The notes beneath the pieces are model-generated. The model had not been told where the DNA came from. It did not search any database and worked only from the letters and a program-made list of their open reading frames with translations. The position numbers and the translations under genes were made by a program. A DNA stretch of 64,000 nt from a virus, in the IMG/VR virus record IMGVR_UViG_3300047552_001889, positions 64,001-128,000 of that record. One strand, written 5' to 3'. Below, one piece after another: positions 1 through 64,000 of the stretch. The first letter of the stretch is position 1. Each line of letters opens with the position of its first letter.

Positions 1-734
1 ACCATATCGGAAATGCTTGAGCGCTTTCTCATAATTTCCCATTCATCCTCTGTGTAGAATGCAATTACTCTATCATCAGAAACGAACTCATACTTAAGAG
101 AACCAATTTGACCCATTCTGTTCTTTTTGGTGCTCATTGTTCTTTCTCCAGTCTTAGGGTCGGCAATCAAGAAAATAGGAACGTCAACATCAAATACTGT
201 TGCAGCTGGACCCTCAATCTGGTTTTGAGCATTCATCTGGACAATCAACACAGCAATTCCCTCTGTCTTATCCTTCCAGTCGTAAAGGTCCTTGATGATG
301 TTCTTGTAATTGTCATACTTGAACTTTCCATTCTCCTTGGAGAGTAAGTCAGCAGCATGCTGTAGAGAGTCAACAATCACAAGTAGAGGCTTCTCATCAT
401 AAATGTACTTCATGAAAGAAGACCATGTATCAAAGTCGTCAACGTCACAAATCAATTCATCATCACCAGTCTTAATTCGAGAAGTTTGGCGAGCCACAGA
501 GGACTTACGACTCTCAAGAGCGTAGAAGACTGATTTTTCTCCAGGCTTAAGGTCTTTCTGTAGCTTCTTGCAAAGAGTTGTCTTTCCAGCTCCAGAAGTA
601 CCAGCAAGCGCAATCATTGTTGCAAGCTCTACACCACCAACTGTTGAAATGAAATTGTCAAAAGTTTCATCGCCAAACTTAACAGTTTCTCTGTCAACAA
701 TTTGTACTTTACTATAAGGAATCGCCTTTGACAT
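1..734 (-). CDS. RadA/Sms-like RecA-fold ATPase (partial, C-terminus off the window)
   Basis: Read from the reverse strand: an ATG at 734-732 opens a frame of 244 codons that runs off the left edge. Walker A is GTSGAGKT (residues 45-52) and the Walker B-like strand ends in VIVDSLQ (119-125). A KKNRMG stretch at about 203-208 matches the RadA signature KNRFG, and the neighbouring AGxSGAGK, IVQMN and IEGP pieces also follow RadA order. The N-terminal C4 zinc finger of bacterial RadA is absent. RadA is a RecA-fold branch-migration helicase in recombination; a role in phage recombination or replication restart is inferred. The gene is divergent from the rest of the window and has its own phage-type promoter at 764-792. 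A KaiC-like or DnaB-like ATPase is the alternative. Confidence 0.75.
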   Translation of the reverse strand, partial: MSKAIPYSKVQIVDRETVKFGDETFDNFISTVGGVELATMIALAGTSGAGKTTLCKKLQKDLKPGEKSVFYALESRKSSVARQTSRIKTGDDELICDVDDFDTWSSFMKYIYDEKPLLVIVDSLQHAADLLSKENGKFKYDNYKNIIKDLYDWKDKTEGIAVLIVQMNAQNQIEGPAATVFDVDVPIFLIADPKTGERTMSTKKNRMGQIGSLKYEFVSDDRVIAFYTEDEWEIMRKRSSISDM

Positions 735-763
735 AATTAATGATTTAAAAAAGGTTTATATTA

Positions 764-792
764 TTATACGGATTTAAACAATAAATGTTACA
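764..792 (-). promoter_or_regulatory. Phage-type promoter, leftward
   Basis: On the minus strand: TGTAAC (792-787), 16 bases, CGTATAA (770-764). It lies 29 bases before the ATG of the RadA-like gene. It is back to back with the rightward copy at 836-864. Confidence 0.8.
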
Positions 793-835
793 CTTGAACA
801 CTGCTCTAACAATTATTTTTTTAAAAATCACATTT

Positions 836-864
836 TGAAACATTTTATTATTAATTTCGTATAA
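836..864 (+). promoter_or_regulatory. Phage-type promoter
   Basis: TGAAAC (836-841), 16 bases, CGTATAA (858-864). Only 9 bases separate it from the ATG at 874, so the transcript probably starts at or very near the start codon. Confidence 0.8.
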
Positions 865-873
865 GAAACTGAT

Positions 874-1209
874 ATGACGGAAGAAACATTAAGAGACATA
901 CGTAGCAGGTATCCGAACATTACTGGTGAGGAACTTAAGGCGCTTAGCCCAGAGGAGTGGAATAAGTGTAGCATTGCTCTACTTGAAGGTATTTCTATTG
1001 ACTATAAGAACCAGCTTCAAGACCTGTTCAAGAACAGCAAGAAATTGATTGAAGATGGAGTTTCATTAGAGGATATTGATTGGCTTAAGGAATATCTTAG
1101 AGATTGCAAGAATAGTGTTGAATCTCAGCTAAAGGAGCGAGTATTGGAACAACAGTATCTTAGAGGTGGATTGAATTCACCATGGTGCTATAAACACAAG
1201 GAGGCGTAA
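874..1209 (+). CDS. Hypothetical protein, 111 aa, helical
   Basis: Not recognised. Acidic, mostly helical protein with no obvious motif. First gene after a phage-type promoter; its TAA overlaps the next ATG (TAATG), so translation of the two is probably coupled. Confidence 0.7.
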   Translation: MTEETLRDIRSRYPNITGEELKALSPEEWNKCSIALLEGISIDYKNQLQDLFKNSKKLIEDGVSLEDIDWLKEYLRDCKNSVESQLKERVLEQQYLRGGLNSPWCYKHKEA

Positions 1210-2030
1210 TGAATTCACTAAAAAGTTTAATGCAGAACACATATTGGGTCGCAATCATAGTATTTGTGTCTCAACTGGTATTTATCTATCTCAGAACTCT
1301 GAATGTAATCTATACAACAGAGAAGAAAATCTGGATGTCAATTTTCACTGGAGTTGGAATTGGATTCTTAACTCTTATTTCCTTTGAAATTGGTATTGAC
1401 TCCCTTAAGAGTGGAGAGCCAGTTCCTATTATCCTATTCCTAGCTGGAGGTGCATTTGGAACGTGGTGGGGAATCAGACAAAATGCAAGAATGGAGGTTC
1501 CAGTTACAAAAGATGATGAGCAGTCCGAAAAGGTTCTAAGTGAGATTGACAAGATAAAGACTAATTATGATAAAATATTAGAAGAGCTTTATAGTGTCAA
1601 GAAAGAATTAGAGAATAAGGATAAGGAAATCAGTAGTAACATCCACTACAGAAAAGTAAATAGAAAGCTTGATGGATGGAAGAAGGAACATGAGTTTATT
1701 GAGTTCTACTCAAAGATTTATGTGCTAGATAATGGTGATAGAAAGAAGAATCCACCATACGTCTCAATGAGTTCTAGTGGAGTAATCGACAAGTATGATA
1801 AAACCATTGGTCCAGAATCAAAGCTTAGATGCTTCATGATTACAAAGCTTGTAATTCCTAACTATTTTAGCGAACAAGAATTGTCAGTTGCTGTATCAGC
1901 AGGTCCTGAAAGAAATAACTTTGAAAGTGTATTCGGTATGTCGTACAGAGAGATTATCGCTATTATGTACGAGCATAACTATCACAGAGTAAAGAATGAA
2001 ATGTACACACTCAATTTCTATGAAATATGA
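1209..2030 (+). CDS. Hypothetical membrane protein with coiled coil, 273 aa
   Basis: Not recognised. Three hydrophobic segments are visible (about residues 12-30, 42-62 and 72-90, the last containing GGAFGTWWGI). A charged coiled coil follows (about 105-145), then a soluble C-terminal domain of about 120 residues. It starts in a TAATG overlap and ends in an ATGA overlap with the next gene. Confidence 0.7.
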   Translation: MNSLKSLMQNTYWVAIIVFVSQLVFIYLRTLNVIYTTEKKIWMSIFTGVGIGFLTLISFEIGIDSLKSGEPVPIILFLAGGAFGTWWGIRQNARMEVPVTKDDEQSEKVLSEIDKIKTNYDKILEELYSVKKELENKDKEISSNIHYRKVNRKLDGWKKEHEFIEFYSKIYVLDNGDRKKNPPYVSMSSSGVIDKYDKTIGPESKLRCFMITKLVIPNYFSEQELSVAVSAGPERNNFESVFGMSYREIIAIMYEHNYHRVKNEMYTLNFYEI

Positions 2031-2446
2031 AAGAGGCTGAATTGAAGCATAGCTCTCCAGAGAACAAGCTAAAGCTATTCACAATGGGATTGAACCTTGA
2101 GGTTCAACCATACTGGCTCATCAAGCAAATGATTAGCTATAATAGCCAGAGTATGATTGATGAGCTAATTGAGAAGCAATATAGGGAGGCTCTTGATAGA
2201 TTCGCATTCTGGCAATCTAAAACAATTGAAAATATTAAGGAAGACGAGGATGGTGAAGTCATATTTGATAATATGAAGTATCATCAGCATGTTCAGGAAA
2301 TACAGGATGTAGCAGACATCTCAAGAGACCTACTGCCTTTACATTCTGATTATGAGTGTATTGAGCTTACAGATGAGCAAATGAATGCAAAAGAGTTAGC
2401 CTACAAATATTGGGGCTACAATAAGTTTTATGGATATAAAGATTGA
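2027..2446 (+). CDS. Hypothetical protein, 139 aa
   Basis: Not recognised. Soluble, helical, rich in charged residues; no cysteine cluster or nucleotide motif. ATGA overlap with the gene before it places it in the same operon. Confidence 0.65.
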   Translation: MKEAELKHSSPENKLKLFTMGLNLEVQPYWLIKQMISYNSQSMIDELIEKQYREALDRFAFWQSKTIENIKEDEDGEVIFDNMKYHQHVQEIQDVADISRDLLPLHSDYECIELTDEQMNAKELAYKYWGYNKFYGYKD

Positions 2447-2451
2447 GTGAT

Positions 2452-2631
2452 ATGCAATTTAAAGTTGGTGATAAAGTTGTTAAAAAATCTGGAAAACCAT
2501 TTAAGAATGGTGAAAAAAATCAAACAATATTTTCTTTGGGCAAAAATGAACAGCACCCAAATAATAAAGATTGTGCTGTTTTTTCAGATGGCTCTGTTTG
2601 TAATTTACAAATGTTAAAATTAGAAGAGTAA
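2452..2631 (+). CDS. Small SH3-like protein, 59 aa
   Basis: Short beta-rich protein opening MQFKVGDKVVKKSGKPF, a pattern typical of small SH3/KOW-like phage proteins; precise function unknown. An in-frame TTG at 2443 would add three residues, but ATG 2452 is preferred because every well-supported gene here starts with ATG. Its stop overlaps the next start (TAATG). Confidence 0.65.
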   Translation: MQFKVGDKVVKKSGKPFKNGEKNQTIFSLGKNEQHPNNKDCAVFSDGSVCNLQMLKLEE

Positions 2632-2882
2632 TGGGAGTATTACCTTGTCACAGAATTGATTGTGATTCAATTATGTGTAATACATATGTTCATTCAGTTG
2701 GATATGTGTGTCAAAGTTGTCAAAATGAATTCAAGGATTATCTTGAGTCAAATCGCATAGATACACCAACCGAAGGAGAAATTGAGAGAGAGTTGATTAA
2801 GTTTATGGCAACATCTAAGAATAGATTTTCAGTTGGTGATGAAATGACTGTTGAACAATTTTTTGAAAAACATACAAGATGA
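2631..2882 (+). CDS. Small zinc-binding protein, 83 aa
   Basis: Begins MGVLPCHRIDCDSIMC and continues with a CQSC pair near residue 29-32, so four or more cysteines could hold one zinc ion. Similar zinc-ribbon proteins of unknown function occur in many phages. It overlaps neighbours on both sides (TAATG upstream, ATGA downstream). Confidence 0.65.
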   Translation: MGVLPCHRIDCDSIMCNTYVHSVGYVCQSCQNEFKDYLESNRIDTPTEGEIERELIKFMATSKNRFSVGDEMTVEQFFEKHTR

Positions 2883-3715
2883 ATTTAGTTAAAATGAAAA
2901 ACCAAGAACTTTGGAACAAGCTTCAAGACTTCAATCTTGATGACCCTAATGCAGCCTTTTCTCTTTCTCAGAGGTTGGCTAGAGAAAATGGATGGTCAAT
3001 TGACTATTCAAAGAGAGTAATTGATGAGTACAAGAAGTTTCTCTACTTATCAGTAGTTGAAAAGCGTTCGCTTACTCCTTCAGATGAAGTTGACCAAGCT
3101 TGGCACCTACACATGATTTACACCAACTCCTACTGGAATGACCTATGTAAGAATACGTTGGGTATGAGCTTTCACCATGGGCCAACCAAGGGTGGAGAAA
3201 CAGAGAAGGTTAAGTACAATGACCAGTATACAAAAACTCTTGAGCTTTACAAGGAAAATTTTGGACATGACGCTCCAAGTGATATTTGGCCAGATGTTGA
3301 CACAAGGTTTTCAAATGTAGTTTACAGAAGAGTAAACATGCATGAGAACATCGTGCTAAACAAGTCAAAAGTTGCAAGCTATATGCTATCGTTTGTCATT
3401 GCTCCTCTTTTGGTAGTTATATCAGCAATGTTCATCTTTGCAAGAGGAATCAACTGGGGTAAGGTTATGCTCTGGGTATTCTTCATCGTTGTTATCTTCT
3501 TTATCGTCAGAGGAATCTGGAGATACATTAACAGAAACAGTAGAGGTGGCGGCTCAAGTGGTAGCTCAGGCTCAAGCGACAGTGGATGTAGTATATTTAG
3601 CTCATTCTTCGGATGTGGTGGAGACAGTGGATGCGGTAGCAGTGGTTGTGGAAGCAGTGGTTGTGGAAGCAGCGGTTGTGGTGGATGTGGTGGCTGTGGA
3701 GGCTGTGGAAGTTAA
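2879..3715 (+). CDS. Glycine-rich-domain (GRDP/PF07173-like) membrane protein, 278 aa
   Basis: The N-terminal soluble domain carries DEVDQAWHLHM (residues 69-79), FHHGPTKGG (about 98-106) and FGHDAPSDIWP (about 128-138), the hallmarks of GRDP-like (DUF1399) proteins. Two membrane segments follow (about 166-188 and 194-214). The C-terminal 55 residues are a low-complexity Gly/Ser/Cys tail built on repeats of GCGSS and CGG. Cellular proteins with this layout are known in bacteria; their biochemical role is not established. In this phage it probably sits in the inner membrane. The repeated tail suggests metal or disulphide chemistry (inference). ATG 2894 is an alternative start. Confidence 0.75.
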   Translation: MNLVKMKNQELWNKLQDFNLDDPNAAFSLSQRLARENGWSIDYSKRVIDEYKKFLYLSVVEKRSLTPSDEVDQAWHLHMIYTNSYWNDLCKNTLGMSFHHGPTKGGETEKVKYNDQYTKTLELYKENFGHDAPSDIWPDVDTRFSNVVYRRVNMHENIVLNKSKVASYMLSFVIAPLLVVISAMFIFARGINWGKVMLWVFFIVVIFFIVRGIWRYINRNSRGGGSSGSSGSSDSGCSIFSSFFGCGGDSGCGSSGCGSSGCGSSGCGGCGGCGGCGS

Positions 3716-3736
3716 TCTTAAAAAACAATTGAATAA

Positions 3737-5155
3737 ATGGAAAATATAAAATCAATACTTGACGAGATTTCTGCAGAACCAGGAACCAATGCTAAGATGT
3801 CAATCCTTAATAAGTACTCAGATAATGAGCTACTTAAAACAACGCTATACTTGGCTATGTCCAAGAGAGTTAAATTCTACATTAAGCAAATTCCAGATTT
3901 CCAGTACATTGGAGATGACAATGGTCTTGAGTGGGCTATTGAACAACTTCATAGGCTATCCTCAAGAGAGTTTACTGGAACAGCTGCCGTCAATCATCTG
4001 CAATACATTCTTGGTGGAGTAAATCCAAGTGACCAATATGTCGTGAAAAGAATTATCGAGAAGGACCTCAAAATTGGAATTGGAAGAACAAATGTTAACA
4101 AGGTAATCGAGAGTCTTGTTGAGAAAACTCCATACATGGGTGCTAAGTCCTATGATAAGAAGCTTGTCGAGGCTGTCATTAAGAAAGGTAAGGCTCTTAG
4201 TCAAATAAAGATGGATGGTAGATATGCGAATGCAATCATTCGAGATGGTGATGTTGAGCTTGAGAGTAGAGCTGGCGAGCCAAATGGACTCAAGGATGCT
4301 CTATTCCTTAAGGAGTTATCCCAGCTGGGTGATGAAATCGTTTTGAATGGTGAGCTTACGGTTATCGGAGTCCCAGTTAGAAGAACTGCAAACGGAATTG
4401 TTTCTTCCCTTGTTGACATTCAACTTAAGGAAGAGGAACGTGGTCCAGTTGAGACTCAAAAGAAGATTGATGAATTCTTGAAGAAGCACAGAGCTGACTT
4501 CGGAAAGGATGACCTCACATTTCAAGAGGCTCTTGATTCAGTTGTTTACACCTGCTGGGATATGATTAAAGTGGAGGAGTACTATGAGAAAAAATCAAAG
4601 AGACCATACGAAACTAGATTTGAAGAGCTTAACGCTTTAATTAGCGAGAAAAATCCAACAAGAATCGAAATCGTTGAAACCAGAGAGGTTACAACTGTGA
4701 AGGAAGCTATGCAACACTTTACAGAAGCAATTGAGAGAGAACTTGAGGGTACAATTCTTAAGGACTCGAAAGGTGAGTGGAAAGATGGAAAACCTAACTG
4801 GCAAGTTAAGATGAAGCTTGACATGAATGTTGACCTTAGGATTATTGGATTTGAGATGGGAACTCCTGGAACTAAGAATGAAAACTGGGTCTCTACTCTA
4901 AATTTAGAATCGTCATGTGGTCTTCTTAAGACTAACCCTTCAAACATGGATGAAAATATGATGCAGTATGTAACCGACAACCAGGATAAGCTAATGGGTG
5001 CAATCGTTGAGGTAAACTGTAAGGGTCTTTCTCAGAATAAGTTTGGAGATTGGTCACTAATGCACCCATCTGTCGTTGAGATTCGAGAAGATAAAGATAC
5101 TTGCGATTCGCTTGAGTCAGCTAAGGCAATTGAAGAATCTGTAAAGAGTTTATAA
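3737..5155 (+). CDS. ATP-dependent DNA ligase (T4 gp30-like), 472 aa
   Basis: Seals nicks in duplex DNA through a lysine-AMP intermediate. The adenylylation motif I is KMDGR with Lys158. Motif III is NGELTVIG (about 204-211), motif IV EGTILKD (about 337-343) and motif V WQVKMK (about 355-360). The helical N-terminal domain (about 1-140) and the length of 472 residues fit T4 gp30-type ligases (487 aa in T4). A C-terminal OB-fold domain is consistent with the last 110 residues. Expected role: joining Okazaki fragments and repair during phage replication. It follows the GRDP-like gene after 21 bases without its own recognisable promoter. Confidence 0.95.
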   Translation: MENIKSILDEISAEPGTNAKMSILNKYSDNELLKTTLYLAMSKRVKFYIKQIPDFQYIGDDNGLEWAIEQLHRLSSREFTGTAAVNHLQYILGGVNPSDQYVVKRIIEKDLKIGIGRTNVNKVIESLVEKTPYMGAKSYDKKLVEAVIKKGKALSQIKMDGRYANAIIRDGDVELESRAGEPNGLKDALFLKELSQLGDEIVLNGELTVIGVPVRRTANGIVSSLVDIQLKEEERGPVETQKKIDEFLKKHRADFGKDDLTFQEALDSVVYTCWDMIKVEEYYEKKSKRPYETRFEELNALISEKNPTRIEIVETREVTTVKEAMQHFTEAIERELEGTILKDSKGEWKDGKPNWQVKMKLDMNVDLRIIGFEMGTPGTKNENWVSTLNLESSCGLLKTNPSNMDENMMQYVTDNQDKLMGAIVEVNCKGLSQNKFGDWSLMHPSVVEIREDKDTCDSLESAKAIEESVKSL

Positions 5156-5157
5156 CA

Positions 5158-5532
5158 ATGGAAAAGGATTTTAAGTACTCAATAAGAATAAGAAAAAATA
5201 AAAAACTTCTTGTTGAAGAAACTGTTACGTTTGGAAGCTTGAAGTGCCCTTTCCCAGATGATTGGAAGAATAGTGGAGTGGCTATTCAGGCTCTTGAGGA
5301 CTATAAGGATTCAATGGTTCAAAATCACTTCGAAATTTCATATGAAGAGCTTGATGAAAGTCAGGAAGAGAAAATGGAAAAAATCTATTTTGAAGATGAG
5401 TGTAAAGAAATCGCCTGGAAAGCCTACATGAGTAGAACGGATGAGAGAGAGTTTGAGCTGATTCACAGAAAGTCTGCAAGAGATGAGTTTGAGAAGTGGT
5501 GGATTAAAAATGGTAAGAAAAATGAAGGATAA
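5158..5532 (+). CDS. Hypothetical protein, 124 aa
   Basis: Not recognised. Acidic protein with a beta-rich first half and a helical, Trp-containing second half. It starts two bases after the ligase stop and overlaps the next gene by 11 bases. Confidence 0.65.
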   Translation: MEKDFKYSIRIRKNKKLLVEETVTFGSLKCPFPDDWKNSGVAIQALEDYKDSMVQNHFEISYEELDESQEEKMEKIYFEDECKEIAWKAYMSRTDEREFELIHRKSARDEFEKWWIKNGKKNEG

Positions 5533-5947
5533 TACAGTTAAGAATCTTTGGATTGGACTCTTCTTCCTGTTCTCAATAGTTTCAGTTTGGACCTACTTTG
5601 AGTTCAGAGAAAAGGAAAGGCTTAGTATTGAGTACAAGACTACACAGAAAGAACTCCAGAAGGAGCTTGATATGAATGCGAAGTGTAATCATCATGTGGA
5701 CTCTCTGCAGGATATTAATGATAGGCTTTCACACTATGAGTCGCTTACAATGGCTATGCTTCACAGAGATGAGGCCACCAAGCGTCTTAAGAATGTGGGT
5801 GATATTGTCTACCTTAAGATTGACTCATCAAGAGTTGTGATTGAGGACATCATAATTGGTGGTGGAAAGTATAACTACTTCATCAAGTACAGGGTTCTAC
5901 TTAAGGATGAATCAAAGCGAGAAATAACACCAGAAATGATTTATTAA
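5522..5947 (+). CDS. Single-pass membrane protein with coiled coil, 141 aa
   Basis: Not recognised. One N-terminal hydrophobic segment (LWIGLFFLFSIVSVWTYF, about residues 8-25) is followed by a coiled coil and a small C-terminal domain. This is the layout of an inner-membrane anchored periplasmic protein. Start chosen at ATG 5522; in-frame upstream starts at 5483 and 5510 would lie deeper inside the previous gene. A spanin-like role is possible but not supported by any motif. Confidence 0.6.
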   Translation: MKDNTVKNLWIGLFFLFSIVSVWTYFEFREKERLSIEYKTTQKELQKELDMNAKCNHHVDSLQDINDRLSHYESLTMAMLHRDEATKRLKNVGDIVYLKIDSSRVVIEDIIIGGGKYNYFIKYRVLLKDESKREITPEMIY

Positions 5948-5948
5948 A

Positions 5949-6425
5949 ATGATTCCAAAAAAAATAAAAATGTCAGTAATGACAAGTAATGGTGATGGAG
6001 GTTTTTCTTTTTCTGGAGATAAAGAATATGTACCATATCCATTAACTGGCTTTAAGGCAGATAATACATTTTCTATGAATGCCAATACTGGTGTTGGAAG
6101 GTATTGTGATACAAGCTTTTTTAGAAATAAAAAAGAAGGAGAAATTGTTTTTTTTAAAAACAGTAAAACACCTTATTGTGCTATGTTTACTAATATTAAT
6201 TATGATTGGAGTACGAGTTGTGAAATGTATTTTATAGGTGCCGAACTTAAATTTTTATTTTTTTTAAAAGATTATTGGCAACTTGTAGAAGAATCTTTTA
6301 TTGAAATGTATCACAATGAAGAAATTACATCAGAAGAGTTTTATCAAGAGATGTTTAAAATTTTCAGCATTGATGATGCCTTGCAGATTTGTAGCGAAGA
6401 AGTTGTTAAATTTTTAAATAAATGA
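5949..6425 (+). CDS. Hypothetical protein, 158 aa
   Basis: Not recognised. Aromatic-rich, with FFRNKKEGEIVFFKN in the middle. The gene is clearly more AT-rich than the ligase before it (mostly AAA, TTT and TTA codons), suggesting a different recent origin. Confidence 0.6.
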   Translation: MIPKKIKMSVMTSNGDGGFSFSGDKEYVPYPLTGFKADNTFSMNANTGVGRYCDTSFFRNKKEGEIVFFKNSKTPYCAMFTNINYDWSTSCEMYFIGAELKFLFFLKDYWQLVEESFIEMYHNEEITSEEFYQEMFKIFSIDDALQICSEEVVKFLNK

Positions 6426-6440
6426 AAAAATAAAATTAAT

Positions 6441-7019
6441 ATGGAATCAATAGACTTAACAATTTTGCCTGAGTGGCAACGAGATTCAAATAATGCAAAG
6501 CTTCAGGCTTGGTATAATAAAAATGCTGAAGATACTTCTGATACAATGAAGTATAAGGAAGCTATGTCAGACCAGTTTGTGTTTATTCGTGACACATTTT
6601 CATATGACCTATTCAGAGAGAAGCTCGTATCTCTTGAACCAGTGTCTACACACACATCAAAGTCAGTCAGGCTTCCAGTGTATAAGGCTGTTCTAGTAGA
6701 TGGAACAACCATAATTGCTAGATGTAATTTCCACGACTGGAAGGTTTCTGTATGGTCTCCAAGAGAGCTTTGCTTTCCTGCTAGTCTTTTGAATAGGGGT
6801 GGCTCAGAAAAAATAAATAGAGTTTATTGTGAGGGCTTCAAAGATGAGTGGGTGCTTGATAGCTATGAGAACAATAAGAAGGAATTCACGGTTGAGCTTT
6901 CCCCTGGAGAGAAATATATGTGGACATTTTTGTTTTTGCTCAATGAGCAAGTACCAGAGCCTAATAGCGGAGAATCTGACGACACAGGAACAGAAGTTGC
7001 AATTGCAATGGGAAGATAA
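6441..7019 (+). CDS. Hypothetical protein, 192 aa
   Basis: Not recognised. Soluble, beta-rich middle (residues 70-110) and an acidic C-terminal tail. No catalytic motif seen. Confidence 0.6.
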   Translation: MESIDLTILPEWQRDSNNAKLQAWYNKNAEDTSDTMKYKEAMSDQFVFIRDTFSYDLFREKLVSLEPVSTHTSKSVRLPVYKAVLVDGTTIIARCNFHDWKVSVWSPRELCFPASLLNRGGSEKINRVYCEGFKDEWVLDSYENNKKEFTVELSPGEKYMWTFLFLLNEQVPEPNSGESDDTGTEVAIAMGR

Positions 7020-7039
7020 TTTCTTATTTTTTAAATAAA

Positions 7040-9055
7040 ATGGATACACCAACTAATTATGACAATGTGTGTCAAAAGGCTCTTGATGCACAAAAAAAGT
7101 ATAATTTAACCGATACTCAAACTTTGCTATATAACCATATATGCAGAGGTGACTTCTATTTACGAAATGAAGATGGTGAGAAATTTTATCATCATCATAA
7201 CAATGGTTTTGGTTGGAGTGGAGATAGAAAATGGGTGAAAAAACAGATGCAACCACTGGTTAAGGCAGGGTTGGTTAAACATGAGTCACTTCACAACTGT
7301 CGAGACCCAAGATATACTTCGTGGGTTTGGTATGATGCTGATTATGATTATAACGAACTCATTAATGCAAGTTGTTATGTGACAACTAGCAAGATATTTA
7401 TGATTAAGCATTATCTGAATCTACCAGATGGATTTAAGAAAAAAAATGTTACTTATGGCGATTTTGAGTTCATATATAATAACAACATATGGAGCTTGAG
7501 GTACAAAGGACAAGAAGACAACATTTCTTTTGACCATAATGGAGAAGGAAAAATAAGAAGTCATTATGACTTTAGTCGAACTTATTCCTCGTTTAGTGAG
7601 ATGACCCATCAAATATGGAGTTATTTGGCTCATGAAGGAAAAGAATACACTGATAAAATTCCTGGAACCACAACGAAGAGATATTTTTCTCCACAAGAGC
7701 TGATTGATAGAAAGGAAGCTATTGATAAAAGGAGACGAGAGCGAGAAGAGGCTGAGAGAAAAAGATTAGAGGAAGAGAAAGAAGCCAAAAGACTCCAAGA
7801 CATTCTTGATGAAAAAAGAAAAATAACATATACGTTTGAATATATCAAAGCGGATAAAGAATCTGGAATTGAGGTTAACGATTTTGTAATTATTCCGAGT
7901 AATGGTAAAGAGTTTGTTGGATACATCGTGCAGACAGATTGTTCGTCCCCAGCTGTAATAAAAGCTAGTTGTAGAGTTTCTGTTGGAAAATGGAACATAG
8001 GATACGGCTCTTGTAAGGAAGGTTTTTTTATAGCTGAAATAAAAGTTAATGGCAAAAAAATCACAGTAGAAGAGTTCAAGGAGCTACAGGAAGTTTTAAA
8101 TTTTAACAACTTATACATTGGTGAGTTAAATTATGTACCATCTCTTACAGAAGAAGAAATCTATAATAAGATGACTGAAGTATCCACATTCAATAACAGA
8201 GAAATTGAATATCTTGAGGAAAGAGGATTTCAGATTTTAAAAAGAGAAGAGTGGGACAAAAATGGTTTTAGTCATAAGCATATGGCTTCTGTTGCAGCTA
8301 TTCCAGGAGTTAATAGTCACTATCTTTTTAAGAGCGCAACTAAAAACTGGGATGACCTTGAATTTCAACCATATTTCTCAACAGTTCAATTTAGTAGTCC
8401 TTGGAATAAAGAAAGTGATGCGTATAAGCGTCACTGGGAAAATACATGTAGATGGTGTTCGAGTCAAGGCGGATATAGTCTAGCTTATGGAAAAACTGTT
8501 GAGGAATTTATTGATAATAAATTTTTCATAGAGCATGCCCCAAAGATAATGCCAGTTGAATTTAAGTTCAATAAGATTTATTTGAATCATGATTATACTC
8601 AAGAAGGTTATAAAAATGAGACAATAGATATTATAAGTGGTGGATACGAAAAATTGGCAGCTAAAGATTTTAGTATGATAATTGAGCTGAAGGCTAATAA
8701 AAGGCCTAAGAAAGTTGATGAATACTTAAGAGGGACTAAGGGGTGGAGAGGTCGAATTAATCACTGCACCAGGAGCAAATATATGGATGTTGATTATGAA
8801 GCCATTGAAGAAGATGTGAAACATTATCTAGGGATTAAAAAAAGAGGTAATCCTGGAAAAGATGACTTCTGCATGGTTCTCGCAAGAGCTGGAGACAGAG
8901 TTCTTGTTGGGTATGGACACCGCTATAGTGGAAGTAGAAGGTCTCTTGATTCACGAAACATCGAATCCATGCTAAAAGGAAAAAAGATAAAAGGTAGTTT
9001 TTATCTTAAGACTCATGGAAAAAACCATTTCTTGGAACCATTAAAAAAAATTTAA
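7040..9055 (+). CDS. Large hypothetical protein with central charged helix, 671 aa
   Basis: Not recognised; the largest gene in the window. The first 110 residues (LTDTQTLLYNHIC, WVKKQMQPLVKAGLVKHE) resemble a winged-helix fold. A long Arg/Glu-rich helix (about 225-265) separates them from a beta-rich second half with scattered Trp, His and Cys. No nucleotide-binding or nuclease motif could be assigned. Codon use is AT-rich compared with the flanking genes. It lies in the same run as the genes around it (20 bases after the previous stop, 1 base before the next start). Confidence 0.65.
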   Translation: MDTPTNYDNVCQKALDAQKKYNLTDTQTLLYNHICRGDFYLRNEDGEKFYHHHNNGFGWSGDRKWVKKQMQPLVKAGLVKHESLHNCRDPRYTSWVWYDADYDYNELINASCYVTTSKIFMIKHYLNLPDGFKKKNVTYGDFEFIYNNNIWSLRYKGQEDNISFDHNGEGKIRSHYDFSRTYSSFSEMTHQIWSYLAHEGKEYTDKIPGTTTKRYFSPQELIDRKEAIDKRRREREEAERKRLEEEKEAKRLQDILDEKRKITYTFEYIKADKESGIEVNDFVIIPSNGKEFVGYIVQTDCSSPAVIKASCRVSVGKWNIGYGSCKEGFFIAEIKVNGKKITVEEFKELQEVLNFNNLYIGELNYVPSLTEEEIYNKMTEVSTFNNREIEYLEERGFQILKREEWDKNGFSHKHMASVAAIPGVNSHYLFKSATKNWDDLEFQPYFSTVQFSSPWNKESDAYKRHWENTCRWCSSQGGYSLAYGKTVEEFIDNKFFIEHAPKIMPVEFKFNKIYLNHDYTQEGYKNETIDIISGGYEKLAAKDFSMIIELKANKRPKKVDEYLRGTKGWRGRINHCTRSKYMDVDYEAIEEDVKHYLGIKKRGNPGKDDFCMVLARAGDRVLVGYGHRYSGSRRSLDSRNIESMLKGKKIKGSFYLKTHGKNHFLEPLKKI

Positions 9056-9056
9056 A

Positions 9057-9353
9057 ATGGAAGACAAAACGACAAAGCCGATGTGGGATATTATTAGACA
9101 TCTAGCTAAGGCACCAGATGGTCAACTGGACAAGTCAATGGCTGATGAGATTAATAATATTGTTGATGAGTTCGAAGGTAAAGATAATTGCAACAAGGAA
9201 GTTGCTGACAAGTTGTTATATGTGCTAGATATGTGTGTTCATGCAAGTCTTGCATCTGGATTTGTAATAAAAATTCTTGATGCAGAGTGGAGAAGGCTTG
9301 GTGGAACTATTGAGGATGGTAATGTAAATTGCCCCTGGAGGAATAATTTTTGA
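9057..9353 (+). CDS. Hypothetical protein, 98 aa
   Basis: Not recognised. Helical protein starting one base after the preceding stop. It is the last gene before the terminator at 9414-9451. Confidence 0.6.
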   Translation: MEDKTTKPMWDIIRHLAKAPDGQLDKSMADEINNIVDEFEGKDNCNKEVADKLLYVLDMCVHASLASGFVIKILDAEWRRLGGTIEDGNVNCPWRNNF

Positions 9354-9413
9354 TTTTGCTGGTTTCTTGTAAATCAGCTTGACTCGTTGCCCAGTTAGGG
9401 TGATAGAGATAGG

Positions 9414-9451
9414 AATGCGATAATCTATTTGGAGGTTATCGCATTTTGTTT
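9414..9451 (+). terminator. Rho-independent terminator
   Basis: Perfect 10-bp stem: AATGCGATAA (9414-9423) with TTATCGCATT (9436-9445), 12-base loop, then TTGTTTT. It closes the long unit starting at 836. Bases 9354-9413 just upstream hold no ORF; TGATTT/AAATCA can pair there but nothing firmer is seen. Confidence 0.75.
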
Positions 9452-9459
9452 TATATTTG
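9428..9459 (+). promoter_or_regulatory. Host-type (Bacteroidota) promoter
   Basis: TTTG (9428-9431), 20 bases, TATATTTG (9452-9459): a match to the -33 TTTG / -7 TAnnTTTG consensus. The -33 box lies in the loop of the terminator hairpin, so the two overlap physically. ATG 9464 follows after 4 bases. Confidence 0.7.
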
Positions 9460-9463
9460 CTAC

Positions 9464-9889
9464 ATGGAAAGAGAATTGGTAGAAAAATCATTCAAGGATA
9501 CGCTAAAGCGCTTCTCAAAAGAGGTTCTTAATATGAGTGACGAATTTGTTTCCGAAATAGAGGATTGTGAAACATTTTCTCAAATTAAAGACACTCTTAA
9601 AATTTATTTTGATGAACTCAAGAAGTCGATAGGACTTTTGTCTGGTGATGATTGTCCTTATTGTGAAGAGAAGGATGATAGAATAGAGGAACTTGAGGGG
9701 GAGCTTGAAGAAGTTGAAGAGGAAAGAGATAATCTCTCTGAAGAGGTAGATGAATTAAGTGAGTGGAAAGATAAGTCAAAGCTTTCTTACTACCCAGAAA
9801 GCTTACCTGAGCTTTATAAGCTTGAGGCATTCAAGAGAAATGCCAATAGACTTTCTGTTTCGGAAGTTGAATACAGATTAGATGCATAA
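9464..9889 (+). CDS. Acidic coiled-coil protein, 141 aa
   Basis: Not recognised. A long glutamate-rich coiled coil occupies about residues 64-100, preceded by a CPYC pair. ATG 9464 is chosen because an in-frame TTG at 9446 is upstream of the -7 box of its promoter and cannot be transcribed from it. Confidence 0.65.
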   Translation: MERELVEKSFKDTLKRFSKEVLNMSDEFVSEIEDCETFSQIKDTLKIYFDELKKSIGLLSGDDCPYCEEKDDRIEELEGELEEVEEERDNLSEEVDELSEWKDKSKLSYYPESLPELYKLEAFKRNANRLSVSEVEYRLDA

Positions 9890-9900
9890 TTTTTAGACAA

Positions 9901-10278
9901 ATGACAAAAGAAGAATTTGAACAATATCTCGAATCAATTGGTGGTCTTGAAAATGGATATTTCAATGATAGGTCGCCAATAAAAAGCGCTGGTTTTTTTG
10001 AGATTGGAGATGGCTGGTATGAGTTAGTTAAAAACTTGATAGACGAATTGATTGCCGATGGTTGGGATAAACAAGTTTGTCAAGTTAAAGAGAAGTTTGG
10101 TGAACTTAGATTCTACACGAATGGTGGTGGTGAAAATCACTACAAAATAATCTCCAAGTATGAGAATATGTCAGTAAAGACGTGTGAAGTCTGCGGAAAG
10201 CCTGGAGAGCAAAGAGGCGGAGGTTGGATAACAACACTTTGTGATGAACACGTAAAACCAAAGAAAAATGTGGATTAG
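9901..10278 (+). CDS. Conserved phage protein with zinc-ribbon C-terminus, 125 aa
   Basis: Contains GDGWYELV, QVKEKFGELRFY and a C-terminal TCEVCGKPGEQRGGGWITT LCDEH block. This order is familiar from a family of small phage/prophage proteins of unknown function. The four Cys/His (CxxC, C..H) probably bind zinc. It overlaps a small downstream ORF by 11 bases. Confidence 0.7.
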   Translation: MTKEEFEQYLESIGGLENGYFNDRSPIKSAGFFEIGDGWYELVKNLIDELIADGWDKQVCQVKEKFGELRFYTNGGGENHYKIISKYENMSVKTCEVCGKPGEQRGGGWITTLCDEHVKPKKNVD

Positions 10279-10372
10279 AACAATTAGTGGCTGGGTATTC
10301 TTTGAGATTGAGTATACTCAACAGGGTATTGCATATCCAACAAATCCAATAAAAGGAAAAAGTAATTTCTAA
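10268..10372 (+). CDS. Small protein, 34 aa, ending YPTNPIKGKSNF
   Basis: A 34-codon ORF from ATG 10268 to TAA 10372 fills an otherwise empty gap and overlaps the previous gene. Its tail (YPTNPIKGKSNF) resembles the tail of the gene at 14836-15429 (YPSNPIKNYHF), which supports it being real coding sequence. Function unknown. Confidence 0.5.
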   Translation: MWIRTISGWVFFEIEYTQQGIAYPTNPIKGKSNF

Positions 10373-10383
10373 ATTTATAATAT

Positions 10384-10599
10384 ATGTCAGAATTTAAAAT
10401 GTTAGACCCAGGTCCAGAAATTATTCCACCAACAATTGGTCAAGAGTTTGTTGATTGGGCAGAACAATATTGGGGGCTTAAGAGAAAGTATGAAACACCA
10501 TGTGAAGAGGGTGGTGAATCATGTCCATATGACTTTGTTAAAAACACATTTGCAAGTAAGATTGATGAAATTATTGCAAGTAGAATAGCTAAAAAGTAA
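10384..10599 (+). CDS. Hypothetical protein, 71 aa
   Basis: Not recognised. Small acidic protein with two cysteines in CEEGGESC; TAATG overlap with the next gene. Confidence 0.6.
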   Translation: MSEFKMLDPGPEIIPPTIGQEFVDWAEQYWGLKRKYETPCEEGGESCPYDFVKNTFASKIDEIIASRIAKK

Positions 10600-10910
10600 T
10601 GAATATTTATTTTGAAAATAAAAACGGAAAGTCCTTATCAATAAAAGATAAGGATTTGGTTATGCTTAGATTAGAAAGCAAATATGGCTATTTTAATAGT
10701 TGGTGGAGAATTGAGTTTATAGACAACGATAATACTTTTATTGGAAAACTTGAAAAGCAACCTTGGTATTATAACAACGGAAATAAAATTGGAGATTGCG
10801 AAACATTTAATGTTTCAGAGATTCAAGAAGTTTTTGTTGATGAGATGCAGTTATGCTATAGTGATAATGTTACAATATGTGACTGTAATGGTCTTTGTAG
10901 AAACAAATAA
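10599..10910 (+). CDS. Hypothetical protein, 103 aa
   Basis: Not recognised. Beta-rich with aromatic residues, and a CDCNGLC cysteine cluster at the C-terminus (about residues 94-100) that could bind a metal. AT-rich codon use. Confidence 0.6.
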   Translation: MNIYFENKNGKSLSIKDKDLVMLRLESKYGYFNSWWRIEFIDNDNTFIGKLEKQPWYYNNGNKIGDCETFNVSEIQEVFVDEMQLCYSDNVTICDCNGLCRNK

Positions 10911-10915
10911 AAATT

Positions 10916-11239
10916 ATGAAAAATTTAAAACAAATAAGTTTAAAAATTAATCACATATTATTTTGGTGGTATTATAAGAGAGTGCCGAAGTTTTTTCATC
11001 AGTGGCCCATTTTAAAAAGTATAAGTATTTTAAAACAAAATTACGAACACGCTTTGTTTAGAGAAAAAGGGTTGAATGACGTAATCTCTAATGCCATCAA
11101 GAGAGAAGATAATATGAGAGAAGAAATTTCTAATCTAAAATTAAAGTTGATGGGTGTTTCTCAAAGTGATGTAGATTCAATTAATACCATCTTCGGTACA
11201 AATTTAAAAGGAAAATCAAAAGAAGAAAACGAAAACTAA
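10916..11239 (+). CDS. Hypothetical protein, 107 aa
   Basis: Not recognised. Basic, aromatic N-terminal third, then a helical coiled-coil-like segment. The hydrophobic stretch near residues 12-30 is too broken by charges for a clear membrane helix. It ends one base before the next gene. Confidence 0.55.
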   Translation: MKNLKQISLKINHILFWWYYKRVPKFFHQWPILKSISILKQNYEHALFREKGLNDVISNAIKREDNMREEISNLKLKLMGVSQSDVDSINTIFGTNLKGKSKEENEN

Positions 11240-11240
11240 T

Positions 11241-12245
11241 ATGAAAAGATTTTTTACAAGTGATACGCATTTTGATGACGATAGATTCAATTTATTCTAC
11301 AGACCATTCAAGACAGTTCAAGAACAGGAAGACCATTTAGTTGAACAGTGGAATTTAGTTGTAGGGCCAAATGATGAGGTATTTCACCTTGGAGATTTTG
11401 CAACTACAGATAGAGGTCTTGATGTTGTCAAGAGACTTAATGGGAAGATTCACTTGGTTCTCGGTAACTATGATACCCCAAGGCCTATGGCCAAGCTTAA
11501 GAAGTTATTTGCTACCGTTGTTGAAAAAGCAGACCTTAAGCTTAAGAATGGAGAGGTTGTGCATCTCAATCATTATCCAACAAAGATTGCTGCAGATAAA
11601 TTTAACATTTGTGGTCACATTCACTCCCTTTGGAAGGTTCAGAGAAATTGCATCAATGTTGGTTGTGACGCATGGAACTTTAGACCAGTTTCTGAGGATG
11701 AGGTTATTTTCTGCATGAATGCAATTCGAAAGTTCTATGACGCTGATGTATTTGCTGGAGAAGTTTTGGCTAACTTAAGCCAAATGCCAGGGAAAGAGGT
11801 GTATGCCACCGACAACATTCCATCTACAGGAGATAAGGTATTCTTGGCTGGACCAACCCCTCGTGACCTTGCTGTTAAGTCTTGGAGACCTCTTATGATT
11901 AAGAAACTCAGAGAAGCTGGCTATAATGGTCACATTCTAATCCCAGAGAAGGAAAATCCAGAAGAAGGATATGACTACGACACTCAGGTAGACTGGGAGG
12001 AAAGAGCGATGAACTCTGCAGACCTAATTGTATTCTGGGTTCCTAGAAAGCTTGACACAATGCCTGGATTTACAACAAACATCGAATTTGGTGAGTTCAT
12101 GAAATCTGGAAAGGTTGTTCTTGGTCACCCAAAGAATGCGGAGAAGATGAGGTATATGATTCACAAGGCTGAAAAGCATAATATTCCATACTTCAACACA
12201 GTTGATGATGTTGTTTCTCATGTAATTAAAACACTCAAGAAATGA
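11241..12245 (+). CDS. Calcineurin-like phosphoesterase fused to a nucleoside 2-deoxyribosyltransferase-like domain, 334 aa
   Basis: Two domains are visible. Residues 1-170 have the metallophosphoesterase motif set: SDTHFDD (Asp8, His10), GDF (Asp52), GNYD (Asn76), His111 and GHIHS (126, 128). Residues 198-334 have FLAGPTPR (201-208), the helix DWEERAMNSADLIVFW and the acidic TTNIEFGEF (279-286), as in nucleoside 2-deoxyribosyltransferase-like proteins. The first half should hydrolyse a phosphoester; the second may exchange or hydrolyse nucleobases. Together they could process nucleotides during host DNA breakdown or base modification (inference). ATGA overlap with the next gene. Confidence 0.8.
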   Translation: MKRFFTSDTHFDDDRFNLFYRPFKTVQEQEDHLVEQWNLVVGPNDEVFHLGDFATTDRGLDVVKRLNGKIHLVLGNYDTPRPMAKLKKLFATVVEKADLKLKNGEVVHLNHYPTKIAADKFNICGHIHSLWKVQRNCINVGCDAWNFRPVSEDEVIFCMNAIRKFYDADVFAGEVLANLSQMPGKEVYATDNIPSTGDKVFLAGPTPRDLAVKSWRPLMIKKLREAGYNGHILIPEKENPEEGYDYDTQVDWEERAMNSADLIVFWVPRKLDTMPGFTTNIEFGEFMKSGKVVLGHPKNAEKMRYMIHKAEKHNIPYFNTVDDVVSHVIKTLKK

Positions 12246-12568
12246 AACCAGAAATATTACTAGATAATCATGCCAGGAGGCATATGATTAGATGGAGTCT
12301 AAAATTCTTTAAGCTTGGATACCCAAGATTGTTTAAAAGTATTGTTGGAGCTATAGAAGAGGCTATGGCTCTTAATAGCAAAGATATTAAGCTCAATCAA
12401 ACTGTTTATCACATGAGTGTGTATGATGGTAAGGAGCCACTTCGAGTTGTTGGAATCAGAGAAAATCAGCTAGAGCTTGAAGGTGACTATTCTGGTGGAA
12501 CACACTGTGTTTGTCAAAAGGATTGGCTTAGCATAGAAGGTGTTTTACTTAAAAAGAATGAGAAATGA
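12242..12568 (+). CDS. Hypothetical protein, 108 aa
   Basis: Not recognised. Basic first half, beta-rich second half with HCVC near residue 83. Overlaps both neighbours by 4 bases. Confidence 0.6.
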   Translation: MKPEILLDNHARRHMIRWSLKFFKLGYPRLFKSIVGAIEEAMALNSKDIKLNQTVYHMSVYDGKEPLRVVGIRENQLELEGDYSGGTHCVCQKDWLSIEGVLLKKNEK

Positions 12569-12990
12569 GCGGTAAGAAATATAGAATTGATGTTGAGTAC
12601 AACATAGTAAAAACTGTAAATATATCAAGGACTATAGAAGCAGAGTCCCATGAGGAGGCTGAGAAATCTATAATGAAGTATGTTGAAGATGGGGCCAGAG
12701 TCATAAGCATACAGTCAAAGTATATCCCATACAAGACTAATAACTGGCAGGACATTGAAGACATCCTTTTCTCATATGATGACCAAATCTCAGAATCTGA
12801 ATCTGAAGGAGATACTGAGATGGTAGAGTGCTATAAGGCAGATAGAGCTGATTGGGAATACATTCTGGAGCAGCTAATTAATAAGGAGTTTAAGAAGGCT
12901 GCTGAGAGGTATTCAAATCTTGATACAATTGTAAGAGAGCAAATACCAGATAGGCTTTATGAATTGTTTGATTCTCTTGAGTTGATATGA
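12565..12990 (+). CDS. Hypothetical protein, 141 aa
   Basis: Not recognised. Beta strand followed by the helix ESHEEAEKSIMKYV, a pattern seen in small phage proteins, then an acidic helical half. ATGA overlaps on both sides. Confidence 0.6.
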   Translation: MSGKKYRIDVEYNIVKTVNISRTIEAESHEEAEKSIMKYVEDGARVISIQSKYIPYKTNNWQDIEDILFSYDDQISESESEGDTEMVECYKADRADWEYILEQLINKEFKKAAERYSNLDTIVREQIPDRLYELFDSLELI

Positions 12991-13310
12991 TAGTTATTGC
13001 ACCGAGGTTCTTGAACTTCATATCTTGGCTTTTCGGTATAAAAATGAAAATAGGAGGACTTGCAATCCTCCCATTTGTTTTTGTGCCAGATGAAGAGTGC
13101 AAGAATAATATGTATCTTGTTAATCATGAGCGTATTCACCTCAGACAGCAGGTTGAGCTAATATTTATTGGATTTGTCACCATCTACTTTATAGAGTTAT
13201 ATAGGAAGGGTTACATGGGAATTAGCTTCGAAAAAGAAGCCTATATGAATCAGCACAATCTAAACTACTTGAAGGAGAGAAAATGGTTCTCCTGGAGAAA
13301 ATATTTGTAA
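12987..13310 (+). CDS. Bacteroidota-type HExxH membrane protein, 107 aa
   Basis: Carries NHERIHLRQQ (HERIH at residues 47-51), a zinc-metallopeptidase-type HExxH motif, followed by a hydrophobic segment (about 57-71) and FEKEAYMNQHN, whose Glu could be the third ligand. Small proteins of this layout are, as far as I know, widespread in Bacteroidota genomes, so this may be host-derived. Catalysis is unproven. Confidence 0.65.
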   Translation: MIVIAPRFLNFISWLFGIKMKIGGLAILPFVFVPDEECKNNMYLVNHERIHLRQQVELIFIGFVTIYFIELYRKGYMGISFEKEAYMNQHNLNYLKERKWFSWRKYL

Positions 13311-13334
13311 CATTTTTTTATATAAATCGTATAA
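13306..13334 (+). promoter_or_regulatory. Phage-type promoter
   Basis: TGTAAC (13306-13311), 16 bases, CGTATAA (13328-13334). It begins in the last codons of the previous gene and gives a 32-base leader to ATG 13367. Confidence 0.8.
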
Positions 13335-13366
13335 ACAGAATAAACATCTTTCAAAAAAGATTAAAC

Positions 13367-13645
13367 ATGAATAAGTCTGAAAAAGTTGAAGAAGGCGTAT
13401 CAGCGAAGCTTGGAAATAAGTTTTGGGGAATTGTATACGCAGATGGCAATGTTACTTCCTATGGATGGGTCTCTATTGATAAAGCTATAATAGTAAATCA
13501 AGACTATTGCAAGAAGCCGACTGATATGACTTATGACCCTAAGAACACTGGCGGCTACAATCCAAATTACAATGAGCTTTCTAAGCCAGGAGTAAACCTT
13601 GTTAAAGTAAGAAGAGTTACCATAGTTACAAATGAGGAATACTAA
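13367..13645 (+). CDS. Hypothetical protein, 92 aa
   Basis: Not recognised. Resembles small phage proteins with a WGxVYADG...GWVxxxxA segment. Start set at ATG 13367 because the longer frame from 13283 runs through the promoter at 13306-13334. Overlaps the bestrophin-like gene by 14 bases. Confidence 0.65.
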   Translation: MNKSEKVEEGVSAKLGNKFWGIVYADGNVTSYGWVSIDKAIIVNQDYCKKPTDMTYDPKNTGGYNPNYNELSKPGVNLVKVRRVTIVTNEEY

Positions 13646-14447
13646 AAACAACATCTTAAGGTTCATTAAAGATAAGGAGCATAAGAAACACTGGCTATAC
13701 ATAGTTATTGCTAAGCCAGATATTTACCTTAAGAATCTGTTGATAAGGACAGTGCTTATGGGCTTTGTCCTTGTCGTTATGTACTTCGTGGCTTCAAATC
13801 TTGACATCAAGGAACAGACCATACCAACGAACATGCATGGTCTCATTGGGGTCGTTATTGGTTTAACACTTAGTTTTAGAGCCTCCTCTGCATATGACAG
13901 GTGGTGGGAAGCTAGAAAGATTCTGGCTGACATTAAGGCAAGTCTTGTCTATATAAAGTTAAGGCTTGGCCACGAAAATCTTGAAAAAGATATAACTCAA
14001 TCTTTAGTTAAGATAAATCTATTGATATTCTCCTTCATAAAGTGTGACAATAAAAGAAAGGAGCGAATGAAACTTCAAGTGTATCAAGAAATTTCCGAAA
14101 TTCAAAATTTAATTTATCAAGACGGGAACCTATCTAATGTTGACAGAAAGTTGGCAGAAATAATCACATCATTTGCTGGTCTTGAACGAATTAAGAATTC
14201 TCCGATTCCTCAATCGTACACAATTCACATTAAGATGTCTATCTTCGCATACTTGCTATCACTACCATTTGGAATATTCTTCAGCATGGGTCTATTCTCC
14301 ATTCCTCTGGTTATGCTACTCTATTTCATAATTGCTGGTATTGAGATTATCTCTTCAGAGATTGAAAATCCATTCGAAGGTAGTGCGAACGACCTTCCGC
14401 TTGATAAGTTACAAAAACAAAACGAAGAAGTACTTAAGTCTATATGA
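13632..14447 (+). CDS. Bestrophin-like (UPF0187) ion channel, 271 aa
   Basis: Membrane protein of the bestrophin family. Helix 1 spans about residues 36-54 and helix 2 about 68-84. The signature SFRASSAYDRWWEARK is at 81-96. Two more hydrophobic stretches lie at about 203-238, and the tail motif IENPFEGSANDLPLD (244-258) is typical of the family. Bacterial members form pentameric ion channels in the inner membrane. Length fits bacterial homologues (about 280-300 aa). Why a phage carries one is unknown; membrane potential control or lysis timing are speculations. ATGA overlap with the DenV gene. Confidence 0.85.
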   Translation: MRNTKNNILRFIKDKEHKKHWLYIVIAKPDIYLKNLLIRTVLMGFVLVVMYFVASNLDIKEQTIPTNMHGLIGVVIGLTLSFRASSAYDRWWEARKILADIKASLVYIKLRLGHENLEKDITQSLVKINLLIFSFIKCDNKRKERMKLQVYQEISEIQNLIYQDGNLSNVDRKLAEIITSFAGLERIKNSPIPQSYTIHIKMSIFAYLLSLPFGIFFSMGLFSIPLVMLLYFIIAGIEIISSEIENPFEGSANDLPLDKLQKQNEEVLKSI

Positions 14448-14803
14448 CAAGAATTAACGCTGGAATACCCCCAAAGGAGCTTGTTGATAAGCATTTAATG
14501 GCTGAGCATAGAGAAATAAAAAGAGTGCCAAACTGCATTGCAAAAGGAAAGTATAATCTATCTGGAATGCCAAGTAAGTTCACTCTAGGAACTGGTCATG
14601 TTAAGTTTTTCTATGATAAGCTTATGTATTTAAAGAATAGATACGAAGAGCTTTACGCTGAGTGTAAGAGGCGAGGCTTCAACGTAACCTACTACGGTGA
14701 TGCCTGGAATGGAGTTCCACCTGAGCTCATGAATGACTACATCCCGACTGACGAGGATAGAGAAATTATCAGAGAGCGAATAAGAGAAAGACTATCAAGT
14801 TGA
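14444..14803 (+). CDS. denV: Pyrimidine dimer DNA glycosylase / endonuclease V (DenV-type)
   Basis: Closely follows T4 endonuclease V: MTRIN start with Thr2 as the N-terminal nucleophile after Met removal, HLMAEHREIKRV containing Glu24 (T4 Glu23), and LGTGHVKFFYDKLMYL. It cleaves the glycosyl bond of cyclobutane pyrimidine dimers and then the backbone, giving UV-damage repair. At 119 residues it is somewhat shorter than T4 DenV (138), lacking part of the C-terminal Trp-Tyr region. Translationally coupled to the bestrophin-like gene. Confidence 0.9.
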   Translation: MTRINAGIPPKELVDKHLMAEHREIKRVPNCIAKGKYNLSGMPSKFTLGTGHVKFFYDKLMYLKNRYEELYAECKRRGFNVTYYGDAWNGVPPELMNDYIPTDEDREIIRERIRERLSS

Positions 14804-14829
14804 AACATTTTGGTTTAACTTACGTATAA
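14801..14829 (+). promoter_or_regulatory. Phage-type promoter
   Basis: TGAAAC (14801-14806, overlapping the TGA stop of denV), 16 bases, CGTATAA (14823-14829). Only 6 bases precede ATG 14836: probable leaderless transcript. Confidence 0.8.
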
Positions 14830-14835
14830 GATTGT

Positions 14836-15429
14836 ATGATAAAAGACGAGATTAAAAAGCTTAAGGAAAATGCAAAGATGCTTGAAGATAAGTATAATAA
14901 ACTTGTCAATTCAATCAAAGAAGCGTTTTATGAGCGAGAAGACTATTGGGATGAAAATTCCAAAGTTAAGCCAAAAACGGAGAGTGCTATCATGTCTGCA
15001 GCATATTGTCTTGCTATGATGAATGCTCCTAAATCTAAGTACTCATTTGATAGAGGTTTTAACATTCACAGAGGCGAGGTATTCAGGTCTGAGCCAAAAA
15101 TTCTTCTTGATTTCTTCTACATTTACGATAAGACATTTGAAAATCGTTTCGGAACCACGCCATCTGTGCTTTTAGTAAGAAAAAAGAACATTAAGGTTCT
15201 TACTGAAACTTGTCTTAAGGCTTGGAAACATGCGGTTAATAAAAGTTTCAGCGATTCAACAATCCTTGGATTTAAGGAGTGGCTTGATGCTACAAGTTGT
15301 GATGAAATTGTATCTATTCTTCACGAGGTTCTTGAGGATAGAATAGATGAGGTTAATGATAAGAAATTATACATCAAAGATGTTATTATCATTTACCCAA
15401 GCAATCCAATAAAAAACTATCATTTCTAA
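14836..15429 (+). CDS. Hypothetical protein, 197 aa, ending YPSNPIKNYHF
   Basis: Not recognised. Helical first third, then mixed structure. The C-terminal tail resembles that of the 34-residue protein at 10268. TAATG overlap with the next gene. Confidence 0.65.
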   Translation: MIKDEIKKLKENAKMLEDKYNKLVNSIKEAFYEREDYWDENSKVKPKTESAIMSAAYCLAMMNAPKSKYSFDRGFNIHRGEVFRSEPKILLDFFYIYDKTFENRFGTTPSVLLVRKKNIKVLTETCLKAWKHAVNKSFSDSTILGFKEWLDATSCDEIVSILHEVLEDRIDEVNDKKLYIKDVIIIYPSNPIKNYHF

Positions 15430-15935
15430 TGAAGAATCTAATTTTAGAAAACGACAACGAGTTTGACGGAATTCCAGATAAATTAAGCAGCATCTTGGAA
15501 ACACAGTTCCTAGAGAACAGAGAGTTCTGGTTCTCGTTCAGAACAGCCTTCTATCCAAAGGAAAGAGAAGAGACAATGAAAAGATTCGCTTCTCTTGAGA
15601 GTGGAGATAACATTATCTGCCAAACTGTATTTGATGGTTGGATGCAACTTGAATTGGTTGTTGAGCTATTGATTAAGCTTAAGGAGATGGGTAAGAAAAT
15701 AAATTTCTACATCGTCATTCCAGACTTGAAGGAAAACATTCAAGATTACTTTGATGAATACGAGAGTGAGCTTACTCCGAATACAGAAGAGTATAACGAT
15801 AGTCCAAGCCTTAGAAAGGAGTTCAAGAAGCAAATGGACCAAAAAATGGTTGAGGTCTTAGACTATCATTCAATATACAATCTGTATAGACGTGAATCTA
15901 AGCAGATGCTGAGTAAGGATTTTAACATCAAATAA
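15429..15935 (+). CDS. Hypothetical protein, 168 aa
   Basis: Not recognised. Acidic protein with a central hydrophobic strand-helix pair (WMQLELVVELLIKLKEMGKKINFYIVIPDL) split by charges, suggesting an alpha/beta fold. It abuts the AT-hook gene with no gap. Confidence 0.6.
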   Translation: MKNLILENDNEFDGIPDKLSSILETQFLENREFWFSFRTAFYPKEREETMKRFASLESGDNIICQTVFDGWMQLELVVELLIKLKEMGKKINFYIVIPDLKENIQDYFDEYESELTPNTEEYNDSPSLRKEFKKQMDQKMVEVLDYHSIYNLYRRESKQMLSKDFNIK

Positions 15936-16268
15936 ATGGAAGAGATAAAGCGAAGAGGAAGACCAAAGGGAAGTAAGAATAAGCAAGAGTATGGCGAGGC
16001 TAAGAAAAAGAGAATTCCAGGTCAGCTTAAGCTAAACCTATTCCCAACTGGAAGACCTAAGGGTAGCAAGAAAAAAGTAACCCATGTTAAGGGTGGCGCT
16101 GCTCCAAAGGGTCTTAGGCTTAAGATGTATGAAAATGTCTTATCCGACCAGGGTGTAATTGTTTCTGGAACAGCTGACCAATACGGCAGAATTCTTGAAG
16201 CATACGTTAACGAAAAGGGCGAGTGGGACTTGAAGCCGAGCGGTCATTGTATTGCAGCTAGGCACTAA
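15936..16268 (+). CDS. AT-hook DNA-binding protein, 110 aa
   Basis: Two AT-hook cores are visible: RRGRPKGSK (residues 6-14) and TGRPKGSKK (38-46), each with the GRP that inserts into the minor groove of AT-rich DNA. The rest is basic. A nucleoid-associated or transcription role in this AT-rich genome is inferred. A conserved GRPKGS repeat is also common in other phage proteins. Confidence 0.7.
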   Translation: MEEIKRRGRPKGSKNKQEYGEAKKKRIPGQLKLNLFPTGRPKGSKKKVTHVKGGAAPKGLRLKMYENVLSDQGVIVSGTADQYGRILEAYVNEKGEWDLKPSGHCIAARH

Positions 16269-16281
16269 TTGATTTTTTTAT

Positions 16282-16289
16282 TAAATTTG
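16282..16289 (+). promoter_or_regulatory. Possible host-type -7 box
   Basis: TAAATTTG matches TAnnTTTG, 22 bases before ATG 16312. No TTTG lies 20 bases upstream, so this is weaker than the other host-type sites. Confidence 0.4.
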
Positions 16290-16311
16290 TAAACAACTTA
16301 AATTTTATATT

Positions 16312-16971
16312 ATGGCGTTCTTACTTGAAGCACACATTTTAATTTGGATTCTTATTGCAGCAGTAATTGCTATTTCAGTTCTCGTTGAGATTGAAAGAGG
16401 GGGCTGGGCAACAACTATTTTTTGTCTATCTATAGCTCTCATATTCTGGAGGTACTGGGCCGATGTATTCAATTGGATTTCTCAAAACCCTACTGGTACA
16501 CTATTGTTTATCATATTCTATACCCTTTCTGGTATCATTTGGTCAATCATAAAGTGGAAAAGTTACATCTCCAAATATGCAAGAGCATTCCATATTGTTA
16601 AGGAGAATTTCATCAAAAAATACGGTCAGATAGCAGATAAGTGGAATTTATGGATTGATTGGCTTAAAGATAATAGATACGAGCTATCAAGCGGATATGT
16701 TAGTTTTGATGAGAAAGACACTCCAGAAGATATTGCTAAGCGTTTAACGATTTCTGCAACCTCTAATAAAGGCCTTATTGTGTCTTGGATTGCCTACTGG
16801 CCTATGAGTATTGCATCTACACTGCTTAACGACCCAGTTAGACGATTCATGAATTGGATTTACGACAGAATCTCTGGAGTATTCCAAAGAATGAGCGAAA
16901 ACTCTGCTAATAACATGATTAAAGGAATGGAAAAGCATGAGCCAGAAGATAAAGGTAAGAGTGGTAAATGA
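16312..16971 (+). CDS. Membrane protein, 219 aa
   Basis: Not recognised. Three N-terminal hydrophobic helices (about residues 9-26, 31-48, 62-80) and possibly a fourth weak one near 155-172. The C-terminus is charged and cytoplasmic by composition. It overlaps a newly noted small gene by 35 bases. Confidence 0.7.
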   Translation: MAFLLEAHILIWILIAAVIAISVLVEIERGGWATTIFCLSIALIFWRYWADVFNWISQNPTGTLLFIIFYTLSGIIWSIIKWKSYISKYARAFHIVKENFIKKYGQIADKWNLWIDWLKDNRYELSSGYVSFDEKDTPEDIAKRLTISATSNKGLIVSWIAYWPMSIASTLLNDPVRRFMNWIYDRISGVFQRMSENSANNMIKGMEKHEPEDKGKSGK

Positions 16972-17086
16972 TAAACTCCCAGATGGGTTTCATAACTTCT
17001 GGGATAACTTTAACAAGGAAGCTTACGAAAAGTACTTGGACGAAAAGGAAAAGTGGCGAATAGAAAAAATGAAAAAAGAAAACTAA
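16937..17086 (+). CDS. Small protein, 49 aa
   Basis: An ORF starting at ATG 16937 and ending at TAA 17086 fills the gap between two larger genes. Its translation (…LPDGFHNFWDNFNKEAYEKY…, then a Lys/Glu-rich helix) looks like real protein, rich in aromatic and charged residues. The first 35 bases overlap the previous gene. Function unknown. Confidence 0.5.
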   Translation: MSQKIKVRVVNDKLPDGFHNFWDNFNKEAYEKYLDEKEKWRIEKMKKEN

Positions 17087-17091
17087 TCAAG

Positions 17092-17340
17092 ATGGAACTT
17101 TATTCTTGTAAAAAATTTCCTGGAGATTCTGACAATACAGCTATAGACTCAAAGGGTGCTATAATATATTCGGATAAAGAGAATCTTCTAAAGATTTGTT
17201 CTTTCTTTGAGAAAGTTAAAGAGCATTTGTTAATGGAAGAGTTTGATAATTGTCACATGCACTTGCGTGATAATTTTGAAAACTGGAATAAGGAAATGTT
17301 TGATATAGAAATAAATTTAATTAAAAAAGAAGAAAAATGA
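17092..17340 (+). CDS. Hypothetical protein, 82 aa
   Basis: Not recognised. Small acidic protein. ATG 17092 is preferred over an in-frame GTG at 17053, which would overlap the small gene upstream. ATGA overlap with the next gene. Confidence 0.6.
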   Translation: MELYSCKKFPGDSDNTAIDSKGAIIYSDKENLLKICSFFEKVKEHLLMEEFDNCHMHLRDNFENWNKEMFDIEINLIKKEEK

Positions 17341-17582
17341 GCTGGATGGATGAAAGAGCTGAACAAGCTATGAGAGAAGGAACTCAAAAAATCATGGAAG
17401 AAGCACAAAAACGTGCTCAGGCCGAGTTCAAAGAAATTGGTAAGTGGACAATTACCATGACAGGTAATAAAAATGTCACAAAGGAGGATATTGATTCCTT
17501 CATGAACAAGCTTGTCGAGTTTGCTAAACAAGCAGATATTGATGCACCAAACATCCAAGTATCAATTGACCCTGCAAATTAA
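17337..17582 (+). CDS. Hypothetical protein, 81 aa
   Basis: Not recognised. Helical first half rich in Ala, Glu and Lys; second half with a possible helix pair. Two bases separate it from the Nudix gene. Confidence 0.6.
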   Translation: MSWMDERAEQAMREGTQKIMEEAQKRAQAEFKEIGKWTITMTGNKNVTKEDIDSFMNKLVEFAKQADIDAPNIQVSIDPAN

Positions 17583-17584
17583 TC

Positions 17585-18157
17585 ATGAACTTCAATAACA
17601 GAGAAAATAAATGCTACAAAACAGATAGTGGGGATGTTTGGCATTCACGTTCTGTTGCTGTTGTAGGGCTTGTCCTCATGATTCATGAGGGTGAAAAGTA
17701 TGTACTTCTTGGAAAACGTGGACCTGCACTTCCTAATGAGGTTGGTAAGTGGTGTATGCCTTGTGGATACTTAGATTGGGATGAAAGTTGTGAAGAGGCT
17801 GTTATAAGAGAAATCTGGGAAGAAACTGGTCTTAATATTTACAAGACCATGCAACAATATAACGTTGTTTACGACCACATGCATTTTCCTTGGAGAATTC
17901 ACTCAGAGCCAGATAACGAGGCTCAAAATGTCTCAATGCACTATGCAATTTGCTTCGACACGAAGTCAAATGTGTACAGAGACTACCCAACCCTTCCAGA
18001 ATTGACCTTTGAGCACAATGCAGAGGTTGGTGAGGTTGATGATGTTAGATGGGTTAAGGTTGAAGACCTATATGCCTATGAATGTGCATTTGGGCATGAA
18101 AGAATTATTCGTGTTTTTGTTAATAACTTACAACTTGAAGAAGGAACCAATGAATAA
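17585..18157 (+). CDS. Nudix hydrolase, 190 aa
   Basis: The full Nudix box lies at residues 61-83: Gly61, five residues, Glu67, seven residues, REIWEETGL, an exact fit to Gx5Ex7REUxEExGU. These enzymes split a nucleoside diphosphate linked to another group, using Mg or Mn bound by the box glutamates. Substrate cannot be told; mutated nucleotides, NAD, ADP-ribose or capped RNA are all possible. Length is a little above the simple Nudix fold because of a C-terminal helix. It overlaps the ATPase gene by 8 bases. Confidence 0.9.
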   Translation: MNFNNRENKCYKTDSGDVWHSRSVAVVGLVLMIHEGEKYVLLGKRGPALPNEVGKWCMPCGYLDWDESCEEAVIREIWEETGLNIYKTMQQYNVVYDHMHFPWRIHSEPDNEAQNVSMHYAICFDTKSNVYRDYPTLPELTFEHNAEVGEVDDVRWVKVEDLYAYECAFGHERIIRVFVNNLQLEEGTNE

Positions 18158-18767
18158 AGAAGAAGAACAAATAGATAGACTTGTTGATGTTATGCAGTCA
18201 ATACCACTTGATGGTAAGATAACTATATTGACAGGCTCTAATGGTTCTGGTAAATCTCTTATCAGAAAGCAGATTTTGTTCGAAATCTCCAGAAAAACTG
18301 GTAAGGAAAAAAATAAGTGTGTTGCCTCCACATCTCTTGAGGCTAGAACTAGCAGCAACCCTGAGTGGGGCGCTTTATCTGGCATCATGCAAGATGATGG
18401 ATGGATGCCAAGCTCCTACGAGACTCTTAAAAAGGTTGAAGCTGTTCTTGGATTAAAGGATAGATATATCATCATTGATGAGCCTGAGCTTGGAATGGGT
18501 GAGGAAACAGTAATGGCTCTTGTCAATTACTTAAATGATTTACTTAGCAAGCTTGATGAGTCAATTCTAGGAGTGATGATTATTACTCACAATAGGTACA
18601 TTGTCTCCAACTTGAAGCATGACCACTTTGCAAATACTGACGGACTTAAAACATCTGAAGAATGGCTCAATCGAGAGCTAATTCCAACAGACCTAGAGGC
18701 TCTTAAGGAGAATAAACTATTCTTCGCTATCAGAGACAGACAAAAAGAAACTAAAGAAAATGAATAA
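18150..18767 (+). CDS. Stand-alone ABC-type ATPase, 205 aa
   Basis: Walker A GSNGSGKS (residues 29-36), Walker B YIIIDEPELG (Asp110, Glu111) and an H-loop ITHNR (His147) identify an ABC/RecF-like ATPase. No membrane domain, coiled coil or zinc hook is present, so it is neither a transporter nor a full SMC. The start ATG 18150 lies inside the end of the Nudix gene; the longer open frame from 18009 overlaps that gene out of frame. It is followed, with an 8-base overlap, by a DUF4325 gene, suggesting a joint function. Confidence 0.8.
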   Translation: MNKEEEQIDRLVDVMQSIPLDGKITILTGSNGSGKSLIRKQILFEISRKTGKEKNKCVASTSLEARTSSNPEWGALSGIMQDDGWMPSSYETLKKVEAVLGLKDRYIIIDEPELGMGEETVMALVNYLNDLLSKLDESILGVMIITHNRYIVSNLKHDHFANTDGLKTSEEWLNRELIPTDLEALKENKLFFAIRDRQKETKENE

Positions 18768-19176
18768 GATTAATCTAAATGTGGCAAAAGACTTTTCTGA
18801 GTATCCTGGAGGACGCTCAAGAAAAACTAGCGACCACTCTGGAGAAGAGTTGTATCAGGATTTTCTGCAACCAAAATTTAATGAGGCTGTCAGTGAAAAT
18901 AAAATTCTTTGTATAAACTTAGATGGCGCAGCTGGTTACGCTGCATCATTTCTGGATGAGGCATTTGGAAGACTTGGATTGGAGTTCGGTCTTGAGGAAT
19001 GTAAGAAGAGACTTGAAATAATCAGCACCGAGGAGCCATATCTTGTAGATGAAGTATTTCAATCAATTGAGGAGTGGTCTGTTGATGGGATTCACTACAA
19101 TTCATCTCTTGCAGAAGGTGTTGAGCTTAAGGAGAATAACTACTTTACAAGGGTTAAGAAAAAGAATAAGCAATGA
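18760..19176 (+). CDS. STAS-like DUF4325 protein, 138 aa
   Basis: The segment CINLDGAAGYAASFLDEAF (about residues 51-69) followed by FGLEECKKRLEI fits the STAS-like DUF4325 family. STAS-like domains often act as switch or partner modules of ATPases and kinases; here the partner may be the ATPase just upstream (inference from an 8-base overlap). ATGA overlap with the next gene. Confidence 0.65.
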   Translation: MNKINLNVAKDFSEYPGGRSRKTSDHSGEELYQDFLQPKFNEAVSENKILCINLDGAAGYAASFLDEAFGRLGLEFGLEECKKRLEIISTEEPYLVDEVFQSIEEWSVDGIHYNSSLAEGVELKENNYFTRVKKKNKQ

Positions 19177-19796
19177 AAAAAGGTTTAGAGAGTTTTAAGG
19201 CATCTGTTCAAAAAGATTGTGAACAATATACTAATTGTTTCTCAGAAAATGGGTGTACTAAAGAAAGGTATATTTACTTACCTGAAGATAATCCCAAGTT
19301 AATTGAAATGGGCTTCAAAACTAAATGTGTTATGAACACAAAATGTTCTCATGATTATTGTGGTAAATATAAGTGGGTTCTTGAACGGGCTAAACATTAT
19401 TCAGAAAAAACTGGAAAAACAGTTGAAGAAATTATGGAATCTTGGGAAAATGATAGAGGTTATTGGTACATGAATTATTATCAAGATTGTAATCAGCCTT
19501 TAATTAATAGTGAATCAGTAATTGAATATGATTCTTGGATTTCTGCATTGAAAGAAAAATATGGAGAAGATTCTAAAAAGTGGAAATTTAAGTGTCCCTC
19601 TTGTGGAAATGAACAAAGTATAGAAGACTTTTTGAGCCATAATATTGAAGAACCAGAAAATAAAGTTTATTATAACTGTATTGGAAGATATGTATCTGGA
19701 ATTGGTTGTGACTGGACTCTTGGTGGTTTATTTAAAATAAACAAAGTTTCTGTATTAAAGGATGCTGTAGTATTTCCTGTTTTTGAAATTGCGTAA
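19173..19796 (+). CDS. VVA0879-type zinc-ribbon protein with extra N-terminal Cys domain, 207 aa
   Basis: The C-terminal half has KWKFKCPSCGNEQSIEDF, then CIGR and GCDWTLGGLF, ending in a PVFEIA tail: the order known from VVA0879-family phage proteins (Cys141, 144, 169, 179 as likely zinc ligands). The N-terminal 110 residues carry another seven cysteines (16, 22, 28, 52, 58, 63, 106), not usual for the family as I know it. Codons are more AT-rich than in neighbours. Function unknown. Confidence 0.7.
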   Translation: MKKGLESFKASVQKDCEQYTNCFSENGCTKERYIYLPEDNPKLIEMGFKTKCVMNTKCSHDYCGKYKWVLERAKHYSEKTGKTVEEIMESWENDRGYWYMNYYQDCNQPLINSESVIEYDSWISALKEKYGEDSKKWKFKCPSCGNEQSIEDFLSHNIEEPENKVYYNCIGRYVSGIGCDWTLGGLFKINKVSVLKDAVVFPVFEIA

Positions 19797-19799
19797 TTT

Positions 19800-20054
19800 A
19801 TGAAAAAACATTTCTTATTAATATCTGTCGGGGTTCTTAACTTCTTTCATGGGCTGATTCACTTGATTCAATTTATCCAGTCTATGATATTTGTTGCGAA
19901 TGCGACTCAGGAGCATCATGAAGAAAGGTTACTAGATTCAATTCTACATAGTCCAATTTTCGCAGGAATAATGGGTATTGTGGGCCTTTTAACCTTAATC
20001 ATTGGTATTAAGGACTACATTCACCACAGAAAATGTCATGGCCATGAAGAATAA
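19800..20054 (+). CDS. Small two-helix membrane protein, 84 aa
   Basis: Two hydrophobic segments (about residues 5-32 and 52-68) and a His-rich end (HHRKCHGHEE) that could bind metal. The HGLIHLIQ motif in helix 1 recalls a small bacterial membrane protein family. Function unknown. Overlaps the next small ORF. Confidence 0.6.
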   Translation: MKKHFLLISVGVLNFFHGLIHLIQFIQSMIFVANATQEHHEERLLDSILHSPIFAGIMGIVGLLTLIIGIKDYIHHRKCHGHEE

Positions 20055-20142
20055 GAACAAATCAAATAACAGTGGAGCTGGAGTTGTTATTATTGAACTA
20101 TTGCTAGAGCTAATTTCAGTAATTTTAGAAGGACTTATTTAA
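20044..20142 (+). CDS. Small hydrophobic protein, 32 aa
   Basis: ATG 20044 to TAA 20142. A polar N-terminus (MKNKNKSNNSG) precedes a single membrane-type helix rich in Val, Ile and Leu. It fills an otherwise empty gap and overlaps the gene before it by 11 bases. Confidence 0.45.
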   Translation: MKNKNKSNNSGAGVVIIELLLELISVILEGLI

Positions 20143-20153
20143 GACTAATATTC

Positions 20154-20987
20154 ATGAGTAATAAAATAATTTCAGAAGAAAAAAGCTTTAAGGAATTTCT
20201 TAAAGTAATTTATCCTATACATGGTGTGTTTGGATATGATGGATATATCGAAAATGGACAATTCGTTGAGTATGGTCGAAAGTTCTTGATGTTTGATGAA
20301 AATTTAAAAGTCATATTTGAGAATGAACCTTACAACAGTGGTGGAAACTATCACAAGAATGTTGAAAAGAAGCTTAAGGAGATGAAAGTTGGTGAAGACC
20401 CAGGCTTTAACAATCTACCTCTTAGCCTAACTCATGAAAGGTTTAGAACGGATAATTGTGTAGATGATATGATTTTGCATTTACTTACTCATCACTTTAT
20501 TAATTGGTCTCCATGGTCAAGCCTTAAAGGTGAAGTGCCTGAAGATTATGATATAGAACCTAGTTCTCCAGAATGGGAAAACTTAAATAGAATTAGGTCT
20601 TTTTACTCTATGAAGAGAAACTTACTAAGCGAGAAATGTAAGGATAATTCTCTGGATGAAAAATCTATAGATTATAATTTATTTACCGAAAAGGGGAAAA
20701 AAACAATTGATGATGCTGTTGAGTGGTTCAAGACAAATGAGTCTCGAACACCCCTTCAAGATGCTTGGATGGCTGTGCTGAGAAAAGATGGAATCAACAT
20801 TGATTGGGAACCAAATACTTTTGCTCAAGATGATGAGCTTATAATGAAAAACATTAACTACGAGACAGAAGACGAAATTAAAGAAAGGCGCAAAATAGAG
20901 CATGAAGAATTTAAAAAATCATTGACACCAGAACAAAAAAGTTTCCTTAGGAAAGCGGCTGAAAATCTTAGTAAAAAGAAGAAATGA
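20154..20987 (+). CDS. Hypothetical protein, 277 aa
   Basis: Not recognised. Soluble, acidic, with a C-terminal Lys/Glu-rich helix. No catalytic motif found. ATGA overlap with the HNH fusion gene. Confidence 0.65.
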   Translation: MSNKIISEEKSFKEFLKVIYPIHGVFGYDGYIENGQFVEYGRKFLMFDENLKVIFENEPYNSGGNYHKNVEKKLKEMKVGEDPGFNNLPLSLTHERFRTDNCVDDMILHLLTHHFINWSPWSSLKGEVPEDYDIEPSSPEWENLNRIRSFYSMKRNLLSEKCKDNSLDEKSIDYNLFTEKGKKTIDDAVEWFKTNESRTPLQDAWMAVLRKDGINIDWEPNTFAQDDELIMKNINYETEDEIKERRKIEHEEFKKSLTPEQKSFLRKAAENLSKKKK

Positions 20988-22006
20988 AACGAGAATATCT
21001 TAAGACACACAACTACAAAATACTCAAGACCTATACAGTAGAAGAAATAAAGGCTCATGGAGATGCTGAGTTCTTCTACGATAAGGAAGTTACGGACAAA
21101 AGAATTAAACTCAGGAGAGCGCATATTTTGAATGAAATAGGCCATAATTGCTCCGAGGAAGGATGCAACATTTCTGGATTCCACTATGCTCTTGGAGAAG
21201 ATAAGGGCGGTGGTCTTCACCTGGACCTATATGCCTATGATAAGGAAGGTGACCTGGTTATGATTACCATTGACCATATTAAGCCAAAGTCTAAGGGTGG
21301 TTCAGATGATATAGAAAATCTAAGACCTCACTGCAAGCCTCATAATGAAATGAAGGCGAATGACTACAACTTCAATAGAGAATTTAAAAATCTTCTGGAG
21401 ATATATCCAAAGGAACCGATGTTCTCGAAGAACTATGAAATCAGAAGAGAGGTGTTATCTCAGCAAGAGTTGGATATTTTTTCAAATATGGGTGGATTCC
21501 TTGCAAATAAGTACGCAAGCCACTTTGAAGTTGGTAAGGAGTATGTTCAGCTGATTAAGAGAGATAGTGGAACAATGATGTCGGACCACCCATCTGAAAC
21601 CATGTCAAACCAGGAATTCATCAACAAAGCTTATGGAGATGTGATGATATTTGGACTTGGACTTGGTATGATTATTTTTCCACTTCTTGACGATGATGTA
21701 AAGAGCATAACAGTTGTTGAGCAAGACCTTGGGGTTATTGATATGGTTGGTCCAATCATCAAGAAATACGATACAAAGAACAAGGTGACAATAATTAATG
21801 GTGACGCATTCAAGTACCACGAAGTAATGCCTAACTCTCAAAGGTTTGATACCATCTATTTTGACATCTGGATAAGAATTGATGACGATGCATTCAATCA
21901 AATGGAGGAACTTCATAACTTATACAGAAAGTTCTTGAGGTCAAACATTTGCATCATTGACTCTTGGTGCTATAGCATGAAACAAGATTATCTGGAGAGT
22001 ATTTGA
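20984..22006 (+). CDS. HNH endonuclease fused to a SAM-methyltransferase-like domain, 340 aa
   Basis: Residues 45-125 form an HNH domain: Cys56 and Cys61, TIDHIKPKSKGG (95-106), LRPHC (113-117) and H120-N121, matching DHxxPxSxGG…N…C..HN. Residues about 210-335 look like a Rossmann methyltransferase of spermidine-synthase type: VMIFGLGLGM (glycine loop), VVEQD (acidic end of strand 2), INGDAFKY and FDTIYFDIW. The two may form one DNA-targeting enzyme or an HNH capture of a host gene. Expected in the cytoplasm. It is the last gene before the promoter at 22004. Confidence 0.75.
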   Translation: MKREYLKTHNYKILKTYTVEEIKAHGDAEFFYDKEVTDKRIKLRRAHILNEIGHNCSEEGCNISGFHYALGEDKGGGLHLDLYAYDKEGDLVMITIDHIKPKSKGGSDDIENLRPHCKPHNEMKANDYNFNREFKNLLEIYPKEPMFSKNYEIRREVLSQQELDIFSNMGGFLANKYASHFEVGKEYVQLIKRDSGTMMSDHPSETMSNQEFINKAYGDVMIFGLGLGMIIFPLLDDDVKSITVVEQDLGVIDMVGPIIKKYDTKNKVTIINGDAFKYHEVMPNSQRFDTIYFDIWIRIDDDAFNQMEELHNLYRKFLRSNICIIDSWCYSMKQDYLESI

Positions 22007-22032
22007 AACATTTTTCATTTTGTTTCGTAAAA
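22004..22032 (+). promoter_or_regulatory. Phage-type promoter (variant -10)
   Basis: TGAAAC (22004-22009, overlapping the upstream stop), 16 bases, CGTAAAA (22026-22032; one mismatch). ATG 22040 follows after 7 bases. Confidence 0.65.
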
Positions 22033-22039
22033 GAAGTAT

Positions 22040-22162
22040 ATGAAAAATTTTTTTAAAGCTGTAATCCTAATTTCAAACTTCATCCTATGCATGATAGTTG
22101 GAGCAGCATCAATTATTGTGATAGCACCTATTTCTGTTTACGAAGTCATAAATAGCAAGTAA
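22040..22162 (+). CDS. Small membrane protein, 40 aa
   Basis: ATG 22040 to TAA 22160-22162. A single long hydrophobic helix fills residues 6-34 (AVILISNFILCMIVGAASII and onward). Placed directly behind a phage-type promoter, which supports expression. Function unknown. Confidence 0.6.
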   Translation: MKNFFKAVILISNFILCMIVGAASIIVIAPISVYEVINSK

Positions 22163-22163
22163 T

Positions 22164-22664
22164 ATGTTGGAGATAGAGAAAGCGTTTAATGCTGAAATTA
22201 ATGAATTGAAGCATGAGATTGAGAATCATAAGAGTAGAATTAATTTTCTCGCTGAAGTTCCTAAGTTGTATTACAACTATGGGAAGATGAAAGAGGATGA
22301 TATTCGAAAGAATCTCGAAAAAATAAAAATAGTTCTTAGACATTCTGGAAAGTTATACCCAATTACAGAAGAACTTCTTAAGGAAGTTAAAGAAAAGCCT
22401 AGAAATGTTTCTATTCAGTTTGTTGGTAAAATGCAGAACCAAGCTATAGAGGGTCTTAAGGAATACAAGAAAATCAACTATTTGGTCAAGTCATCTTCAA
22501 GATTTTTCTTAAAGCCAGATATTGGTGAAGTTTTTGACCAGATTCACTTTGAAGACCTTTGGGGTGATGACATTAAGGCAATATGCCTAGAGGAAGGTGA
22601 CTTGCTTCTACCAGGAACTGAAGGAGAACACTTCATCATGACAGCAACTCTGTTAACCATATAA
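22164..22664 (+). CDS. Hypothetical protein, 166 aa
   Basis: Not recognised. Coiled-coil-like N-terminus (residues 1-35), mixed alpha/beta remainder. Last gene before the terminator at 22691. Confidence 0.6.
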   Translation: MLEIEKAFNAEINELKHEIENHKSRINFLAEVPKLYYNYGKMKEDDIRKNLEKIKIVLRHSGKLYPITEELLKEVKEKPRNVSIQFVGKMQNQAIEGLKEYKKINYLVKSSSRFFLKPDIGEVFDQIHFEDLWGDDIKAICLEEGDLLLPGTEGEHFIMTATLLTI

Positions 22665-22676
22665 ACTTTACTCTAT
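22661..22676 (+). repeat. Dispersed repeat ATAAACTTTAYTCTAT, copy 1
   Basis: This copy has C at the variable position. It overlaps the stop codon of the preceding gene. Two further copies are at 29550-29565 and 29870-29885. Confidence 0.5.
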
Positions 22677-22690
22677 AATTATAAATTTAG

Positions 22691-22724
22691 AAAGCCAAGT
22701 CTCTTATTAGGGCCTTGGTTTTTT
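22691..22724 (+). terminator. Rho-independent terminator
   Basis: AAAGCCAAG (22691-22699) pairs with CTTGGTTTT (22714-22722) with one G-U, then a T-run. It ends the unit before the tandem paralogues. Confidence 0.7.
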
Positions 22725-22737
22725 CTTTTAATAAAAA

Positions 22738-22769
22738 TTTGGATAGATAATTTTATTTCTATAAATTTG
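22738..22769 (+). promoter_or_regulatory. Host-type (Bacteroidota) promoter
   Basis: TTTG (22738-22741), 20 bases, TAAATTTG (22762-22769), 24 bases before ATG 22794. Directly behind a terminator. Confidence 0.7.
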
Positions 22770-22793
22770 CCATGAGAGACAAAATTAATATAG

Positions 22794-24020
22794 ATGAACA
22801 ATTTATTTATCCCAGAAAAAATTAAGGTAGGATTCCAGGAGAGAAAAGACACCTACACAGGAAAATTAGCTTATGTAGTTTACTACAAGAAGAACAAGCT
22901 AATGAAAGAGAAATCATGGAAAGGTTGGTGTACATTCCCAGGTGATACTAAGAATGGAAAGTGGGAAGGAAGAAGCTATGTTGTCACAGAAACTCATGGT
23001 GATGATATGAAACCTATTGATTTTGAAAACGTTCCAACTGAAGGCTTCGTTCTTAATAAAAAAGTGGGTGGATATAAGTCTGACTGGAACTTTAGACAAA
23101 CATACTGCAGAGTTTATGACCCAAGAGGTTTCGAATTCGAAATCAATATTCCAAATTTGCTGTTTATTCTTCAGGAGTGTAATGCCTACAAGGGTAAGGG
23201 CCTAGAGGGTGAATTTGTCTATGCTTGGGATGGAGCTGACCTCGTTTTGCTTCCAGCTCACTGCAAGGAATATCAAGACTCTATTAAGCATACCAAAATA
23301 CAATTTCAAAACATTGGAGTTAAAGACTTGGAGCCAGGGTGCTATTACAAAACTAAAGACCAGCAGAATGAATACATGTACCTTGGTAAGTTTAATTACA
23401 TTAATCAGAATTATAAAGGAAGTGGTAAAATAGATAAGACTCATGTATTTTACAATCCGAAAGGAGGAGATAGTTATTGGACACCTAAATTTATGGGTAT
23501 GACAAGTCTTTCAACACTTGCTACTAAGATGAATGATGTGGCGGTTCCAGATTTCGCTGAGAAGCTTGAAGAGTTTTCTAAGAGCAAGTGGTCAGGTAGT
23601 ATTTCTGAACTAACAACAACAGTTGCTAAGATAAAATTTCCAAAAGAAGGAACATCAGATTATAAAAGCCGTTATGATTATTTTTGGGGTAGAGATAGGT
23701 ATAATACAGAAGTTCAAAGAAAAAAATTAGATATTGTTTTTCTTAAAGAATCTGATAATTTATATAGAGTTTATACCATTTATGCCCACAGACAACTTAA
23801 GAGTGGAAAAGGTTATGGATACTCCAAAAGTGACTACAGTCATTGGTATACTATATCATCATCTAAGGTTATTTGTCTTGATAATGGAGAATTAATCACC
23901 AAGTCAAGAAAGTTTTCAGATGAAAAGATATATAGTGAAGAGGAAATTAAAGAAAAAGGTTTCGTAATAGTTCACTATTCTCTAAACGGCAAATCTACAC
24001 ACAATCCAGTTTTAGCATAA
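22794..24020 (+). CDS. Conserved phage protein, tandem paralogue A, 408 aa
   Basis: Starts LFIPEKIKVGFQERKDTYTG and has SWKGWC, GFVLNKKVGGY, CRVYDPRGFEFEI and GLEGEFVYAWDG. I recognise this as a family of unknown function found in large phages. It is clearly paralogous to the next gene, sharing all these blocks. The C-terminal 130 residues differ more. A 1-base overlap joins the two. Confidence 0.7.
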   Translation: MNNLFIPEKIKVGFQERKDTYTGKLAYVVYYKKNKLMKEKSWKGWCTFPGDTKNGKWEGRSYVVTETHGDDMKPIDFENVPTEGFVLNKKVGGYKSDWNFRQTYCRVYDPRGFEFEINIPNLLFILQECNAYKGKGLEGEFVYAWDGADLVLLPAHCKEYQDSIKHTKIQFQNIGVKDLEPGCYYKTKDQQNEYMYLGKFNYINQNYKGSGKIDKTHVFYNPKGGDSYWTPKFMGMTSLSTLATKMNDVAVPDFAEKLEEFSKSKWSGSISELTTTVAKIKFPKEGTSDYKSRYDYFWGRDRYNTEVQRKKLDIVFLKESDNLYRVYTIYAHRQLKSGKGYGYSKSDYSHWYTISSSKVICLDNGELITKSRKFSDEKIYSEEEIKEKGFVIVHYSLNGKSTHNPVLA

Positions 24021-25186
24021 TGAAGTCACAATTATTTATACCAGATAAAATTCGTGTAGGATTCCAGAGAAGAGAAGACACATACACGAAGAAGCTTGCC
24101 TATGTAATATACTATGGTTCAGATGGAAAGCTTAGAAAGGAAACATCTTGGAAAGGGTGGTGTCATATTCCTGGAGAGAAAAAAGGTAAGTGGAGCAGTC
24201 AAGTTGTTGAAGATGACCCAGAACTTATGCCATTTGACCTAGACAACAAGCCACATAGCGGATTTGTGCTCAATAAAGGAGTGCAAAGATATGGATACTG
24301 GGGTAATGGTAGGAATATGATTCGTGTCTATGATGACAGAGGAATTGAGTTTGAAATAACAACGGATAACTTGATGTTCATATTGATGACTACAAACTGT
24401 CACAAGAGAGGTCTTGAAGGTGAGTTTGTATATGCATGGGCTGGTAAGGATTTAATATTACTACCAACTGGGTGTGAAGAGTATAAAGAATCGGTTGAAT
24501 ACACTGGCCTACAAACCAAAAAAATTGGGGCAAAAGACATGGTTCCAGGTTGCGCCTATACCAATAAGAATAAAAAGAAACTCATTTATCTTGGCAGGTT
24601 TAATTGGTATGAGAATATTAGATATTGGAGGTCTAAGTCAAAAGGAAATATTGATATGAAGAAGCATCACATATTCAAGCAAGAAGACTCAAAGCAAGAT
24701 GAATATGTGATAATGGATAGTTTTGCTAAGTTAGCAACAAAAGATACAGATGTGCCAGTATCTAACTATGCTGAATTGATTGAAGAGTTTTCAAAAGCTA
24801 AGTATGCTTCTTTACCAATTGGTTTTGAAAGTAATGTTGTAATTCCAGACTGGAGTCTTGAAAGTGAAGACCAGTGGCATGATAAAGTTTTTGGAAGTAA
24901 TCTGTTCATAAAGCATGATGAAAACAACTATACCAAAGTGAGAATTTGTGTAGACCGAAAATATAATTACGAGACAAAAAAATATGAAATTGAAAGGGGT
25001 TATTACATAAGTAATGAAAGAAAATATACTCTTCTGGATTCAAATAATTTTAAGTATGAGTGGGATTGGAATAATAGTTATGATAATAGGAAATACTACA
25101 CAAAAGAAGAGCTAAAAAGCTTGATTTTTTATGAAATTTTTATTAAATTAGATAGTGGTAGATTGGTCAGAATAGACCAATATTAA
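24020..25186 (+). CDS. Conserved phage protein, tandem paralogue B, 388 aa
   Basis: Shares LFIPDKIRVGFQRREDTYT, SWKGWC, GFVLNKGV, RVYDDRGIEFEI and GLEGEFVYAW with the gene before it. The first 260 residues align without large gaps, the last 120 have diverged in both. The pair arose by an old tandem duplication. Function unknown. Confidence 0.7.
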   Translation: MKSQLFIPDKIRVGFQRREDTYTKKLAYVIYYGSDGKLRKETSWKGWCHIPGEKKGKWSSQVVEDDPELMPFDLDNKPHSGFVLNKGVQRYGYWGNGRNMIRVYDDRGIEFEITTDNLMFILMTTNCHKRGLEGEFVYAWAGKDLILLPTGCEEYKESVEYTGLQTKKIGAKDMVPGCAYTNKNKKKLIYLGRFNWYENIRYWRSKSKGNIDMKKHHIFKQEDSKQDEYVIMDSFAKLATKDTDVPVSNYAELIEEFSKAKYASLPIGFESNVVIPDWSLESEDQWHDKVFGSNLFIKHDENNYTKVRICVDRKYNYETKKYEIERGYYISNERKYTLLDSNNFKYEWDWNNSYDNRKYYTKEELKSLIFYEIFIKLDSGRLVRIDQY

Positions 25187-25218
25187 TATGGTAAATTAAA
25201 GGTAAAAAGAGTAAAGAA

Positions 25219-25662
25219 ATGGCAACAAACACAGATGCAAAAGTTCAGCTACTAATTCAGGAAGTAGCTAAGAGAAAAGAAGAAATTAAGAAGGCTGAAA
25301 AGCCAAACTGGGTAACCAACTGCAGCTTCAGATACAGCGAAGATAGAGCAGAAGGATTCAACATCCAGACAATCACAGATACAGATAAATTAGTTCACGC
25401 TCTTGCGTTTCTTAAATCAAGAGCAGCAGCTTATGACGAGGCTGCAGCAGAGCTTGGAGTTAAGGGTGGATTTTCATGGCTTGGGTTCTCTCTTGAAGAC
25501 TGGACCACAGACTTTAAGACAAGAGTTGATAAGGTGAATATCACTAAGAAGAAGAAAGAGCTAGAGCTTCTTGAAGAGAGGCTTGATAAACTTATCAGTC
25601 CAGAGCTTAAGGCTCAAATGGAACTTGAGGAAATCACTAAAATGCTTGAGTCAGGTGAGTAG
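25219..25662 (+). CDS. Hypothetical protein, 147 aa
   Basis: Not recognised. Charged helices at both ends flank a Trp- and Ala-containing middle. Starts after an A-rich leader (AAAGAAATG). Confidence 0.65.
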   Translation: MATNTDAKVQLLIQEVAKRKEEIKKAEKPNWVTNCSFRYSEDRAEGFNIQTITDTDKLVHALAFLKSRAAAYDEAAAELGVKGGFSWLGFSLEDWTTDFKTRVDKVNITKKKKELELLEERLDKLISPELKAQMELEEITKMLESGE

Positions 25663-25675
25663 TATATTTGGAGAT

Positions 25676-26077
25676 ATGAGTGAATTTGGAGCTGAGCCTA
25701 AGGAAAATAAACCAGCGGCTCAGCCTAAGTCCACAGCACCAGACTCTTCACACACTGAGTCTAAGAATGAAGAGTATGTTCTTGTTAGGCTTGACGCTTG
25801 CTGGGCAGATGAATTTGATGTTCGTCATGCCTGGGTTATGACAAGAGAAGAGTATGAAGAAGGTGTGGAATCCTCAAAACAGGAGCTTGAAAAGCGTGGT
25901 AGATATACTGAAATCTACTTTGGAACAAACGAAGCTATTGAAGTAGAAAACTTTGATGACTACATGAGCAACCTCTCTGTAGAGATAATTTCCAAAGAAG
26001 ACTATGAAGCATTCAACAGAATGTTTGGTGGTAGCTTTGGAATGTTCGGCTACTACTTTCCATATGGAGATTATTAA
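25676..26077 (+). CDS. Hypothetical protein, 133 aa
   Basis: Not recognised. Disordered Pro/Lys/Ser-rich N-terminus (about 35 residues), folded middle (YVLVRLDACWADEFDV) and an aromatic glycine-rich end (GGSFGMFGYYFPYGDY). ATG 25676 chosen; the open frame upstream overlaps the previous gene out of frame. Confidence 0.6.
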   Translation: MSEFGAEPKENKPAAQPKSTAPDSSHTESKNEEYVLVRLDACWADEFDVRHAWVMTREEYEEGVESSKQELEKRGRYTEIYFGTNEAIEVENFDDYMSNLSVEIISKEDYEAFNRMFGGSFGMFGYYFPYGDY

Positions 26078-26083
26078 AATTAA

Positions 26084-26704
26084 ATGAATTCAACTGACAT
26101 ACAAAATAGACTTAGTGAATTATTTAGCAATCATGACCATCATTTCAGAAATAAATATATTTTTGATAGTGATTGGGAGTCGGATTATTTCTCAGTAACA
26201 AAATCAGGATACCTTTGTGAGGTTGAAATAAAAATTTCTAAGTCAGACTTTCAAGCTGACTTCATTAAATTTAAACACAAGCTATTTGAGGGTAGAAATG
26301 AGAAAGAAGTTATTAAGGAGGCTAAATACAGATGGAGTAAGCGTTGGAAGAAAAATGTAAAAAAAGCTCCAGAGAAAAAGGTAAATCCACAAGAGATTAA
26401 AATGCCAAATAGATTTTATTTTGCGTGTCCAGATGGGTTAATTGATATTAAAGACGTTCCTGAATACGCAGGTTTAATATATGTAACAGATAGTTTTCAT
26501 ACAACTAAGATTGTTAAACAAGCGCCTCTTCTACACAAAAGAAAAGAAGATATTAAGGAACTTCTATTTTCTAAATATCAATGGGGATATATAAATGTAA
26601 AAAATGAATTTGAAATTATGTGCAGAGGTCTTGAAAAGAAATTCAACCTTCCACATAATTCCGTAAATTCAATTTCCTCATTCAATAAGCTAGTAAAAAA
26701 TTAA
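26084..26704 (+). CDS. PD-(D/E)XK nuclease-like protein (MmcB-type), 206 aa
   Basis: The core reads ESDYFSVTKSGYLCEVEIKISKSDF: Asp34, then Glu48-Ile-Lys50, matching the D…ExK catalytic pattern, with the trailing KxSKSDF typical of MmcB-like proteins. A second strand-rich block NRFYFACPDGLI and AGLIYV follows. Such proteins act in DNA repair or recombination. Metal-dependent DNA cleavage is inferred. Confidence 0.65.
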   Translation: MNSTDIQNRLSELFSNHDHHFRNKYIFDSDWESDYFSVTKSGYLCEVEIKISKSDFQADFIKFKHKLFEGRNEKEVIKEAKYRWSKRWKKNVKKAPEKKVNPQEIKMPNRFYFACPDGLIDIKDVPEYAGLIYVTDSFHTTKIVKQAPLLHKRKEDIKELLFSKYQWGYINVKNEFEIMCRGLEKKFNLPHNSVNSISSFNKLVKN

Positions 26705-26714
26705 CAAAATTTTT

Positions 26715-26743
26715 TGAAACATAATCAAAAAATTAACGTATAA
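26715..26743 (+). promoter_or_regulatory. Phage-type promoter
   Basis: TGAAAC (26715-26720), 16 bases, CGTATAA (26737-26743). It drives the glucosaminidase gene with a 32-base leader to ATG 26776. Confidence 0.8.
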
Positions 26744-26775
26744 TGTTTGTTTTAAGCATTATAAATAAAAAAGTT

Positions 26776-27411
26776 ATGCATAAAAATTTAAAAAATATTT
26801 TAATACCAGTATTTGTATTGGTATCATCTCTGATTTTGATGTCATTCTATGTTGATGACATATCGAAAAACAATATTGGAAACAGTATTAATTTTAATAT
26901 TGACTTATTAAATCAAGATTCTATTGAAATTGCAATCAACAAAAGAGACAGTCTGGTACAAGACTCTATATTTGGAACTTACAAGTCTGATGCAGACTTA
27001 TTCTTAAGTAGAGAGATTTTCAATGGAACTCCTATAACTGGAGATGTTCTCTTTAAGTGTGCAAAGAGGGTCTACGACTCAACAAATGTGTTTGTGCCTC
27101 TTGAGTTGGTTCTGGCTCAAGCTCAGCTTGAGTCTGGAATGGGAAAGGTTAAGAATTCCAAGTACAAAAACAACTTCTTTGGGATAATGGATGGTGGGAA
27201 CCTGAAAAGATTCAAGACTGTTGAAGATGGTATTGAAGGTTACTACATGCTGATGAGTACAAAGTACTTAAGATGCAAGACTGTGGATGAACTCCTAAGA
27301 AACTTTACAAATTGTGGTGGAAAGAGGTATGCTTCAGAAACTTATGAGGCAAGCATTAGAAAGCAATATCACACAGTTAAGAGTTGGATTAGAAATAATC
27401 GAGAATCTTAA
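26776..27411 (+). CDS. Glucosaminidase-type peptidoglycan hydrolase with N-terminal membrane anchor, 211 aa
   Basis: The C-terminal domain (about residues 85-211) has FVPLELVLAQAQLESGMG (catalytic Glu119 expected), NNFFGI (132-137), a KTVEDGIEGYYM repeat and CGGKRYA: the FlgJ/glucosaminidase family, which cuts the glycan chain of peptidoglycan. Residues 8-25 form one hydrophobic helix after a basic start, either a signal peptide or a SAR-type anchor. Likely the phage endolysin or a virion lysin. ATG 26776 is used because an upstream in-frame ATG at 26743 lies inside the -10 box. Confidence 0.85.
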   Translation: MHKNLKNILIPVFVLVSSLILMSFYVDDISKNNIGNSINFNIDLLNQDSIEIAINKRDSLVQDSIFGTYKSDADLFLSREIFNGTPITGDVLFKCAKRVYDSTNVFVPLELVLAQAQLESGMGKVKNSKYKNNFFGIMDGGNLKRFKTVEDGIEGYYMLMSTKYLRCKTVDELLRNFTNCGGKRYASETYEASIRKQYHTVKSWIRNNRES

Positions 27412-27418
27412 CTTATTT

Positions 27419-27447
27419 TGTAACATTTTTCTATTACATCCGTATAA
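27419..27447 (+). promoter_or_regulatory. Phage-type promoter for ncRNA 1
   Basis: TGTAAC (27419-27424), 16 bases, CGTATAA (27441-27447). The next feature is the terminal stem of a non-coding RNA starting 6 bases on, not a gene. Confidence 0.8.
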
Positions 27448-27452
27448 ATACT

Positions 27453-27566
27453 GAATAAGAGCTTGAGGTATCACTACAAAGCACAATTACCCGATTGGTC
27501 TGGCGAGGTATCTTATAGAATGCACAATTACCCACAAGGTCAGCCATAAGCTCTTATTCTTTTTTT
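27453..27566 (+). ncRNA. Structured small RNA with two tandem 40-nt modules (unknown family)
   Basis: About 114 bases with no plausible ORF, bounded by a phage-type promoter and a T-run. The ends form a perfect 12-bp stem: GAATAAGAGCTT (27453-27464) with AAGCTCTTATTC (27548-27559), followed by seven Ts. Inside are two direct repeats (27465-27504 and 27505-27545), each GAGGTATC, 8-9 variable bases, GCACAATTACCC, four variable bases, GGTC. In each module GGTA can pair with TACC, enclosing the conserved GCACAAT. Variable loops with constant blocks suggest a selected structure. Target or partner unknown. It could also act as a leader of the next gene, but the T-run should end transcription. Confidence 0.75.
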
Positions 27567-27577
27567 AACTCAATAAG

Positions 27578-28042
27578 ATGGGAAATAAAAAGGAGAATTT
27601 TGAAGTCATTGAAGTTCCAGCATCTGGAAAGCGTGATTGGTTTGGTGGCGCTTGGTGTCTTGTTTGGGTTTACTCTAAGTCTGGAAACTTCCTGCTTAAG
27701 GGCTACCGAAATGAGTGCGAAGACTACATTAAGTCAAAGGGTTGGTCATGTTGGGCTATCTACAATCTATATGGTAGATATGGTCACAGAACCGTGTTGC
27801 TGACTTATAATTGTGACTTTGAAATCTCTAATCCGTCAAGGATGTCTAAGAAGAAAACATCAGAAGACTTCAAGTACAAAATCTACAGAAAGGGTAACTA
27901 CAGGGGTGCGATTAATGTGAAGAGATTACCCAAGGTTTTCGTCAACTTCAATCCACCGTATGAAAATGTAGTTCCAAATTCCCTTGGTAGCATGGATGCG
28001 CTTAAGTCCTTGAGGGATAATATGGACCAAAACAACAGATAA
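27578..28042 (+). CDS. Hypothetical protein, 154 aa
   Basis: Not recognised. Trp/Gly-rich first half (WFGGAWCLVWVYSKSG), basic second half. Follows ncRNA 1 by 11 bases; no separate promoter seen. Confidence 0.6.
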   Translation: MGNKKENFEVIEVPASGKRDWFGGAWCLVWVYSKSGNFLLKGYRNECEDYIKSKGWSCWAIYNLYGRYGHRTVLLTYNCDFEISNPSRMSKKKTSEDFKYKIYRKGNYRGAINVKRLPKVFVNFNPPYENVVPNSLGSMDALKSLRDNMDQNNR

Positions 28043-28258
28043 ATGAGCTTTCCAAATTTTCATGTAGCCTCTGTAGAGATTAATAAGTACGTCTATCCTA
28101 ATGAAGATGGTCCAACCAGATTCAATAGGAATCATGTGATTGATGCTTCCACTGAGGATGAGGCCAGAGAGAAGGTTAAGAAATTTTACGAGGACAAGAG
28201 TGATGAATACGGCATATCTTATGACGTTATATACATAGAATTTTTCGAGAAAATATAG
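28043..28258 (+). CDS. Hypothetical protein, 71 aa
   Basis: Not recognised. The pattern NHVIDASTEDEAREKVKKFY (strand, then helix starting at TEDEA) is common in small phage proteins. Starts on the base after the previous stop. Confidence 0.6.
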   Translation: MSFPNFHVASVEINKYVYPNEDGPTRFNRNHVIDASTEDEAREKVKKFYEDKSDEYGISYDVIYIEFFEKI

Positions 28259-28265
28259 ATAATAA

Positions 28266-29303
28266 ATGAATATACTAAACGACAACGGCAAATACACATT
28301 TTATAACTCACTAAAAATTGAAGATAAGCTTGAAACTAAGAACTACATCTTCAACTGTGACGAATATGGTAATTGCTGGCTTGAGGATGCTGAGTCATTT
28401 AAGGTTCCAGAAAAAATATATGATATAAGCTCTGGCTTTAGACAAGATGTTTTGAAGTCATTCAATCACTATCAGAGGAATCTTGGAGTTCTTTTAACTG
28501 GAAATAAGGGTCAAGGTAAGTCATTGACTGCAAAACTTCTTTGCAGAGAAATGAATATGCCAATCATCATCATTAATAAGTCAATTCCTAAGTCTGTTAA
28601 CTTTGTTCGATTCTTCAATAACATCAAGCAAAATCATTGCATCTTTCTGGATGAGTTCGAAAAGCTCTTCTCAACATACAGTGCTACTAATGAAAACGAA
28701 TTCCATGGACAAGAAGTATTTCTTTCATTTATGGATGGTGTTCTAACAAATGAGCATAAGACACTTTTCTTGCTTACAACGAATGATAGCGTGAATGAGT
28801 ACTTCATGAACAGGCCATCAAGAATCAAGTTCCTTAAGGAATATGATGAGCTTGACGAGGAAATATTTAACATGATTGTTGAGGATAAACTTCAAAATAA
28901 GGAGTTCCAGAAAGACCTTGAGGACAGTGTTTCTCTTGTGAACTTGAACATTGACCTTCTCATATCAATCATTGATGATATTAACCTATTCAATCGACCA
29001 TTTTCTGAATTTAAGGACAACTACAACTATAAGCTTGAAAACTTTAAGTATGAGGTTTCTATAGTTCAGGATAAATCTGAAAAGTTTGAAGGATACTATT
29101 CATCTAAGAGAAAGGTAAGAAACACAGACACATATCTTCATCATCATCAGGTTACTGATTTCTTGAAATTTACCAGAGAAGAAATTATCTTCACTTCTTT
29201 TGAGTGGGATGAAGATGAGCATGGTAATGAAATCAAGAAGGATATTGTAGTAAGGATGACATTGTGTTCAAATAAATACACTGTTACTAACGCATATTCT
29301 TAA
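28266..29303 (+). CDS. AAA+ ATPase, 345 aa
   Basis: Walker A GNKGQGKS (residues 79-86), Walker B HCIFLDEFEKLF (124-135), sensor 1 LLTTND (169-174) and an RPSRIKF segment (183-189) that could hold the arginine finger. The first 70 residues and the last 130 have no recognised domain. AAA+ proteins of this kind remodel protein or DNA complexes; the target is unknown. The separate acidic C-terminal domain may be its substrate-binding part. Confidence 0.8.
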   Translation: MNILNDNGKYTFYNSLKIEDKLETKNYIFNCDEYGNCWLEDAESFKVPEKIYDISSGFRQDVLKSFNHYQRNLGVLLTGNKGQGKSLTAKLLCREMNMPIIIINKSIPKSVNFVRFFNNIKQNHCIFLDEFEKLFSTYSATNENEFHGQEVFLSFMDGVLTNEHKTLFLLTTNDSVNEYFMNRPSRIKFLKEYDELDEEIFNMIVEDKLQNKEFQKDLEDSVSLVNLNIDLLISIIDDINLFNRPFSEFKDNYNYKLENFKYEVSIVQDKSEKFEGYYSSKRKVRNTDTYLHHHQVTDFLKFTREEIIFTSFEWDEDEHGNEIKKDIVVRMTLCSNKYTVTNAYS

Positions 29304-29306
29304 TAA

Positions 29307-29543
29307 ATGGATAATATTGAAACTGGAGATATTGTTGTTTATTTAGGCTCAGACGATGAGTGGAATCATGAGTGCTGTAAGGGTGCTGAGTACAAAATCG
29401 TAAAAGTATACCCATCAATTTTGTTTGGAGTTTATTATTATGACTTAGTAACAACAATTGAGAACTATGACATTTTGAAGCACGATTTCTACAAAGAAAT
29501 ATTCTCAGTTCCAGGTTATCAACTATCCAAAATAAATAAGTAG
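29307..29543 (+). CDS. Small SH3-like protein, 78 aa
   Basis: Opens IETGDIVVYLGSDDEW, a beta-barrel pattern of small phage proteins. Rich in Tyr. Function unknown. Confidence 0.6.
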   Translation: MDNIETGDIVVYLGSDDEWNHECCKGAEYKIVKVYPSILFGVYYYDLVTTIENYDILKHDFYKEIFSVPGYQLSKINK

Positions 29544-29549
29544 CATTTA

Positions 29550-29565
29550 ATAAACTTTATTCTAT
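29550..29565 (+). repeat. Dispersed repeat ATAAACTTTAYTCTAT, copy 2
   Basis: T at the variable position; 2 bases before ATG 29568. Six more upstream bases (CATTTA) are shared with copy 3 at 29870. Confidence 0.55.
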
Positions 29566-29567
29566 CT

Positions 29568-29870
29568 ATGGAAAACGAAAAACTGCTAGAGAAAGTCAAA
29601 GACTTCAAACATAAATTAACAAGACTTCAAGACTATGAAGGGGCTTGTATCTTTAGGGACCTTGAAAGAACCTTGATGATTGATTCAGATTCTGAAGATA
29701 ATATTGAGTCATTCCTAGAAACGGTTGTATCACTTTCAAATAGAAAGAAAAAGTCTGACGAACTTTTATCAAAATCCTTAGATGCTATGCAGATGGTTGG
29801 TAAAAGAGATTTAACATCTACAGAAATTGCAGCATTAAAGAAAGAGATAAAATCTCATCTTAACATTTAA
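29568..29870 (+). CDS. UVR-motif protein, 100 aa
   Basis: Residues 16-36 (KLTRLQDYEGACIFRDLERTL) resemble the UVR motif, the helical hairpin by which UvrB and UvrC contact each other. In stand-alone proteins this motif serves protein-protein contact, for example in McsA. The rest is charged helix. The target in the host or phage is unknown. Confidence 0.55.
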   Translation: MENEKLLEKVKDFKHKLTRLQDYEGACIFRDLERTLMIDSDSEDNIESFLETVVSLSNRKKKSDELLSKSLDAMQMVGKRDLTSTEIAALKKEIKSHLNI

Positions 29871-29885
29871 TAAACTTTATTCTAT
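29870..29885 (+). repeat. Dispersed repeat ATAAACTTTAYTCTAT, copy 3
   Basis: Identical to copy 2 and overlapping the stop codon of the gene before. It enters the inverted repeat at 29879. Confidence 0.55.
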
Positions 29886-29913
29886 TTATAGGTATAAACC
29901 CCTTAAATAGAAT
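29879..29913 (+). promoter_or_regulatory. Inverted repeat / hairpin before a membrane protein gene
   Basis: ATTCTATTTA (29879-29888) pairs perfectly with TAAATAGAAT (29904-29913) around a 15-base spacer; no T-run follows. It ends 3 bases before ATG 29917, so as RNA it could hide the start codon region, or as DNA be an operator. Confidence 0.5.
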
Positions 29914-29916
29914 AAA

Positions 29917-30171
29917 ATGGGATTAGGACCTAAAAATTTTAAAAGAAACTTATTTGCGATAATTAACTATGCGCAAATAATTCTGAGCATTGTTGCTGCA
30001 GTTAGTTTCCCAGGTTGGGTTAAAGGTGGATACCTATCTGACTGCTATTTTGAAATCGGAAACTTTTGCTTCCCTCTATGGATTCCAGTTGCAATAGCAA
30101 CGTTCGGCTCACTTATTGGAGGAATATGGTGGACGATAAGAAAATACAAGGACACTGGTTCTTGGTGGTAA
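29917..30171 (+). CDS. Small two-helix membrane protein, 84 aa
   Basis: Two hydrophobic segments (about residues 12-34 and 51-73), short charged ends. The size and topology would fit a holin, but no specific motif supports that. Followed by a strong terminator. Confidence 0.6.
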   Translation: MGLGPKNFKRNLFAIINYAQIILSIVAAVSFPGWVKGGYLSDCYFEIGNFCFPLWIPVAIATFGSLIGGIWWTIRKYKDTGSWW

Positions 30172-30180
30172 ACTTTGAAA

Positions 30181-30203
30181 CCCTCCTTAAGGAGGGTTTT
30201 TTT
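30181..30203 (+). terminator. Rho-independent terminator
   Basis: CCCTCCTT/AAGGAGGG (30181-30196) followed by seven Ts. Very strong for this AT-rich genome. TACTTTTG at 30220-30227 just after fits a host-type -7 box, but without a matching TTTG 20 bases upstream. Confidence 0.85.
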
Positions 30204-30242
30204 ATTGACATTTTTTTATTACTTTTGTCTAAAATTAGAAAG

Positions 30243-30464
30243 ATGGCAACAATAATAGGATTTAACCTAGACTCAGACTTCAAGATAACCAATGAGAAGG
30301 CTTACTATAACAAGGTTACAATAACTCTTGGTCTTGAGAATGAAAAGTGCAAGACGATGTATAACTTTGATTTCAAGAATGTACCAGAGGAAATTAGAGA
30401 AGAGATTTTTGAAAAATTGAAGCCTTACTTCAAAGAAGGCGAATCTAAAATAATAGATTACTGA
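30243..30464 (+). CDS. Hypothetical protein, 73 aa
   Basis: Not recognised. Start is ATG 30243, after the terminator; a longer open frame from 30066 crosses the terminator and the upstream gene and is rejected. TGATG overlap with the next gene. Confidence 0.65.
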   Translation: MATIIGFNLDSDFKITNEKAYYNKVTITLGLENEKCKTMYNFDFKNVPEEIREEIFEKLKPYFKEGESKIIDY

Positions 30465-30937
30465 TGAAAAAAGTTTTTCAAACGATTGTTGGAAATGGTT
30501 CTGAAAGCCATGAGCGTGGAAATTGCATGCAAGCAGCTATAGCGTCTTTATTTGAATTAGAGCTTGAGGATGTTCCAAATTTTATAATTCTTGAGACGGG
30601 GAAAGGTGAAGCAAATCTGTCTATGTGGCAATTTATAATGGATAAAACAGGTATTTTTGCAACTGTATTTGGAACTTTCGATACTCCAATAGAAAAATAT
30701 AAAGAAATTTGTAAATTTGATGGAGGAATAGGAGGTTATTTTTATGCATCTGTTAAGTCTCAGACGTTTGAAGGCACAAGTCATGCTATTATTGTTGACT
30801 CAAATATGAATGTTGTTCATGACCCAAATCCTAATGGAAAATGTTTGGGTATGGAGCTTGATAACTCAAATTTGAATTACATAATAACATTTGGCGATTG
30901 GTATATTGACCTAGATGGTAATTTAGTTAAAAGTTAA
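30464..30937 (+). CDS. Cysteine-protease-like (papain/BtrH-type) phage protein, 157 aa
   Basis: GNCMQAAIASLFEL (Cys21), SHAIIVDSNMNVVHDPNPNG (His107, Asp120) give the Cys-His-Asp order of papain-fold enzymes, a pattern shared with a family of small phage proteins. It might be a peptidase, amidase or acyltransferase; activity is not proven. Confidence 0.6.
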   Translation: MKKVFQTIVGNGSESHERGNCMQAAIASLFELELEDVPNFIILETGKGEANLSMWQFIMDKTGIFATVFGTFDTPIEKYKEICKFDGGIGGYFYASVKSQTFEGTSHAIIVDSNMNVVHDPNPNGKCLGMELDNSNLNYIITFGDWYIDLDGNLVKS

Positions 30938-30941
30938 AGAT

Positions 30942-31511
30942 ATGTTCTTAGAATCAAATCATAGCGGCCACATTGAGGTTGTATGTGGCTCAATGTTCTC
31001 TGGGAAGACAGAAGAGCTTATCAGAAGAATTAAGAGAGTAAAGATAGCTGGACAGCCATTTAAAGTGTTCAAGCCAAAAGTTGACAATAGATACAGCGAT
31101 ACAGAGGTTGTGAGTCACTCTAAGAATTCTATAAACTCAATTGTAGTTGTTCATGCTGTTGACATTCTTGACTTAGTTGAAGATAGTGATGAGGTTGTAG
31201 GAATTGATGAGGTTCAATTCTTTGATGGCAAGATAGTCGAGGTATGCACAGAGCTTGCAAATGCTGGAAAGCGTGTAATTGTTGCTGGATTGGATATGGA
31301 CTATGCTGGAAATCCATTTGGACCGATGCCAGGTCTATTGTCGATAGCTGAGTATGTCACCAAGGTTAAGGCCATTTGTGTTGATTGCTCATCTGTTGCA
31401 AATTTTTCTTACAGACTATCAGATAGCGAGGAAGTTGTAATGCTGGGAGAAACAAAGGAATACATTCCACTCTGCAGGAAGTGCTTTAACAATAGAATGT
31501 CCTCCAGATAA
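30942..31511 (+). CDS. tdk: Thymidine kinase (type II)
   Basis: Phosphorylates thymidine to dTMP. Walker A GSMFSGKT (residues 16-23), IDEVQFF with catalytic Glu90, and two zinc pairs CVDC (146-149) and CRKC (178-181) that hold the lasso. Length 189 matches the bacterial and T4 enzymes. Together with the Nudix hydrolase, the HD hydrolase and the deoxyribosyltransferase-like fusion it points to a nucleotide-supply programme. Confidence 0.95.
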   Translation: MFLESNHSGHIEVVCGSMFSGKTEELIRRIKRVKIAGQPFKVFKPKVDNRYSDTEVVSHSKNSINSIVVVHAVDILDLVEDSDEVVGIDEVQFFDGKIVEVCTELANAGKRVIVAGLDMDYAGNPFGPMPGLLSIAEYVTKVKAICVDCSSVANFSYRLSDSEEVVMLGETKEYIPLCRKCFNNRMSSR

Positions 31512-31552
31512 TTTTAACCTTTTTTTGCTCTTATTTATTAGAAAATGGAGTT

Positions 31553-32005
31553 ATGAAAAGGTTGCGTGGTTTTGAGTTTCACATAAGATTATTTGTGATA
31601 TTGCTCGCAGCCATAATGCCATTGGTTTTATTCTTAAGTCAGGGTCACATGTTTTCTATTTCGACTTACTGGGAGACAGATATGCAGCCCCTTTTTATAA
31701 TCACCAATGCAGCAACTTCATATTATCTATACGGAATTAAGAGGTGGAGGCTTTCAGCTCTATTTCTATTGCTGTTAACAGCATTTTCGGTCTCGCTATT
31801 CCCAAATGTTCATAATTTTTTGGCCGTATTGTTTTTTGTTGTATCTTTGTTTCCATTATATACGACAAAACTATTCAGGTTTTGCTTCTGGGCTTATCTC
31901 GTGGCGCTTCCTGTTATGTTTTTCGATATGATGATTGGAGAGTCGATTGCAGTGTTCTTCTTATGCCTGCATCACTTCCTTATTCTTATGAAACTACAAA
32001 GATAA
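31553..32005 (+). CDS. Multi-pass membrane protein, 150 aa
   Basis: Not recognised. Five hydrophobic segments (about residues 11-29, 47-60, 67-82, 86-103, 108-145 possibly two helices) and few charges. Bases 31512-31552 before it show no clear promoter. Confidence 0.65.
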   Translation: MKRLRGFEFHIRLFVILLAAIMPLVLFLSQGHMFSISTYWETDMQPLFIITNAATSYYLYGIKRWRLSALFLLLLTAFSVSLFPNVHNFLAVLFFVVSLFPLYTTKLFRFCFWAYLVALPVMFFDMMIGESIAVFFLCLHHFLILMKLQR

Positions 32006-32008
32006 ATA

Positions 32009-32356
32009 ATGAAAATATCAGTAAATCAAGACAACACAATCCAGCTGGAAGAAGTTTTTAATCCAGTAATACTAAAAACTGCAGATGGCGAAGAGATGGC
32101 TATTTGCATGAGAGATGGTGGATTTGAATTCAAGTATCAAGGCGAAATGTATTTTGCTAAGGGTGGTTATGTTGAACCATTTCAAAAATCTGTTCGAGGT
32201 AATTATCTCGTTGAACAAGCTCATACTGAAGAATCAGAGTCTCCAAGAAACAGCTCAGCTTGCGACCACAGAGACAGTTACATTGTTAGTGGTGCTTTTG
32301 GTGGCAGATGGTGTGAAAACTGCAAAGAAATGGTAGACGAAAAATCAGAAGACTAA
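32009..32356 (+). CDS. Hypothetical protein with possible zinc site, 115 aa
   Basis: Beta-rich first half; the end has ACDHRD and WCENCKEMV (CxxC), compatible with one zinc ion. Not otherwise recognised. Confidence 0.6.
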   Translation: MKISVNQDNTIQLEEVFNPVILKTADGEEMAICMRDGGFEFKYQGEMYFAKGGYVEPFQKSVRGNYLVEQAHTEESESPRNSSACDHRDSYIVSGAFGGRWCENCKEMVDEKSED

Positions 32357-32367
32357 ATAAATTTATT

Positions 32368-32649
32368 ATGTCAGGAGGACGGTTTGATTATCTGCAGCAC
32401 AGATTCACTGAGATTATTGAAGCTATTGAGTATGAGATTGAAAATAATAACGCTGAGCCAAGGCCAGAGGATTGGTTCAATCCCAATAACTTTCGAGAAG
32501 AAACAATTGCCGAATTTAAGAAAGGAATTGAATTGCTAAAGAAAGCTCAAATATACGCAAATAGGATTGACTATCTTCTCTCTGGTGATGATGGAGAAGA
32601 CACCTTCCATGAGAGACTGTCTGAAGATTTATCTGAAAATAATTTATAA
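32368..32649 (+). CDS. Conserved small phage protein (MSGGRFDY family), 93 aa
   Basis: Begins MSGGRFDYLQHRFTEI and ends ANRIDYLLSGDDGEDTFHER, both hallmarks of a small protein family I recognise from many phages. Function unknown. Confidence 0.75.
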   Translation: MSGGRFDYLQHRFTEIIEAIEYEIENNNAEPRPEDWFNPNNFREETIAEFKKGIELLKKAQIYANRIDYLLSGDDGEDTFHERLSEDLSENNL

Positions 32650-32656
32650 CCTCAAT

Positions 32657-32872
32657 ATGATGGAAAAATACAGAGGAAAAACTCTTGAGGAGTGGAAGGA
32701 ATACATCAAGAAGGATAATCAAGTTGGAATTAGAACTGCTAAGTACATTGTAGTGCTAGAAGAAATTGTTGAAGAGATGAATCAACAATTGTTTTGTAAG
32801 CATGAATTAGAATCTCTAGGCACAAGAGCCGTTAAGTGTATAAAGTGTAAAAAACTATTTGAAACAGAATAG
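32657..32872 (+). CDS. Small protein with C-terminal zinc pair, 71 aa
   Basis: Helical first 45 residues, then CKHELESLGTRAVKCIKC, a CxH…CxxC set. ATG 32657 (or 32660) chosen because the longer frame overlaps the previous gene. Confidence 0.6.
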   Translation: MMEKYRGKTLEEWKEYIKKDNQVGIRTAKYIVVLEEIVEEMNQQLFCKHELESLGTRAVKCIKCKKLFETE

Positions 32873-32885
32873 TTAAATTTATTTT

Positions 32886-32914
32886 TGAAACTTTTTTAAT
32901 TTTTAAACGTATAA
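32886..32914 (+). promoter_or_regulatory. Phage-type promoter
   Basis: TGAAAC (32886-32891), 16 bases, CGTATAA (32908-32914). ATG 32920 follows after only 5 bases: probable leaderless transcript. Confidence 0.8.
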
Positions 32915-32919
32915 AACCC

Positions 32920-33306
32920 ATGAACAAAGTTAACATTAACGGTAGAACAATCGTTACATCAGGAAATAGTGTTGTAATCAGCAATGGTAAAATAATCATT
33001 GATGGTGTTGAGCAGGGTCTTGGTGACGAAAAGGTAATAAACATCACAATTGAGGGGAATGTTGAATCACTAAGCGCTCCAGCTTGTAAGACAATCAGCG
33101 TCACTGGAGATGTGGGAAATTTATCTACCACTTCAGGTGACGTTGAAATTGGTGGAAATGTCAAGTCAAACATCAGCTGCACATCTGGAGACATTCAAGT
33201 TGAGGGTGATGTTTCAGGAAGCATCAACACAACATCTGGAGATGTAAAGTGTGGAAATGTTGGCGGAAGTGTGAGTTCACTAAGCGGAAACATTAGACAT
33301 AAATAA
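32920..33306 (+). CDS. Beta-solenoid repeat protein, 128 aa
   Basis: From residue 60 on it repeats the unit TSGDVxxxGNV (NLSTTSGDVEIGGNV, ISCTSGDIQVEGDV, INTTSGDVKCGNV, SSLSGNI), which fits a right-handed beta-solenoid with about 11-14 residues per turn. Similar proteins are common in phages; a bactofilin-like polymer or adhesin is possible. Function unknown. Confidence 0.65.
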   Translation: MNKVNINGRTIVTSGNSVVISNGKIIIDGVEQGLGDEKVINITIEGNVESLSAPACKTISVTGDVGNLSTTSGDVEIGGNVKSNISCTSGDIQVEGDVSGSINTTSGDVKCGNVGGSVSSLSGNIRHK

Positions 33307-33308
33307 CA

Positions 33309-33548
33309 ATGACCATGAACCTAAAAGAGAAAAAATCAAAGGTTGCACTATGCAAGAAATGTAAGGGTTTCGTTTTGGCATGTCACACAGACTATATAAG
33401 CAAATCAACTGAGAAAGAGTTTACTCAGTTTACCAATGAGGGATTTGAAGTAAAGATTGAGACACTAGAAAAAACTAAGAGTCGAGAATTTGTCTTTTAT
33501 TCTGACAAGAAGAATGGCAAATGCGAGGACTGTAACAGTGTTGATTAA
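33309..33548 (+). CDS. Small zinc-binding protein, 79 aa
   Basis: CKKCKGFVLAC near the start and CEDC near the end suggest a zinc ribbon with a beta-rich insert. Similar small phage proteins exist. ATG 33315 is an alternative start. Confidence 0.6.
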   Translation: MTMNLKEKKSKVALCKKCKGFVLACHTDYISKSTEKEFTQFTNEGFEVKIETLEKTKSREFVFYSDKKNGKCEDCNSVD

Positions 33549-33610
33549 ATGAATTTTAGTAAATTATGTACAATTAACATCAAAATTAAATTTTCTAAAA
33601 AAAGATAAAA

Positions 33611-33814
33611 ATGACAACAAATAAAGATTTAGTTTTTGCCATAAGTGTAATAATTTGGTGGTTATTACTTATTTTGTCCTTTTTTTTATTTGGATTAGGC
33701 GGAGTTGCTGTGTCCCACTTTGTATGTATTGTATTATATGGAATAATGATTATTTTTAAGTTTAATAACAGAAAATTTGGAAATTGGCTTGAAAAGACTA
33801 TAAAAAGAAAATAA
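33611..33814 (+). CDS. Small membrane protein, 67 aa
   Basis: Two hydrophobic segments (about residues 8-28 and 31-49), basic end. AT-rich. A 19-codon ORF at 33549-33608 precedes it but is too short to support. Confidence 0.55.
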   Translation: MTTNKDLVFAISVIIWWLLLILSFFLFGLGGVAVSHFVCIVLYGIMIIFKFNNRKFGNWLEKTIKRK

Positions 33815-33817
33815 GAT

Positions 33818-34408
33818 ATGAATTTCACAGTAATTCCAGACGAACAAACTCCTAATACACCTCAGATAGAGGATGTTTCTAAATTTATAGAGGAGAATAA
33901 GGAAAAGATTGAGGCGTTTAAGGAGTATGCTATTTCTCGTAGAGATGGCATCGGCCTTGCAGCAAACCAGTGCGCACTTGATGGAGAACGATTCAACTTG
34001 AGAATGGTCGCTGTCAAGAATGCAGATGGTGCAGACAGAGACTGCAGAATTGCAATTGACCCAAAGATTACAAGGCTCTACGGAATTAAGCTACAGAAGT
34101 TCGAGGGATGCCTCACTTGGAAGTCGGTTCCAGGGCTCACTGTTGTTGCTGATAGATACTTCTATGTTGATGTTGAGTTCTATACTCCAGATGGAAAATT
34201 CCATAAGGAAACTCACAAGGGGTTCCAGGCACAGGTTTGGCAACATGAGGTAAACCACATCAATGGCTATGAAGAAGTTATTATGAACTTCTCTGAACTT
34301 CCATATAGAAGTGAACTTGGGCGAAATGACGATTGCCCTTGCGGTAGTGGTAAGAAGCTTAAGAAGTGCTGTCTGAATGATTATTTAAGTTGGAAAAGTA
34401 TTTGTTAA
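33818..34408 (+). CDS. def: Peptide deformylase with C-terminal SEC-C zinc motif, 196 aa
   Basis: All three deformylase motifs are present: GIGLAANQ (44-51), EGCLTW (96-101, metal ligand Cys98) and QHEVNHINGYEE (His143, Glu144, His147). The enzyme removes the formyl group from new proteins. After residue 167 comes RNDDCPCGSGKKLKKCC (Cys173, 175, 184, 185), a SEC-C zinc motif like that of SecA. Phage deformylases are known, but this tail is an unusual addition and could place the enzyme at the ribosome (inference). Confidence 0.9.
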   Translation: MNFTVIPDEQTPNTPQIEDVSKFIEENKEKIEAFKEYAISRRDGIGLAANQCALDGERFNLRMVAVKNADGADRDCRIAIDPKITRLYGIKLQKFEGCLTWKSVPGLTVVADRYFYVDVEFYTPDGKFHKETHKGFQAQVWQHEVNHINGYEEVIMNFSELPYRSELGRNDDCPCGSGKKLKKCCLNDYLSWKSIC

Positions 34409-34954
34409 ATGTATATTATTTTTCTTGATATTGATGGTGTTTTAAATACTGAATATGGTCTAAAATTTTGGACCAATAATTGGAAAAATCCCAAAAACTC
34501 TTTTCATTCAGATGGTAAAAAACAATTTTGTCCAGAAGCAATTGAGGTTTTAAGAAAAATTATTGAAAATACTGGAGCAAAAATAGTAATTTCATCAACA
34601 TGGAAATCACATGGCCTTATATGGTTCAAAAAATTTTGGAAGAATAGAAGTTTGCCAGGTGAAATAATTGGTGTTACCAAAAGTACTACCCATGGAATTA
34701 GGGGAGTTGAGGTTGAACAATGGTTGTTTAAGAAGGGATATTATTATCCAGAATCATATTGGAATGCTCCTTATTGGAATAATTTAAGGAAAAAGTGTAA
34801 AATAAAAGGATATTGCATAATTGATGATGATTGGGATTTTTTAATTCTACAAAAAAATCATTATGTAAATACTCCAGCTTATAAAGGCTTAGCTTGTGAA
34901 GGCAAGTATGAAGAGGTAATTAAAGCATTAAAATCCAAACCAATTGAAATATGA
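34409..34954 (+). CDS. HAD-superfamily phosphatase (Swiss-Army-Knife RNA repair type), 181 aa
   Basis: Motif I LDIDGVLN (Asp7, Asp9), motif II region IVISSTWK and motif III/IV IIDDDWDF support a HAD phosphatase. The compact size and STWK motif fit the HAD domain of the predicted RNA-repair type. It could remove terminal phosphates from cleaved RNA. AT-rich codon use unlike the deformylase just before it. Confidence 0.7.
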   Translation: MYIIFLDIDGVLNTEYGLKFWTNNWKNPKNSFHSDGKKQFCPEAIEVLRKIIENTGAKIVISSTWKSHGLIWFKKFWKNRSLPGEIIGVTKSTTHGIRGVEVEQWLFKKGYYYPESYWNAPYWNNLRKKCKIKGYCIIDDDWDFLILQKNHYVNTPAYKGLACEGKYEEVIKALKSKPIEI

Positions 34955-35187
34955 AAGTAAAGGACCTTATTGAAAAGCTTCAAGGTTGTGACCCAGAAGC
35001 TGTTGTGCTTGTTAGAAGTAGCAATTTTGAACTTGGTGGTAGCGAAGTTGAAGCCAAATATGTTCACGAATCAAAAGAGGGTAGCTTAAGCCAAAAGCAA
35101 TGCGTTGACGCATTTGACTACACCAGATATAGCACACCAGTTTGGTCAACGATTGGTGGAGACAAGACTGTGGTTAGCATTTCTTAA
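34951..35187 (+). CDS. Conserved small phage protein (MKVKDLIEKL family), 78 aa
   Basis: Begins MKVKDLIEKLQGCDPEAVVLV, a start I recognise from many small phage proteins of unknown function. ATGA overlap with the HAD gene. Confidence 0.65.
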   Translation: MKVKDLIEKLQGCDPEAVVLVRSSNFELGGSEVEAKYVHESKEGSLSQKQCVDAFDYTRYSTPVWSTIGGDKTVVSIS

Positions 35188-35188
35188 T

Positions 35189-35217
35189 TGTAACATTATC
35201 ATTTTATTCTCGTATAA
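35189..35217 (+). promoter_or_regulatory. Phage-type promoter
   Basis: TGTAAC (35189-35194), 16 bases, CGTATAA (35211-35217); 26 bases before ATG 35244. Drives a single-gene unit closed at 35641. Confidence 0.8.
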
Positions 35218-35243
35218 TAGAGTAACTTATAAATCAAAAAGAA

Positions 35244-35618
35244 ATGAAACGATTAGGGATTAGAAAAGCTGTTACTGCACTATTCAACAGCAGTGCTGGT
35301 CAAGGAGCTGACAAGCTAATTAATGGTGTTGTCACTCTTCCTGGAACTGTCTCGAATAAGCTGGGTGTTAAGAGTGTGTCTGACAAACTTAAAATTGATG
35401 TATCTGGCAAGTCTGCTCGAAAAAAGGCAAATCAGTCAGTTAGTCAAAAAGTTTCGATGGCCAATCAAAAGCTTGTCATGCAGGATGCATTAGACTTGGC
35501 TGCAGCTAAGGAGTTCGAAAAAGAAAAGAAAGAAAACATTTTGAAGTTTGGCTTCGGAGATGACTCGGAAGTTGGAATTGACATCAACTCAATAGCTGCT
35601 ACACGAGTGAAGGCATAA
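35244..35618 (+). CDS. Hypothetical protein, 124 aa, single-gene transcription unit
   Basis: Not recognised. Basic, low in aromatic residues, rich in Ser, Val and Lys; the middle is likely disordered. Own promoter and terminator make it a monocistron, which suggests strong or separately timed expression. Confidence 0.65.
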   Translation: MKRLGIRKAVTALFNSSAGQGADKLINGVVTLPGTVSNKLGVKSVSDKLKIDVSGKSARKKANQSVSQKVSMANQKLVMQDALDLAAAKEFEKEKKENILKFGFGDDSEVGIDINSIAATRVKA

Positions 35619-35640
35619 ATTTCCATAAATAAGAATTATA

Positions 35641-35668
35641 AAAAAGACAGGCTTTGGTCTGTCTTTTT
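35641..35668 (+). terminator. Rho-independent terminator
   Basis: AAAAAGACAG (35641-35650) pairs perfectly with CTGTCTTTTT (35659-35668); 8-base loop. Confidence 0.85.
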
Positions 35669-35678
35669 GTTTTAATTC

Positions 35679-35707
35679 TGTAACATTAATCTTTTGTTTA
35701 CGTATAA
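35679..35707 (+). promoter_or_regulatory. Phage-type promoter
   Basis: TGTAAC (35679-35684), 16 bases, CGTATAA (35701-35707). ATG 35714 after 6 bases. Stands 10 bases behind a terminator. Confidence 0.8.
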
Positions 35708-35713
35708 TCAATT

Positions 35714-36184
35714 ATGAGTTGGAAAACAGAATATTGGGAAACACTTTGTCACAAGGCAGATAAGGCTGTGGGTAAGATATTTGAAAATCTTGTCAACGGT
35801 AAATTTGATGTCAAGAAAGCTATGATTTCCCTAAGTCTTATTCCTTATGAGTATCCAAGCTCGGAGCTTGCAAAAGAAACTGTAAACAAATTCATTGACC
35901 ATGCTGTAGAAACTCTTGGAATTCCTGAAGAGGAGCTTGTAATGCACTATCAGAATGAGGATTGCAATGTAGGGCTCGCTAAGTGGACATGGGATGTTGC
36001 TCATGCGCCATACCGTTCTGGTGAATTCGAAGTGTTTTGGAATGAAGTGAAGGAAGGTTATTTAGACACTGAGTGGGATGAACTAAGAAAAATTTCTAAG
36101 AGTGTATGGGATGATGCCATGAACAATGATACTCTGTGGGCTAACTCATTTTTTGACTATTGGAAACATAAAAATTCTATATGA
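35714..36184 (+). CDS. Hypothetical protein, 156 aa
   Basis: Not recognised. Helical, acidic, rich in Trp (WKTEYWETLC, WKHKNSI at the end). First gene behind a phage-type promoter; ATGA overlap with the next. Confidence 0.65.
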   Translation: MSWKTEYWETLCHKADKAVGKIFENLVNGKFDVKKAMISLSLIPYEYPSSELAKETVNKFIDHAVETLGIPEEELVMHYQNEDCNVGLAKWTWDVAHAPYRSGEFEVFWNEVKEGYLDTEWDELRKISKSVWDDAMNNDTLWANSFFDYWKHKNSI

Positions 36185-36402
36185 AAAAAGCTAATCTAAT
36201 GATATTATTATCTGCCGTGACAATCATCTTATTGTTGATTGGTGGTGTAATGTCAATGATTAATGAGTGGAAATGGTTCTCAAGTGATGCACCAGTTAAA
36301 GCATCAGAAAGATGGGATTTCTTCTTATCTGGCCCAGTTTACTTTATAGTTCCTGGAGTCATTCTGCATATAGTCTATATACTTCTTGACCGAAAAAATT
36401 AA
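36181..36402 (+). CDS. Small two-helix membrane protein, 73 aa
   Basis: Hydrophobic segments at about residues 5-25 and 49-68 with a polar loop between. Not recognised. Confidence 0.6.
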   Translation: MKKANLMILLSAVTIILLLIGGVMSMINEWKWFSSDAPVKASERWDFFLSGPVYFIVPGVILHIVYILLDRKN

Positions 36403-36404
36403 TT

Positions 36405-36974
36405 ATGGAAAATACTAAGAACTTCAAGGTTAGAAAGCGTGGTAAGTACTTTGAAATTGAGTACTTGAAATATAACCCTTCAAACACTACAATTAAGGTT
36501 TATACATCGAGAACTATACTTCACAGCACTAAGCAAGATGCTAAGAAATTTATGACATACATTCTAACTATTGAGCCAATTATGGAAAAAATAATGAGGC
36601 AAATTGGAGTTTCATTTGATGCCAGAAAACTTATATCTATGAGACTTGATTTTATAGACAATTGTGTTCTAGGCATTGAGGCGAGAAGTGGATTTGGAAT
36701 TCATAAGCATGCAGAGCTCATCGTTGACTTTTACAAAAAAAAATATGATGAGGCATTAACAAATGGTCAAGAGATTCTTAAGTCAATTAAAGATAATCCA
36801 GTAGAATACATGTCTAATTGGAAGGTGTTCGATGATTATAAGTTTAAAAACGAACTATACGAACTTGGTCTTGAGCCGCTTGAAGCTTATTATGCAGAAA
36901 GCTCCCTTGACAAGGCTATAAAGAGTGCAGATGAAGCGCTTGAGTGGTTTAAAAAAAATGAAAGAAATGGATAA
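36405..36974 (+). CDS. Hypothetical protein, 189 aa
   Basis: Not recognised. Basic beta-rich start, then helices; no motif. Confidence 0.6.
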   Translation: MENTKNFKVRKRGKYFEIEYLKYNPSNTTIKVYTSRTILHSTKQDAKKFMTYILTIEPIMEKIMRQIGVSFDARKLISMRLDFIDNCVLGIEARSGFGIHKHAELIVDFYKKKYDEALTNGQEILKSIKDNPVEYMSNWKVFDDYKFKNELYELGLEPLEAYYAESSLDKAIKSADEALEWFKKNERNG

Positions 36975-37269
36975 GATAAATATTTTAAATAAGCAAGGAA
37001 TGCTTACTGAAGAGGATAGAAAAGCTCCTCTTGAGCGTGGTCTTAGCCACTTTACATTCAAGACTTGTCTTGACTTGTCTTGCGGTGTTGATGTAATTCC
37101 TTATGGAAATCCACAGAGAGTCTCTATTGACCATTATTCACAGGATGTTGCAAGCTTCATTACATTTTGGACACAATTTGTCATGAAAGACCTGAATGGG
37201 TTCTCTGGGTTTAGCCATGTGAAGTTCAGACTTCATGGCGAATTTGAGTTGGTTGATACTAATAAGTAA
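36958..37269 (+). CDS. Hypothetical protein, 103 aa
   Basis: Not recognised. The first ATG after which the frame is not fully inside the previous gene is 36958; ATG 36967 is equally possible. Contains LSCGVDVIPYG and an aromatic end. Confidence 0.55.
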   Translation: MKEMDKINILNKQGMLTEEDRKAPLERGLSHFTFKTCLDLSCGVDVIPYGNPQRVSIDHYSQDVASFITFWTQFVMKDLNGFSGFSHVKFRLHGEFELVDTNK

Positions 37270-37272
37270 GAA

Positions 37273-37566
37273 ATGGGAGAAATCGCAGATATGTATGAGG
37301 ATTATGCCTACGCAGAAATGGCACAATTCGAAGCCGAGCAAAAGCATCGTGAAGAGAGGGCTAAAGAAATGGAGCGTGAGTACATGCTTGGTATTTTAAA
37401 GTGGGGCTCTCTAAGTGGACCAGTCTTTGTAATCAGTATGACTGATGAGCACATTGCCAACTGTATCGAGATGATTAAACGAAATGAGTTTGCAAATGGT
37501 GAAATTAGCCACAAGTGGGTTGAATTATTTGGAATTGAACTAGAAAAAAGAAAAGCAAAGCAATGA
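37273..37566 (+). CDS. Conserved small phage protein (MGEIADM family), 97 aa
   Basis: The start MGEIADMYEDY is shared with many short phage proteins. A charged helix occupies residues 18-37, then a mixed fold. ATGA overlap with the next gene. Function unknown. Confidence 0.6.
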   Translation: MGEIADMYEDYAYAEMAQFEAEQKHREERAKEMEREYMLGILKWGSLSGPVFVISMTDEHIANCIEMIKRNEFANGEISHKWVELFGIELEKRKAKQ

Positions 37567-37913
37567 ATTCTTACCTAAGATTATTTTTTGGACTTTCAAT
37601 GATTTCACCATTGGTGTTCGCCTATTGGTCTCTTGACTTTGATAACTGGACTGCATTCTGGATTACATTTATAATGTATTCAATCTTGTACTCATTAGCA
37701 GTCATGATGTTCAACTATTTGCAGAATGGAAATCCATTTGTCTTTGAGCCAGGAAGAAAGTGGGAACTATATAAGGAGAATCAGGTTATGGATGAAACCC
37801 AGTTCCATCCTCTCTGGGGCATGGGCGTTATTAATAGAAAAGTAATTGCTGACATTTATCGCAAGAAGCAAAGAAACGGAATATATAAGTACAAGACAAT
37901 CGTAAAGAGCTAA
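37563..37913 (+). CDS. Membrane protein, 116 aa
   Basis: Two hydrophobic segments (about residues 4-22 and 32-54), then a basic cytoplasmic tail. Not recognised. Confidence 0.6.
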   Translation: MNSYLRLFFGLSMISPLVFAYWSLDFDNWTAFWITFIMYSILYSLAVMMFNYLQNGNPFVFEPGRKWELYKENQVMDETQFHPLWGMGVINRKVIADIYRKKQRNGIYKYKTIVKS

Positions 37914-37917
37914 AATT

Positions 37918-38244
37918 ATGAAAGTTAGACCATTAACCAAAATACTTCTTGTCTTATTGCTTTTTTCATTTCTTGGGAACATTAGCCAGTGCTCGGTTTC
38001 TTCTGATTTTGATACAGAAAAGGAGATGCTTGAAGCAGAGAGTCTTGAGCTTGAGTTTAAAGTACTGGAGGTTCAAAAGGAGAATGTAAGACTTCAAAAG
38101 AAGATTAACTTACTTGAACAGAAGAAGACATTGGTTCCAGATAAGAAAGTATACAAGAAAACTGTTCAACCATCAGATACAATTCCTAAAAAGGACTCAA
38201 CAAAGATTTTATCTCCAGAGGTTTCTGATACAACAAAATTTTGA
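37918..38244 (+). CDS. Membrane-anchored coiled-coil protein, 108 aa
   Basis: N-terminal signal/anchor (ILLVLLLFSFLGNI, about residues 9-22) ending near SQC, a weak lipobox. Then a coiled coil (35-70) and a Thr/Ser/Pro/Lys-rich tail. The layout resembles an inner-membrane spanin subunit, but no second subunit is evident. Confidence 0.55.
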   Translation: MKVRPLTKILLVLLLFSFLGNISQCSVSSDFDTEKEMLEAESLELEFKVLEVQKENVRLQKKINLLEQKKTLVPDKKVYKKTVQPSDTIPKKDSTKILSPEVSDTTKF

Positions 38245-38246
38245 GG

Positions 38247-39056
38247 ATGAAAGTAAAAACATTTCAGTTTAAGGCAGAGGGCTTTGGCCCATTGGTTTAT
38301 AGAACAAAGGATAATGTCACACACTATTATCAATACTACGGACATCCTTGGACCAAGATGGGCGATGAATCTCATAATCTACACCTTGTAGTTGATGAAT
38401 TTCTCAAGGATGATGTTGTAATTCATATTCCAACTGGATACATCTCTAAGTGTAGCGGATTCAATATTGATGCTGCATATCTTGAAAGTGGTCAATTCTG
38501 GAGAAAGGACTGTAAGAAACTGGTTGCTACAACAGACCAAAAAGTTAATGAAAAATACGGAATTCCACTTGTTGGTGATGATATTGTTAAGGAATATGCA
38601 TACCAGGACCAGTATGATGGTCTTGAGGAAGTTGAGCTTGTAACTGAGAGTATCTACATAGAACCAGAAGGTATTCACTCAAACAGAGGAGGGTTTATAG
38701 ATGTTCCCAAGCTGAATGAAGATGGAGAGGTAATCATGGCTCAGAAGCCAGTTGATTTTGTGGATTGGAATAAATTTACAATTGATGAGCTAATTGCTTA
38801 TCTTGAAGAGAATTTTAAGTTTGATAGTAGTGGAACAGCAAAGGCGGTTCATGAGCTAATCAGAGCCTATAGAGACAAGGATTTTTCTAACAGAATTGAA
38901 TTATATGAAAAAGATAAAGAGATTGGGTGGATTAAGGAAAGAATTATAAGTGAGAAGAAGAAACATGAAGCTGCTGGTCTCGAATGGGAGTTAATAGCTG
39001 CAACTAAGATTTTTTCAACTCTTAATCATAGAAGACAAAAAGGTAATAAACAATAA
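38247..39056 (+). CDS. Hypothetical protein, 269 aa
   Basis: Not recognised. Residues 1-60 are aromatic and beta-rich; 215-269 are charged helix. ATG 38247 used instead of the in-frame TTG 38241, which overlaps the previous stop. Confidence 0.6.
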   Translation: MKVKTFQFKAEGFGPLVYRTKDNVTHYYQYYGHPWTKMGDESHNLHLVVDEFLKDDVVIHIPTGYISKCSGFNIDAAYLESGQFWRKDCKKLVATTDQKVNEKYGIPLVGDDIVKEYAYQDQYDGLEEVELVTESIYIEPEGIHSNRGGFIDVPKLNEDGEVIMAQKPVDFVDWNKFTIDELIAYLEENFKFDSSGTAKAVHELIRAYRDKDFSNRIELYEKDKEIGWIKERIISEKKKHEAAGLEWELIAATKIFSTLNHRRQKGNKQ

Positions 39057-39068
39057 CAAATTGTTTTT

Positions 39069-39398
39069 ATGAAAAGAAATATTGAAAATGAAATTTATAA
39101 TTCAATAATTGGTCTTTGTGAACAAAAAGAACACGAAGGTATTTATCGTGGTAATGGTCATCACTTAGCACAGGCTTTGTGTGTTAAAATTGCAGAAGGA
39201 TTATTATCAAAAAAACAAAAGACAATTTATAATTCTTTAACCAATATACCACAGACTACAAAAGAAATAGGAAATAATTGCGGAATTGACAGCAAAAATG
39301 TATCTTCTCAATTATTGCAAATTTGTAAATCTACATCTTTAATTGCTTTTAAAAATAATGGCAGAATTAAATTGTGGTATCGTTATTATCAAGTATAA
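39069..39398 (+). CDS. Possible winged-helix protein, 109 aa
   Basis: Residues 50-105 (TIYNSLTNIPQTTKEIGNNC… then LLQICKSTSLIAF and a beta hairpin with KLWYRYY) fit a winged helix. Markedly AT-rich gene. Could be a transcription regulator; no palindromic site was found next to it. Confidence 0.5.
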   Translation: MKRNIENEIYNSIIGLCEQKEHEGIYRGNGHHLAQALCVKIAEGLLSKKQKTIYNSLTNIPQTTKEIGNNCGIDSKNVSSQLLQICKSTSLIAFKNNGRIKLWYRYYQV

Positions 39399-39400
39399 TT

Positions 39401-40030
39401 ATGGAAGGAATTGAAATTATAAAAAATAACCCTATTCTTCAAAAGGCATTTAACTTCATAATGAAGAATAACTCTTCAAATTATATGCCTTATCATAACT
39501 TAAATCACTTGCTCACAGTTCTCAAGTACTCTGAGTATATTGCAAAGGGTGAGGGTATTTACTTTGACAGAAGGCTTCCTCTTCACCTAGGGGCTCTATT
39601 CCATGATGTTGACCACCTTGGTGGAAAGCAGAAGAGTGATGATGAAAACATCACTAGAGCAATTGAAGCTTTCACAAGGTTTGTTGAGTATTCAAAGTGT
39701 GTAACGCTTGATGTAGCTGAGAAGACAATTCTAATTATAGAAGCAACAAGGTTTCCATATAAGGAACCACATTCATCTATTGAGGATAAGCTTAAGATGA
39801 TTATTCGAGATGCTGACCTTATGCAGCAGTTTGAGTACAACTGGATTGGTCAAACAACTCTTGGATTGGCAATGGAAGCGGGAATGTCTATTGAGGAATT
39901 TGTTCCTAAGCAGCGACTATTCCTTGAGGAAATGAAGTTCCTTACCAAGACCGCCAGGAAGTTTAAGGAAAAGAACTGGAGTCAAATTATGGAGGAGTTT
40001 AGAATCCTTGAGGTTTCACTTGAATTATAA
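39401..40030 (+). CDS. HD-domain phosphohydrolase, 209 aa
   Basis: YHNLNHL (His32), LGALFHDVDHLGG (His68, Asp69) and RDADLMQ (Asp137) form the H…HD…D metal site of HD hydrolases. These act on nucleotides, for example dNTP or (p)ppGpp-type substrates; the actual substrate cannot be read here. Fits the nucleotide-metabolism theme. ATG 39401 follows the previous stop by 2 bases; an open frame from 39374 overlaps that gene. Confidence 0.8.
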   Translation: MEGIEIIKNNPILQKAFNFIMKNNSSNYMPYHNLNHLLTVLKYSEYIAKGEGIYFDRRLPLHLGALFHDVDHLGGKQKSDDENITRAIEAFTRFVEYSKCVTLDVAEKTILIIEATRFPYKEPHSSIEDKLKMIIRDADLMQQFEYNWIGQTTLGLAMEAGMSIEEFVPKQRLFLEEMKFLTKTARKFKEKNWSQIMEEFRILEVSLEL

Positions 40031-40036
40031 ATTAAC

Positions 40037-40426
40037 ATGAATTACTTGCTAGTATTTAACACAGATGGTAAGCACTATCTGATAATGAGAGAATCTGAAG
40101 AATTTGGCGGATATGCTATTGCTGCCTATACTTCAAAAGAAGAAGTGATGAATTGCTTCAGCAGCTTCACTTCTGGTTGGACAGCTGGTCTTGAGAGAAG
40201 TACATCTTGCACCATCGCCATGATGAATATGCAGCCTGTTGCAATTAAAGCTCCAGATGATGTTGAAGATATTAAAAAATACATCATTGAGGAAAAGATG
40301 TATCATGTAACTGGTGGAGCTATGCTTGGGGGTTATCACGGTATTCCAGTTACAAAAGAAATCCTTGAATTAAAAGAATTTGAAGTGTGGAGCGAATCAA
40401 TGAAGCTTGCAGGTATTAAAAGTTAA
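40037..40426 (+). CDS. Hypothetical protein, 129 aa
   Basis: Not recognised. Beta-rich start YLLVFNTDGKHYLIMR, similar in pattern to the small protein at 51924 (WILFIFQKGNKHYLV). Confidence 0.6.
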   Translation: MNYLLVFNTDGKHYLIMRESEEFGGYAIAAYTSKEEVMNCFSSFTSGWTAGLERSTSCTIAMMNMQPVAIKAPDDVEDIKKYIIEEKMYHVTGGAMLGGYHGIPVTKEILELKEFEVWSESMKLAGIKS

Positions 40427-40432
40427 CAAATT

Positions 40433-40699
40433 ATGGAAAGACGTGATTGCTGTGAAGTCATAAGAAAAATGATGGAGCACCTACCAGAAGAAAAAAAAGA
40501 GTTTAAGGCAGACCTTGAATGGAATCTTGAAGACGCAAGCTTTAAGGCTCCAGAAGAAACTTTGCAGTGGAACAGGACAATGCAAACTCTTGAGAAGCAT
40601 ATACCGAAGCCAAGTGAGGACTGGGAATACGAAATGCTGAGCATTTTTACAACCAGAAGCATTAATGAGCTGAAGGAAATGGTTGAGTCCAATAAATAA
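40433..40699 (+). CDS. Hypothetical protein, 88 aa
   Basis: Not recognised. Acidic helical protein with a CC pair at residues 6-7. Last gene before the promoter at 40705. Confidence 0.6.
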   Translation: MERRDCCEVIRKMMEHLPEEKKEFKADLEWNLEDASFKAPEETLQWNRTMQTLEKHIPKPSEDWEYEMLSIFTTRSINELKEMVESNK

Positions 40700-40704
40700 C
40701 CAAT

Positions 40705-40733
40705 TGAAACTTTCAGCAAATTTTTGCGTATAA
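40705..40733 (+). promoter_or_regulatory. Phage-type promoter
   Basis: TGAAAC (40705-40710), 16 bases, CGTATAA (40727-40733); 18 bases before ATG 40752. Confidence 0.8.
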
Positions 40734-40751
40734 TCAAGTAAAGATAATTAC

Positions 40752-41438
40752 ATGATTGGATTTTTCATTTATTTATTTAAAGCTTTTTTTTCTAAAAAAG
40801 AAGCGAATAACCATCCTAAAACGGTTAAGGAACAGTTAGAGGAAAAAAGACTTAAGAAAATTGAGAAGTGGAAGGAGTATGCCGAGAAATTGGTGATTGA
40901 AAGTGGTATAGACCTGGAGAATGTCCTAGTTCACAACCTTGGAAGGTGGGGGCTTGCTGGCTCAAGAGCATATTCAATAAATAACTTTTGTGTAATGTAT
41001 TCTTCAAGGGAACATGGAGAGCTTAAATTTCCTCTACCCAGTCCAGATAAGCCATTCATAATTGTCCCTGAGATTGTTGATAGCTGGACATTCAGAGCAT
41101 GGGTTCATGAAATTGGCCACTATGTAAATGGTCACTATGATGAAGTTAAAAAAAAGAGGTTCATCCAAGAATATGAGGCTGAAAAATTCTGCTTCGATAA
41201 GTGCTCTGAGTCAGGCGTTGTTGATAGTTATGATTTAATAGACATAAAGTACAGTGCTATCGCATACTTGGATTCACACATAGACAAAGCAATTGAATTA
41301 AAGGATATTAGGTACATTGAGGACATTCCTCAAGAAGTTCTTGACTTCCTATACATGGCTGACTGCATGAAGGAAGAGATAGAAAAAAAGAACTTACCAT
41401 CTAGCGAGCAACTCTCCAGAGAAATTGCCTCGTGGTAA
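40752..41438 (+). CDS. HEIGH zinc metallopeptidase-like protein, 228 aa
   Basis: WVHEIGHYVNGHYDE contains HEIGH (residues 119-123), and QEYEAEKFCFDK at 139-150 could give the third zinc ligand, as in ImmA/IrrE-like proteases. A hydrophobic N-terminus (1-13) may anchor it in the membrane. Phage proteins of this type can cut repressors or toxins' partners; the target is unknown. Confidence 0.65.
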   Translation: MIGFFIYLFKAFFSKKEANNHPKTVKEQLEEKRLKKIEKWKEYAEKLVIESGIDLENVLVHNLGRWGLAGSRAYSINNFCVMYSSREHGELKFPLPSPDKPFIIVPEIVDSWTFRAWVHEIGHYVNGHYDEVKKKRFIQEYEAEKFCFDKCSESGVVDSYDLIDIKYSAIAYLDSHIDKAIELKDIRYIEDIPQEVLDFLYMADCMKEEIEKKNLPSSEQLSREIASW

Positions 41439-41440
41439 TG

Positions 41441-41469
41441 TGTAACATTTTTAAAATTTTATCGTAGAA
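41441..41469 (+). promoter_or_regulatory. Phage-type promoter (variant -10)
   Basis: TGTAAC (41441-41446), 16 bases, CGTAGAA (41463-41469; one mismatch). ATG 41476 after 6 bases. Confidence 0.7.
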
Positions 41470-41475
41470 TATCTT

Positions 41476-41958
41476 ATGGAACACCTATCACATAGAACCA
41501 AAGAATTTGTATTAACTCTTTATAAAGCACCAAAGAAGTGCTTGGAGGACCTTGATGTCTTTAAATCACTTCTTGAGTCTCTAAGAGAAACTGCATCTAA
41601 GAAAACTCACTATCACAATCTGAATGAGTGGAGTGATAAGGTTTATGATTTTGTTCACAATAAGCTAAGCGAGAACGGATTCAAGAATGGAGACCCAGAG
41701 GCCAATGACAAAAACCCAGGAGCAAGATTCTGGTGGCATGTGTATGGCATTGTTGGTGGTATTCACTACTCCAAACATCTTAAGACAGATGTTGCAAATC
41801 ATCACTCAAGTGCATACGAGAGAAACGAGGCTCTTATTGCTGAGATTGAGGATGTTCTAAGTTATGCACCTTCTCAGTTTGAGCTAGGATTTTGTGAAAC
41901 ATGCCTACAGATGACCAATCATCTTGATGGGGTTTGTCAAAAATGCAAAAAACAATAA
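41476..41958 (+). CDS. Hypothetical protein with C-terminal zinc ribbon, 160 aa
   Basis: Not recognised as a whole. Ends in GFCETCLQMTNHLDGVCQKC, a clear pair of CxxC motifs that should bind zinc. The His/Trp-rich middle (RFWWHVYGIVGGIHYSKH) is unusual. Leaderless transcript likely. Confidence 0.65.
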   Translation: MEHLSHRTKEFVLTLYKAPKKCLEDLDVFKSLLESLRETASKKTHYHNLNEWSDKVYDFVHNKLSENGFKNGDPEANDKNPGARFWWHVYGIVGGIHYSKHLKTDVANHHSSAYERNEALIAEIEDVLSYAPSQFELGFCETCLQMTNHLDGVCQKCKKQ

Positions 41959-41959
41959 T

Positions 41960-42271
41960 ATGGCCAGCGTAATTCAAAAATATAAGAAACTCTATAAGAA
42001 GCTTAAGGACCTTGAGCTTCAGAAATCGTTTATTCTAATTGACTTGGACTTATATGTCACCTCAAGAAAGAATATGATTCGTTCACGTTCTGTTTTGATT
42101 AATAGAAACTATGCTTCTGAAAAGATAGTGGTTTCAAATAAGGATTTGAATGAGCTTGAGTGTATTATTAGTAAGCAAACTGCAAATATTGCTGAGTGCT
42201 ATAAGTTGCTTAAGGAAAACAAGAATCAGACTTCTGTTGTCAAAATAAAATTGTCAATGCTCGTAAAATAA
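41960..42271 (+). CDS. Hypothetical protein, 103 aa
   Basis: Not recognised. Basic helical protein. ATG 41960 chosen, just after the previous stop; an open frame from 41924 lies inside that gene. Confidence 0.6.
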   Translation: MASVIQKYKKLYKKLKDLELQKSFILIDLDLYVTSRKNMIRSRSVLINRNYASEKIVVSNKDLNELECIISKQTANIAECYKLLKENKNQTSVVKIKLSMLVK

Positions 42272-42276
42272 AAGCT

Positions 42277-42513
42277 ATGTCAGAGTGGAAAAGCACAAAC
42301 TATCACGGGCATGTTCAGTCCGATGATTCTATAAAATTAGAAAACGGTAAGTGGTATGAAATAGGGTTCCAGCTTCAATTCCCGTCTGATAAAAATTTTG
42401 GACATCAAGGAATTTTGATGTACAATGATGGATTCTTTGACGAGAATGGTTATCACTTGAAGCCATTTCCAACTCACGCAAGAGAGATAGTGTTGACAGA
42501 GCCAGTGATTTAA
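42277..42513 (+). CDS. Hypothetical protein, 78 aa
   Basis: Not recognised. Beta-rich, with GKWYEIGFQLQFPSD; one base separates it from the next gene. Confidence 0.6.
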   Translation: MSEWKSTNYHGHVQSDDSIKLENGKWYEIGFQLQFPSDKNFGHQGILMYNDGFFDENGYHLKPFPTHAREIVLTEPVI

Positions 42514-42514
42514 T

Positions 42515-42712
42515 ATGACAACTAGCGAGGATAATAGCACCAAGACTGTTGAGCTCCAGATAATGTATTTTTTAATTGAAGAATTGAAAATCACCAGTGA
42601 TGAAGTGTCTAAGATGACACTATCTGAAAGAATGAGCACAATAGAGAGGCGAGATGTCTCTAAGTGGAATGAATTTAGGAAAGGACTCAGACAGTCTGGG
42701 TACATAATTTAA
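42515..42712 (+). CDS. Hypothetical protein, 65 aa
   Basis: Not recognised. Charged helical protein; possible helix-turn-helix (ITSDEVSKMTLSERMSTIER) but weak. Confidence 0.55.
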   Translation: MTTSEDNSTKTVELQIMYFLIEELKITSDEVSKMTLSERMSTIERRDVSKWNEFRKGLRQSGYII

Positions 42713-42718
42713 ACAAAG

Positions 42719-42799
42719 ATGCATAAACAGGAAGAAATAATCAGCAAATTAGGAATCGAGGAGGAGATTGTTTGTATCTATCCATCTAGTCTCCAGTAA
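42719..42799 (+). pseudogene. Truncated nucleotidyltransferase N-terminus, cut by the homing endonuclease insertion
   Basis: ATG 42719 opens 26 codons. The first 21 (HKQEEIISKLGIEEEIVCIY after Met) align with the start of the intact nucleotidyltransferase at 43817 (EHIIKELGIDEEIIAIY). Similarity stops near 42781, exactly where the tail of the leftward homing endonuclease (stop at 42778-42780) begins. It therefore looks like the stump of a paralogue, or of an older copy of the gene, broken by that insertion. Confidence 0.6.
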
Positions 42800-43740
42800 A
42801 AACCTTTATATTTACTGTTGTTTTTTATAGCTCTTGTGATGGGTCCAGTATTATTATAACCAAGTGAAACTTTTATTTCTTTAACATCATTCCAGATTTT
42901 TAAACAATCTCCGTTAGAATCTATTTGCTTGATATTTGTGTATTTATTTGTTTTGGGAATCCAGTCGCCAACTTCTTGTATTTTATTAATAACCTCTGAA
43001 TTAGATAAATATTCATAACTAAAATAAAAACCTTTAGATTGTTTACAGCTTCCAGAAAGAACAAATCGTATAGACACAGGCTCAATATTTAATTCAGAAG
43101 CACAGCCTCTAATACTATCCCATTCTTTTATTAGATTGCCTTTTAAGTCATATTGATATACAGTTTTTTTAGTATAATCAGAAACAGACCGTCCATTTAT
43201 ATTATTTTCTTTAAATATTTTAGTTATTACACCTCTGCTGATGTTTAATTCTTTACTTATCTCTCTAGTAGTTTTATTAAGTCTATAAAGCTGTATAACA
43301 TTTGATGCCAAAGAATCTCTTAATTTTTTATACTTATCAATTATTTTTTTCTTTTGTTTTTCTGATTGTTTAAATCCAAGATTGCTATCAGCAATCGGCC
43401 TACCATTATATCCTTTGTTAAATGAATCAAAATAATTAATATAATATTGTTCTTTCAATATGCACTCTTCTGGCATACACTCCTCAACAATTTCAAATGA
43501 TAACTTATCTTTCCCATATTTATTAAAAGCGTTTTGTAATGCTGGAGAATGGTGTTTATTATTTTTTAGCAAATAAATATGTTTCCTCCATCTATTATAA
43601 AATCCATTGCCACTTTTTATTTTTGAAGAGTTTGAAGATGCACTTCCAACATATACTTTTTTAGAGCCATCAAATCCTATTTTGTAAATCCCTGTTGTTG
43701 ATGGAAATATTGTAAATTCGTTTATTCTATATCTTTTCAT
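42778..43740 (-). CDS. GIY-YIG homing endonuclease with HTH and NUMOD-like repeats, 320 aa
   Basis: The catalytic domain has TGIYKIGF (GIY at 17-19), VYVGSAS (YVG at 30-32), FYNRWRKH (Arg50) and LKEQYYINYF (Glu97), then YNGRPI. A helix-turn-helix follows (REISKELNISRGVITKIF, about 153-172). Two NUMOD1-like DNA-reading repeats come last, VYQYDLKGNLIKEWDSI (about 190) and IKQIDSNGDCLKIWNDV (about 272), each ended by KGFYF/KGFYW. It is AT-rich and the only gene in the interior on the minus strand: a selfish mobile gene. No intron-like structure was recognised around it. Confidence 0.9.
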   Translation of the reverse strand: MKRYRINEFTIFPSTTGIYKIGFDGSKKVYVGSASSNSSKIKSGNGFYNRWRKHIYLLKNNKHHSPALQNAFNKYGKDKLSFEIVEECMPEECILKEQYYINYFDSFNKGYNGRPIADSNLGFKQSEKQKKKIIDKYKKLRDSLASNVIQLYRLNKTTREISKELNISRGVITKIFKENNINGRSVSDYTKKTVYQYDLKGNLIKEWDSIRGCASELNIEPVSIRFVLSGSCKQSKGFYFSYEYLSNSEVINKIQEVGDWIPKTNKYTNIKQIDSNGDCLKIWNDVKEIKVSLGYNNTGPITRAIKNNSKYKGFYWRLDG

Positions 43741-43816
43741 ACTTTGATTTTATATAAATAGAAAATAAAATCCAAAAGGGTAGGTTGCTATTATTTTTTT
43801 ATATAAATTTGTAAAC

Positions 43817-44440
43817 ATGAAACACACTGCAGAACATATTATTAAAGAATTGGGTATTGATGAAGAAATAATAGCCATTTACAAATATGGGAGTCAAGTC
43901 TATGGAACAGCCTCCAAGTATTCTGACCATGACTACATCCTTGTAGCCAAGAACTCCATGCTTAACAGCGGAGCATTCAAGAACAATGCTGTATCCAGCT
44001 TAGACTATTCAATTCAAGGAACTCTATACTCAAGAGGCGGATTCCAGGATGCAATCAACAACTACAGCATGCCAGCTATGGAATGCCTATCTCTTGCTCA
44101 GGAAGATATTATCCTCAGAAAGTGGCCATTCAAAATACAGAAGTGGGATAATAAGGAGATGATTGATAAGGTCATCCAGCAAGCCTCAGCCTCAAGGCAC
44201 ATTGCTGATAAGCAGGCTAAGACCTCTGATGGTGAATTCAAGGATAGAGCTAAGCGTGGAATGTTCCATGCCCTCAGAATCCTTATGTTTGGGTTGCAGC
44301 TAAAAGAGTATCAGAAGATTGTTGACTTCTCTGCAGCAAATGAGCTTCACTCTAAGATTATGTCAATAGACGATGAAGACTTCGATACAAGAAACTGGTA
44401 TGAACTTTTTGACGAACTTGTAAATAAACTTAAGGGATAA
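43817..44440 (+). CDS. Nucleotidyltransferase (MNT/RlaP-like), 207 aa
   Basis: KYGSQVYGTASKYSDHDYILV has the GS…DxD signature of the pol-beta nucleotidyltransferase fold (Gly25-Ser26, Asp37, Asp39). The C-terminal half is helical, with RHIADKQ and RAKRGMFHALRIL. Such proteins add nucleotides to RNA or protein; RlaP-like members are tied to RNA repair. A TAAATTTG box at 43804-43811 lies 5 bases before ATG 43817, without a clear TTTG 20 bases upstream. A truncated relative lies at 42719. Confidence 0.75.
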   Translation: MKHTAEHIIKELGIDEEIIAIYKYGSQVYGTASKYSDHDYILVAKNSMLNSGAFKNNAVSSLDYSIQGTLYSRGGFQDAINNYSMPAMECLSLAQEDIILRKWPFKIQKWDNKEMIDKVIQQASASRHIADKQAKTSDGEFKDRAKRGMFHALRILMFGLQLKEYQKIVDFSAANELHSKIMSIDDEDFDTRNWYELFDELVNKLKG

Positions 44441-44472
44441 TTTGTTTCTTTATAAAATTATAATTAAATTTG
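44441..44472 (+). promoter_or_regulatory. Host-type (Bacteroidota) promoter
   Basis: TTTG (44441-44444), 20 bases, TAAATTTG (44465-44472); ATG 44480 follows after 7 bases. Confidence 0.7.
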
Positions 44473-44479
44473 CTCCACT

Positions 44480-44899
44480 ATGACAGGTATTGGAGCATTT
44501 TTTTTGATTGTTATTGTAGCTTTGACGGTTAGTCAGATTTTTATAACCAGAGGCTACTTAAGGTATAGAAAGTTATACGCAGAATATAACTACCTATTAA
44601 ACGATTCTGCTGAAAAGGAGAATAAGATACAGGACCTAGTTGATTCTGGATTCTTTGACTCAGCTATATTCAATGTTGATAAGTTCAACGAATGGTTCAA
44701 AAATAATAAGGATAAGAGCATATACGCCCATGCTGGAATCTATCTAAGAACTGACAAGCTCTCCAGAGTTCATATTGATGATTACATTAGTGTTATCACG
44801 AATGGGGTTATATCTGGAAAAGACTTTGAAGAGCTTAAGATATTCAAGTTTGAGGACAAGATAAGAAAAAACTGGATTAAGCAATTACATTCTAAATAA
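44480..44899 (+). CDS. Single-pass membrane protein, 139 aa
   Basis: N-terminal hydrophobic helix (GIGAFFLIVIVALTVSQIFI, about residues 3-22), then a soluble domain without recognised motif. Confidence 0.6.
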   Translation: MTGIGAFFLIVIVALTVSQIFITRGYLRYRKLYAEYNYLLNDSAEKENKIQDLVDSGFFDSAIFNVDKFNEWFKNNKDKSIYAHAGIYLRTDKLSRVHIDDYISVITNGVISGKDFEELKIFKFEDKIRKNWIKQLHSK

Positions 44900-44915
44900 A
44901 CAAAAATAGAGATAA

Positions 44916-45809
44916 ATGGAGACAAAAGAGAAACACCCACTGGTATTAGGTCCATCTAAGACTGAGAGTGGTTACACAGTATTTAAAAACGTGGACGAAG
45001 AGCTTGTAAGTAAAATAAAAGCATTAAATGTGCCTTCAGAAACATGGATTGAAAGCAACTGGTTATCTGGGGCTAAGGGTGTCTGCAGAATTGATAAAAA
45101 ATTGAATGATAATCAGTTCTTATGTGTTGATGAGCATGGTCATTATTTTGTAAAAGATGCCAACTCATTCGAAGATACAAATAGAAATAATCTTCTAAAT
45201 AAAATAAACAATGAGTTTAGTGTAGCTGACTATCTGAATGAGAACATGAAACTTTTTACTCATTCTGGATATGCACACATAAAATTCTTATCTTCAAAAA
45301 CAGATGAGTCTTATGACGCTCTTGGAAGGGTTTCAAAAACAGAAATTGGATATGAGCTAGATACTTACGATGGTATTACTCTAAAAGAATTATCTGGAAA
45401 ATGGTGCTCTATTATGTTCTGTTTCTTTAATGAAGAAGGAAATATTGAAAACAGAGATTACAACATAGACTTTAAGGATTATTTTGAAAACAAGCCAAAA
45501 ACAAGAGAAGACTTAATAAATGGAATTTCAAGTTTAATTCCTGATGTTGAATATAAGCATGCTGGTAACAAATGGTTCTCAAATAGTTTTGCATTTGTAT
45601 TAGATGAAAGTGGTGATGAAGAAGATGACGAAGATGATAAAGAAGATGATGAAATAATTATATTTCGTCTTAACAAACTTCCTCACAAGAGTGGTGATAA
45701 CTATGGAGATAGATATTATAAGGCAAGAGTTCCATTGAAATTCACAGAAGTAAAAAGAGATAGCATCCTTGAAAGAATTATTCCACTTATTAACAAGCTA
45801 GAAATATAA
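44916..45809 (+). CDS. Hypothetical protein with acidic run, 297 aa
   Basis: Not recognised. A stretch of Asp/Glu (about residues 231-246) splits the C-terminal domain; the rest is mixed alpha/beta. 1-base overlap (TAATG) with the next gene. Confidence 0.6.
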   Translation: METKEKHPLVLGPSKTESGYTVFKNVDEELVSKIKALNVPSETWIESNWLSGAKGVCRIDKKLNDNQFLCVDEHGHYFVKDANSFEDTNRNNLLNKINNEFSVADYLNENMKLFTHSGYAHIKFLSSKTDESYDALGRVSKTEIGYELDTYDGITLKELSGKWCSIMFCFFNEEGNIENRDYNIDFKDYFENKPKTREDLINGISSLIPDVEYKHAGNKWFSNSFAFVLDESGDEEDDEDDKEDDEIIIFRLNKLPHKSGDNYGDRYYKARVPLKFTEVKRDSILERIIPLINKLEI

Positions 45810-46111
45810 TGGAAGTATTGAAGACTTTTGTATTCTCCAATGAAGAATATAAGGACACAATTCTAAAAAAGGTAATTTGTAACTATGATTTTGAAAAGCA
45901 GGAATACACAAGAGACAGTGTTCCATACAGCGAAAACGAATGGCCTCTGTTCCACAAAATTATAGTTTACGTTGGAGAAAATAGAATAAGAATCGAGAGA
46001 CCATATTCCAAGACTGGAAACAAGATGGGTTCTACCATTTATCCATCAACATTAATAGATGTTCCAGAAATTGCGATGGATGAGGTTAAGGATTTTCTAA
46101 ATTTAAAATAA
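45809..46111 (+). CDS. Hypothetical protein, 100 aa
   Basis: Not recognised. Beta-rich, with IRIERPYSKTGNKMG. Last gene before the terminator at 46116. Confidence 0.6.
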   Translation: MEVLKTFVFSNEEYKDTILKKVICNYDFEKQEYTRDSVPYSENEWPLFHKIIVYVGENRIRIERPYSKTGNKMGSTIYPSTLIDVPEIAMDEVKDFLNLK

Positions 46112-46115
46112 TAAG

Positions 46116-46142
46116 AAAGGAGTCGATTAGACTCCTTTTTTT
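46116..46142 (+). terminator. Rho-independent terminator
   Basis: AAAGGAGTC (46116-46124) with GACTCCTTT (46130-46138), 5-base loop, then a T-run that runs into the next promoter. Confidence 0.85.
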
Positions 46143-46170
46143 GTAACATACCTATATATTTTGCGTATAA
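46142..46170 (+). promoter_or_regulatory. Phage-type promoter
   Basis: TGTAAC (46142-46147), 16 bases, CGTATAA (46164-46170); 20 bases before ATG 46191. Abuts the preceding terminator. Confidence 0.8.
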
Positions 46171-46190
46171 CATGAGTAAAAATCAAAGTA

Positions 46191-46985
46191 ATGAAAACAC
46201 AAAGTGAAGTTGATTGTCAGAAACTGTTTGCAGAGAAATATGGAATTGACTCTATGGGCTTTTCTGAATTGTGGGACCTTCACTTCAAACATGAAGTTAA
46301 TAGACCTTTTGAAGATGAGTTGCGCAAAGTAATTAACAAACTATTACCAAATGAGAATCAACAAGAAGTATATGGCATTTTGTTGAATTACTATGAGGAC
46401 GCTAAAAGACGAAGACGCTTCTATCAAAGAGGAAATCCACATGGCTATGGTTACGAAGTAATTGACCGAAACGAAGGTAAGCCAATTCTTAAGCTTCATA
46501 CATACGATAGTCAAAAAGCTAAAGATTATTGGGAAGCGCTAAGAGCTGATGAAAACGCAGTTGTTCCAGACACTTCTGAAGAAACTCCTCCAAGAAGAGC
46601 ATTGGTAATTAATGGAAAACATGGTTCATGTTATTTTAGTGTTGACACTCAAGAGGAATTTATAAAAAAATCTGTTGATTTCATTAGGGAAAATTTTTCT
46701 GATGTTTATCGTCCCTCTGAAAAAAAGGATAAAGATTACCTAGGCTTAACCAATGAAGAGATAAAATCATTACCAGAAGGAAAAGTCAAAGAGGCAGCTC
46801 TTGAAGAACTTAGAAAATTTAAAGAAAGAAATAAGTATGACTTGCTTCACAAAGAATCATGCGAGCTCTTGGACGAAATAAAGTCTAAGGGTTACAATAG
46901 TAAAATTTCAGATATTATTGACGTTCTTAATTTCTATCAAGGTGATAGATATGAAGGTAATTGGGATATTGTAGACTTGAGGTAG
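46191..46985 (+). CDS. Hypothetical protein, 264 aa
   Basis: Not recognised. Soluble, charged; PRRALVINGKHGSCYFSV in the middle may be a beta core. No catalytic motif. Confidence 0.6.
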   Translation: MKTQSEVDCQKLFAEKYGIDSMGFSELWDLHFKHEVNRPFEDELRKVINKLLPNENQQEVYGILLNYYEDAKRRRRFYQRGNPHGYGYEVIDRNEGKPILKLHTYDSQKAKDYWEALRADENAVVPDTSEETPPRRALVINGKHGSCYFSVDTQEEFIKKSVDFIRENFSDVYRPSEKKDKDYLGLTNEEIKSLPEGKVKEAALEELRKFKERNKYDLLHKESCELLDEIKSKGYNSKISDIIDVLNFYQGDRYEGNWDIVDLR

Positions 46986-46996
46986 CAAAACTAAAA

Positions 46997-47032
46997 ACAA
47001 TGAAAAATAATAAACAATGAAAAATAATAAAC
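46997..47032 (+). repeat. 17-bp tandem duplication across a start codon
   Basis: ACAATGAAAAATAATAA (46997-47013) is repeated at 47014-47030, with two further matching bases. The first copy yields a 6-codon frame ending in a TGA that overlaps the true ATG 47017 (ATGA). Confidence 0.8.
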
Positions 47033-47496
47033 TAGGCATATTCGACAAAAAATCAGACCTCATGAAGGAGCTTGATGAATTCATGAAGCGTGCTGAGGCT
47101 ATTCAGAAACTTCCTCAGTACCAAGAATATCTTGAGTACAAGAAGGAGGTTGAACTATTCTCTGAATTCATTGAAAAGAAGAGAAAAGAAAAGACAAGAG
47201 AAATCATCGAAGAGCTCATTCAGGGCAGACGGGATGATAAAATCAAGGAGTGGATAGAGCGCATCAAGAAGCTTGAGAAGAGACTTAGTGACTCCGCCTG
47301 GAAGAAACACATTTCTTTCTGCTCCAGCAATGTCATGGACCATGTTTGGGAAGTCATCAAGGAAATGGGTGAGCCTACAGAGGTTGAAGATATGTTTGGA
47401 GGCGAAGCATACAAGATTGGCAAATTCACCGTAGAGACTTATTCTGGTCAAGGTGAGTACGGATATGCGATTTATGTTCAGCATAGAATTTTTTAA
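47017..47496 (+). CDS. Helical/coiled-coil protein, 159 aa
   Basis: Not recognised. Long charged helices cover residues 10-95; the C-terminal 60 residues look beta-rich (YKIGKFTVETYSGQGEYG). Start at ATG 47017, downstream copy of a duplicated start region. Confidence 0.6.
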   Translation: MKNNKLGIFDKKSDLMKELDEFMKRAEAIQKLPQYQEYLEYKKEVELFSEFIEKKRKEKTREIIEELIQGRRDDKIKEWIERIKKLEKRLSDSAWKKHISFCSSNVMDHVWEVIKEMGEPTEVEDMFGGEAYKIGKFTVETYSGQGEYGYAIYVQHRIF

Positions 47497-47504
47497 CACC
47501 AACT

Positions 47505-47536
47505 TTTGCTTACTTAATTATTTTGTTGTAACTTTG
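47505..47536 (+). promoter_or_regulatory. Host-type (Bacteroidota) promoter
   Basis: TTTG (47505-47508), 20 bases, TAACTTTG (47529-47536); 17 bases before ATG 47554. Confidence 0.7.
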
Positions 47537-47553
47537 CTTCAAAGTAAAAAGAT

Positions 47554-48030
47554 ATGATTGGAGTTTTAATGTTTCTGTTCTTGACTTATATTATTACGTT
47601 TGTAATAGCTAATTTTTTGACCTTAAGTTCTAGCCCACTTAAAATATCTTCATTAAGAATTCTGAAGCTAACGCTTAATAATGGGAATATAATATACAGA
47701 ATACAACAAAGACTTCCACTATCTCCTATTTGGTTGGATTGTAGCCAAATGATTGGTATGGATTACTATGTTCCCTTAGATTTTAATACAAAGCAAGAAG
47801 CTCAGGAATATCTATCAAGAATTAATAGAGGTTGGGAAGATGACAAGGGTAACTCTATTAAGAAGACCGAGGTTGTTAAGATTGATAGTAATTACCAGGA
47901 GCCTAACGACCCCTCAAAATGTCCACATGAGCTTGTATCTACAGAGTATGGTAGTCAATCATATGGACACTGTATTGAATGTGATTCTACAGTAATTAAG
48001 AACGAAGAAGGAAATTGGAAAACACCATAA
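47554..48030 (+). CDS. Membrane-anchored protein with zinc-ribbon end, 158 aa
   Basis: N-terminal hydrophobic helix (about residues 2-25), a middle soluble part, and CPHELV…YGHCIEC at the end (CxH…CxxC) that should bind zinc. Not recognised further. Confidence 0.6.
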   Translation: MIGVLMFLFLTYIITFVIANFLTLSSSPLKISSLRILKLTLNNGNIIYRIQQRLPLSPIWLDCSQMIGMDYYVPLDFNTKQEAQEYLSRINRGWEDDKGNSIKKTEVVKIDSNYQEPNDPSKCPHELVSTEYGSQSYGHCIECDSTVIKNEEGNWKTP

Positions 48031-48040
48031 AACAATAAGC

Positions 48041-48409
48041 ATGGAGTCAATATACGTACATGGAATAACAAAAATTTCAAAGTTCCCAAAAATTGAAGAT
48101 TGGGACGTTAATTTTAAAATAGTTTCTAACTTTAAAAAGAAAGTCGGCAGAAGGTACCTATTCTTTCCAGTATACGAAGACTTAGGAGAGTCAGTTGTAA
48201 CTTGGTGGACTGAAAATTTTGTCTCAACAACAAAAGAATTTAAGCACAGTAAACTCTTCATAGAAGATGGTAAGTTCTACCATAAGCCACACATTTCAAT
48301 CTACATGAATAATAAGTCTAGGAAGGACATTTACTTCAACTCAATAGAGGAAATGGATGCGAAATATAGAGAGTTAAGAAACCTGGCACCAAATGTAAAT
48401 TTTGATTAA
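48041..48409 (+). CDS. Hypothetical protein, 122 aa
   Basis: Not recognised. Aromatic, beta-rich protein with paired Trp (TWWTENF). Confidence 0.6.
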   Translation: MESIYVHGITKISKFPKIEDWDVNFKIVSNFKKKVGRRYLFFPVYEDLGESVVTWWTENFVSTTKEFKHSKLFIEDGKFYHKPHISIYMNNKSRKDIYFNSIEEMDAKYRELRNLAPNVNFD

Positions 48410-48415
48410 ATCAAT

Positions 48416-48604
48416 ATGAAAAAATTTTTATTAATACCAATCCTATTTGCTGCTACGTCTTGCGGTTCAAATGCAAATGACGTTTCCATAGAGGAAATTA
48501 AGGCTAACAAGGAAGTTGAAATTGAGAAGGAGGAAACCAAGCAAATGCAGGTTCAGCTAAAAATCGAACAGGAAAAGTCAAAACAACTTAAAAATAAGAA
48601 GTAA
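48416..48604 (+). CDS. Small lipoprotein, 62 aa
   Basis: Lipoprotein signal MKKFLLIPILFAATSCGS with lipobox ATSC (Cys16). The mature part is a 46-residue charged coiled coil rich in Lys and Glu. Could be an outer-membrane spanin-like or superinfection-exclusion lipoprotein; neither is proven. TAATG overlap with the glycosyltransferase gene. Confidence 0.7.
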   Translation: MKKFLLIPILFAATSCGSNANDVSIEEIKANKEVEIEKEETKQMQVQLKIEQEKSKQLKNKK

Positions 48605-49824
48605 TGCTAGATTTCATCAAGAATAACACCATTTTCTTTAACAAGTACAAGACGAATAGCGAAGCTATCATTATCTCTTGTTTCTTCAATCCACAGGGTT
48701 CTGAATACAGAACCAAGGCATTTAACCACTTCTATGAGAGCATCAAACATCTTCCACATAGAATTATTGAGTGTGTAATCGGAGATGCAGAGCCAGAGCT
48801 TCCAGAGAATGAAAACATCAAGAGAGTCTATACAAAGAGCTTACTTTGGCATAAGGAGTCACTATTGAATAACATCATCCGAGAATTGCCTGAGCAGTAT
48901 AAGTACATCTTCTGGGTGGATGCGGATGTTATCTTTACAAACAAGAACTGGCTTGTTGAAGGAGTTAGACAGCTTAATAAAAATAAGATTATTCAGCCAT
49001 TCGAATATTGTGTTCACCTAGAGCAAGATGAGCTTGAGCCATCTTTCAGTCTTGATGAGGTGATATACACCAACGAGCTTACTCCAAACGATATAAATAG
49101 CAAGGTGTGGAGAAGTTTCTGTGCTAACTACTCAGACTCATCACTTTGGGAAAGTAATGTTTATAATGACCACGGACACGTTGGCTTCGCATGGGGTGCT
49201 AGAAGAGAAGTTCTTGAGGAAGTTCCTCTATATGATAAAGCTCTTGTGGGTGGTGCCGACCATATCATTGCTCACGCAGCAGCTGGACAGATTGGTCATA
49301 ATTGCATCATGAAATCGTTCACTGATGACATAGACTCAATCAATGAGTGGAGCAAGAGATTCTATGAGGTTGTCAATGGTGAAATTGGATACGTTGAAGG
49401 TGAACTATTCCATATCTGGCATGGAGACATTAAGAAGCGAGAATACCTGAAGAGAGTTCAGGAGTTTACTGGAAAGTCAAAGACCATAGTTGAAAAGGAT
49501 GAGCATGGACTATACGTTGCAAAAAACGATGAGGATGTATATGTTAAGGATTACTTCAGAAATCGTGAAATCAGCAAGGATGATGGATTTTTAGAATCTG
49601 TTGTTGCTGGATACTTGACAGATGATGCTCTTCTCGGAACAGTGATTGGAGGAAACCCAGCTGGAGCAATTATCGGAGATATGCTAAATGATTCTGACGA
49701 GAAATCTCACGATGTAGAATTTGGCGGAGGTGAGTTCGGTGGAGCAGGAGCAGGAGCTTCTTGGGAAGTATCTAGCGATTCTGACTCTACATCTGTTGAT
49801 AGTGACTTGAGTCCTTTTTCATAA
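48604..49824 (+). CDS. GT-A glycosyltransferase-like protein with glycine-zipper tail, 406 aa
   Basis: The catalytic part (about 20-260) has IIISCFFNPQGSEYR, YIFWVDADVIF with the metal-binding DAD (106-108), GFAWGARREV (194-203) and GGADH (216-220), as in family 2-type sugar transferases. The tail (about 330-406) is different: FLESVVAGYLTDDALLG and GGNPAGAIIGDML form a glycine-zipper-like segment, then a Gly/Ser/Asp-rich end. It might glycosylate phage DNA, a virion protein or a surface sugar. The tail may bind membrane or form oligomers (inference). Confidence 0.7.
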   Translation: MLDFIKNNTIFFNKYKTNSEAIIISCFFNPQGSEYRTKAFNHFYESIKHLPHRIIECVIGDAEPELPENENIKRVYTKSLLWHKESLLNNIIRELPEQYKYIFWVDADVIFTNKNWLVEGVRQLNKNKIIQPFEYCVHLEQDELEPSFSLDEVIYTNELTPNDINSKVWRSFCANYSDSSLWESNVYNDHGHVGFAWGARREVLEEVPLYDKALVGGADHIIAHAAAGQIGHNCIMKSFTDDIDSINEWSKRFYEVVNGEIGYVEGELFHIWHGDIKKREYLKRVQEFTGKSKTIVEKDEHGLYVAKNDEDVYVKDYFRNREISKDDGFLESVVAGYLTDDALLGTVIGGNPAGAIIGDMLNDSDEKSHDVEFGGGEFGGAGAGASWEVSSDSDSTSVDSDLSPFS

Positions 49825-49835
49825 GTTTAACAAAT

Positions 49836-50075
49836 ATGTTTTGTAAATTTAAAAAAGAAGATATTAATCTTAAAATAATAAAAAACCCCTTAATGATTGG
49901 CCCAAATAAGTGGTGGTATGTTATAGAAGATGAAAATGGATATATCATTGACAAGCAATGTACGTCCAGGCAGTATTTTAAGATTTACAAGCATAAGACT
50001 GGAGATAATTCCTTAAAATTTGATGAATTTTTAGCAAAAGCTAAGTCTGGAGAAATAGATTTGAAACAAATATAG
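49836..50075 (+). CDS. Hypothetical protein, 79 aa
   Basis: Not recognised. Small basic protein with GPNKWWYVIEDENGYI. Its stop lies inside the next promoter's spacer. Confidence 0.55.
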   Translation: MFCKFKKEDINLKIIKNPLMIGPNKWWYVIEDENGYIIDKQCTSRQYFKIYKHKTGDNSLKFDEFLAKAKSGEIDLKQI

Positions 50076-50090
50076 TTTTTCATCGTATAA
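50062..50090 (+). promoter_or_regulatory. Phage-type promoter
   Basis: TGAAAC (50062-50067, inside the end of the previous gene), 16 bases, CGTATAA (50084-50090); 22 bases before ATG 50113. Confidence 0.8.
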
Positions 50091-50112
50091 TAAAGAAAAA
50101 GTCATTAAAGAG

Positions 50113-50544
50113 ATGGATACATATTTAATTCAAAGAGGTAAGTTTAACGACAGAGACTTTAAGAAGGGGATTGACTCAATAGTCCAATTTGATTACATGG
50201 GAAGCACTGAATATGAATCGGATGCGCTTCCTGGCTCTCTTGATAGAATCAGAAAAGATATTTCATTCTACACATACATTGATGTTCCAATTCAAGGAAA
50301 GGTTATAACAGTATTCTGCAAGGATTCTCAGAAGACAGAGGTTAAGTTATATCTTGAGAAGATTGCCGCTGGAGAAATGCGAACTAAGGAGTGGCATGCA
50401 TTCGATGATTTCATCAAGGGTGATGAATTTTTCTCTAGTAGAGTTAATCATTGGTGGGATATTGAGAATGACCTCATGTTCTGGGAAAAGAATGTTGATT
50501 TTGAAACTAAGTTTAAGTCTATAATCGAGAAAAAGCCTGAGTAA
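50113..50544 (+). CDS. Hypothetical protein, 143 aa
   Basis: Contains DSIVQFDYMGSTEYESDALP near residues 23-42, a block I associate with a conserved phage protein family of unknown function. TAATG overlap with the next gene. Confidence 0.65.
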   Translation: MDTYLIQRGKFNDRDFKKGIDSIVQFDYMGSTEYESDALPGSLDRIRKDISFYTYIDVPIQGKVITVFCKDSQKTEVKLYLEKIAAGEMRTKEWHAFDDFIKGDEFFSSRVNHWWDIENDLMFWEKNVDFETKFKSIIEKKPE

Positions 50545-50963
50545 TGGAAGCGCAATTATGTAAAAAAGTTGCCTTTTCAGATGAGAAGCAGGCTCTATTC
50601 TATGTTGATAAGCTTAAGAAGACGAGTGACAGACCAGTTGTTCCACAGAGAGCATATCTTTGTCAAAAGTGCAATAACTGGCATTTGACCAGCAAGCAAG
50701 AGAATAAGACTTATACTGCAATACTAGCTGAGAATGAACTACTTAAGAAGCAGCTTGCCGATAAGGAAAGGATTATTAGTGAGATTAAGGGTTATAATGC
50801 TGCAAAGGGTGCCTTGGATAAGGATGCTCTAATCAAGCAAAAGAATGACAAGCTTGTTGAGCAAAACAACAAGATTAGCAAGTTGGAGTCAAAGCTAAAG
50901 AAGAAAGACAAGGCTATGAAAGCTATGGCCAAGATTATACTGGACTCAATGGATTCAAAGTAA
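50544..50963 (+). CDS. Protein with zinc pair and coiled coil, 139 aa
   Basis: YLCQKCNNWHLTS (CxxC…H) near residues 37-49 suggests a small zinc finger, followed by a long Lys-rich coiled coil. Not recognised further. TAATG overlap with the next gene. Confidence 0.6.
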   Translation: MEAQLCKKVAFSDEKQALFYVDKLKKTSDRPVVPQRAYLCQKCNNWHLTSKQENKTYTAILAENELLKKQLADKERIISEIKGYNAAKGALDKDALIKQKNDKLVEQNNKISKLESKLKKKDKAMKAMAKIILDSMDSK

Positions 50964-51322
50964 TGAAAAAATTAATTGAAATAACAGATGAAGATGCTCA
51001 GAAAGTGGTTGATACAATCCATCTTCTTACTCAAAACTCCATTATAGGACGCTTTGGAATTCATGAATTATCATTTGAAGATTCATTTAGAAAATATGGC
51101 GATGCATATATTGATTTTGAGTGCGCAAGCATTGATAATGTGAGTGATGGCTATTTTTCTACCTTTTCTAAGTTTAGAATTAGATTTCGCCATCAATCAG
51201 TTTGGTTTGAAGAAATGTCAATGAATGGCGAACCATCAACATACAACAAAAACCACTTCTTTGGATACCTTAAACTTCAAGAACTTGGATATGAATTACC
51301 AAAAAAACCTCAATGGACATGA
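50963..51322 (+). CDS. Hypothetical protein, 119 aa
   Basis: Not recognised. Mixed fold, starts with ITDEDAQKVVDTIHLL, aromatic end. ATGA overlap with the ATPase gene. Confidence 0.6.
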   Translation: MKKLIEITDEDAQKVVDTIHLLTQNSIIGRFGIHELSFEDSFRKYGDAYIDFECASIDNVSDGYFSTFSKFRIRFRHQSVWFEEMSMNGEPSTYNKNHFFGYLKLQELGYELPKKPQWT

Positions 51323-51924
51323 TATATATTGAAAAAATAAAAATACAAGATAAACAGGACTATCCTGGCTCAGAAGTCTTAAAAAAAGGATTTGAAATTG
51401 AGTGCAGCGATGTTAATTTGTTTGTCGGAAATCAGGGTTGTGGTAAAAGTACGATGTTAACTTTGCTTCAAAAAAATCATCCAGGACTTGAAATAATCAT
51501 TTCAGAATATACAAAAAAGAATGGTGTTAATTCATTCTTCTTTAACTCTGAGCTTGATAACCCAAGAGTAAAAGACCCTGAGATGTTCACTACTCCAGGT
51601 GGAGAAAGTATTGGAATTGGAATCGGTGGTGCTCTTGCTAGTAGGTTTATGTCTCATGGAGAGGTGTTGGAATCATTCGTTATTAACCCTCTGAGAGAAG
51701 CTAAGAATTGCGTAATTATTTTAGACGAGCCAGAGTCTGGCTTATCAATCACAAACCAATTCAGATTAATACAAGCCATTAAGGAGTCTGTAAAAAACGG
51801 TTGTCAAGTATTTATCGCAACACATTGCTATCCACTTATTCAGGAGTTTGATGTAATTTCTCTTGAACACTATGAGAAAATGAGTGGAGCAGAATTTATC
51901 CAAAAAACCTTTGTTCAAGATTAA
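51319..51924 (+). CDS. Stand-alone ABC-type ATPase, 201 aa
   Basis: Walker A GNQGCGKS (residues 37-44), a degenerate signature TPGGESIG (92-99), Walker B VIILDEPESG (Asp136, Glu137) and ATHC (His169). It is a soluble single-domain ABC ATPase of the kind that acts on DNA or as a defence-related factor, distinct from the one at 18150. Start ATG 51319 gives an ATGA overlap; ATG 51313 in frame is possible. Confidence 0.8.
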   Translation: MIYIEKIKIQDKQDYPGSEVLKKGFEIECSDVNLFVGNQGCGKSTMLTLLQKNHPGLEIIISEYTKKNGVNSFFFNSELDNPRVKDPEMFTTPGGESIGIGIGGALASRFMSHGEVLESFVINPLREAKNCVIILDEPESGLSITNQFRLIQAIKESVKNGCQVFIATHCYPLIQEFDVISLEHYEKMSGAEFIQKTFVQD

Positions 51925-52103
51925 TGGATTGGATTTTATTCATATTTCAAAAGGGTAATAAGCATTATCTTGTTCCAGCTGGCTCTCAAGATGAAGCTTG
52001 GAATTTACTTTCTAGGAGACAGAGTATGTCTCTTGAAAGATGCAAGAAGGAATATTCATTCGTTTGCTTTATGAATGAGAATAGTAGCATTGTAAAGTTG
52101 TAA
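51924..52103 (+). CDS. Small protein, 59 aa
   Basis: ATG 51924 overlaps the previous TAA (TAATG) and the frame runs to TAA 52103, filling the gap to the next gene. Begins MDWILFIFQKGNKHYLV, similar in pattern to the protein at 40037. Function unknown. Confidence 0.6.
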   Translation: MDWILFIFQKGNKHYLVPAGSQDEAWNLLSRRQSMSLERCKKEYSFVCFMNENSSIVKL

Positions 52104-52104
52104 C

Positions 52105-52398
52105 ATGGCGTTCATAATTTCTATTTTTTTATTGTGGTTGGTATTCAGCTTTATGGTTGATATGGAATCGGAAGAACATGTTCATTCTGGACCAACAACT
52201 TTATCGACAAATGTTTTGGTAATTCCTAGTTTAAATGGGGTCAAGTGTGAAAAATGTGGAAATGATGATATAAACCCTTATAGAGATTTAGACTCATACA
52301 CATTTGATATTATTTGTAACAGTTGCAACTCAACTATCTGGGAAAATCCTGAGAGAGAGGAGCGAATGCAGCAAATAAATGATATGCTAGATTCTTGA
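52105..52398 (+). CDS. Membrane-anchored zinc-ribbon protein, 97 aa
   Basis: Hydrophobic N-terminal helix (about residues 2-18), a linker, then CEKCGNDDIN and CNSC, a zinc ribbon. TGATG overlap with the primase-type gene. Confidence 0.6.
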   Translation: MAFIISIFLLWLVFSFMVDMESEEHVHSGPTTLSTNVLVIPSLNGVKCEKCGNDDINPYRDLDSYTFDIICNSCNSTIWENPEREERMQQINDMLDS

Positions 52399-52805
52399 TG
52401 AAACATAGATTATTTCATAAAAGGAAAAGGAAAAAGTCAAGATATATCTTCCACCAGGAGGATATAAACAAGATTGTGTTTTCTTTGCCAAAGATGTCAA
52501 TCTTAATAGGAGAATTAGTACCACTTAGAAAATCTGGAAGTGACTTCGTTGGTAGATGTCCATTCTGCAGAGAAATGACGCAAAATGATAGACACTTTAG
52601 GGTATCGGATAGAAAAGGAGTATATAAGTGCTTTGAGTGTGGAGTTGGTGGTTCTGGCTCTATTTCTTTTTTGATGCGCTGGTTCGACTCATCATTTGGA
52701 GATATTATTTTATTTGTTAACAAAAGGTTTTTGAATCTTGACGTAAAGCCTAAAGATACAAGGCGGATGAAGGGGTCTAGTATAGATGATAACTTGCCAT
52801 TCTGA
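52398..52805 (+). CDS. Stand-alone primase-type zinc-binding domain (CHC2-like), 135 aa
   Basis: VPLRKSGSDFVGRCPFC (Cys54, 57), HFRVSDRKGVYKCFECG (Cys78, 81) and GGSGSISFLM match the zinc domain that DnaG and phage primases use to read the template. The usual His is replaced by Cys (C4). Polymerase and helicase domains are missing, so it may act in trans with another primase subunit. The start is very basic (HRLFHKRKRKKSR). It is closed by a terminator. Confidence 0.75.
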   Translation: MKHRLFHKRKRKKSRYIFHQEDINKIVFSLPKMSILIGELVPLRKSGSDFVGRCPFCREMTQNDRHFRVSDRKGVYKCFECGVGGSGSISFLMRWFDSSFGDIILFVNKRFLNLDVKPKDTRRMKGSSIDDNLPF

Positions 52806-52829
52806 GGTAACGTTGGTAGTCACAAGAAA

Positions 52830-52863
52830 AAAACCAGGTGCCCTCAAAAAACCACCTGGTTTT
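52830..52863 (+). terminator. Rho-independent terminator
   Basis: AAAACCAGGTG (52830-52840) pairs perfectly with CACCTGGTTTT (52853-52863). Its last T is the first base of the next promoter. Confidence 0.85.
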
Positions 52864-52891
52864 GTAACATAAACTATTTTGTAACGTATAA
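52863..52891 (+). promoter_or_regulatory. Phage-type promoter
   Basis: TGTAAC (52863-52868), 16 bases, CGTATAA (52885-52891); 26 bases before ATG 52918. Confidence 0.8.
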
Positions 52892-52917
52892 CTATTTAAC
52901 CAATTAATTTGTTACTC

Positions 52918-53820
52918 ATGAGAGTTATAGACAAGGGATATGATAAACTTCTATGGTCGAATTTTGAACTATGTTCTTCGACCTTTCTGGAATTAAAGAC
53001 TCTTGCCAAGAGTTGGTATGGAGACCTTGACCTTAGCAAGTTTGATGACAGATACCTTTATAATGCTGAGAGAGAAAAGAATGAACTTATTACAATGAAG
53101 CAATCTGGTCTAACCAGCAACTACTTTTTCGCATACCGTGACCAAGATGGTAAATATTACCTTATGGACGGATTCAATCGCTTATTTACCGATTACGGAG
53201 ACCTTGGAGACATTGACTTTCCAGTTTACATCAAAGTAATTACTGATGAACTTGAGGACTGGAGATTAATGCACATTATGTTCCGATTGAATATGTGGAA
53301 GCTACAAGGAAGAAGTCAGAATTCATTCAAACCAGATGATTTCTTCGACAGAGGATTCAGACTTTTTATGTTCACAAAGTTTGGTGTTGATATTTGGTCA
53401 AATGCCAACGACAGACATGGTAAATTTAACTTTGAAGAGCGACCAAGAGAACAGGATGACTTCCATGCAATCCATAAGTATTTTAGAAATGAGTACGAGA
53501 GTTGTGCAGATTTCCCTTATAAACTTGGTGAAATGAGCGTTCTATTTAGCAGAGAAAAGATTGTTGATGACCTTAGACAAATCACTAAAATAAACGAATA
53601 CAAAGGGCAATTTAAAAACTTTAGATTCTTCATTGATGGATTCTATATGTTTTTGTCTGGAAGACGTGTTAGAGGTGATATGGGTGACTACAAGTTTGAT
53701 GACTTTTTGAAGATGCTTGAGGATGATGAAAAATTCTTTAAGAAGCTTCAAGGAATGTCTGGTACCGATGTGACTAGACAAAATGTATATAAGTGGTACC
53801 AATCCACTCTGCAAAAGTAA
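52918..53820 (+). CDS. ParB/DUF262-like protein, 300 aa
   Basis: GKYYLMDGFNRLF (DGFNR at 84-88) resembles the DGxxR nucleotide loop of ParB/DUF262-type folds, and is followed by a helical domain with LNMWKLQGR. The recognition is weaker than for the related gene at 54230. Such proteins bind and hydrolyse NTPs and can steer DNA cleavage. Single-gene unit: own promoter, and the next promoter starts 15 bases after its stop. ATG 52918 preferred over an in-frame TTG 52909. Confidence 0.5.
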   Translation: MRVIDKGYDKLLWSNFELCSSTFLELKTLAKSWYGDLDLSKFDDRYLYNAEREKNELITMKQSGLTSNYFFAYRDQDGKYYLMDGFNRLFTDYGDLGDIDFPVYIKVITDELEDWRLMHIMFRLNMWKLQGRSQNSFKPDDFFDRGFRLFMFTKFGVDIWSNANDRHGKFNFEERPREQDDFHAIHKYFRNEYESCADFPYKLGEMSVLFSREKIVDDLRQITKINEYKGQFKNFRFFIDGFYMFLSGRRVRGDMGDYKFDDFLKMLEDDEKFFKKLQGMSGTDVTRQNVYKWYQSTLQK

Positions 53821-53834
53821 TTTTTATGTTTATT

Positions 53835-53863
53835 TGTAACATTTTTATATAGTTTACGTATAA
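53835..53863 (+). promoter_or_regulatory. Phage-type promoter for ncRNA 2
   Basis: TGTAAC (53835-53840), 16 bases, CGTATAA (53857-53863). Followed by a non-coding RNA, not a gene. Confidence 0.8.
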
Positions 53864-53869
53864 CAAAGC

Positions 53870-53993
53870 TCAAGCAGGTGTTAAGGCGCTCCAGGTGTGT
53901 CAAGACTGCATCCCGAAAGGGTATACAAACCTTGGTCCGATGCTGGAATTATACGTGGCAAGGTGAGAGCAATCCTCATGCTTGCCTTTTTTT
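53870..53993 (+). ncRNA. Structured small RNA with intrinsic terminator (unknown family)
   Basis: About 124 bases without an ORF between a phage-type promoter and a T-run. The 3' end is a terminator: GGCAAG-GTGAG (53957-53967) with CTCAT-g-CTTGCC (53975-53986), then seven Ts. Inside, GCATC (53908-53912) pairs with GATGC (53939-53943), extended by CCA/TGG, and encloses CCC-GAAA-GGG, a GNRA tetraloop hairpin (53912-53921). CAAGCA at the 5' end (53871-53876) is complementary to TGCTTG inside the terminator (53979-53984), so two exclusive folds are possible. GC content is above the local average, typical of structured RNA. It is not a tRNA: no TΨC arm or acceptor stem fits. Confidence 0.7.
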
Positions 53994-54023
53994 ATTGAGA
54001 ACAAACAACAATCAACAATAGAG

Positions 54024-54197
54024 ATGATAACAGTTTTTTACGCAGCAGCATGTATATTCTTTTCTTATGTACTCGTGAAGTCTTCTGTAGAGCTATGGAG
54101 AGTTGAGGGCAACTTGCTTGATAAATTATATCTAGTGATTTCTTCTGGTACAGCTCTTGCATTTTCATTCTTTGCACTATTTGAAACATTGTTTTAG
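54024..54197 (+). CDS. Small two-helix membrane protein, 57 aa
   Basis: Two hydrophobic segments (about residues 2-18 and 33-56). Start ATG 54024 lies after the ncRNA terminator; the longer frame from 53982 begins inside that terminator. Its stop lies within the next promoter. Expression would need read-through of the terminator or an unseen promoter. Confidence 0.55.
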   Translation: MITVFYAAACIFFSYVLVKSSVELWRVEGNLLDKLYLVISSGTALAFSFFALFETLF

Positions 54198-54210
54198 AAT
54201 TTTCGTATAA
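54182..54210 (+). promoter_or_regulatory. Phage-type promoter
   Basis: TGAAAC (54182-54187), 16 bases, CGTATAA (54204-54210); 19 bases before ATG 54230. Confidence 0.8.
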
Positions 54211-54229
54211 GATATTATAAACCATCATT

Positions 54230-55066
54230 ATGAATAAGAAGGAAAAAATGATTGAGGAGTTTCTTGCTGAGCCAATTAAGGCTGGGGATGTCGTTACTGT
54301 AAGAGGTCTTGGCACTCAAGATAAGAAAGCATTTGCAAATTCTACCAAAGTTATTGAAGTTCATGATGATGAGTCAATTACCATCAACGAGTATCACTAT
54401 CCATCTCCTAAAAGAATTCAAAAAGGAGACTATAGAAAAAATACAGACAGAATTGGGGCAGACCCATTCCCAGAAAAGTCATGGTATGCTAGTCTTAGAA
54501 TGATTATGTTTGACCTATACTCAATAACCCATGCTTGTGGAATGCAAAAGCTAGATAAGGAGTATGACTTTGGAACGAAGAACACCTACATAGTCAATGA
54601 ACTGAACTGGAATCCATTCTTCATTGACAAGGATGGAAATGAAATTGTATATCAGAGAGAATTATGTTGGACCACAAAGCAGAAGCAGCTTCTTATCGAG
54701 TCCATCTATAACGACATTGAAATAGGTAAGATTGTCATAAGAAGACGCTCATATGACTGGGTTAAGAATAGATGCTTAAGTGGTAAGGAGGCATTCTTTA
54801 AGGACATCGTTGACGGAAAGCAAAGACTTAACGCAATCTTGGGATTCATCAACGGAGAGTTCAAGGACCTTCATGGAAACAAGTGGAATGACCTATCTGA
54901 CCATGCTCAGCATAAGTTCTTCAAATTTTCATCTGTTGGATATGGTGAGATTGGTGAGAATGCAACTGATGAAGATGTTAAGTCAGTATTTCTTAACATT
55001 AACTTTGCTGGAGTTAAAATGTCTAAGGAACACATAGACTTCGTAAAGTCAATTCAAATCAAGTAA
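54230..55066 (+). CDS. DUF262 (GmrS N-terminal-like) protein, 278 aa
   Basis: NPFFIDKDGNEIVYQRELCW (YQRELCW 141-147), QLLIESIYNDIEIGKIVIRR and VDGKQRLNAILGFINGEF (VDGKQR 194-199), plus FLNINFAGVKMSKEHID, are the DUF262 motif set. In GmrSD-type restriction systems this domain uses NTP hydrolysis and is joined to an HNH nuclease; here no nuclease domain follows. The first 100 residues are an added domain. It might interfere with, or borrow from, host DUF262 defence (inference). Confidence 0.75.
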   Translation: MNKKEKMIEEFLAEPIKAGDVVTVRGLGTQDKKAFANSTKVIEVHDDESITINEYHYPSPKRIQKGDYRKNTDRIGADPFPEKSWYASLRMIMFDLYSITHACGMQKLDKEYDFGTKNTYIVNELNWNPFFIDKDGNEIVYQRELCWTTKQKQLLIESIYNDIEIGKIVIRRRSYDWVKNRCLSGKEAFFKDIVDGKQRLNAILGFINGEFKDLHGNKWNDLSDHAQHKFFKFSSVGYGEIGENATDEDVKSVFLNINFAGVKMSKEHIDFVKSIQIK

Positions 55067-55068
55067 AT

Positions 55069-55290
55069 ATGCCAGAGTTAAATAAAGATAACATTCCTTC
55101 TCCAAAAATGGATGAGTTTCTTGGAAAAGTTGACGCACTTTGTCGTGAATATGGATTCGAGTTCTACCCAACAATTGAAGGTTGGACTGGCAAAGTAGAT
55201 GAAAATGGAGAATATCCAACATTTGCTTGCATTGGAGAAAATGAAGCTGTTAAATTAATTTATATTGATGGTGATGGGCGTGGAAAATAA
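55069..55290 (+). CDS. Conserved small phage protein, 73 aa
   Basis: DALCREYGFEFYPT, GWTGKVDENGEYPTF and the end LIYIDGDGRGK are hallmarks of a small phage family of unknown function. It overlaps the next gene by 17 bases. Confidence 0.65.
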   Translation: MPELNKDNIPSPKMDEFLGKVDALCREYGFEFYPTIEGWTGKVDENGEYPTFACIGENEAVKLIYIDGDGRGK

Positions 55291-55621
55291 AACAACTAGA
55301 AAACCATTGAGCCAAGTAACGGAGGAAGATGCAAAGCAGATAATAAGAGCTGGCTATCCATCTTTCTTCGTGGTTGATAACTGGAAGTTTAAGGATGACT
55401 CAGAAACTATGAGAGAACCTTGCAAATACCTGTATTCAAAATACAAGGCATATGAATTTACCTTCTATAATGATGATATTTCTATTAGCTTAACAAGTGA
55501 TGATGCTCCAATTAGTTTTGATGATGCTAATTTCGACACAAAAATTGAATGCTTTGTTGCAGCTCATAACTTAGGCTACATTGTAACAAAGTTAGAAGGG
55601 TTAAAAGGATTGAAACACTGA
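55274..55621 (+). CDS. Hypothetical protein, 115 aa
   Basis: Not recognised. ATG 55274 used (55268 possible). Acidic alpha/beta protein. Overlaps the next ATG by one base (TGATG). Confidence 0.6.
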   Translation: MGVENKTTRKPLSQVTEEDAKQIIRAGYPSFFVVDNWKFKDDSETMREPCKYLYSKYKAYEFTFYNDDISISLTSDDAPISFDDANFDTKIECFVAAHNLGYIVTKLEGLKGLKH

Positions 55622-56028
55622 TGGCAAAAAGAAGTAAAATATTGCAAGAAATTTTGGACAGCATCACTCCAGAGGAAAAAGCTAGAATGGATGCTATGTT
55701 CGAAGCTCATAAAAAGTGGCATGAAGAGCATCCAGACCATAAAGAAAGATATGGAACAGACAGGTCATATTGGCTTGATAGCATTCGTGCAAAGGGATTC
55801 AATCCAATCGGAATCACAGTAATGACTTGTGAGGAGACAATCATTGTAGAGACGCAGGAAGAAAAGGAAGCGGCTTGGGAAGCGTTCAAGCCAGAGGGTT
55901 GGTGGTACACGGTTAATGAGTGGGAAGAAACTCGAAATTGGTACGTAAACGAGGCCTATGAGGGCGTGGAAGCTGATGCACCTAAGGTGTATTGCCTTGA
56001 TGAACGATTTAAAGACATCATAAAATAA
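55621..56028 (+). CDS. Hypothetical protein, 135 aa
   Basis: Not recognised. Charged, Trp-rich second half (WWYTVNEWEETRNWY). No motif. Confidence 0.6.
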   Translation: MAKRSKILQEILDSITPEEKARMDAMFEAHKKWHEEHPDHKERYGTDRSYWLDSIRAKGFNPIGITVMTCEETIIVETQEEKEAAWEAFKPEGWWYTVNEWEETRNWYVNEAYEGVEADAPKVYCLDERFKDIIK

Positions 56029-56032
56029 CTAT

Positions 56033-56419
56033 ATGGTAGAAAAAGTAGAAGCCTGGAGAACATCTGATGGTAAACTTTGGAGTTTAGACATGGAGGGGGT
56101 AGCGTTTATGCATGAAGAAATCTTGAATTCCAAGAAAAACGCTCAACAATTATTTGAAGAAAATAAGTCAGATATTGATGAGAGAGTTAATTCTAATATG
56201 GAATATTATCTCGGATATGTAGATGAAGATGAATTCTTTGGAGACGATGAAGACTTTGAAGACTATGATGAAGAAAAAGTTAAGTCTCAAATTTATGCTT
56301 TCGTAAATGAAGAATGGGAATGTGAAAGTGAGGAAAATAAAGTAGGCTATTGTGTGACAGTAAATGTAGACCCTGAAAGGTCTTGTATTTACTGTGGTGA
56401 GCCAGACGAAAGGAAATAA
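56033..56419 (+). CDS. Acidic protein with C-terminal zinc pair, 128 aa
   Basis: Residues 60-80 are a run of Asp/Glu; the end has CIYCGEP, a CxxC. Similar small acidic proteins occur in phages. Function unknown. Confidence 0.6.
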   Translation: MVEKVEAWRTSDGKLWSLDMEGVAFMHEEILNSKKNAQQLFEENKSDIDERVNSNMEYYLGYVDEDEFFGDDEDFEDYDEEKVKSQIYAFVNEEWECESEENKVGYCVTVNVDPERSCIYCGEPDERK

Positions 56420-56421
56420 TT

Positions 56422-56622
56422 ATGAAAGTTACTTTTAGACAATATCAAGGACTTGCAGGAGAATTAGATATTCTACTCATTTGTGAATCTGAAGAGGGTC
56501 ATAGTGAGTCAACTCTATACTTCAATACTGGCATATTTGCAAACTGGAATCTGAAGAGAGCAAGAAAAAGACTCATTAGAAGAATGGAGCTATTAACTGG
56601 TAAAGTAATTACAACATGTTAA
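56422..56622 (+). CDS. Hypothetical protein, 66 aa
   Basis: Not recognised. Basic end (RARKRLIRRMELL). Overlaps the next gene by 7 bases. Confidence 0.55.
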   Translation: MKVTFRQYQGLAGELDILLICESEEGHSESTLYFNTGIFANWNLKRARKRLIRRMELLTGKVITTC

Positions 56623-56945
56623 AAATTGAAAATACACCAACGGCAGAAGAGTTTTTTGGCCAAGATAATGGTCTCTACACAGCCTATGGTGTAAAGGATA
56701 AGGAAGGTAAGTTTCAATCAGTTTGCTCATATGAAAAAGCTATTGAGTTCGCAAAGATACACGTTGAAGCAGCTCTGAAGAAGGTATATCAAAAGAGTAG
56801 AGTTAAGATTTCCCCGCACTACTCTAGCAGGCCAGTCTACCTTGTTGAAGAACGATTGGTAAGGGAATTTGACGGTACTCAAATCTGGGTTTCAGTTAGC
56901 GAGGATTCTATAATGAACTGCTATCCACTTGATAACATTAAGTAA
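56616..56945 (+). CDS. Hypothetical protein (PTAEEF-type start), 109 aa
   Basis: ENTPTAEEFFGQ is a start shared by several small phage proteins; a charged helix AIEFAKIHVEAALKKV follows. Function unknown. Confidence 0.6.
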   Translation: MLKIENTPTAEEFFGQDNGLYTAYGVKDKEGKFQSVCSYEKAIEFAKIHVEAALKKVYQKSRVKISPHYSSRPVYLVEERLVREFDGTQIWVSVSEDSIMNCYPLDNIK

Positions 56946-56951
56946 TTTAGC

Positions 56952-57140
56952 ATGTCTAGTTTCAGAAAGATTAAGAAGAAGGTTAAGGCTACAAAGAATC
57001 AGCGATTCATCAGGTCGGTCATTGCCGACATGAAGTCTATAAAGTACTGGAAGAAGATAAATCATCTGAACTCAAAGTCCAACATGAAAGTTCTGACTAA
57101 AAACTTTTACTGGAGAGGAATGATAGTTGGCAATTTTTAA
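56952..57140 (+). CDS. Small highly basic protein, 62 aa
   Basis: About one residue in three is Lys or Arg, with little hydrophobic core. Probably nucleic-acid binding; not recognised. Confidence 0.55.
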   Translation: MSSFRKIKKKVKATKNQRFIRSVIADMKSIKYWKKINHLNSKSNMKVLTKNFYWRGMIVGNF

Positions 57141-57145
57141 ATATT

Positions 57146-57970
57146 ATGAAAGACTTAGAAGGAAATATTAAGTTAGGACATCAAGCTCCAAAGGGTTGGA
57201 GAAGAAATGAATGTCATCACATTCTCATTGAGGGTGACCTTCACTATTGTTGGTCACATAACTTCGTATACAACGAAGAAGAGGAGGAGCGAAAGCTATA
57301 CAATGGTGAGCCTTGCTTCTACACCGACAACAGATTTTACACACCATTCGGGTTCAACTTCTATAAAGATACATATCTGTACAATAGAAGGTTTACACCA
57401 ATCAGCATCAAGGCAGCCATTCGGAGAGTTCTGAGCTGTAAAGGCATTCCAGTAGGAACAATCGTTCAACTCAATAAGTCATACTACCATCCAGGCAAGA
57501 AAATTGACAATTCATATCTTTTTAAAATTAGAAAAGAGAATCCAGTTAACATCAAGTTTGAGGTTAACAAGCCTTCATATTTTGACAACTTCTCAACTTG
57601 TGAGCGCTCCAGAGCTCTTGTTGATGCCCTAAGAGCTAATGGATTCCTGGTTTCGGTTATTAAGGAAAACGAAAATGCCTTGAGTTCATTAATTTCCTCT
57701 GCAGGAAAAGCTATTGGAAAGAAAATTGAAGTGAAAAAGGAAGATGGTGAGATTGCTGTGGCATATGGTCATGGTAAGAAAATTGGATTCACATCACATG
57801 ACAATTCACTATTTGGATATTCATACGGGGTTGAGAGTATTCTTTGGGCTCACTACGGACACTTTAACAAGTGGAGCGATTGTCATGAAATTTCAAAGAC
57901 AACCCCAGTAGACGAGATTGTAAAAATCTTAATTGAGACTAAGGCTCCAATTGATGAGGACGACTTTTGA
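57146..57970 (+). CDS. Hypothetical protein, 274 aa
   Basis: Not recognised. His/Cys/Trp-rich first 60 residues, basic middle, and a C-terminal part with GKAIGKKIEV and YGHGKKIGF. No catalytic motif. Confidence 0.6.
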   Translation: MKDLEGNIKLGHQAPKGWRRNECHHILIEGDLHYCWSHNFVYNEEEEERKLYNGEPCFYTDNRFYTPFGFNFYKDTYLYNRRFTPISIKAAIRRVLSCKGIPVGTIVQLNKSYYHPGKKIDNSYLFKIRKENPVNIKFEVNKPSYFDNFSTCERSRALVDALRANGFLVSVIKENENALSSLISSAGKAIGKKIEVKKEDGEIAVAYGHGKKIGFTSHDNSLFGYSYGVESILWAHYGHFNKWSDCHEISKTTPVDEIVKILIETKAPIDEDDF

Positions 57971-57977
57971 TATATTA

Positions 57978-58009
57978 TTTGCAAGTCTTAAAAAAAATAA
58001 TTAAATTCG
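57978..58009 (+). promoter_or_regulatory. Host-type promoter (one mismatch)
   Basis: TTTG (57978-57981), 20 bases, TAAATTCG (58002-58009), 22 bases before ATG 58032. Confidence 0.55.
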
Positions 58010-58031
58010 CACAATATAAAAACAATGTTTT

Positions 58032-58844
58032 ATGTTTAAAGTTGGAATAGATAAAGAGCTGAACAAGAGGAGAAAAAATACCATTGACAGCGTAGAAAGT
58101 GTTATCACAGAGGCAAATAGACTATTGACCGCTGGTGCTGACGAAGAGGTTAAGGCCTTAAGAGCAGCAGAGCTTGACGGACAAAGAAAGCAAGTTGAGC
58201 GAGCTAAGGGTGTTGAAATTGAAAGACGTGATTTCGAGGAAAAGTATGATAGTCATGTATTCACTCAAGAGGAAATTAAGGACATATGCATTAAGTATGA
58301 CTTAAGATTTCTTAACTCAAGAGATTATATTGGAACTCTTGATTCAGAGGTTGCTACGAAGCTTAAATACTTCATCAAAAATCACCCAGAAGCTGGTGGT
58401 GGATACAGTGCTTTCTACATTATGGCTCCAGAAACAAGTTTTCATCTTGATAACAGAAAAGAGAAAAGTTTCCTTACTGTAAATGTTGACCCAGTTCTAT
58501 TGTACAAGCTTCCAGGAAATGAAAACAAATACGTTTACGTTCACAAGTGGGGAAAGGATTTTACAATCCTCAGAAGGCTGCGTGGTATGATTTTACAATC
58601 AACATCAAACATGTGGTCATTTGGAATTTCTTTCTGGATGATTGCAATTACAGCTATTTTTGGATTGTTATATGATGGATTTGTTGCAGAACCATTACAA
58701 TTCTTGCATTTCTTATGGATTGGTGCAGCTTCTGTGTTTTTAACATGGGCTACTTGGGCACTTATCTTTAATGATGGTGAAGACTTTAGTGATAGAACAA
58801 CACCAAGTGTATGGAATAGAAGTATAAAAAGAAGAAGAGGTTAA
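58032..58844 (+). CDS. Membrane protein with two C-terminal helices, 270 aa
   Basis: Charged coiled-coil-like N-terminus (1-75), soluble middle, then two hydrophobic helices (about 196-215 and 224-246) and a basic tail. Not recognised. Confidence 0.65.
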   Translation: MFKVGIDKELNKRRKNTIDSVESVITEANRLLTAGADEEVKALRAAELDGQRKQVERAKGVEIERRDFEEKYDSHVFTQEEIKDICIKYDLRFLNSRDYIGTLDSEVATKLKYFIKNHPEAGGGYSAFYIMAPETSFHLDNRKEKSFLTVNVDPVLLYKLPGNENKYVYVHKWGKDFTILRRLRGMILQSTSNMWSFGISFWMIAITAIFGLLYDGFVAEPLQFLHFLWIGAASVFLTWATWALIFNDGEDFSDRTTPSVWNRSIKRRRG

Positions 58845-58862
58845 AAATCAAAAAAGGAAATT

Positions 58863-59150
58863 ATGAATCCAATAGTAAGAATCTCAATTTTTACAGCACT
58901 TAGCATGATGCTTATTTGCTTAATCGCATGGCTCAAGGGTAATGAGAACATCTATGTCTATGACGAAAAGAAGATGGTCAATCCAAAGGAGCTTAGCTCC
59001 AAGGATGTTGAAGACTTCAAACCATATTACTATGACTATTACAGAACCTACACAATTGCTAAGACTAAAACACCTTCAGTAATTCCTGGAATTTTCGATA
59101 GCAAGTACGACACTGTTTCTGTTGTCATTACTGATGAATATAGAAACTAA
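58863..59150 (+). CDS. Single-pass membrane protein, 95 aa
   Basis: Hydrophobic N-terminal helix (about residues 5-24), then a Tyr-rich polar domain (FKPYYYDYYRTYT). Not recognised. Confidence 0.6.
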   Translation: MNPIVRISIFTALSMMLICLIAWLKGNENIYVYDEKKMVNPKELSSKDVEDFKPYYYDYYRTYTIAKTKTPSVIPGIFDSKYDTVSVVITDEYRN

Positions 59151-59151
59151 T

Positions 59152-59355
59152 ATGGAATGGATTAAGTTGACAAAAGATAATAGGCCCCCAGAAAAGGGGC
59201 CTTATTTGTGCTTTGTCCCAGATTGTAAGCATTACAATGAGCATAGGGATTTCTATTTTTGGAATGGTGAAAACTTCATTGATGACTCCTTTTTAGGAAG
59301 GAATAGGATTGTTGAAGCATCACACTTTATGATTTTAGAAGAACCAAAAGATTAA
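59152..59355 (+). CDS. DUF551-like protein, 67 aa
   Basis: MEWIKLTKDNRPPEKGPYLCF and the end HFMILEEP follow the layout of DUF551 phage proteins (W-I-x…P-x…, then THWMPLP-like end). ATG 59152 chosen, right after the previous stop. A GC-rich hairpin lies within it (59182-59202). Confidence 0.6.
   Translation: MEWIKLTKDNRPPEKGPYLCFVPDCKHYNEHRDFYFWNGENFIDDSFLGRNRIVEASHFMILEEPKD
59182..59202 (+). other. GC-rich hairpin inside a coding region
   Basis: AGGCCCC (59182-59188) pairs with GGGGCCT (59196-59202) around a 7-base loop, extendable by 3 A-T pairs past a bulged T. The strongest short stem in an AT-rich setting; no T-run of terminator length follows. Confidence 0.6.
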
Positions 59356-59357
59356 TT

Positions 59358-59573
59358 ATGACAAGAGAAACTATTTCAGGACTTATTATACTGGCAGCTG
59401 TATTTTTTGTTGGCTATGTAATGATTCAAGTGAACACAGAAGATAAGTATGTCATGAGAGATGGTTGTGTATATCATAAGACAACTGAGTTATCTGGAGA
59501 TGATTTCGAAACAAACTATACTCTGGTTACATGTGACTCAACAAAGTTCCACAAGTACACCATTGAAAAGTGA
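59358..59573 (+). CDS. Single-pass membrane protein, 71 aa
   Basis: Hydrophobic helix at about residues 6-23 then a polar domain. Its stop overlaps the first bases of the next promoter. Confidence 0.6.
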   Translation: MTRETISGLIILAAVFFVGYVMIQVNTEDKYVMRDGCVYHKTTELSGDDFETNYTLVTCDSTKFHKYTIEK

Positions 59574-59599
59574 AACAATTTTGATTTTAATACGTATAA
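59571..59599 (+). promoter_or_regulatory. Phage-type promoter
   Basis: TGAAAC (59571-59576), 16 bases, CGTATAA (59593-59599); 20 bases before ATG 59620. Confidence 0.8.
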
Positions 59600-59619
59600 C
59601 ATAGGAAATTGTTATTACC

Positions 59620-60072
59620 ATGATTAGTACTTTTGATAAAATACCAGCAACAATAGAGGAACTTATTGAAATTAAGGAAAAAAACTATCTTTCTGCAAGT
59701 GAAGTTATTGTTAGACTCTATGAGCTTAAGAGAGAAGCTAGTCAAAAAGTAGAAATTCCACCATACAAGAGTAAGCCAAAATCTCCTGATAAGATGTCAA
59801 CATCAAAAGAAATCAGAGAATACGCTAATGAACTTGAGGAATGGGAAAAGTATGACAAGGAAAGAAACAAGGCCATCAAGAAATCTGAAAGAGCTGGTTC
59901 TAATGTTCCAGAACTTCTTGAGGATTTCATCAAGATTGAATCAGGCCTTACGACAAAGGTTCCAGAGAAGTATAGAGATAAGGTCTATAGTTATGCCTGG
60001 GAAAGGGGTCACTCTTGTGGATATTCAGAGGTATATATTCACCTTTGTGACCTTGTAAACATTTTTCAATAA
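59620..60072 (+). CDS. Hypothetical protein, 150 aa
   Basis: Contains SYAWERGHSCGYSEVYIHL at the end, a block seen in phage proteins of unknown function, and a Lys/Glu-rich middle. The next gene starts on the base after its stop. Confidence 0.6.
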   Translation: MISTFDKIPATIEELIEIKEKNYLSASEVIVRLYELKREASQKVEIPPYKSKPKSPDKMSTSKEIREYANELEEWEKYDKERNKAIKKSERAGSNVPELLEDFIKIESGLTTKVPEKYRDKVYSYAWERGHSCGYSEVYIHLCDLVNIFQ

Positions 60073-60735
60073 ATGAATAAGAAAGATTACTTAAGAAAGA
60101 AAGGAAGGTTGCCAAGTCAAGACTTGGGGACCTTGTTTGTATTTAAGTCAACCCCTGATGGTGTGGGAGAAATTACTGAACACGTAGTTTGGGATGAAAT
60201 AGAAGGTGGATACAACAGCAATAATGGCTCAACTAGATATAAAATACTTCGACTAAAAGAACCTCCTTTCGAATGCACTCTTGTAGATGGTCAAGATGTA
60301 GGTGAAGAATCTGGACATGGAAGTGGATTTGGAGACCTTTGGAGTTGGTCATACTTTTTCTCAATAAATAAGGAGTCTCTTGAAGCTAAGCGTGCTCAGG
60401 AAAATAAGAGAGTCTATGAAAAGTACCAGTTCAAAAAAAACAATTCCAGAGAAATATTCGTAGAGCTCTGCAGAGCTATTCTAAGAATCAAGGGTTCTGA
60501 GACAAATAGTAGCCTTAATTTCTATTCATCATACAAGGGAAGTTCAAAGCTTCTTAAGTATGAGGATGATGTCATTATAATTGTCGGAGGAGAAAGTGAC
60601 CTATCACTTTCCATCACACGCAAGGAAAATAGAAATCCAGTGGTATATGTCCAGGCTGATGGAGATGTTTTCCGCTCCCATGGTGAGCAGTCGCATCTAT
60701 TCCAACACGCTAAGGATATAATCTCTACATTTTAA
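60073..60735 (+). CDS. Hypothetical protein, 220 aa
   Basis: Not recognised. Gly-rich middle (GEESGHGSGFGDLWSWSYFF) and a beta-rich end. Confidence 0.6.
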   Translation: MNKKDYLRKKGRLPSQDLGTLFVFKSTPDGVGEITEHVVWDEIEGGYNSNNGSTRYKILRLKEPPFECTLVDGQDVGEESGHGSGFGDLWSWSYFFSINKESLEAKRAQENKRVYEKYQFKKNNSREIFVELCRAILRIKGSETNSSLNFYSSYKGSSKLLKYEDDVIIIVGGESDLSLSITRKENRNPVVYVQADGDVFRSHGEQSHLFQHAKDIISTF

Positions 60736-60742
60736 GTGCTAG

Positions 60743-61063
60743 ATGGCTAAGAAAAACCCAATATACCTTAACGTTAAGGATAGGTACGTGATAGGGCAGA
60801 CCAGTTTCTGTGCTAGTTCTGATAGAACAATAGATATTTCAGTTGATTCACTTGCAACTAATGAGAACCTCCTTCAGAAGCTTAACTTGATTTCTGACTT
60901 TGCTAATAGGGAAAATGCTGTTAAGTTCTTTCGATTCTATCTTACTTCGTTCAGTTCAGACTCCAGTTCATCATACCTTAGTCGCAATAAAATTATCAGA
61001 ATTCTAATATTAGAAGAAAAATTATTGCAAGATATTAAAAAAATTTTAGTAACTTGCGATTAA
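60743..61063 (+). CDS. Hypothetical protein, 106 aa
   Basis: Not recognised. Ser-rich, mixed fold; no motif. Confidence 0.55.
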   Translation: MAKKNPIYLNVKDRYVIGQTSFCASSDRTIDISVDSLATNENLLQKLNLISDFANRENAVKFFRFYLTSFSSDSSSSYLSRNKIIRILILEEKLLQDIKKILVTCD

Positions 61064-61073
61064 ATTTTAACGA

Positions 61074-61397
61074 ATGGAATTAGAAATATACGGAATTAAG
61101 TGCGACACAAAACACTGTAACTACAGAGATGATAATGTTCAGTTTGAGGATTATCCTAACTGGATTGATAAGCCATGTCCAGTTTGCGGTGGCAACTTAT
61201 TAACCCAGAAGAACTACGAATCGTGCCTTAGAATGAAAAAGATTGCAAGGTTGATAACAGCACTCCGATGGATTAATCCAATATTTTATCTCAAGAGTTT
61301 ATATAAACTTATAACTAAAAAGAGTTTGGATGAAAATTTGCAGATTAAGTTTGAGAACGATGGAAGCATAACAAAAAGAAAATATAAATCTGAATAA
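61074..61397 (+). CDS. Zinc-ribbon protein, 107 aa
   Basis: CDTKHCNYRD then DKPCPVCGGNLLT: paired Cys that should bind one zinc (about residues 10-45), followed by a helical basic part. Small phage proteins with this start are common. Confidence 0.65.
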   Translation: MELEIYGIKCDTKHCNYRDDNVQFEDYPNWIDKPCPVCGGNLLTQKNYESCLRMKKIARLITALRWINPIFYLKSLYKLITKKSLDENLQIKFENDGSITKRKYKSE

Positions 61398-61399
61398 TT

Positions 61400-61723
61400 A
61401 TGGTAGTTTTTATGGTATTGCTTGTGCTTCTATTGATTTTTGCACCAGAGTTATTGATAGCATTATTTTTACTAATTGGACTCGCTGTATTTGGAATTCT
61501 TGAGTTCATACTCAGGCTATTTGGAAAGTCATTTGATGACATCGAGCCAACTGAAGCGCAAATTAAAGAAGCGTATATTAATTATGCTGATAGTCATTGG
61601 ACACGACCAGGAAAGTTTGATGGTACTGGTTCGTGGTCTGTTAAACCAATGCAACATAGTTATGAGTCATTTGCTCGTGAGTGCAGAGAGAATCCAGAAT
61701 TTTACAAAAAATACAAGAAATGA
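61400..61723 (+). CDS. Membrane protein, 107 aa
   Basis: The first 45 residues are almost entirely hydrophobic (one or two helices), followed by a polar tail. Not recognised. ATGA overlap with the next gene. Confidence 0.6.
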   Translation: MVVFMVLLVLLLIFAPELLIALFLLIGLAVFGILEFILRLFGKSFDDIEPTEAQIKEAYINYADSHWTRPGKFDGTGSWSVKPMQHSYESFARECRENPEFYKKYKK

Positions 61724-62094
61724 AAAGCCCATATGAAATTGAACGGGGGATAGCAGAGGCTAAGATAAAGAAGTCAAATCGTATTTTCTTTATCGTGCTG
61801 ATAGCTATTATTTTATTTATGGCCTTATTTCCATATCCAATTAAGTGGTTGATGTTGGGTGTTGTAATTTTTTTAATTTACTTATACGGATTAGACGAAT
61901 CAAGCTCAAGAGATATTAGAGGTGAAATCGAATTCTCCAGGAGTCTCGGAGAGGAATGTATTGATTGTGGTCATGATTTTTATTCAGACTGCGAGACAAA
62001 AGAAGAAAAGCTTAATGTTCCTATATTTCCTGGAAACTATAGGAGATGTAAGGAATGTGAAGCAAAATACGGAGTTTATAAGCCAAAATTATGA
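61720..62094 (+). CDS. Membrane protein with zinc-ribbon tail, 124 aa
   Basis: Two hydrophobic helices (about residues 21-38 and 41-56), then CIDCGHDFYSDC and CKEC (about 80-110), likely binding zinc. ATG 61720 gives an ATGA overlap; a longer frame from 61681 lies in the previous gene. Confidence 0.6.
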   Translation: MKSPYEIERGIAEAKIKKSNRIFFIVLIAIILFMALFPYPIKWLMLGVVIFLIYLYGLDESSSRDIRGEIEFSRSLGEECIDCGHDFYSDCETKEEKLNVPIFPGNYRRCKECEAKYGVYKPKL

Positions 62095-63068
62095 AGCCAA
62101 TTTTTAAGAATACTGATTTATTCCAAAATGTTGATTGGGATACTGAAATCCAAACAGACGAAGAATTGGATGATGAAAGCCACGCAAGAAACGCTAGTGA
62201 CTATGCGTTGGTAATGCACCTTATTAAGGATAGTATTGACAAAATGGTTGATAGTGAGGGTGCAGATAAGATAGAAGAGCATAAGAAAGGTAATTCAATG
62301 AGAATGCTTGAATTCATGTATGCTAAGTTCATGTATCATCATGCGATGTTCTATAGAAAAAAAGACTTTCTTAATCTTAAGTTTGAGGATAATAAGCACT
62401 ACAGAAATCCAATCATAGAGTCAAGAGAAAAGCTTGGAGAAACAAAGTATGAGTCAAATTTACCACTTGAGATTCTTCAAGAAACTGCTGATGCTCTAAT
62501 AGCCAGCATAAGAAAAAGATTGGATGACTCTAAGCCAAAAGATGGCGGATTTGAAGAAGCTAAGGCTATGTTTGAGAAGGAGGGAATCGAGGTTCAAAAG
62601 CCAGTTGGAATCGGCAAGGAAAGTGATAGAGATACTGTATGCACACTTTATGACGGAATACCATATCATATGTACCTCATGAAGTCTAGCAGCCATAGAG
62701 GGAAAAGAGAGCAAGCTGAAGTTAAAAAGGAGGTTGAGGAATTTAGAGAGCTTGTCGATAAGTATCACCCACTCATTAAGAGGGTGTTCATCGCTCTAAA
62801 AAAGCAGTTCGATGGTCTTGATGACCTTTGGGTTCTTTCTGGAGGTGGTATGCAGCTGCAAGCATTCTTTGGAAGCAATGGAAAGTATATTTGCATTCTA
62901 TATCTCGGCTTGAAGGGTGAAAAACCACGTCAAGACAAGAGTTGTAATTTAATTTTTCAGTGTTTCGAAGACGAAGAAAAGTGGCAGACTTACAAGCGCT
63001 TCAATCTTGAAGACCTTAATTTCAGCGCATTTGACAAGACAAATCCATTTAAAGATGATAAATTTTAA
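62091..63068 (+). CDS. Hypothetical protein, 325 aa
   Basis: Not recognised. Acidic helical first half, then IPYHMYLMKSSSHRGKREQAEV and a beta-rich end. No recognisable active site. Confidence 0.6.
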   Translation: MKPIFKNTDLFQNVDWDTEIQTDEELDDESHARNASDYALVMHLIKDSIDKMVDSEGADKIEEHKKGNSMRMLEFMYAKFMYHHAMFYRKKDFLNLKFEDNKHYRNPIIESREKLGETKYESNLPLEILQETADALIASIRKRLDDSKPKDGGFEEAKAMFEKEGIEVQKPVGIGKESDRDTVCTLYDGIPYHMYLMKSSSHRGKREQAEVKKEVEEFRELVDKYHPLIKRVFIALKKQFDGLDDLWVLSGGGMQLQAFFGSNGKYICILYLGLKGEKPRQDKSCNLIFQCFEDEEKWQTYKRFNLEDLNFSAFDKTNPFKDDKF

Positions 63069-63070
63069 TT

Positions 63071-63295
63071 ATGAAAGTACTAGGTAAGTCTTGGATTCCA
63101 ACCAGCGGAGGTCTAATTGGAGTGGTTCTATGTGAGAATGATTATGGTCAGAAGGCCTTCATCCGTGTTGTTGAAGGCTCTGATGAGGAATCAGATATTC
63201 AGAAAGTTTGCGACTGGGGCTCAACGCTCCAGATTGAGCAAGCCAAGGGATTCTTTGGCTCTCTGGTTGATGATAGTAAGTACGGAAATTACTAG
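63071..63295 (+). CDS. Conserved small phage protein, 74 aa
   Basis: SWIPTSGGLIGVVLCENDYGQKAFIRVVEGSDEESD resembles (in pieces) a small phage protein family of unknown function that begins with a beta hairpin. Last gene before the palindrome at 63298. Confidence 0.6.
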   Translation: MKVLGKSWIPTSGGLIGVVLCENDYGQKAFIRVVEGSDEESDIQKVCDWGSTLQIEQAKGFFGSLVDDSKYGNY

Positions 63296-63297
63296 AA

Positions 63298-63327
63298 GAA
63301 AAATGTTTCAAATTTGAAACATTTTTC
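63298..63327 (+). promoter_or_regulatory. 30-bp perfect palindrome overlapping a promoter -35 box
   Basis: Two 15-base arms centred on AAATTT, each containing ATGTTTC/GAAACAT. The right arm includes TGAAAC of the promoter at 63315. Could be an operator or a hairpin ending the upstream unit. Confidence 0.7.
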
Positions 63328-63343
63328 GTTTTTATACGTATAA
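63315..63343 (+). promoter_or_regulatory. Phage-type promoter
   Basis: TGAAAC (63315-63320), 16 bases, CGTATAA (63337-63343); 33 bases before ATG 63377. Confidence 0.8.
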
Positions 63344-63376
63344 CTATCGTTAAATCAATTAAAAAAGAGAGTCAAG

Positions 63377-63751
63377 ATGGGAGTCATTAAAGAAAAAAGT
63401 AACTATAAGTTTGTGGATGAAGGTGGAAAAACAATTGCTTCATGCTTTTGTGGCGTTGTTCCAGAGAATCTGGTAAACAAGCTTGAGTCGTTACCAATGA
63501 ATGACTCCAATACAAAAAGTATCATGGGCTTTTATGTAATGAATAACAGTCGTGGTAAAGGTTTTGGAAAATTTCTCATGCAAGAAATTATTAAGAAAGA
63601 AAAAGAAAAAGGCACACAATACCTCACTCTAGGTGTATCCAAGAACAACGAAAAAGCAATTAACCTCTACAAGAATTGCGGATTTGTTATCGAGGGAAAT
63701 TGCTCTGCAGGAGAAGGCTATCACTTTATGTATCTTGACTTAAACTCTTAA
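63377..63751 (+). CDS. GNAT-family N-acetyltransferase, 124 aa
   Basis: IMGFYVMNNSRGKGFGKFLM (RGKGFG 59-64) is the acetyl-CoA binding loop R/QxxGxG/A, and NNEKAINLYKNCGF (90-103) is the C-terminal GNAT motif. Slightly shorter than usual (about 150 aa). Acceptor unknown. Monocistronic: own promoter and terminator. Confidence 0.85.
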   Translation: MGVIKEKSNYKFVDEGGKTIASCFCGVVPENLVNKLESLPMNDSNTKSIMGFYVMNNSRGKGFGKFLMQEIIKKEKEKGTQYLTLGVSKNNEKAINLYKNCGFVIEGNCSAGEGYHFMYLDLNS

Positions 63752-63760
63752 GTTTAAAAA

Positions 63761-63798
63761 AACAAAAAAGCCAAGAATTAATTCTTGGCTTTTTTGTT
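63761..63798 (+). terminator. Bidirectional terminator
   Basis: A perfect 38-base palindrome centred between 63779 and 63780 (GCCAAGAATT/AATTCTTGGC core) with an A-run before and a T-run after, so it serves both the GNAT gene and the converging leftward gene. Confidence 0.9.
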
Positions 63799-63868
63799 CT
63801 TAATTTCCGTAAACTGTTCCATCTGGTTGTTTAACACCGAAGGCTGACAATGTATATATTGTCTTCGT

Positions 63869-64000
63869 TTATCCAGTGTTTTCTTCACCTAAAACAACAG
63901 CAACTTCTGATTTTTTGGTCCTAACTTCAAAATTCATCTCAGTTGTATCAACTGTAAATTTAACTGTTTCACAGATTTCAAAATCAGGATTGTCTTCCAA
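63869..64000 (-). CDS. Partial leftward gene of unknown function (43 residues seen), with possible extension past an in-frame stop
   Basis: On the reverse strand an open frame enters from the right edge and ends at a TAA (63871-63869). The visible residues (…KFTVDTTEMNFEVRTKK… EVAVVLGEENTG) look like a beta-rich protein. In the same frame 22 more sensible codons follow, ending GVKQPDGTVYGN before a second TAA at 63802-63800, right next to the terminator. The first stop may be a mutation or a read-through site. Not recognised. Confidence 0.55.
   Translation of the reverse strand: MEDNPDFEICETVKFTVDTTEMNFEVRTKKSEVAVVLGEENTG

What the first reader, a model, noticed from the sequence alone, without database searches (positions are those of the whole stretch)
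27453..27566. Structured ncRNA 1: 12-bp closing stem and two tandem 40-nt modules
A phage-type promoter drives a 114-base RNA with no ORF. Its ends form a perfect 12-bp stem followed by a T-run, and the interior has two copies of GAGGTATC…GCACAATTACCC…GGTC with divergent loops. The repeated modules suggest two copies of a binding site, for a protein, a host RNA or a small molecule. I do not recognise the family.
Basis: partly seen in the sequence, partly recalled or inferred. Interest (0 to 1): 0.82.

Follow-up and report, generated by a model that had tools for sequence, protein, structure and literature searches.

The report
Phage two-module structured leader RNA
Just in front of an uncharacterised basic-protein gene, this bacterial virus makes a ~114-base folded RNA with two copies of one hairpin; a related virus keeps the same fold with paired compensating mutations, so it is a real, apparently undescribed RNA that most likely binds the protein encoded next to it.

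Summary
Window 27453-27566 has a perfect 12-bp closing stem, a T7 tract and two copies of GAGGTATC...GCACAATTACCC. Neither the stem-plus-T-run nor the repeat pair appeared in 30 shuffled genomes. The decisive evidence is a homolog at the syntenic place in a related phage (record G003, two further records identical there). Of 27 shared pairs, 6 changed on both sides, 1 on one side and none is broken, although third codon positions of the neighbouring ORF are only 39% identical. 'GGTC' is part of P2, not of the module. The RNA forms the 5' leader of gene 27578-28042 in both phages, which encodes a basic orphan protein (pI 9.5-9.7). No Rfam family matches. Best model: the two hairpins bind the downstream protein, repressing or neutralising it, an anatomy like AbiF-RCd22 and type III toxin-antitoxin RNAs but with unrelated RNA and protein. 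The RNA and its structure are well supported; partner and function are inferred.

The parts
27418..27447 (+). Promoter TTGTAACATTTTTCTATTACATCCGTATAA; predicted start near 27453, i.e. at the first base of P1
   Evidence: One of about 32 copies of a genome-wide promoter motif; a similar sequence (AGAACATTTGG..CGTATAA) lies upstream of the homologous RNA in G003
27453..27464 (+). P1 5' arm (12 bp)
   Evidence: Perfect complement of 27548-27559; two double compensatory changes against G003
27465..27492 (+). Module/hairpin 1: GAGGUAUC-loop-GCACAAUUACCC; stem GGUA 27467-27470 with UACC 27488-27491
   Evidence: Same hairpin in independent folds of both homologs; A-U to G-C compensatory change
27496..27504 (+). 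P2 5' arm (UGGUCUGGC), helix enclosing module 2
   Evidence: Pairs with 27539-27546; two double compensatory changes and one G-U/G-C against G003
27505..27533 (+). Module/hairpin 2: GAGGUAUC-loop-GCACAAUUACCC; stem GGUA 27507-27510 with UACC 27529-27532
   Evidence: As module 1, with its own A-U to G-C compensatory change
27539..27546 (+). P2 3' arm (GUCAGCCA)
27548..27559 (+). P1 3' arm
27560..27566 (+). U-tract; with P1 a possible terminator/attenuator
   Evidence: T7 here; U-rich but interrupted (UUUAUUUUUAU) in G003
27578..28042 (+). Downstream gene, 154-aa basic orphan protein (pI 9.5), probable functional partner
   Evidence: Orthologue at G003 80853-81284, 42-48% identical, also directly downstream of the RNA; no family match

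Best explanation
A structured 5' leader RNA that pairs functionally with the gene behind it. Shown by sequence comparison: a ~114-nt RNA (P1, hairpin 1, P2 enclosing hairpin 2) is under selection for its fold. It sits between a phage promoter and the same small basic-protein gene in two diverged phages. Inferred: each GAGGUR...GCWCAAUYACCC hairpin is a binding site for that basic protein, so two molecules, or a dimer, bind one RNA. P1 with its U-rich tract 16-18 nt before the start codon acts as an attenuator. Most transcripts would end there as a short RNA, or translation would be blocked, and the RNA would limit and/or neutralise the protein in cis and perhaps in trans.
For: The homologous RNA lies at the syntenic locus in G003. 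27 pairs are shared by independent folds: 6 double compensatory, 1 single, 0 broken. With 13 substitutions placed at random in paired columns, no simulation of 200,000 kept all pairs. RNA identity is 70%, against 56% for the ORF and 39% at its third codon positions. The promoter-RNA-ORF unit stayed together although the gene upstream of the promoter differs (26743-27411 has no match in G003). No match to the promoter motif was found between RNA and ORF, and other promoters of this family mostly lie 5-33 nt before their genes. Both proteins are strongly basic and rich in aromatic residues. The two modules changed in concert (A-U to G-C, first loop base U to C, GCA to GCU), as expected for two sites read by one partner. 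The experimentally studied phage-encoded AbiF system has the same anatomy: promoter, ~100-nt RNA with two hairpin motifs, terminator, no second promoter, protein gene; its RNA binds and neutralises the protein (PMC12373285).
Against: No transcript or binding data exist. Only two distinct RNA sequences are known. The protein has no recognisable RNA-binding fold, and the models are of low confidence. The U-tract is weaker in G003, so termination may not be conserved. Concerted change of the modules could also come from gene conversion. A free sRNA acting elsewhere cannot be excluded.
Confidence: 0.45

Rival explanations
1. A stand-alone small RNA with its own promoter and terminator acting in trans, on host or phage RNA or as a protein sponge. 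Linkage to gene 27578 reflects only shared transcription.
For: Predicted start and P1-T7 end match the folded unit exactly; a second, apparently free-standing ncRNA gene with a strong terminator exists at ~53862-53992 in the same genome; conserved loop sequence GCWCAAU could pair with a target.
Against: Directly upstream of the same orphan gene in both phages, 16-18 nt from its ATG, with no other promoter found for it; the module occurs nowhere else in either genome; the U-tract is degraded in G003.
Confidence: 0.2
2. A riboswitch: two tandem aptamers sense a small molecule and switch the P1 terminator/start region of gene 27578.
For: Leader position, tandem equivalent modules, stem with U-tract before the start codon.
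Against: No Rfam riboswitch match; the regulated gene is a small basic phage protein rather than a metabolic or transport gene; only two lineages.
Confidence: 0.13
3. A type III toxin-antitoxin-like pair: the 27578 protein is an RNA-cleaving toxin and the RNA is its antitoxin.
For: Promoter, two ~41-nt repeats, terminator-like element, ~150-aa gene with no own promoter, the arrangement described for type III systems (PMC5086642).
Against: No ToxN/CptN/TenpN/AbiQ/AbiF similarity, no HEPN R4xH motif. Long-range P1 and P2 conserve the RNA as one fold instead of separable repeats. The terminator surrounds the repeats instead of following them.
Confidence: 0.14
4. Leader peptides or uORFs: G003 reads MLNHP...LLNHP... 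(29 codons) and G000 reads MHNYPQGQP (9 codons) through the modules.
For: Open frames exist in the modules.
Against: Start codon and frame are not conserved (one-base indels; no ATG in G000 module 1). Substitutions preserve base pairs, not codons; the phage shows no Shine-Dalgarno use.
Confidence: 0.03

Closest known systems
AbiF-RCd22 RNA (Rfam RF03085; phage-encoded system of Clostridioides difficile, PMC12373285)
   Same: Short structured RNA with two copies of a 33-37-nt hairpin motif in the leader of a phage protein gene, terminator before the gene, no second promoter
   Different: No match to RF03085; downstream protein is unrelated (no Abi_2/HEPN match, much smaller); here the two hairpins are joined by conserved long-range helices P1 and P2
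Type III toxin-antitoxin RNAs (ToxI, CptI, TenpI, antiQ; reviewed in PMC5086642)
   Same: Tandem repeats of about 34-45 nt between a promoter and a small protein gene
   Different: No toxin homology; no pseudoknot shown; repeats folded into one RNA by P1/P2; stem encloses the repeats
Autogenous phage leaders such as T4 gene 32 (PMC535899)
   Same: Phage mRNA leader structure thought to be bound by the protein it encodes
   Different: Different RNA, protein and phage; two hairpins in place of a pseudoknot
Tandem-aptamer riboswitches (e.g. glycine, guanidine-II; from memory)
   Same: Two similar modules in a leader with a terminator-like element
   Different: No covariance-model match; no metabolic gene

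Membership tests
abiF RNA / AbiF system (RF03085) | Match to the abiF covariance model | tested here: not met
   No Rfam match up to E 5 or at gathering score
abiF RNA / AbiF system (RF03085) | Downstream Abi_2/AbiD/F HEPN protein with R4xH motif | tested here: not met
   No Pfam, PADLOC or NCBIfam match to 27578; no R4xH in either orthologue
abiF RNA / AbiF system (RF03085) | RNA binds and neutralises the downstream protein | not testable with these tools
   Needs gel shift and co-expression assays
Type III toxin-antitoxin | Promoter, tandem nucleotide repeats, terminator, then gene, in one operon | tested here: inconclusive
   Order is similar, but the terminator-like stem encloses the repeats
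Type III toxin-antitoxin | Toxin of the ToxN, CptN or TenpN families | tested here: not met
   No family or PDB sequence match; fold inconclusive
Type III toxin-antitoxin | Repeats processed to pseudoknotted monomers by the toxin | not testable with these tools
   Conserved P1/P2 across the repeats argues against independent monomers
Any Rfam family, riboswitches included | Covariance-model match | tested here: not met
   None in the window at gathering score; none at 27400-27620 up to E 5
Structured RNA under selection | Covarying base pairs in homologs | tested here: met
   6 double compensatory pairs, 0 broken of 27 shared, between two diverged phages

The most novel reading that the evidence does not exclude
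A new kind of phage RNA-protein pair: a two-hairpin RNA family and a cognate small basic protein family, both unrelated to ToxIN, CptIN, TenpIN and AbiF, forming a ribonucleoprotein that regulates or neutralises the protein.
Probability: 0.3. Interest if true: 0.75.

Novelty: new variant of a known kind. Interest (0 to 1): 0.55.

Why it matters
It adds an apparently undescribed, covariation-supported RNA structure coupled to an orphan protein family in large phages of probable Bacteroidota hosts. If the RNA binds its neighbour protein, RNA antitoxin-like or autoregulatory leaders would have arisen again from unrelated parts. The pair is small and can be tested directly in vitro.

Tried and rejected
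Exact-pattern scans of viral contigs and genomes gave, beyond the homolog, only coding repeats or chance matches; the covariance model confirmed none among the loci rescanned. Protein scans found only the G003 lineage. Weak model hits (L124 672-775, 21 bits; window 63763, 17 bits) were judged chance. 395 Bacteroidota genomes gave no RNA or protein match; this has no positive control and shows only absence in that sample. Two AlphaFold models of the protein were low-confidence (pLDDT ~54) and their fold matches meaningless. The GAGGU = Shine-Dalgarno idea was rejected: GAGGT precedes none of 244 ORFs. Coding of the modules was rejected. A CAAUU/GAUUG hairpin in module 1 was rejected because module 2 cannot form it.

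Full report
Setting. The window is bases 64001-128000 of a 140,950-base virus record. Its DNA ligase is closest among named phages to Cellulophaga phages phi17:2 and phi4:1 (54% identity). Its genes show no Shine-Dalgarno enrichment. Both fit a phage of a Bacteroidota host, but the host is not proven. The nearest relatives found are IMG/VR records G003 (168,582 bases), G001 and G049, which share one RNA sequence. Their ligase is about 81% identical, but most other shared proteins of G003 are roughly 35-75% identical.

Observation. Neither the stem-plus-T-run nor the double repeat appears in 30 shuffled genomes. The promoter belongs to a genome-wide family TTGWAACA-N15-CGTATAA. About 32 copies were found, usually 5-33 nt before an ATG; here the distance is 130 nt.

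Homology and structure. Synteny maps window 26084-26704 to G003 80015-80674 and window 27578-28042 to G003 80850-81266. The 176-base gap between them in G003 holds a homologous RNA. Folded separately, both sequences give P1, hairpin 1, P2 and hairpin 2. On a hand alignment of the two, 27 pairs coincide: 20 identical, 6 changed on both sides, 1 changed G-U/G-C, none broken. Randomly placing the 13 paired-column substitutions never kept all pairs intact in 200,000 trials. A caveat: the pairs were taken from folds of the same sequences, which favours intact pairs. But the compensatory changes fall in all four helices and include GGUA/UACC to GGUG/CACC in both modules. The RNA is 70% identical, while third codon positions of the adjacent ORF are 39% identical, so the RNA is strongly constrained. 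With only four module sequences, the tool's column shuffle for the 4-bp hairpin alone is not significant (80 of 500). The case rests on the whole structure.

Anatomy. P1 starts at about the expected transcription start. Hairpin 1 is a 4-bp stem with a 17-nt loop. P2 (27496-27504 with 27539-27546) encloses hairpin 2, with an 18-nt loop. The loop ends in GCWCAAU in all four copies. Changes specific to each phage occur in both modules together. GGTC is part of P2. The stem ends 18 nt (G000) or 16 nt (G003) before the ATG of the downstream gene.

Partner gene. 27578-28042 encodes 154 residues, pI 9.5 (orthologue 143 residues, pI 9.7), and the two orthologues are 42-48% identical. No significant Pfam, PHROGs, NCBIfam, PADLOC or PDB match was found. 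Structure models are too weak to use. In G000 the gene before the promoter (26743-27411, glucosaminidase-like) has no match in G003, while promoter, RNA and ORF stay together. The conserved unit is therefore promoter-RNA-ORF.

Function. Because the ORF has no other visible promoter in either phage, its mRNA should carry the RNA whether it starts at this promoter or further upstream. I therefore prefer a leader that binds the encoded basic protein at two sites and limits its expression or activity. The anatomy is that of the phage-encoded AbiF-RCd22 system, where the RNA with two motifs acts in cis by termination and in trans by binding the protein (PMC12373285). It also resembles type III toxin-antitoxin loci (PMC5086642). 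Membership of either fails on sequence: no RF03085 match and no related protein. It may work like them, but it is not filed as one of them. Riboswitch and free sRNA readings remain open.

Distribution. Covariance model R1 finds the RNA convincingly only in G000, G001, G003 and G049 among 48 phage records, and not in 395 Bacteroidota genomes. The single-module model finds no further copies in G000 or G003. Metagenome contigs could not be searched.

Verdict. A genuine, apparently undescribed structured RNA with covariation support and a conserved link to an orphan protein gene; mechanism inferred, moderate interest.

Noticed in passing
window 53834-53992: A second ncRNA-like gene: same promoter type, ~130 nt without ORF, strong GGCAAG/CTTGCC terminator with T7. 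No significant Rfam match, no homolog in G003. The next gene has its own promoter, so this one looks free-standing.
   Followed up: partly
whole record G000; e.g. window 835, 14800, 27418, 53834, 63314: A promoter motif TTGWAACA-N15-CGTATAA occurs ~32 times, mostly 5-33 nt before ATGs, and more rarely in G003; it may be the signature of a phage-specific or host sigma factor.
   Followed up: partly
window 22794-25186: Two adjacent paralogous genes (408 and 388 aa), both matching phrog_2475 of unknown function.
   Followed up: no
window 28266-29303: AAA-type ATPase not found in the nearest relatives G001/G003 but with distant matches in many other phages.
   Followed up: no
L124 520-620, minus strand (G003 ~140.5 kb): Sequence resembling a tRNA gene, followed by a hairpin with T-run; not checked with ARAGORN.
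   Followed up: no
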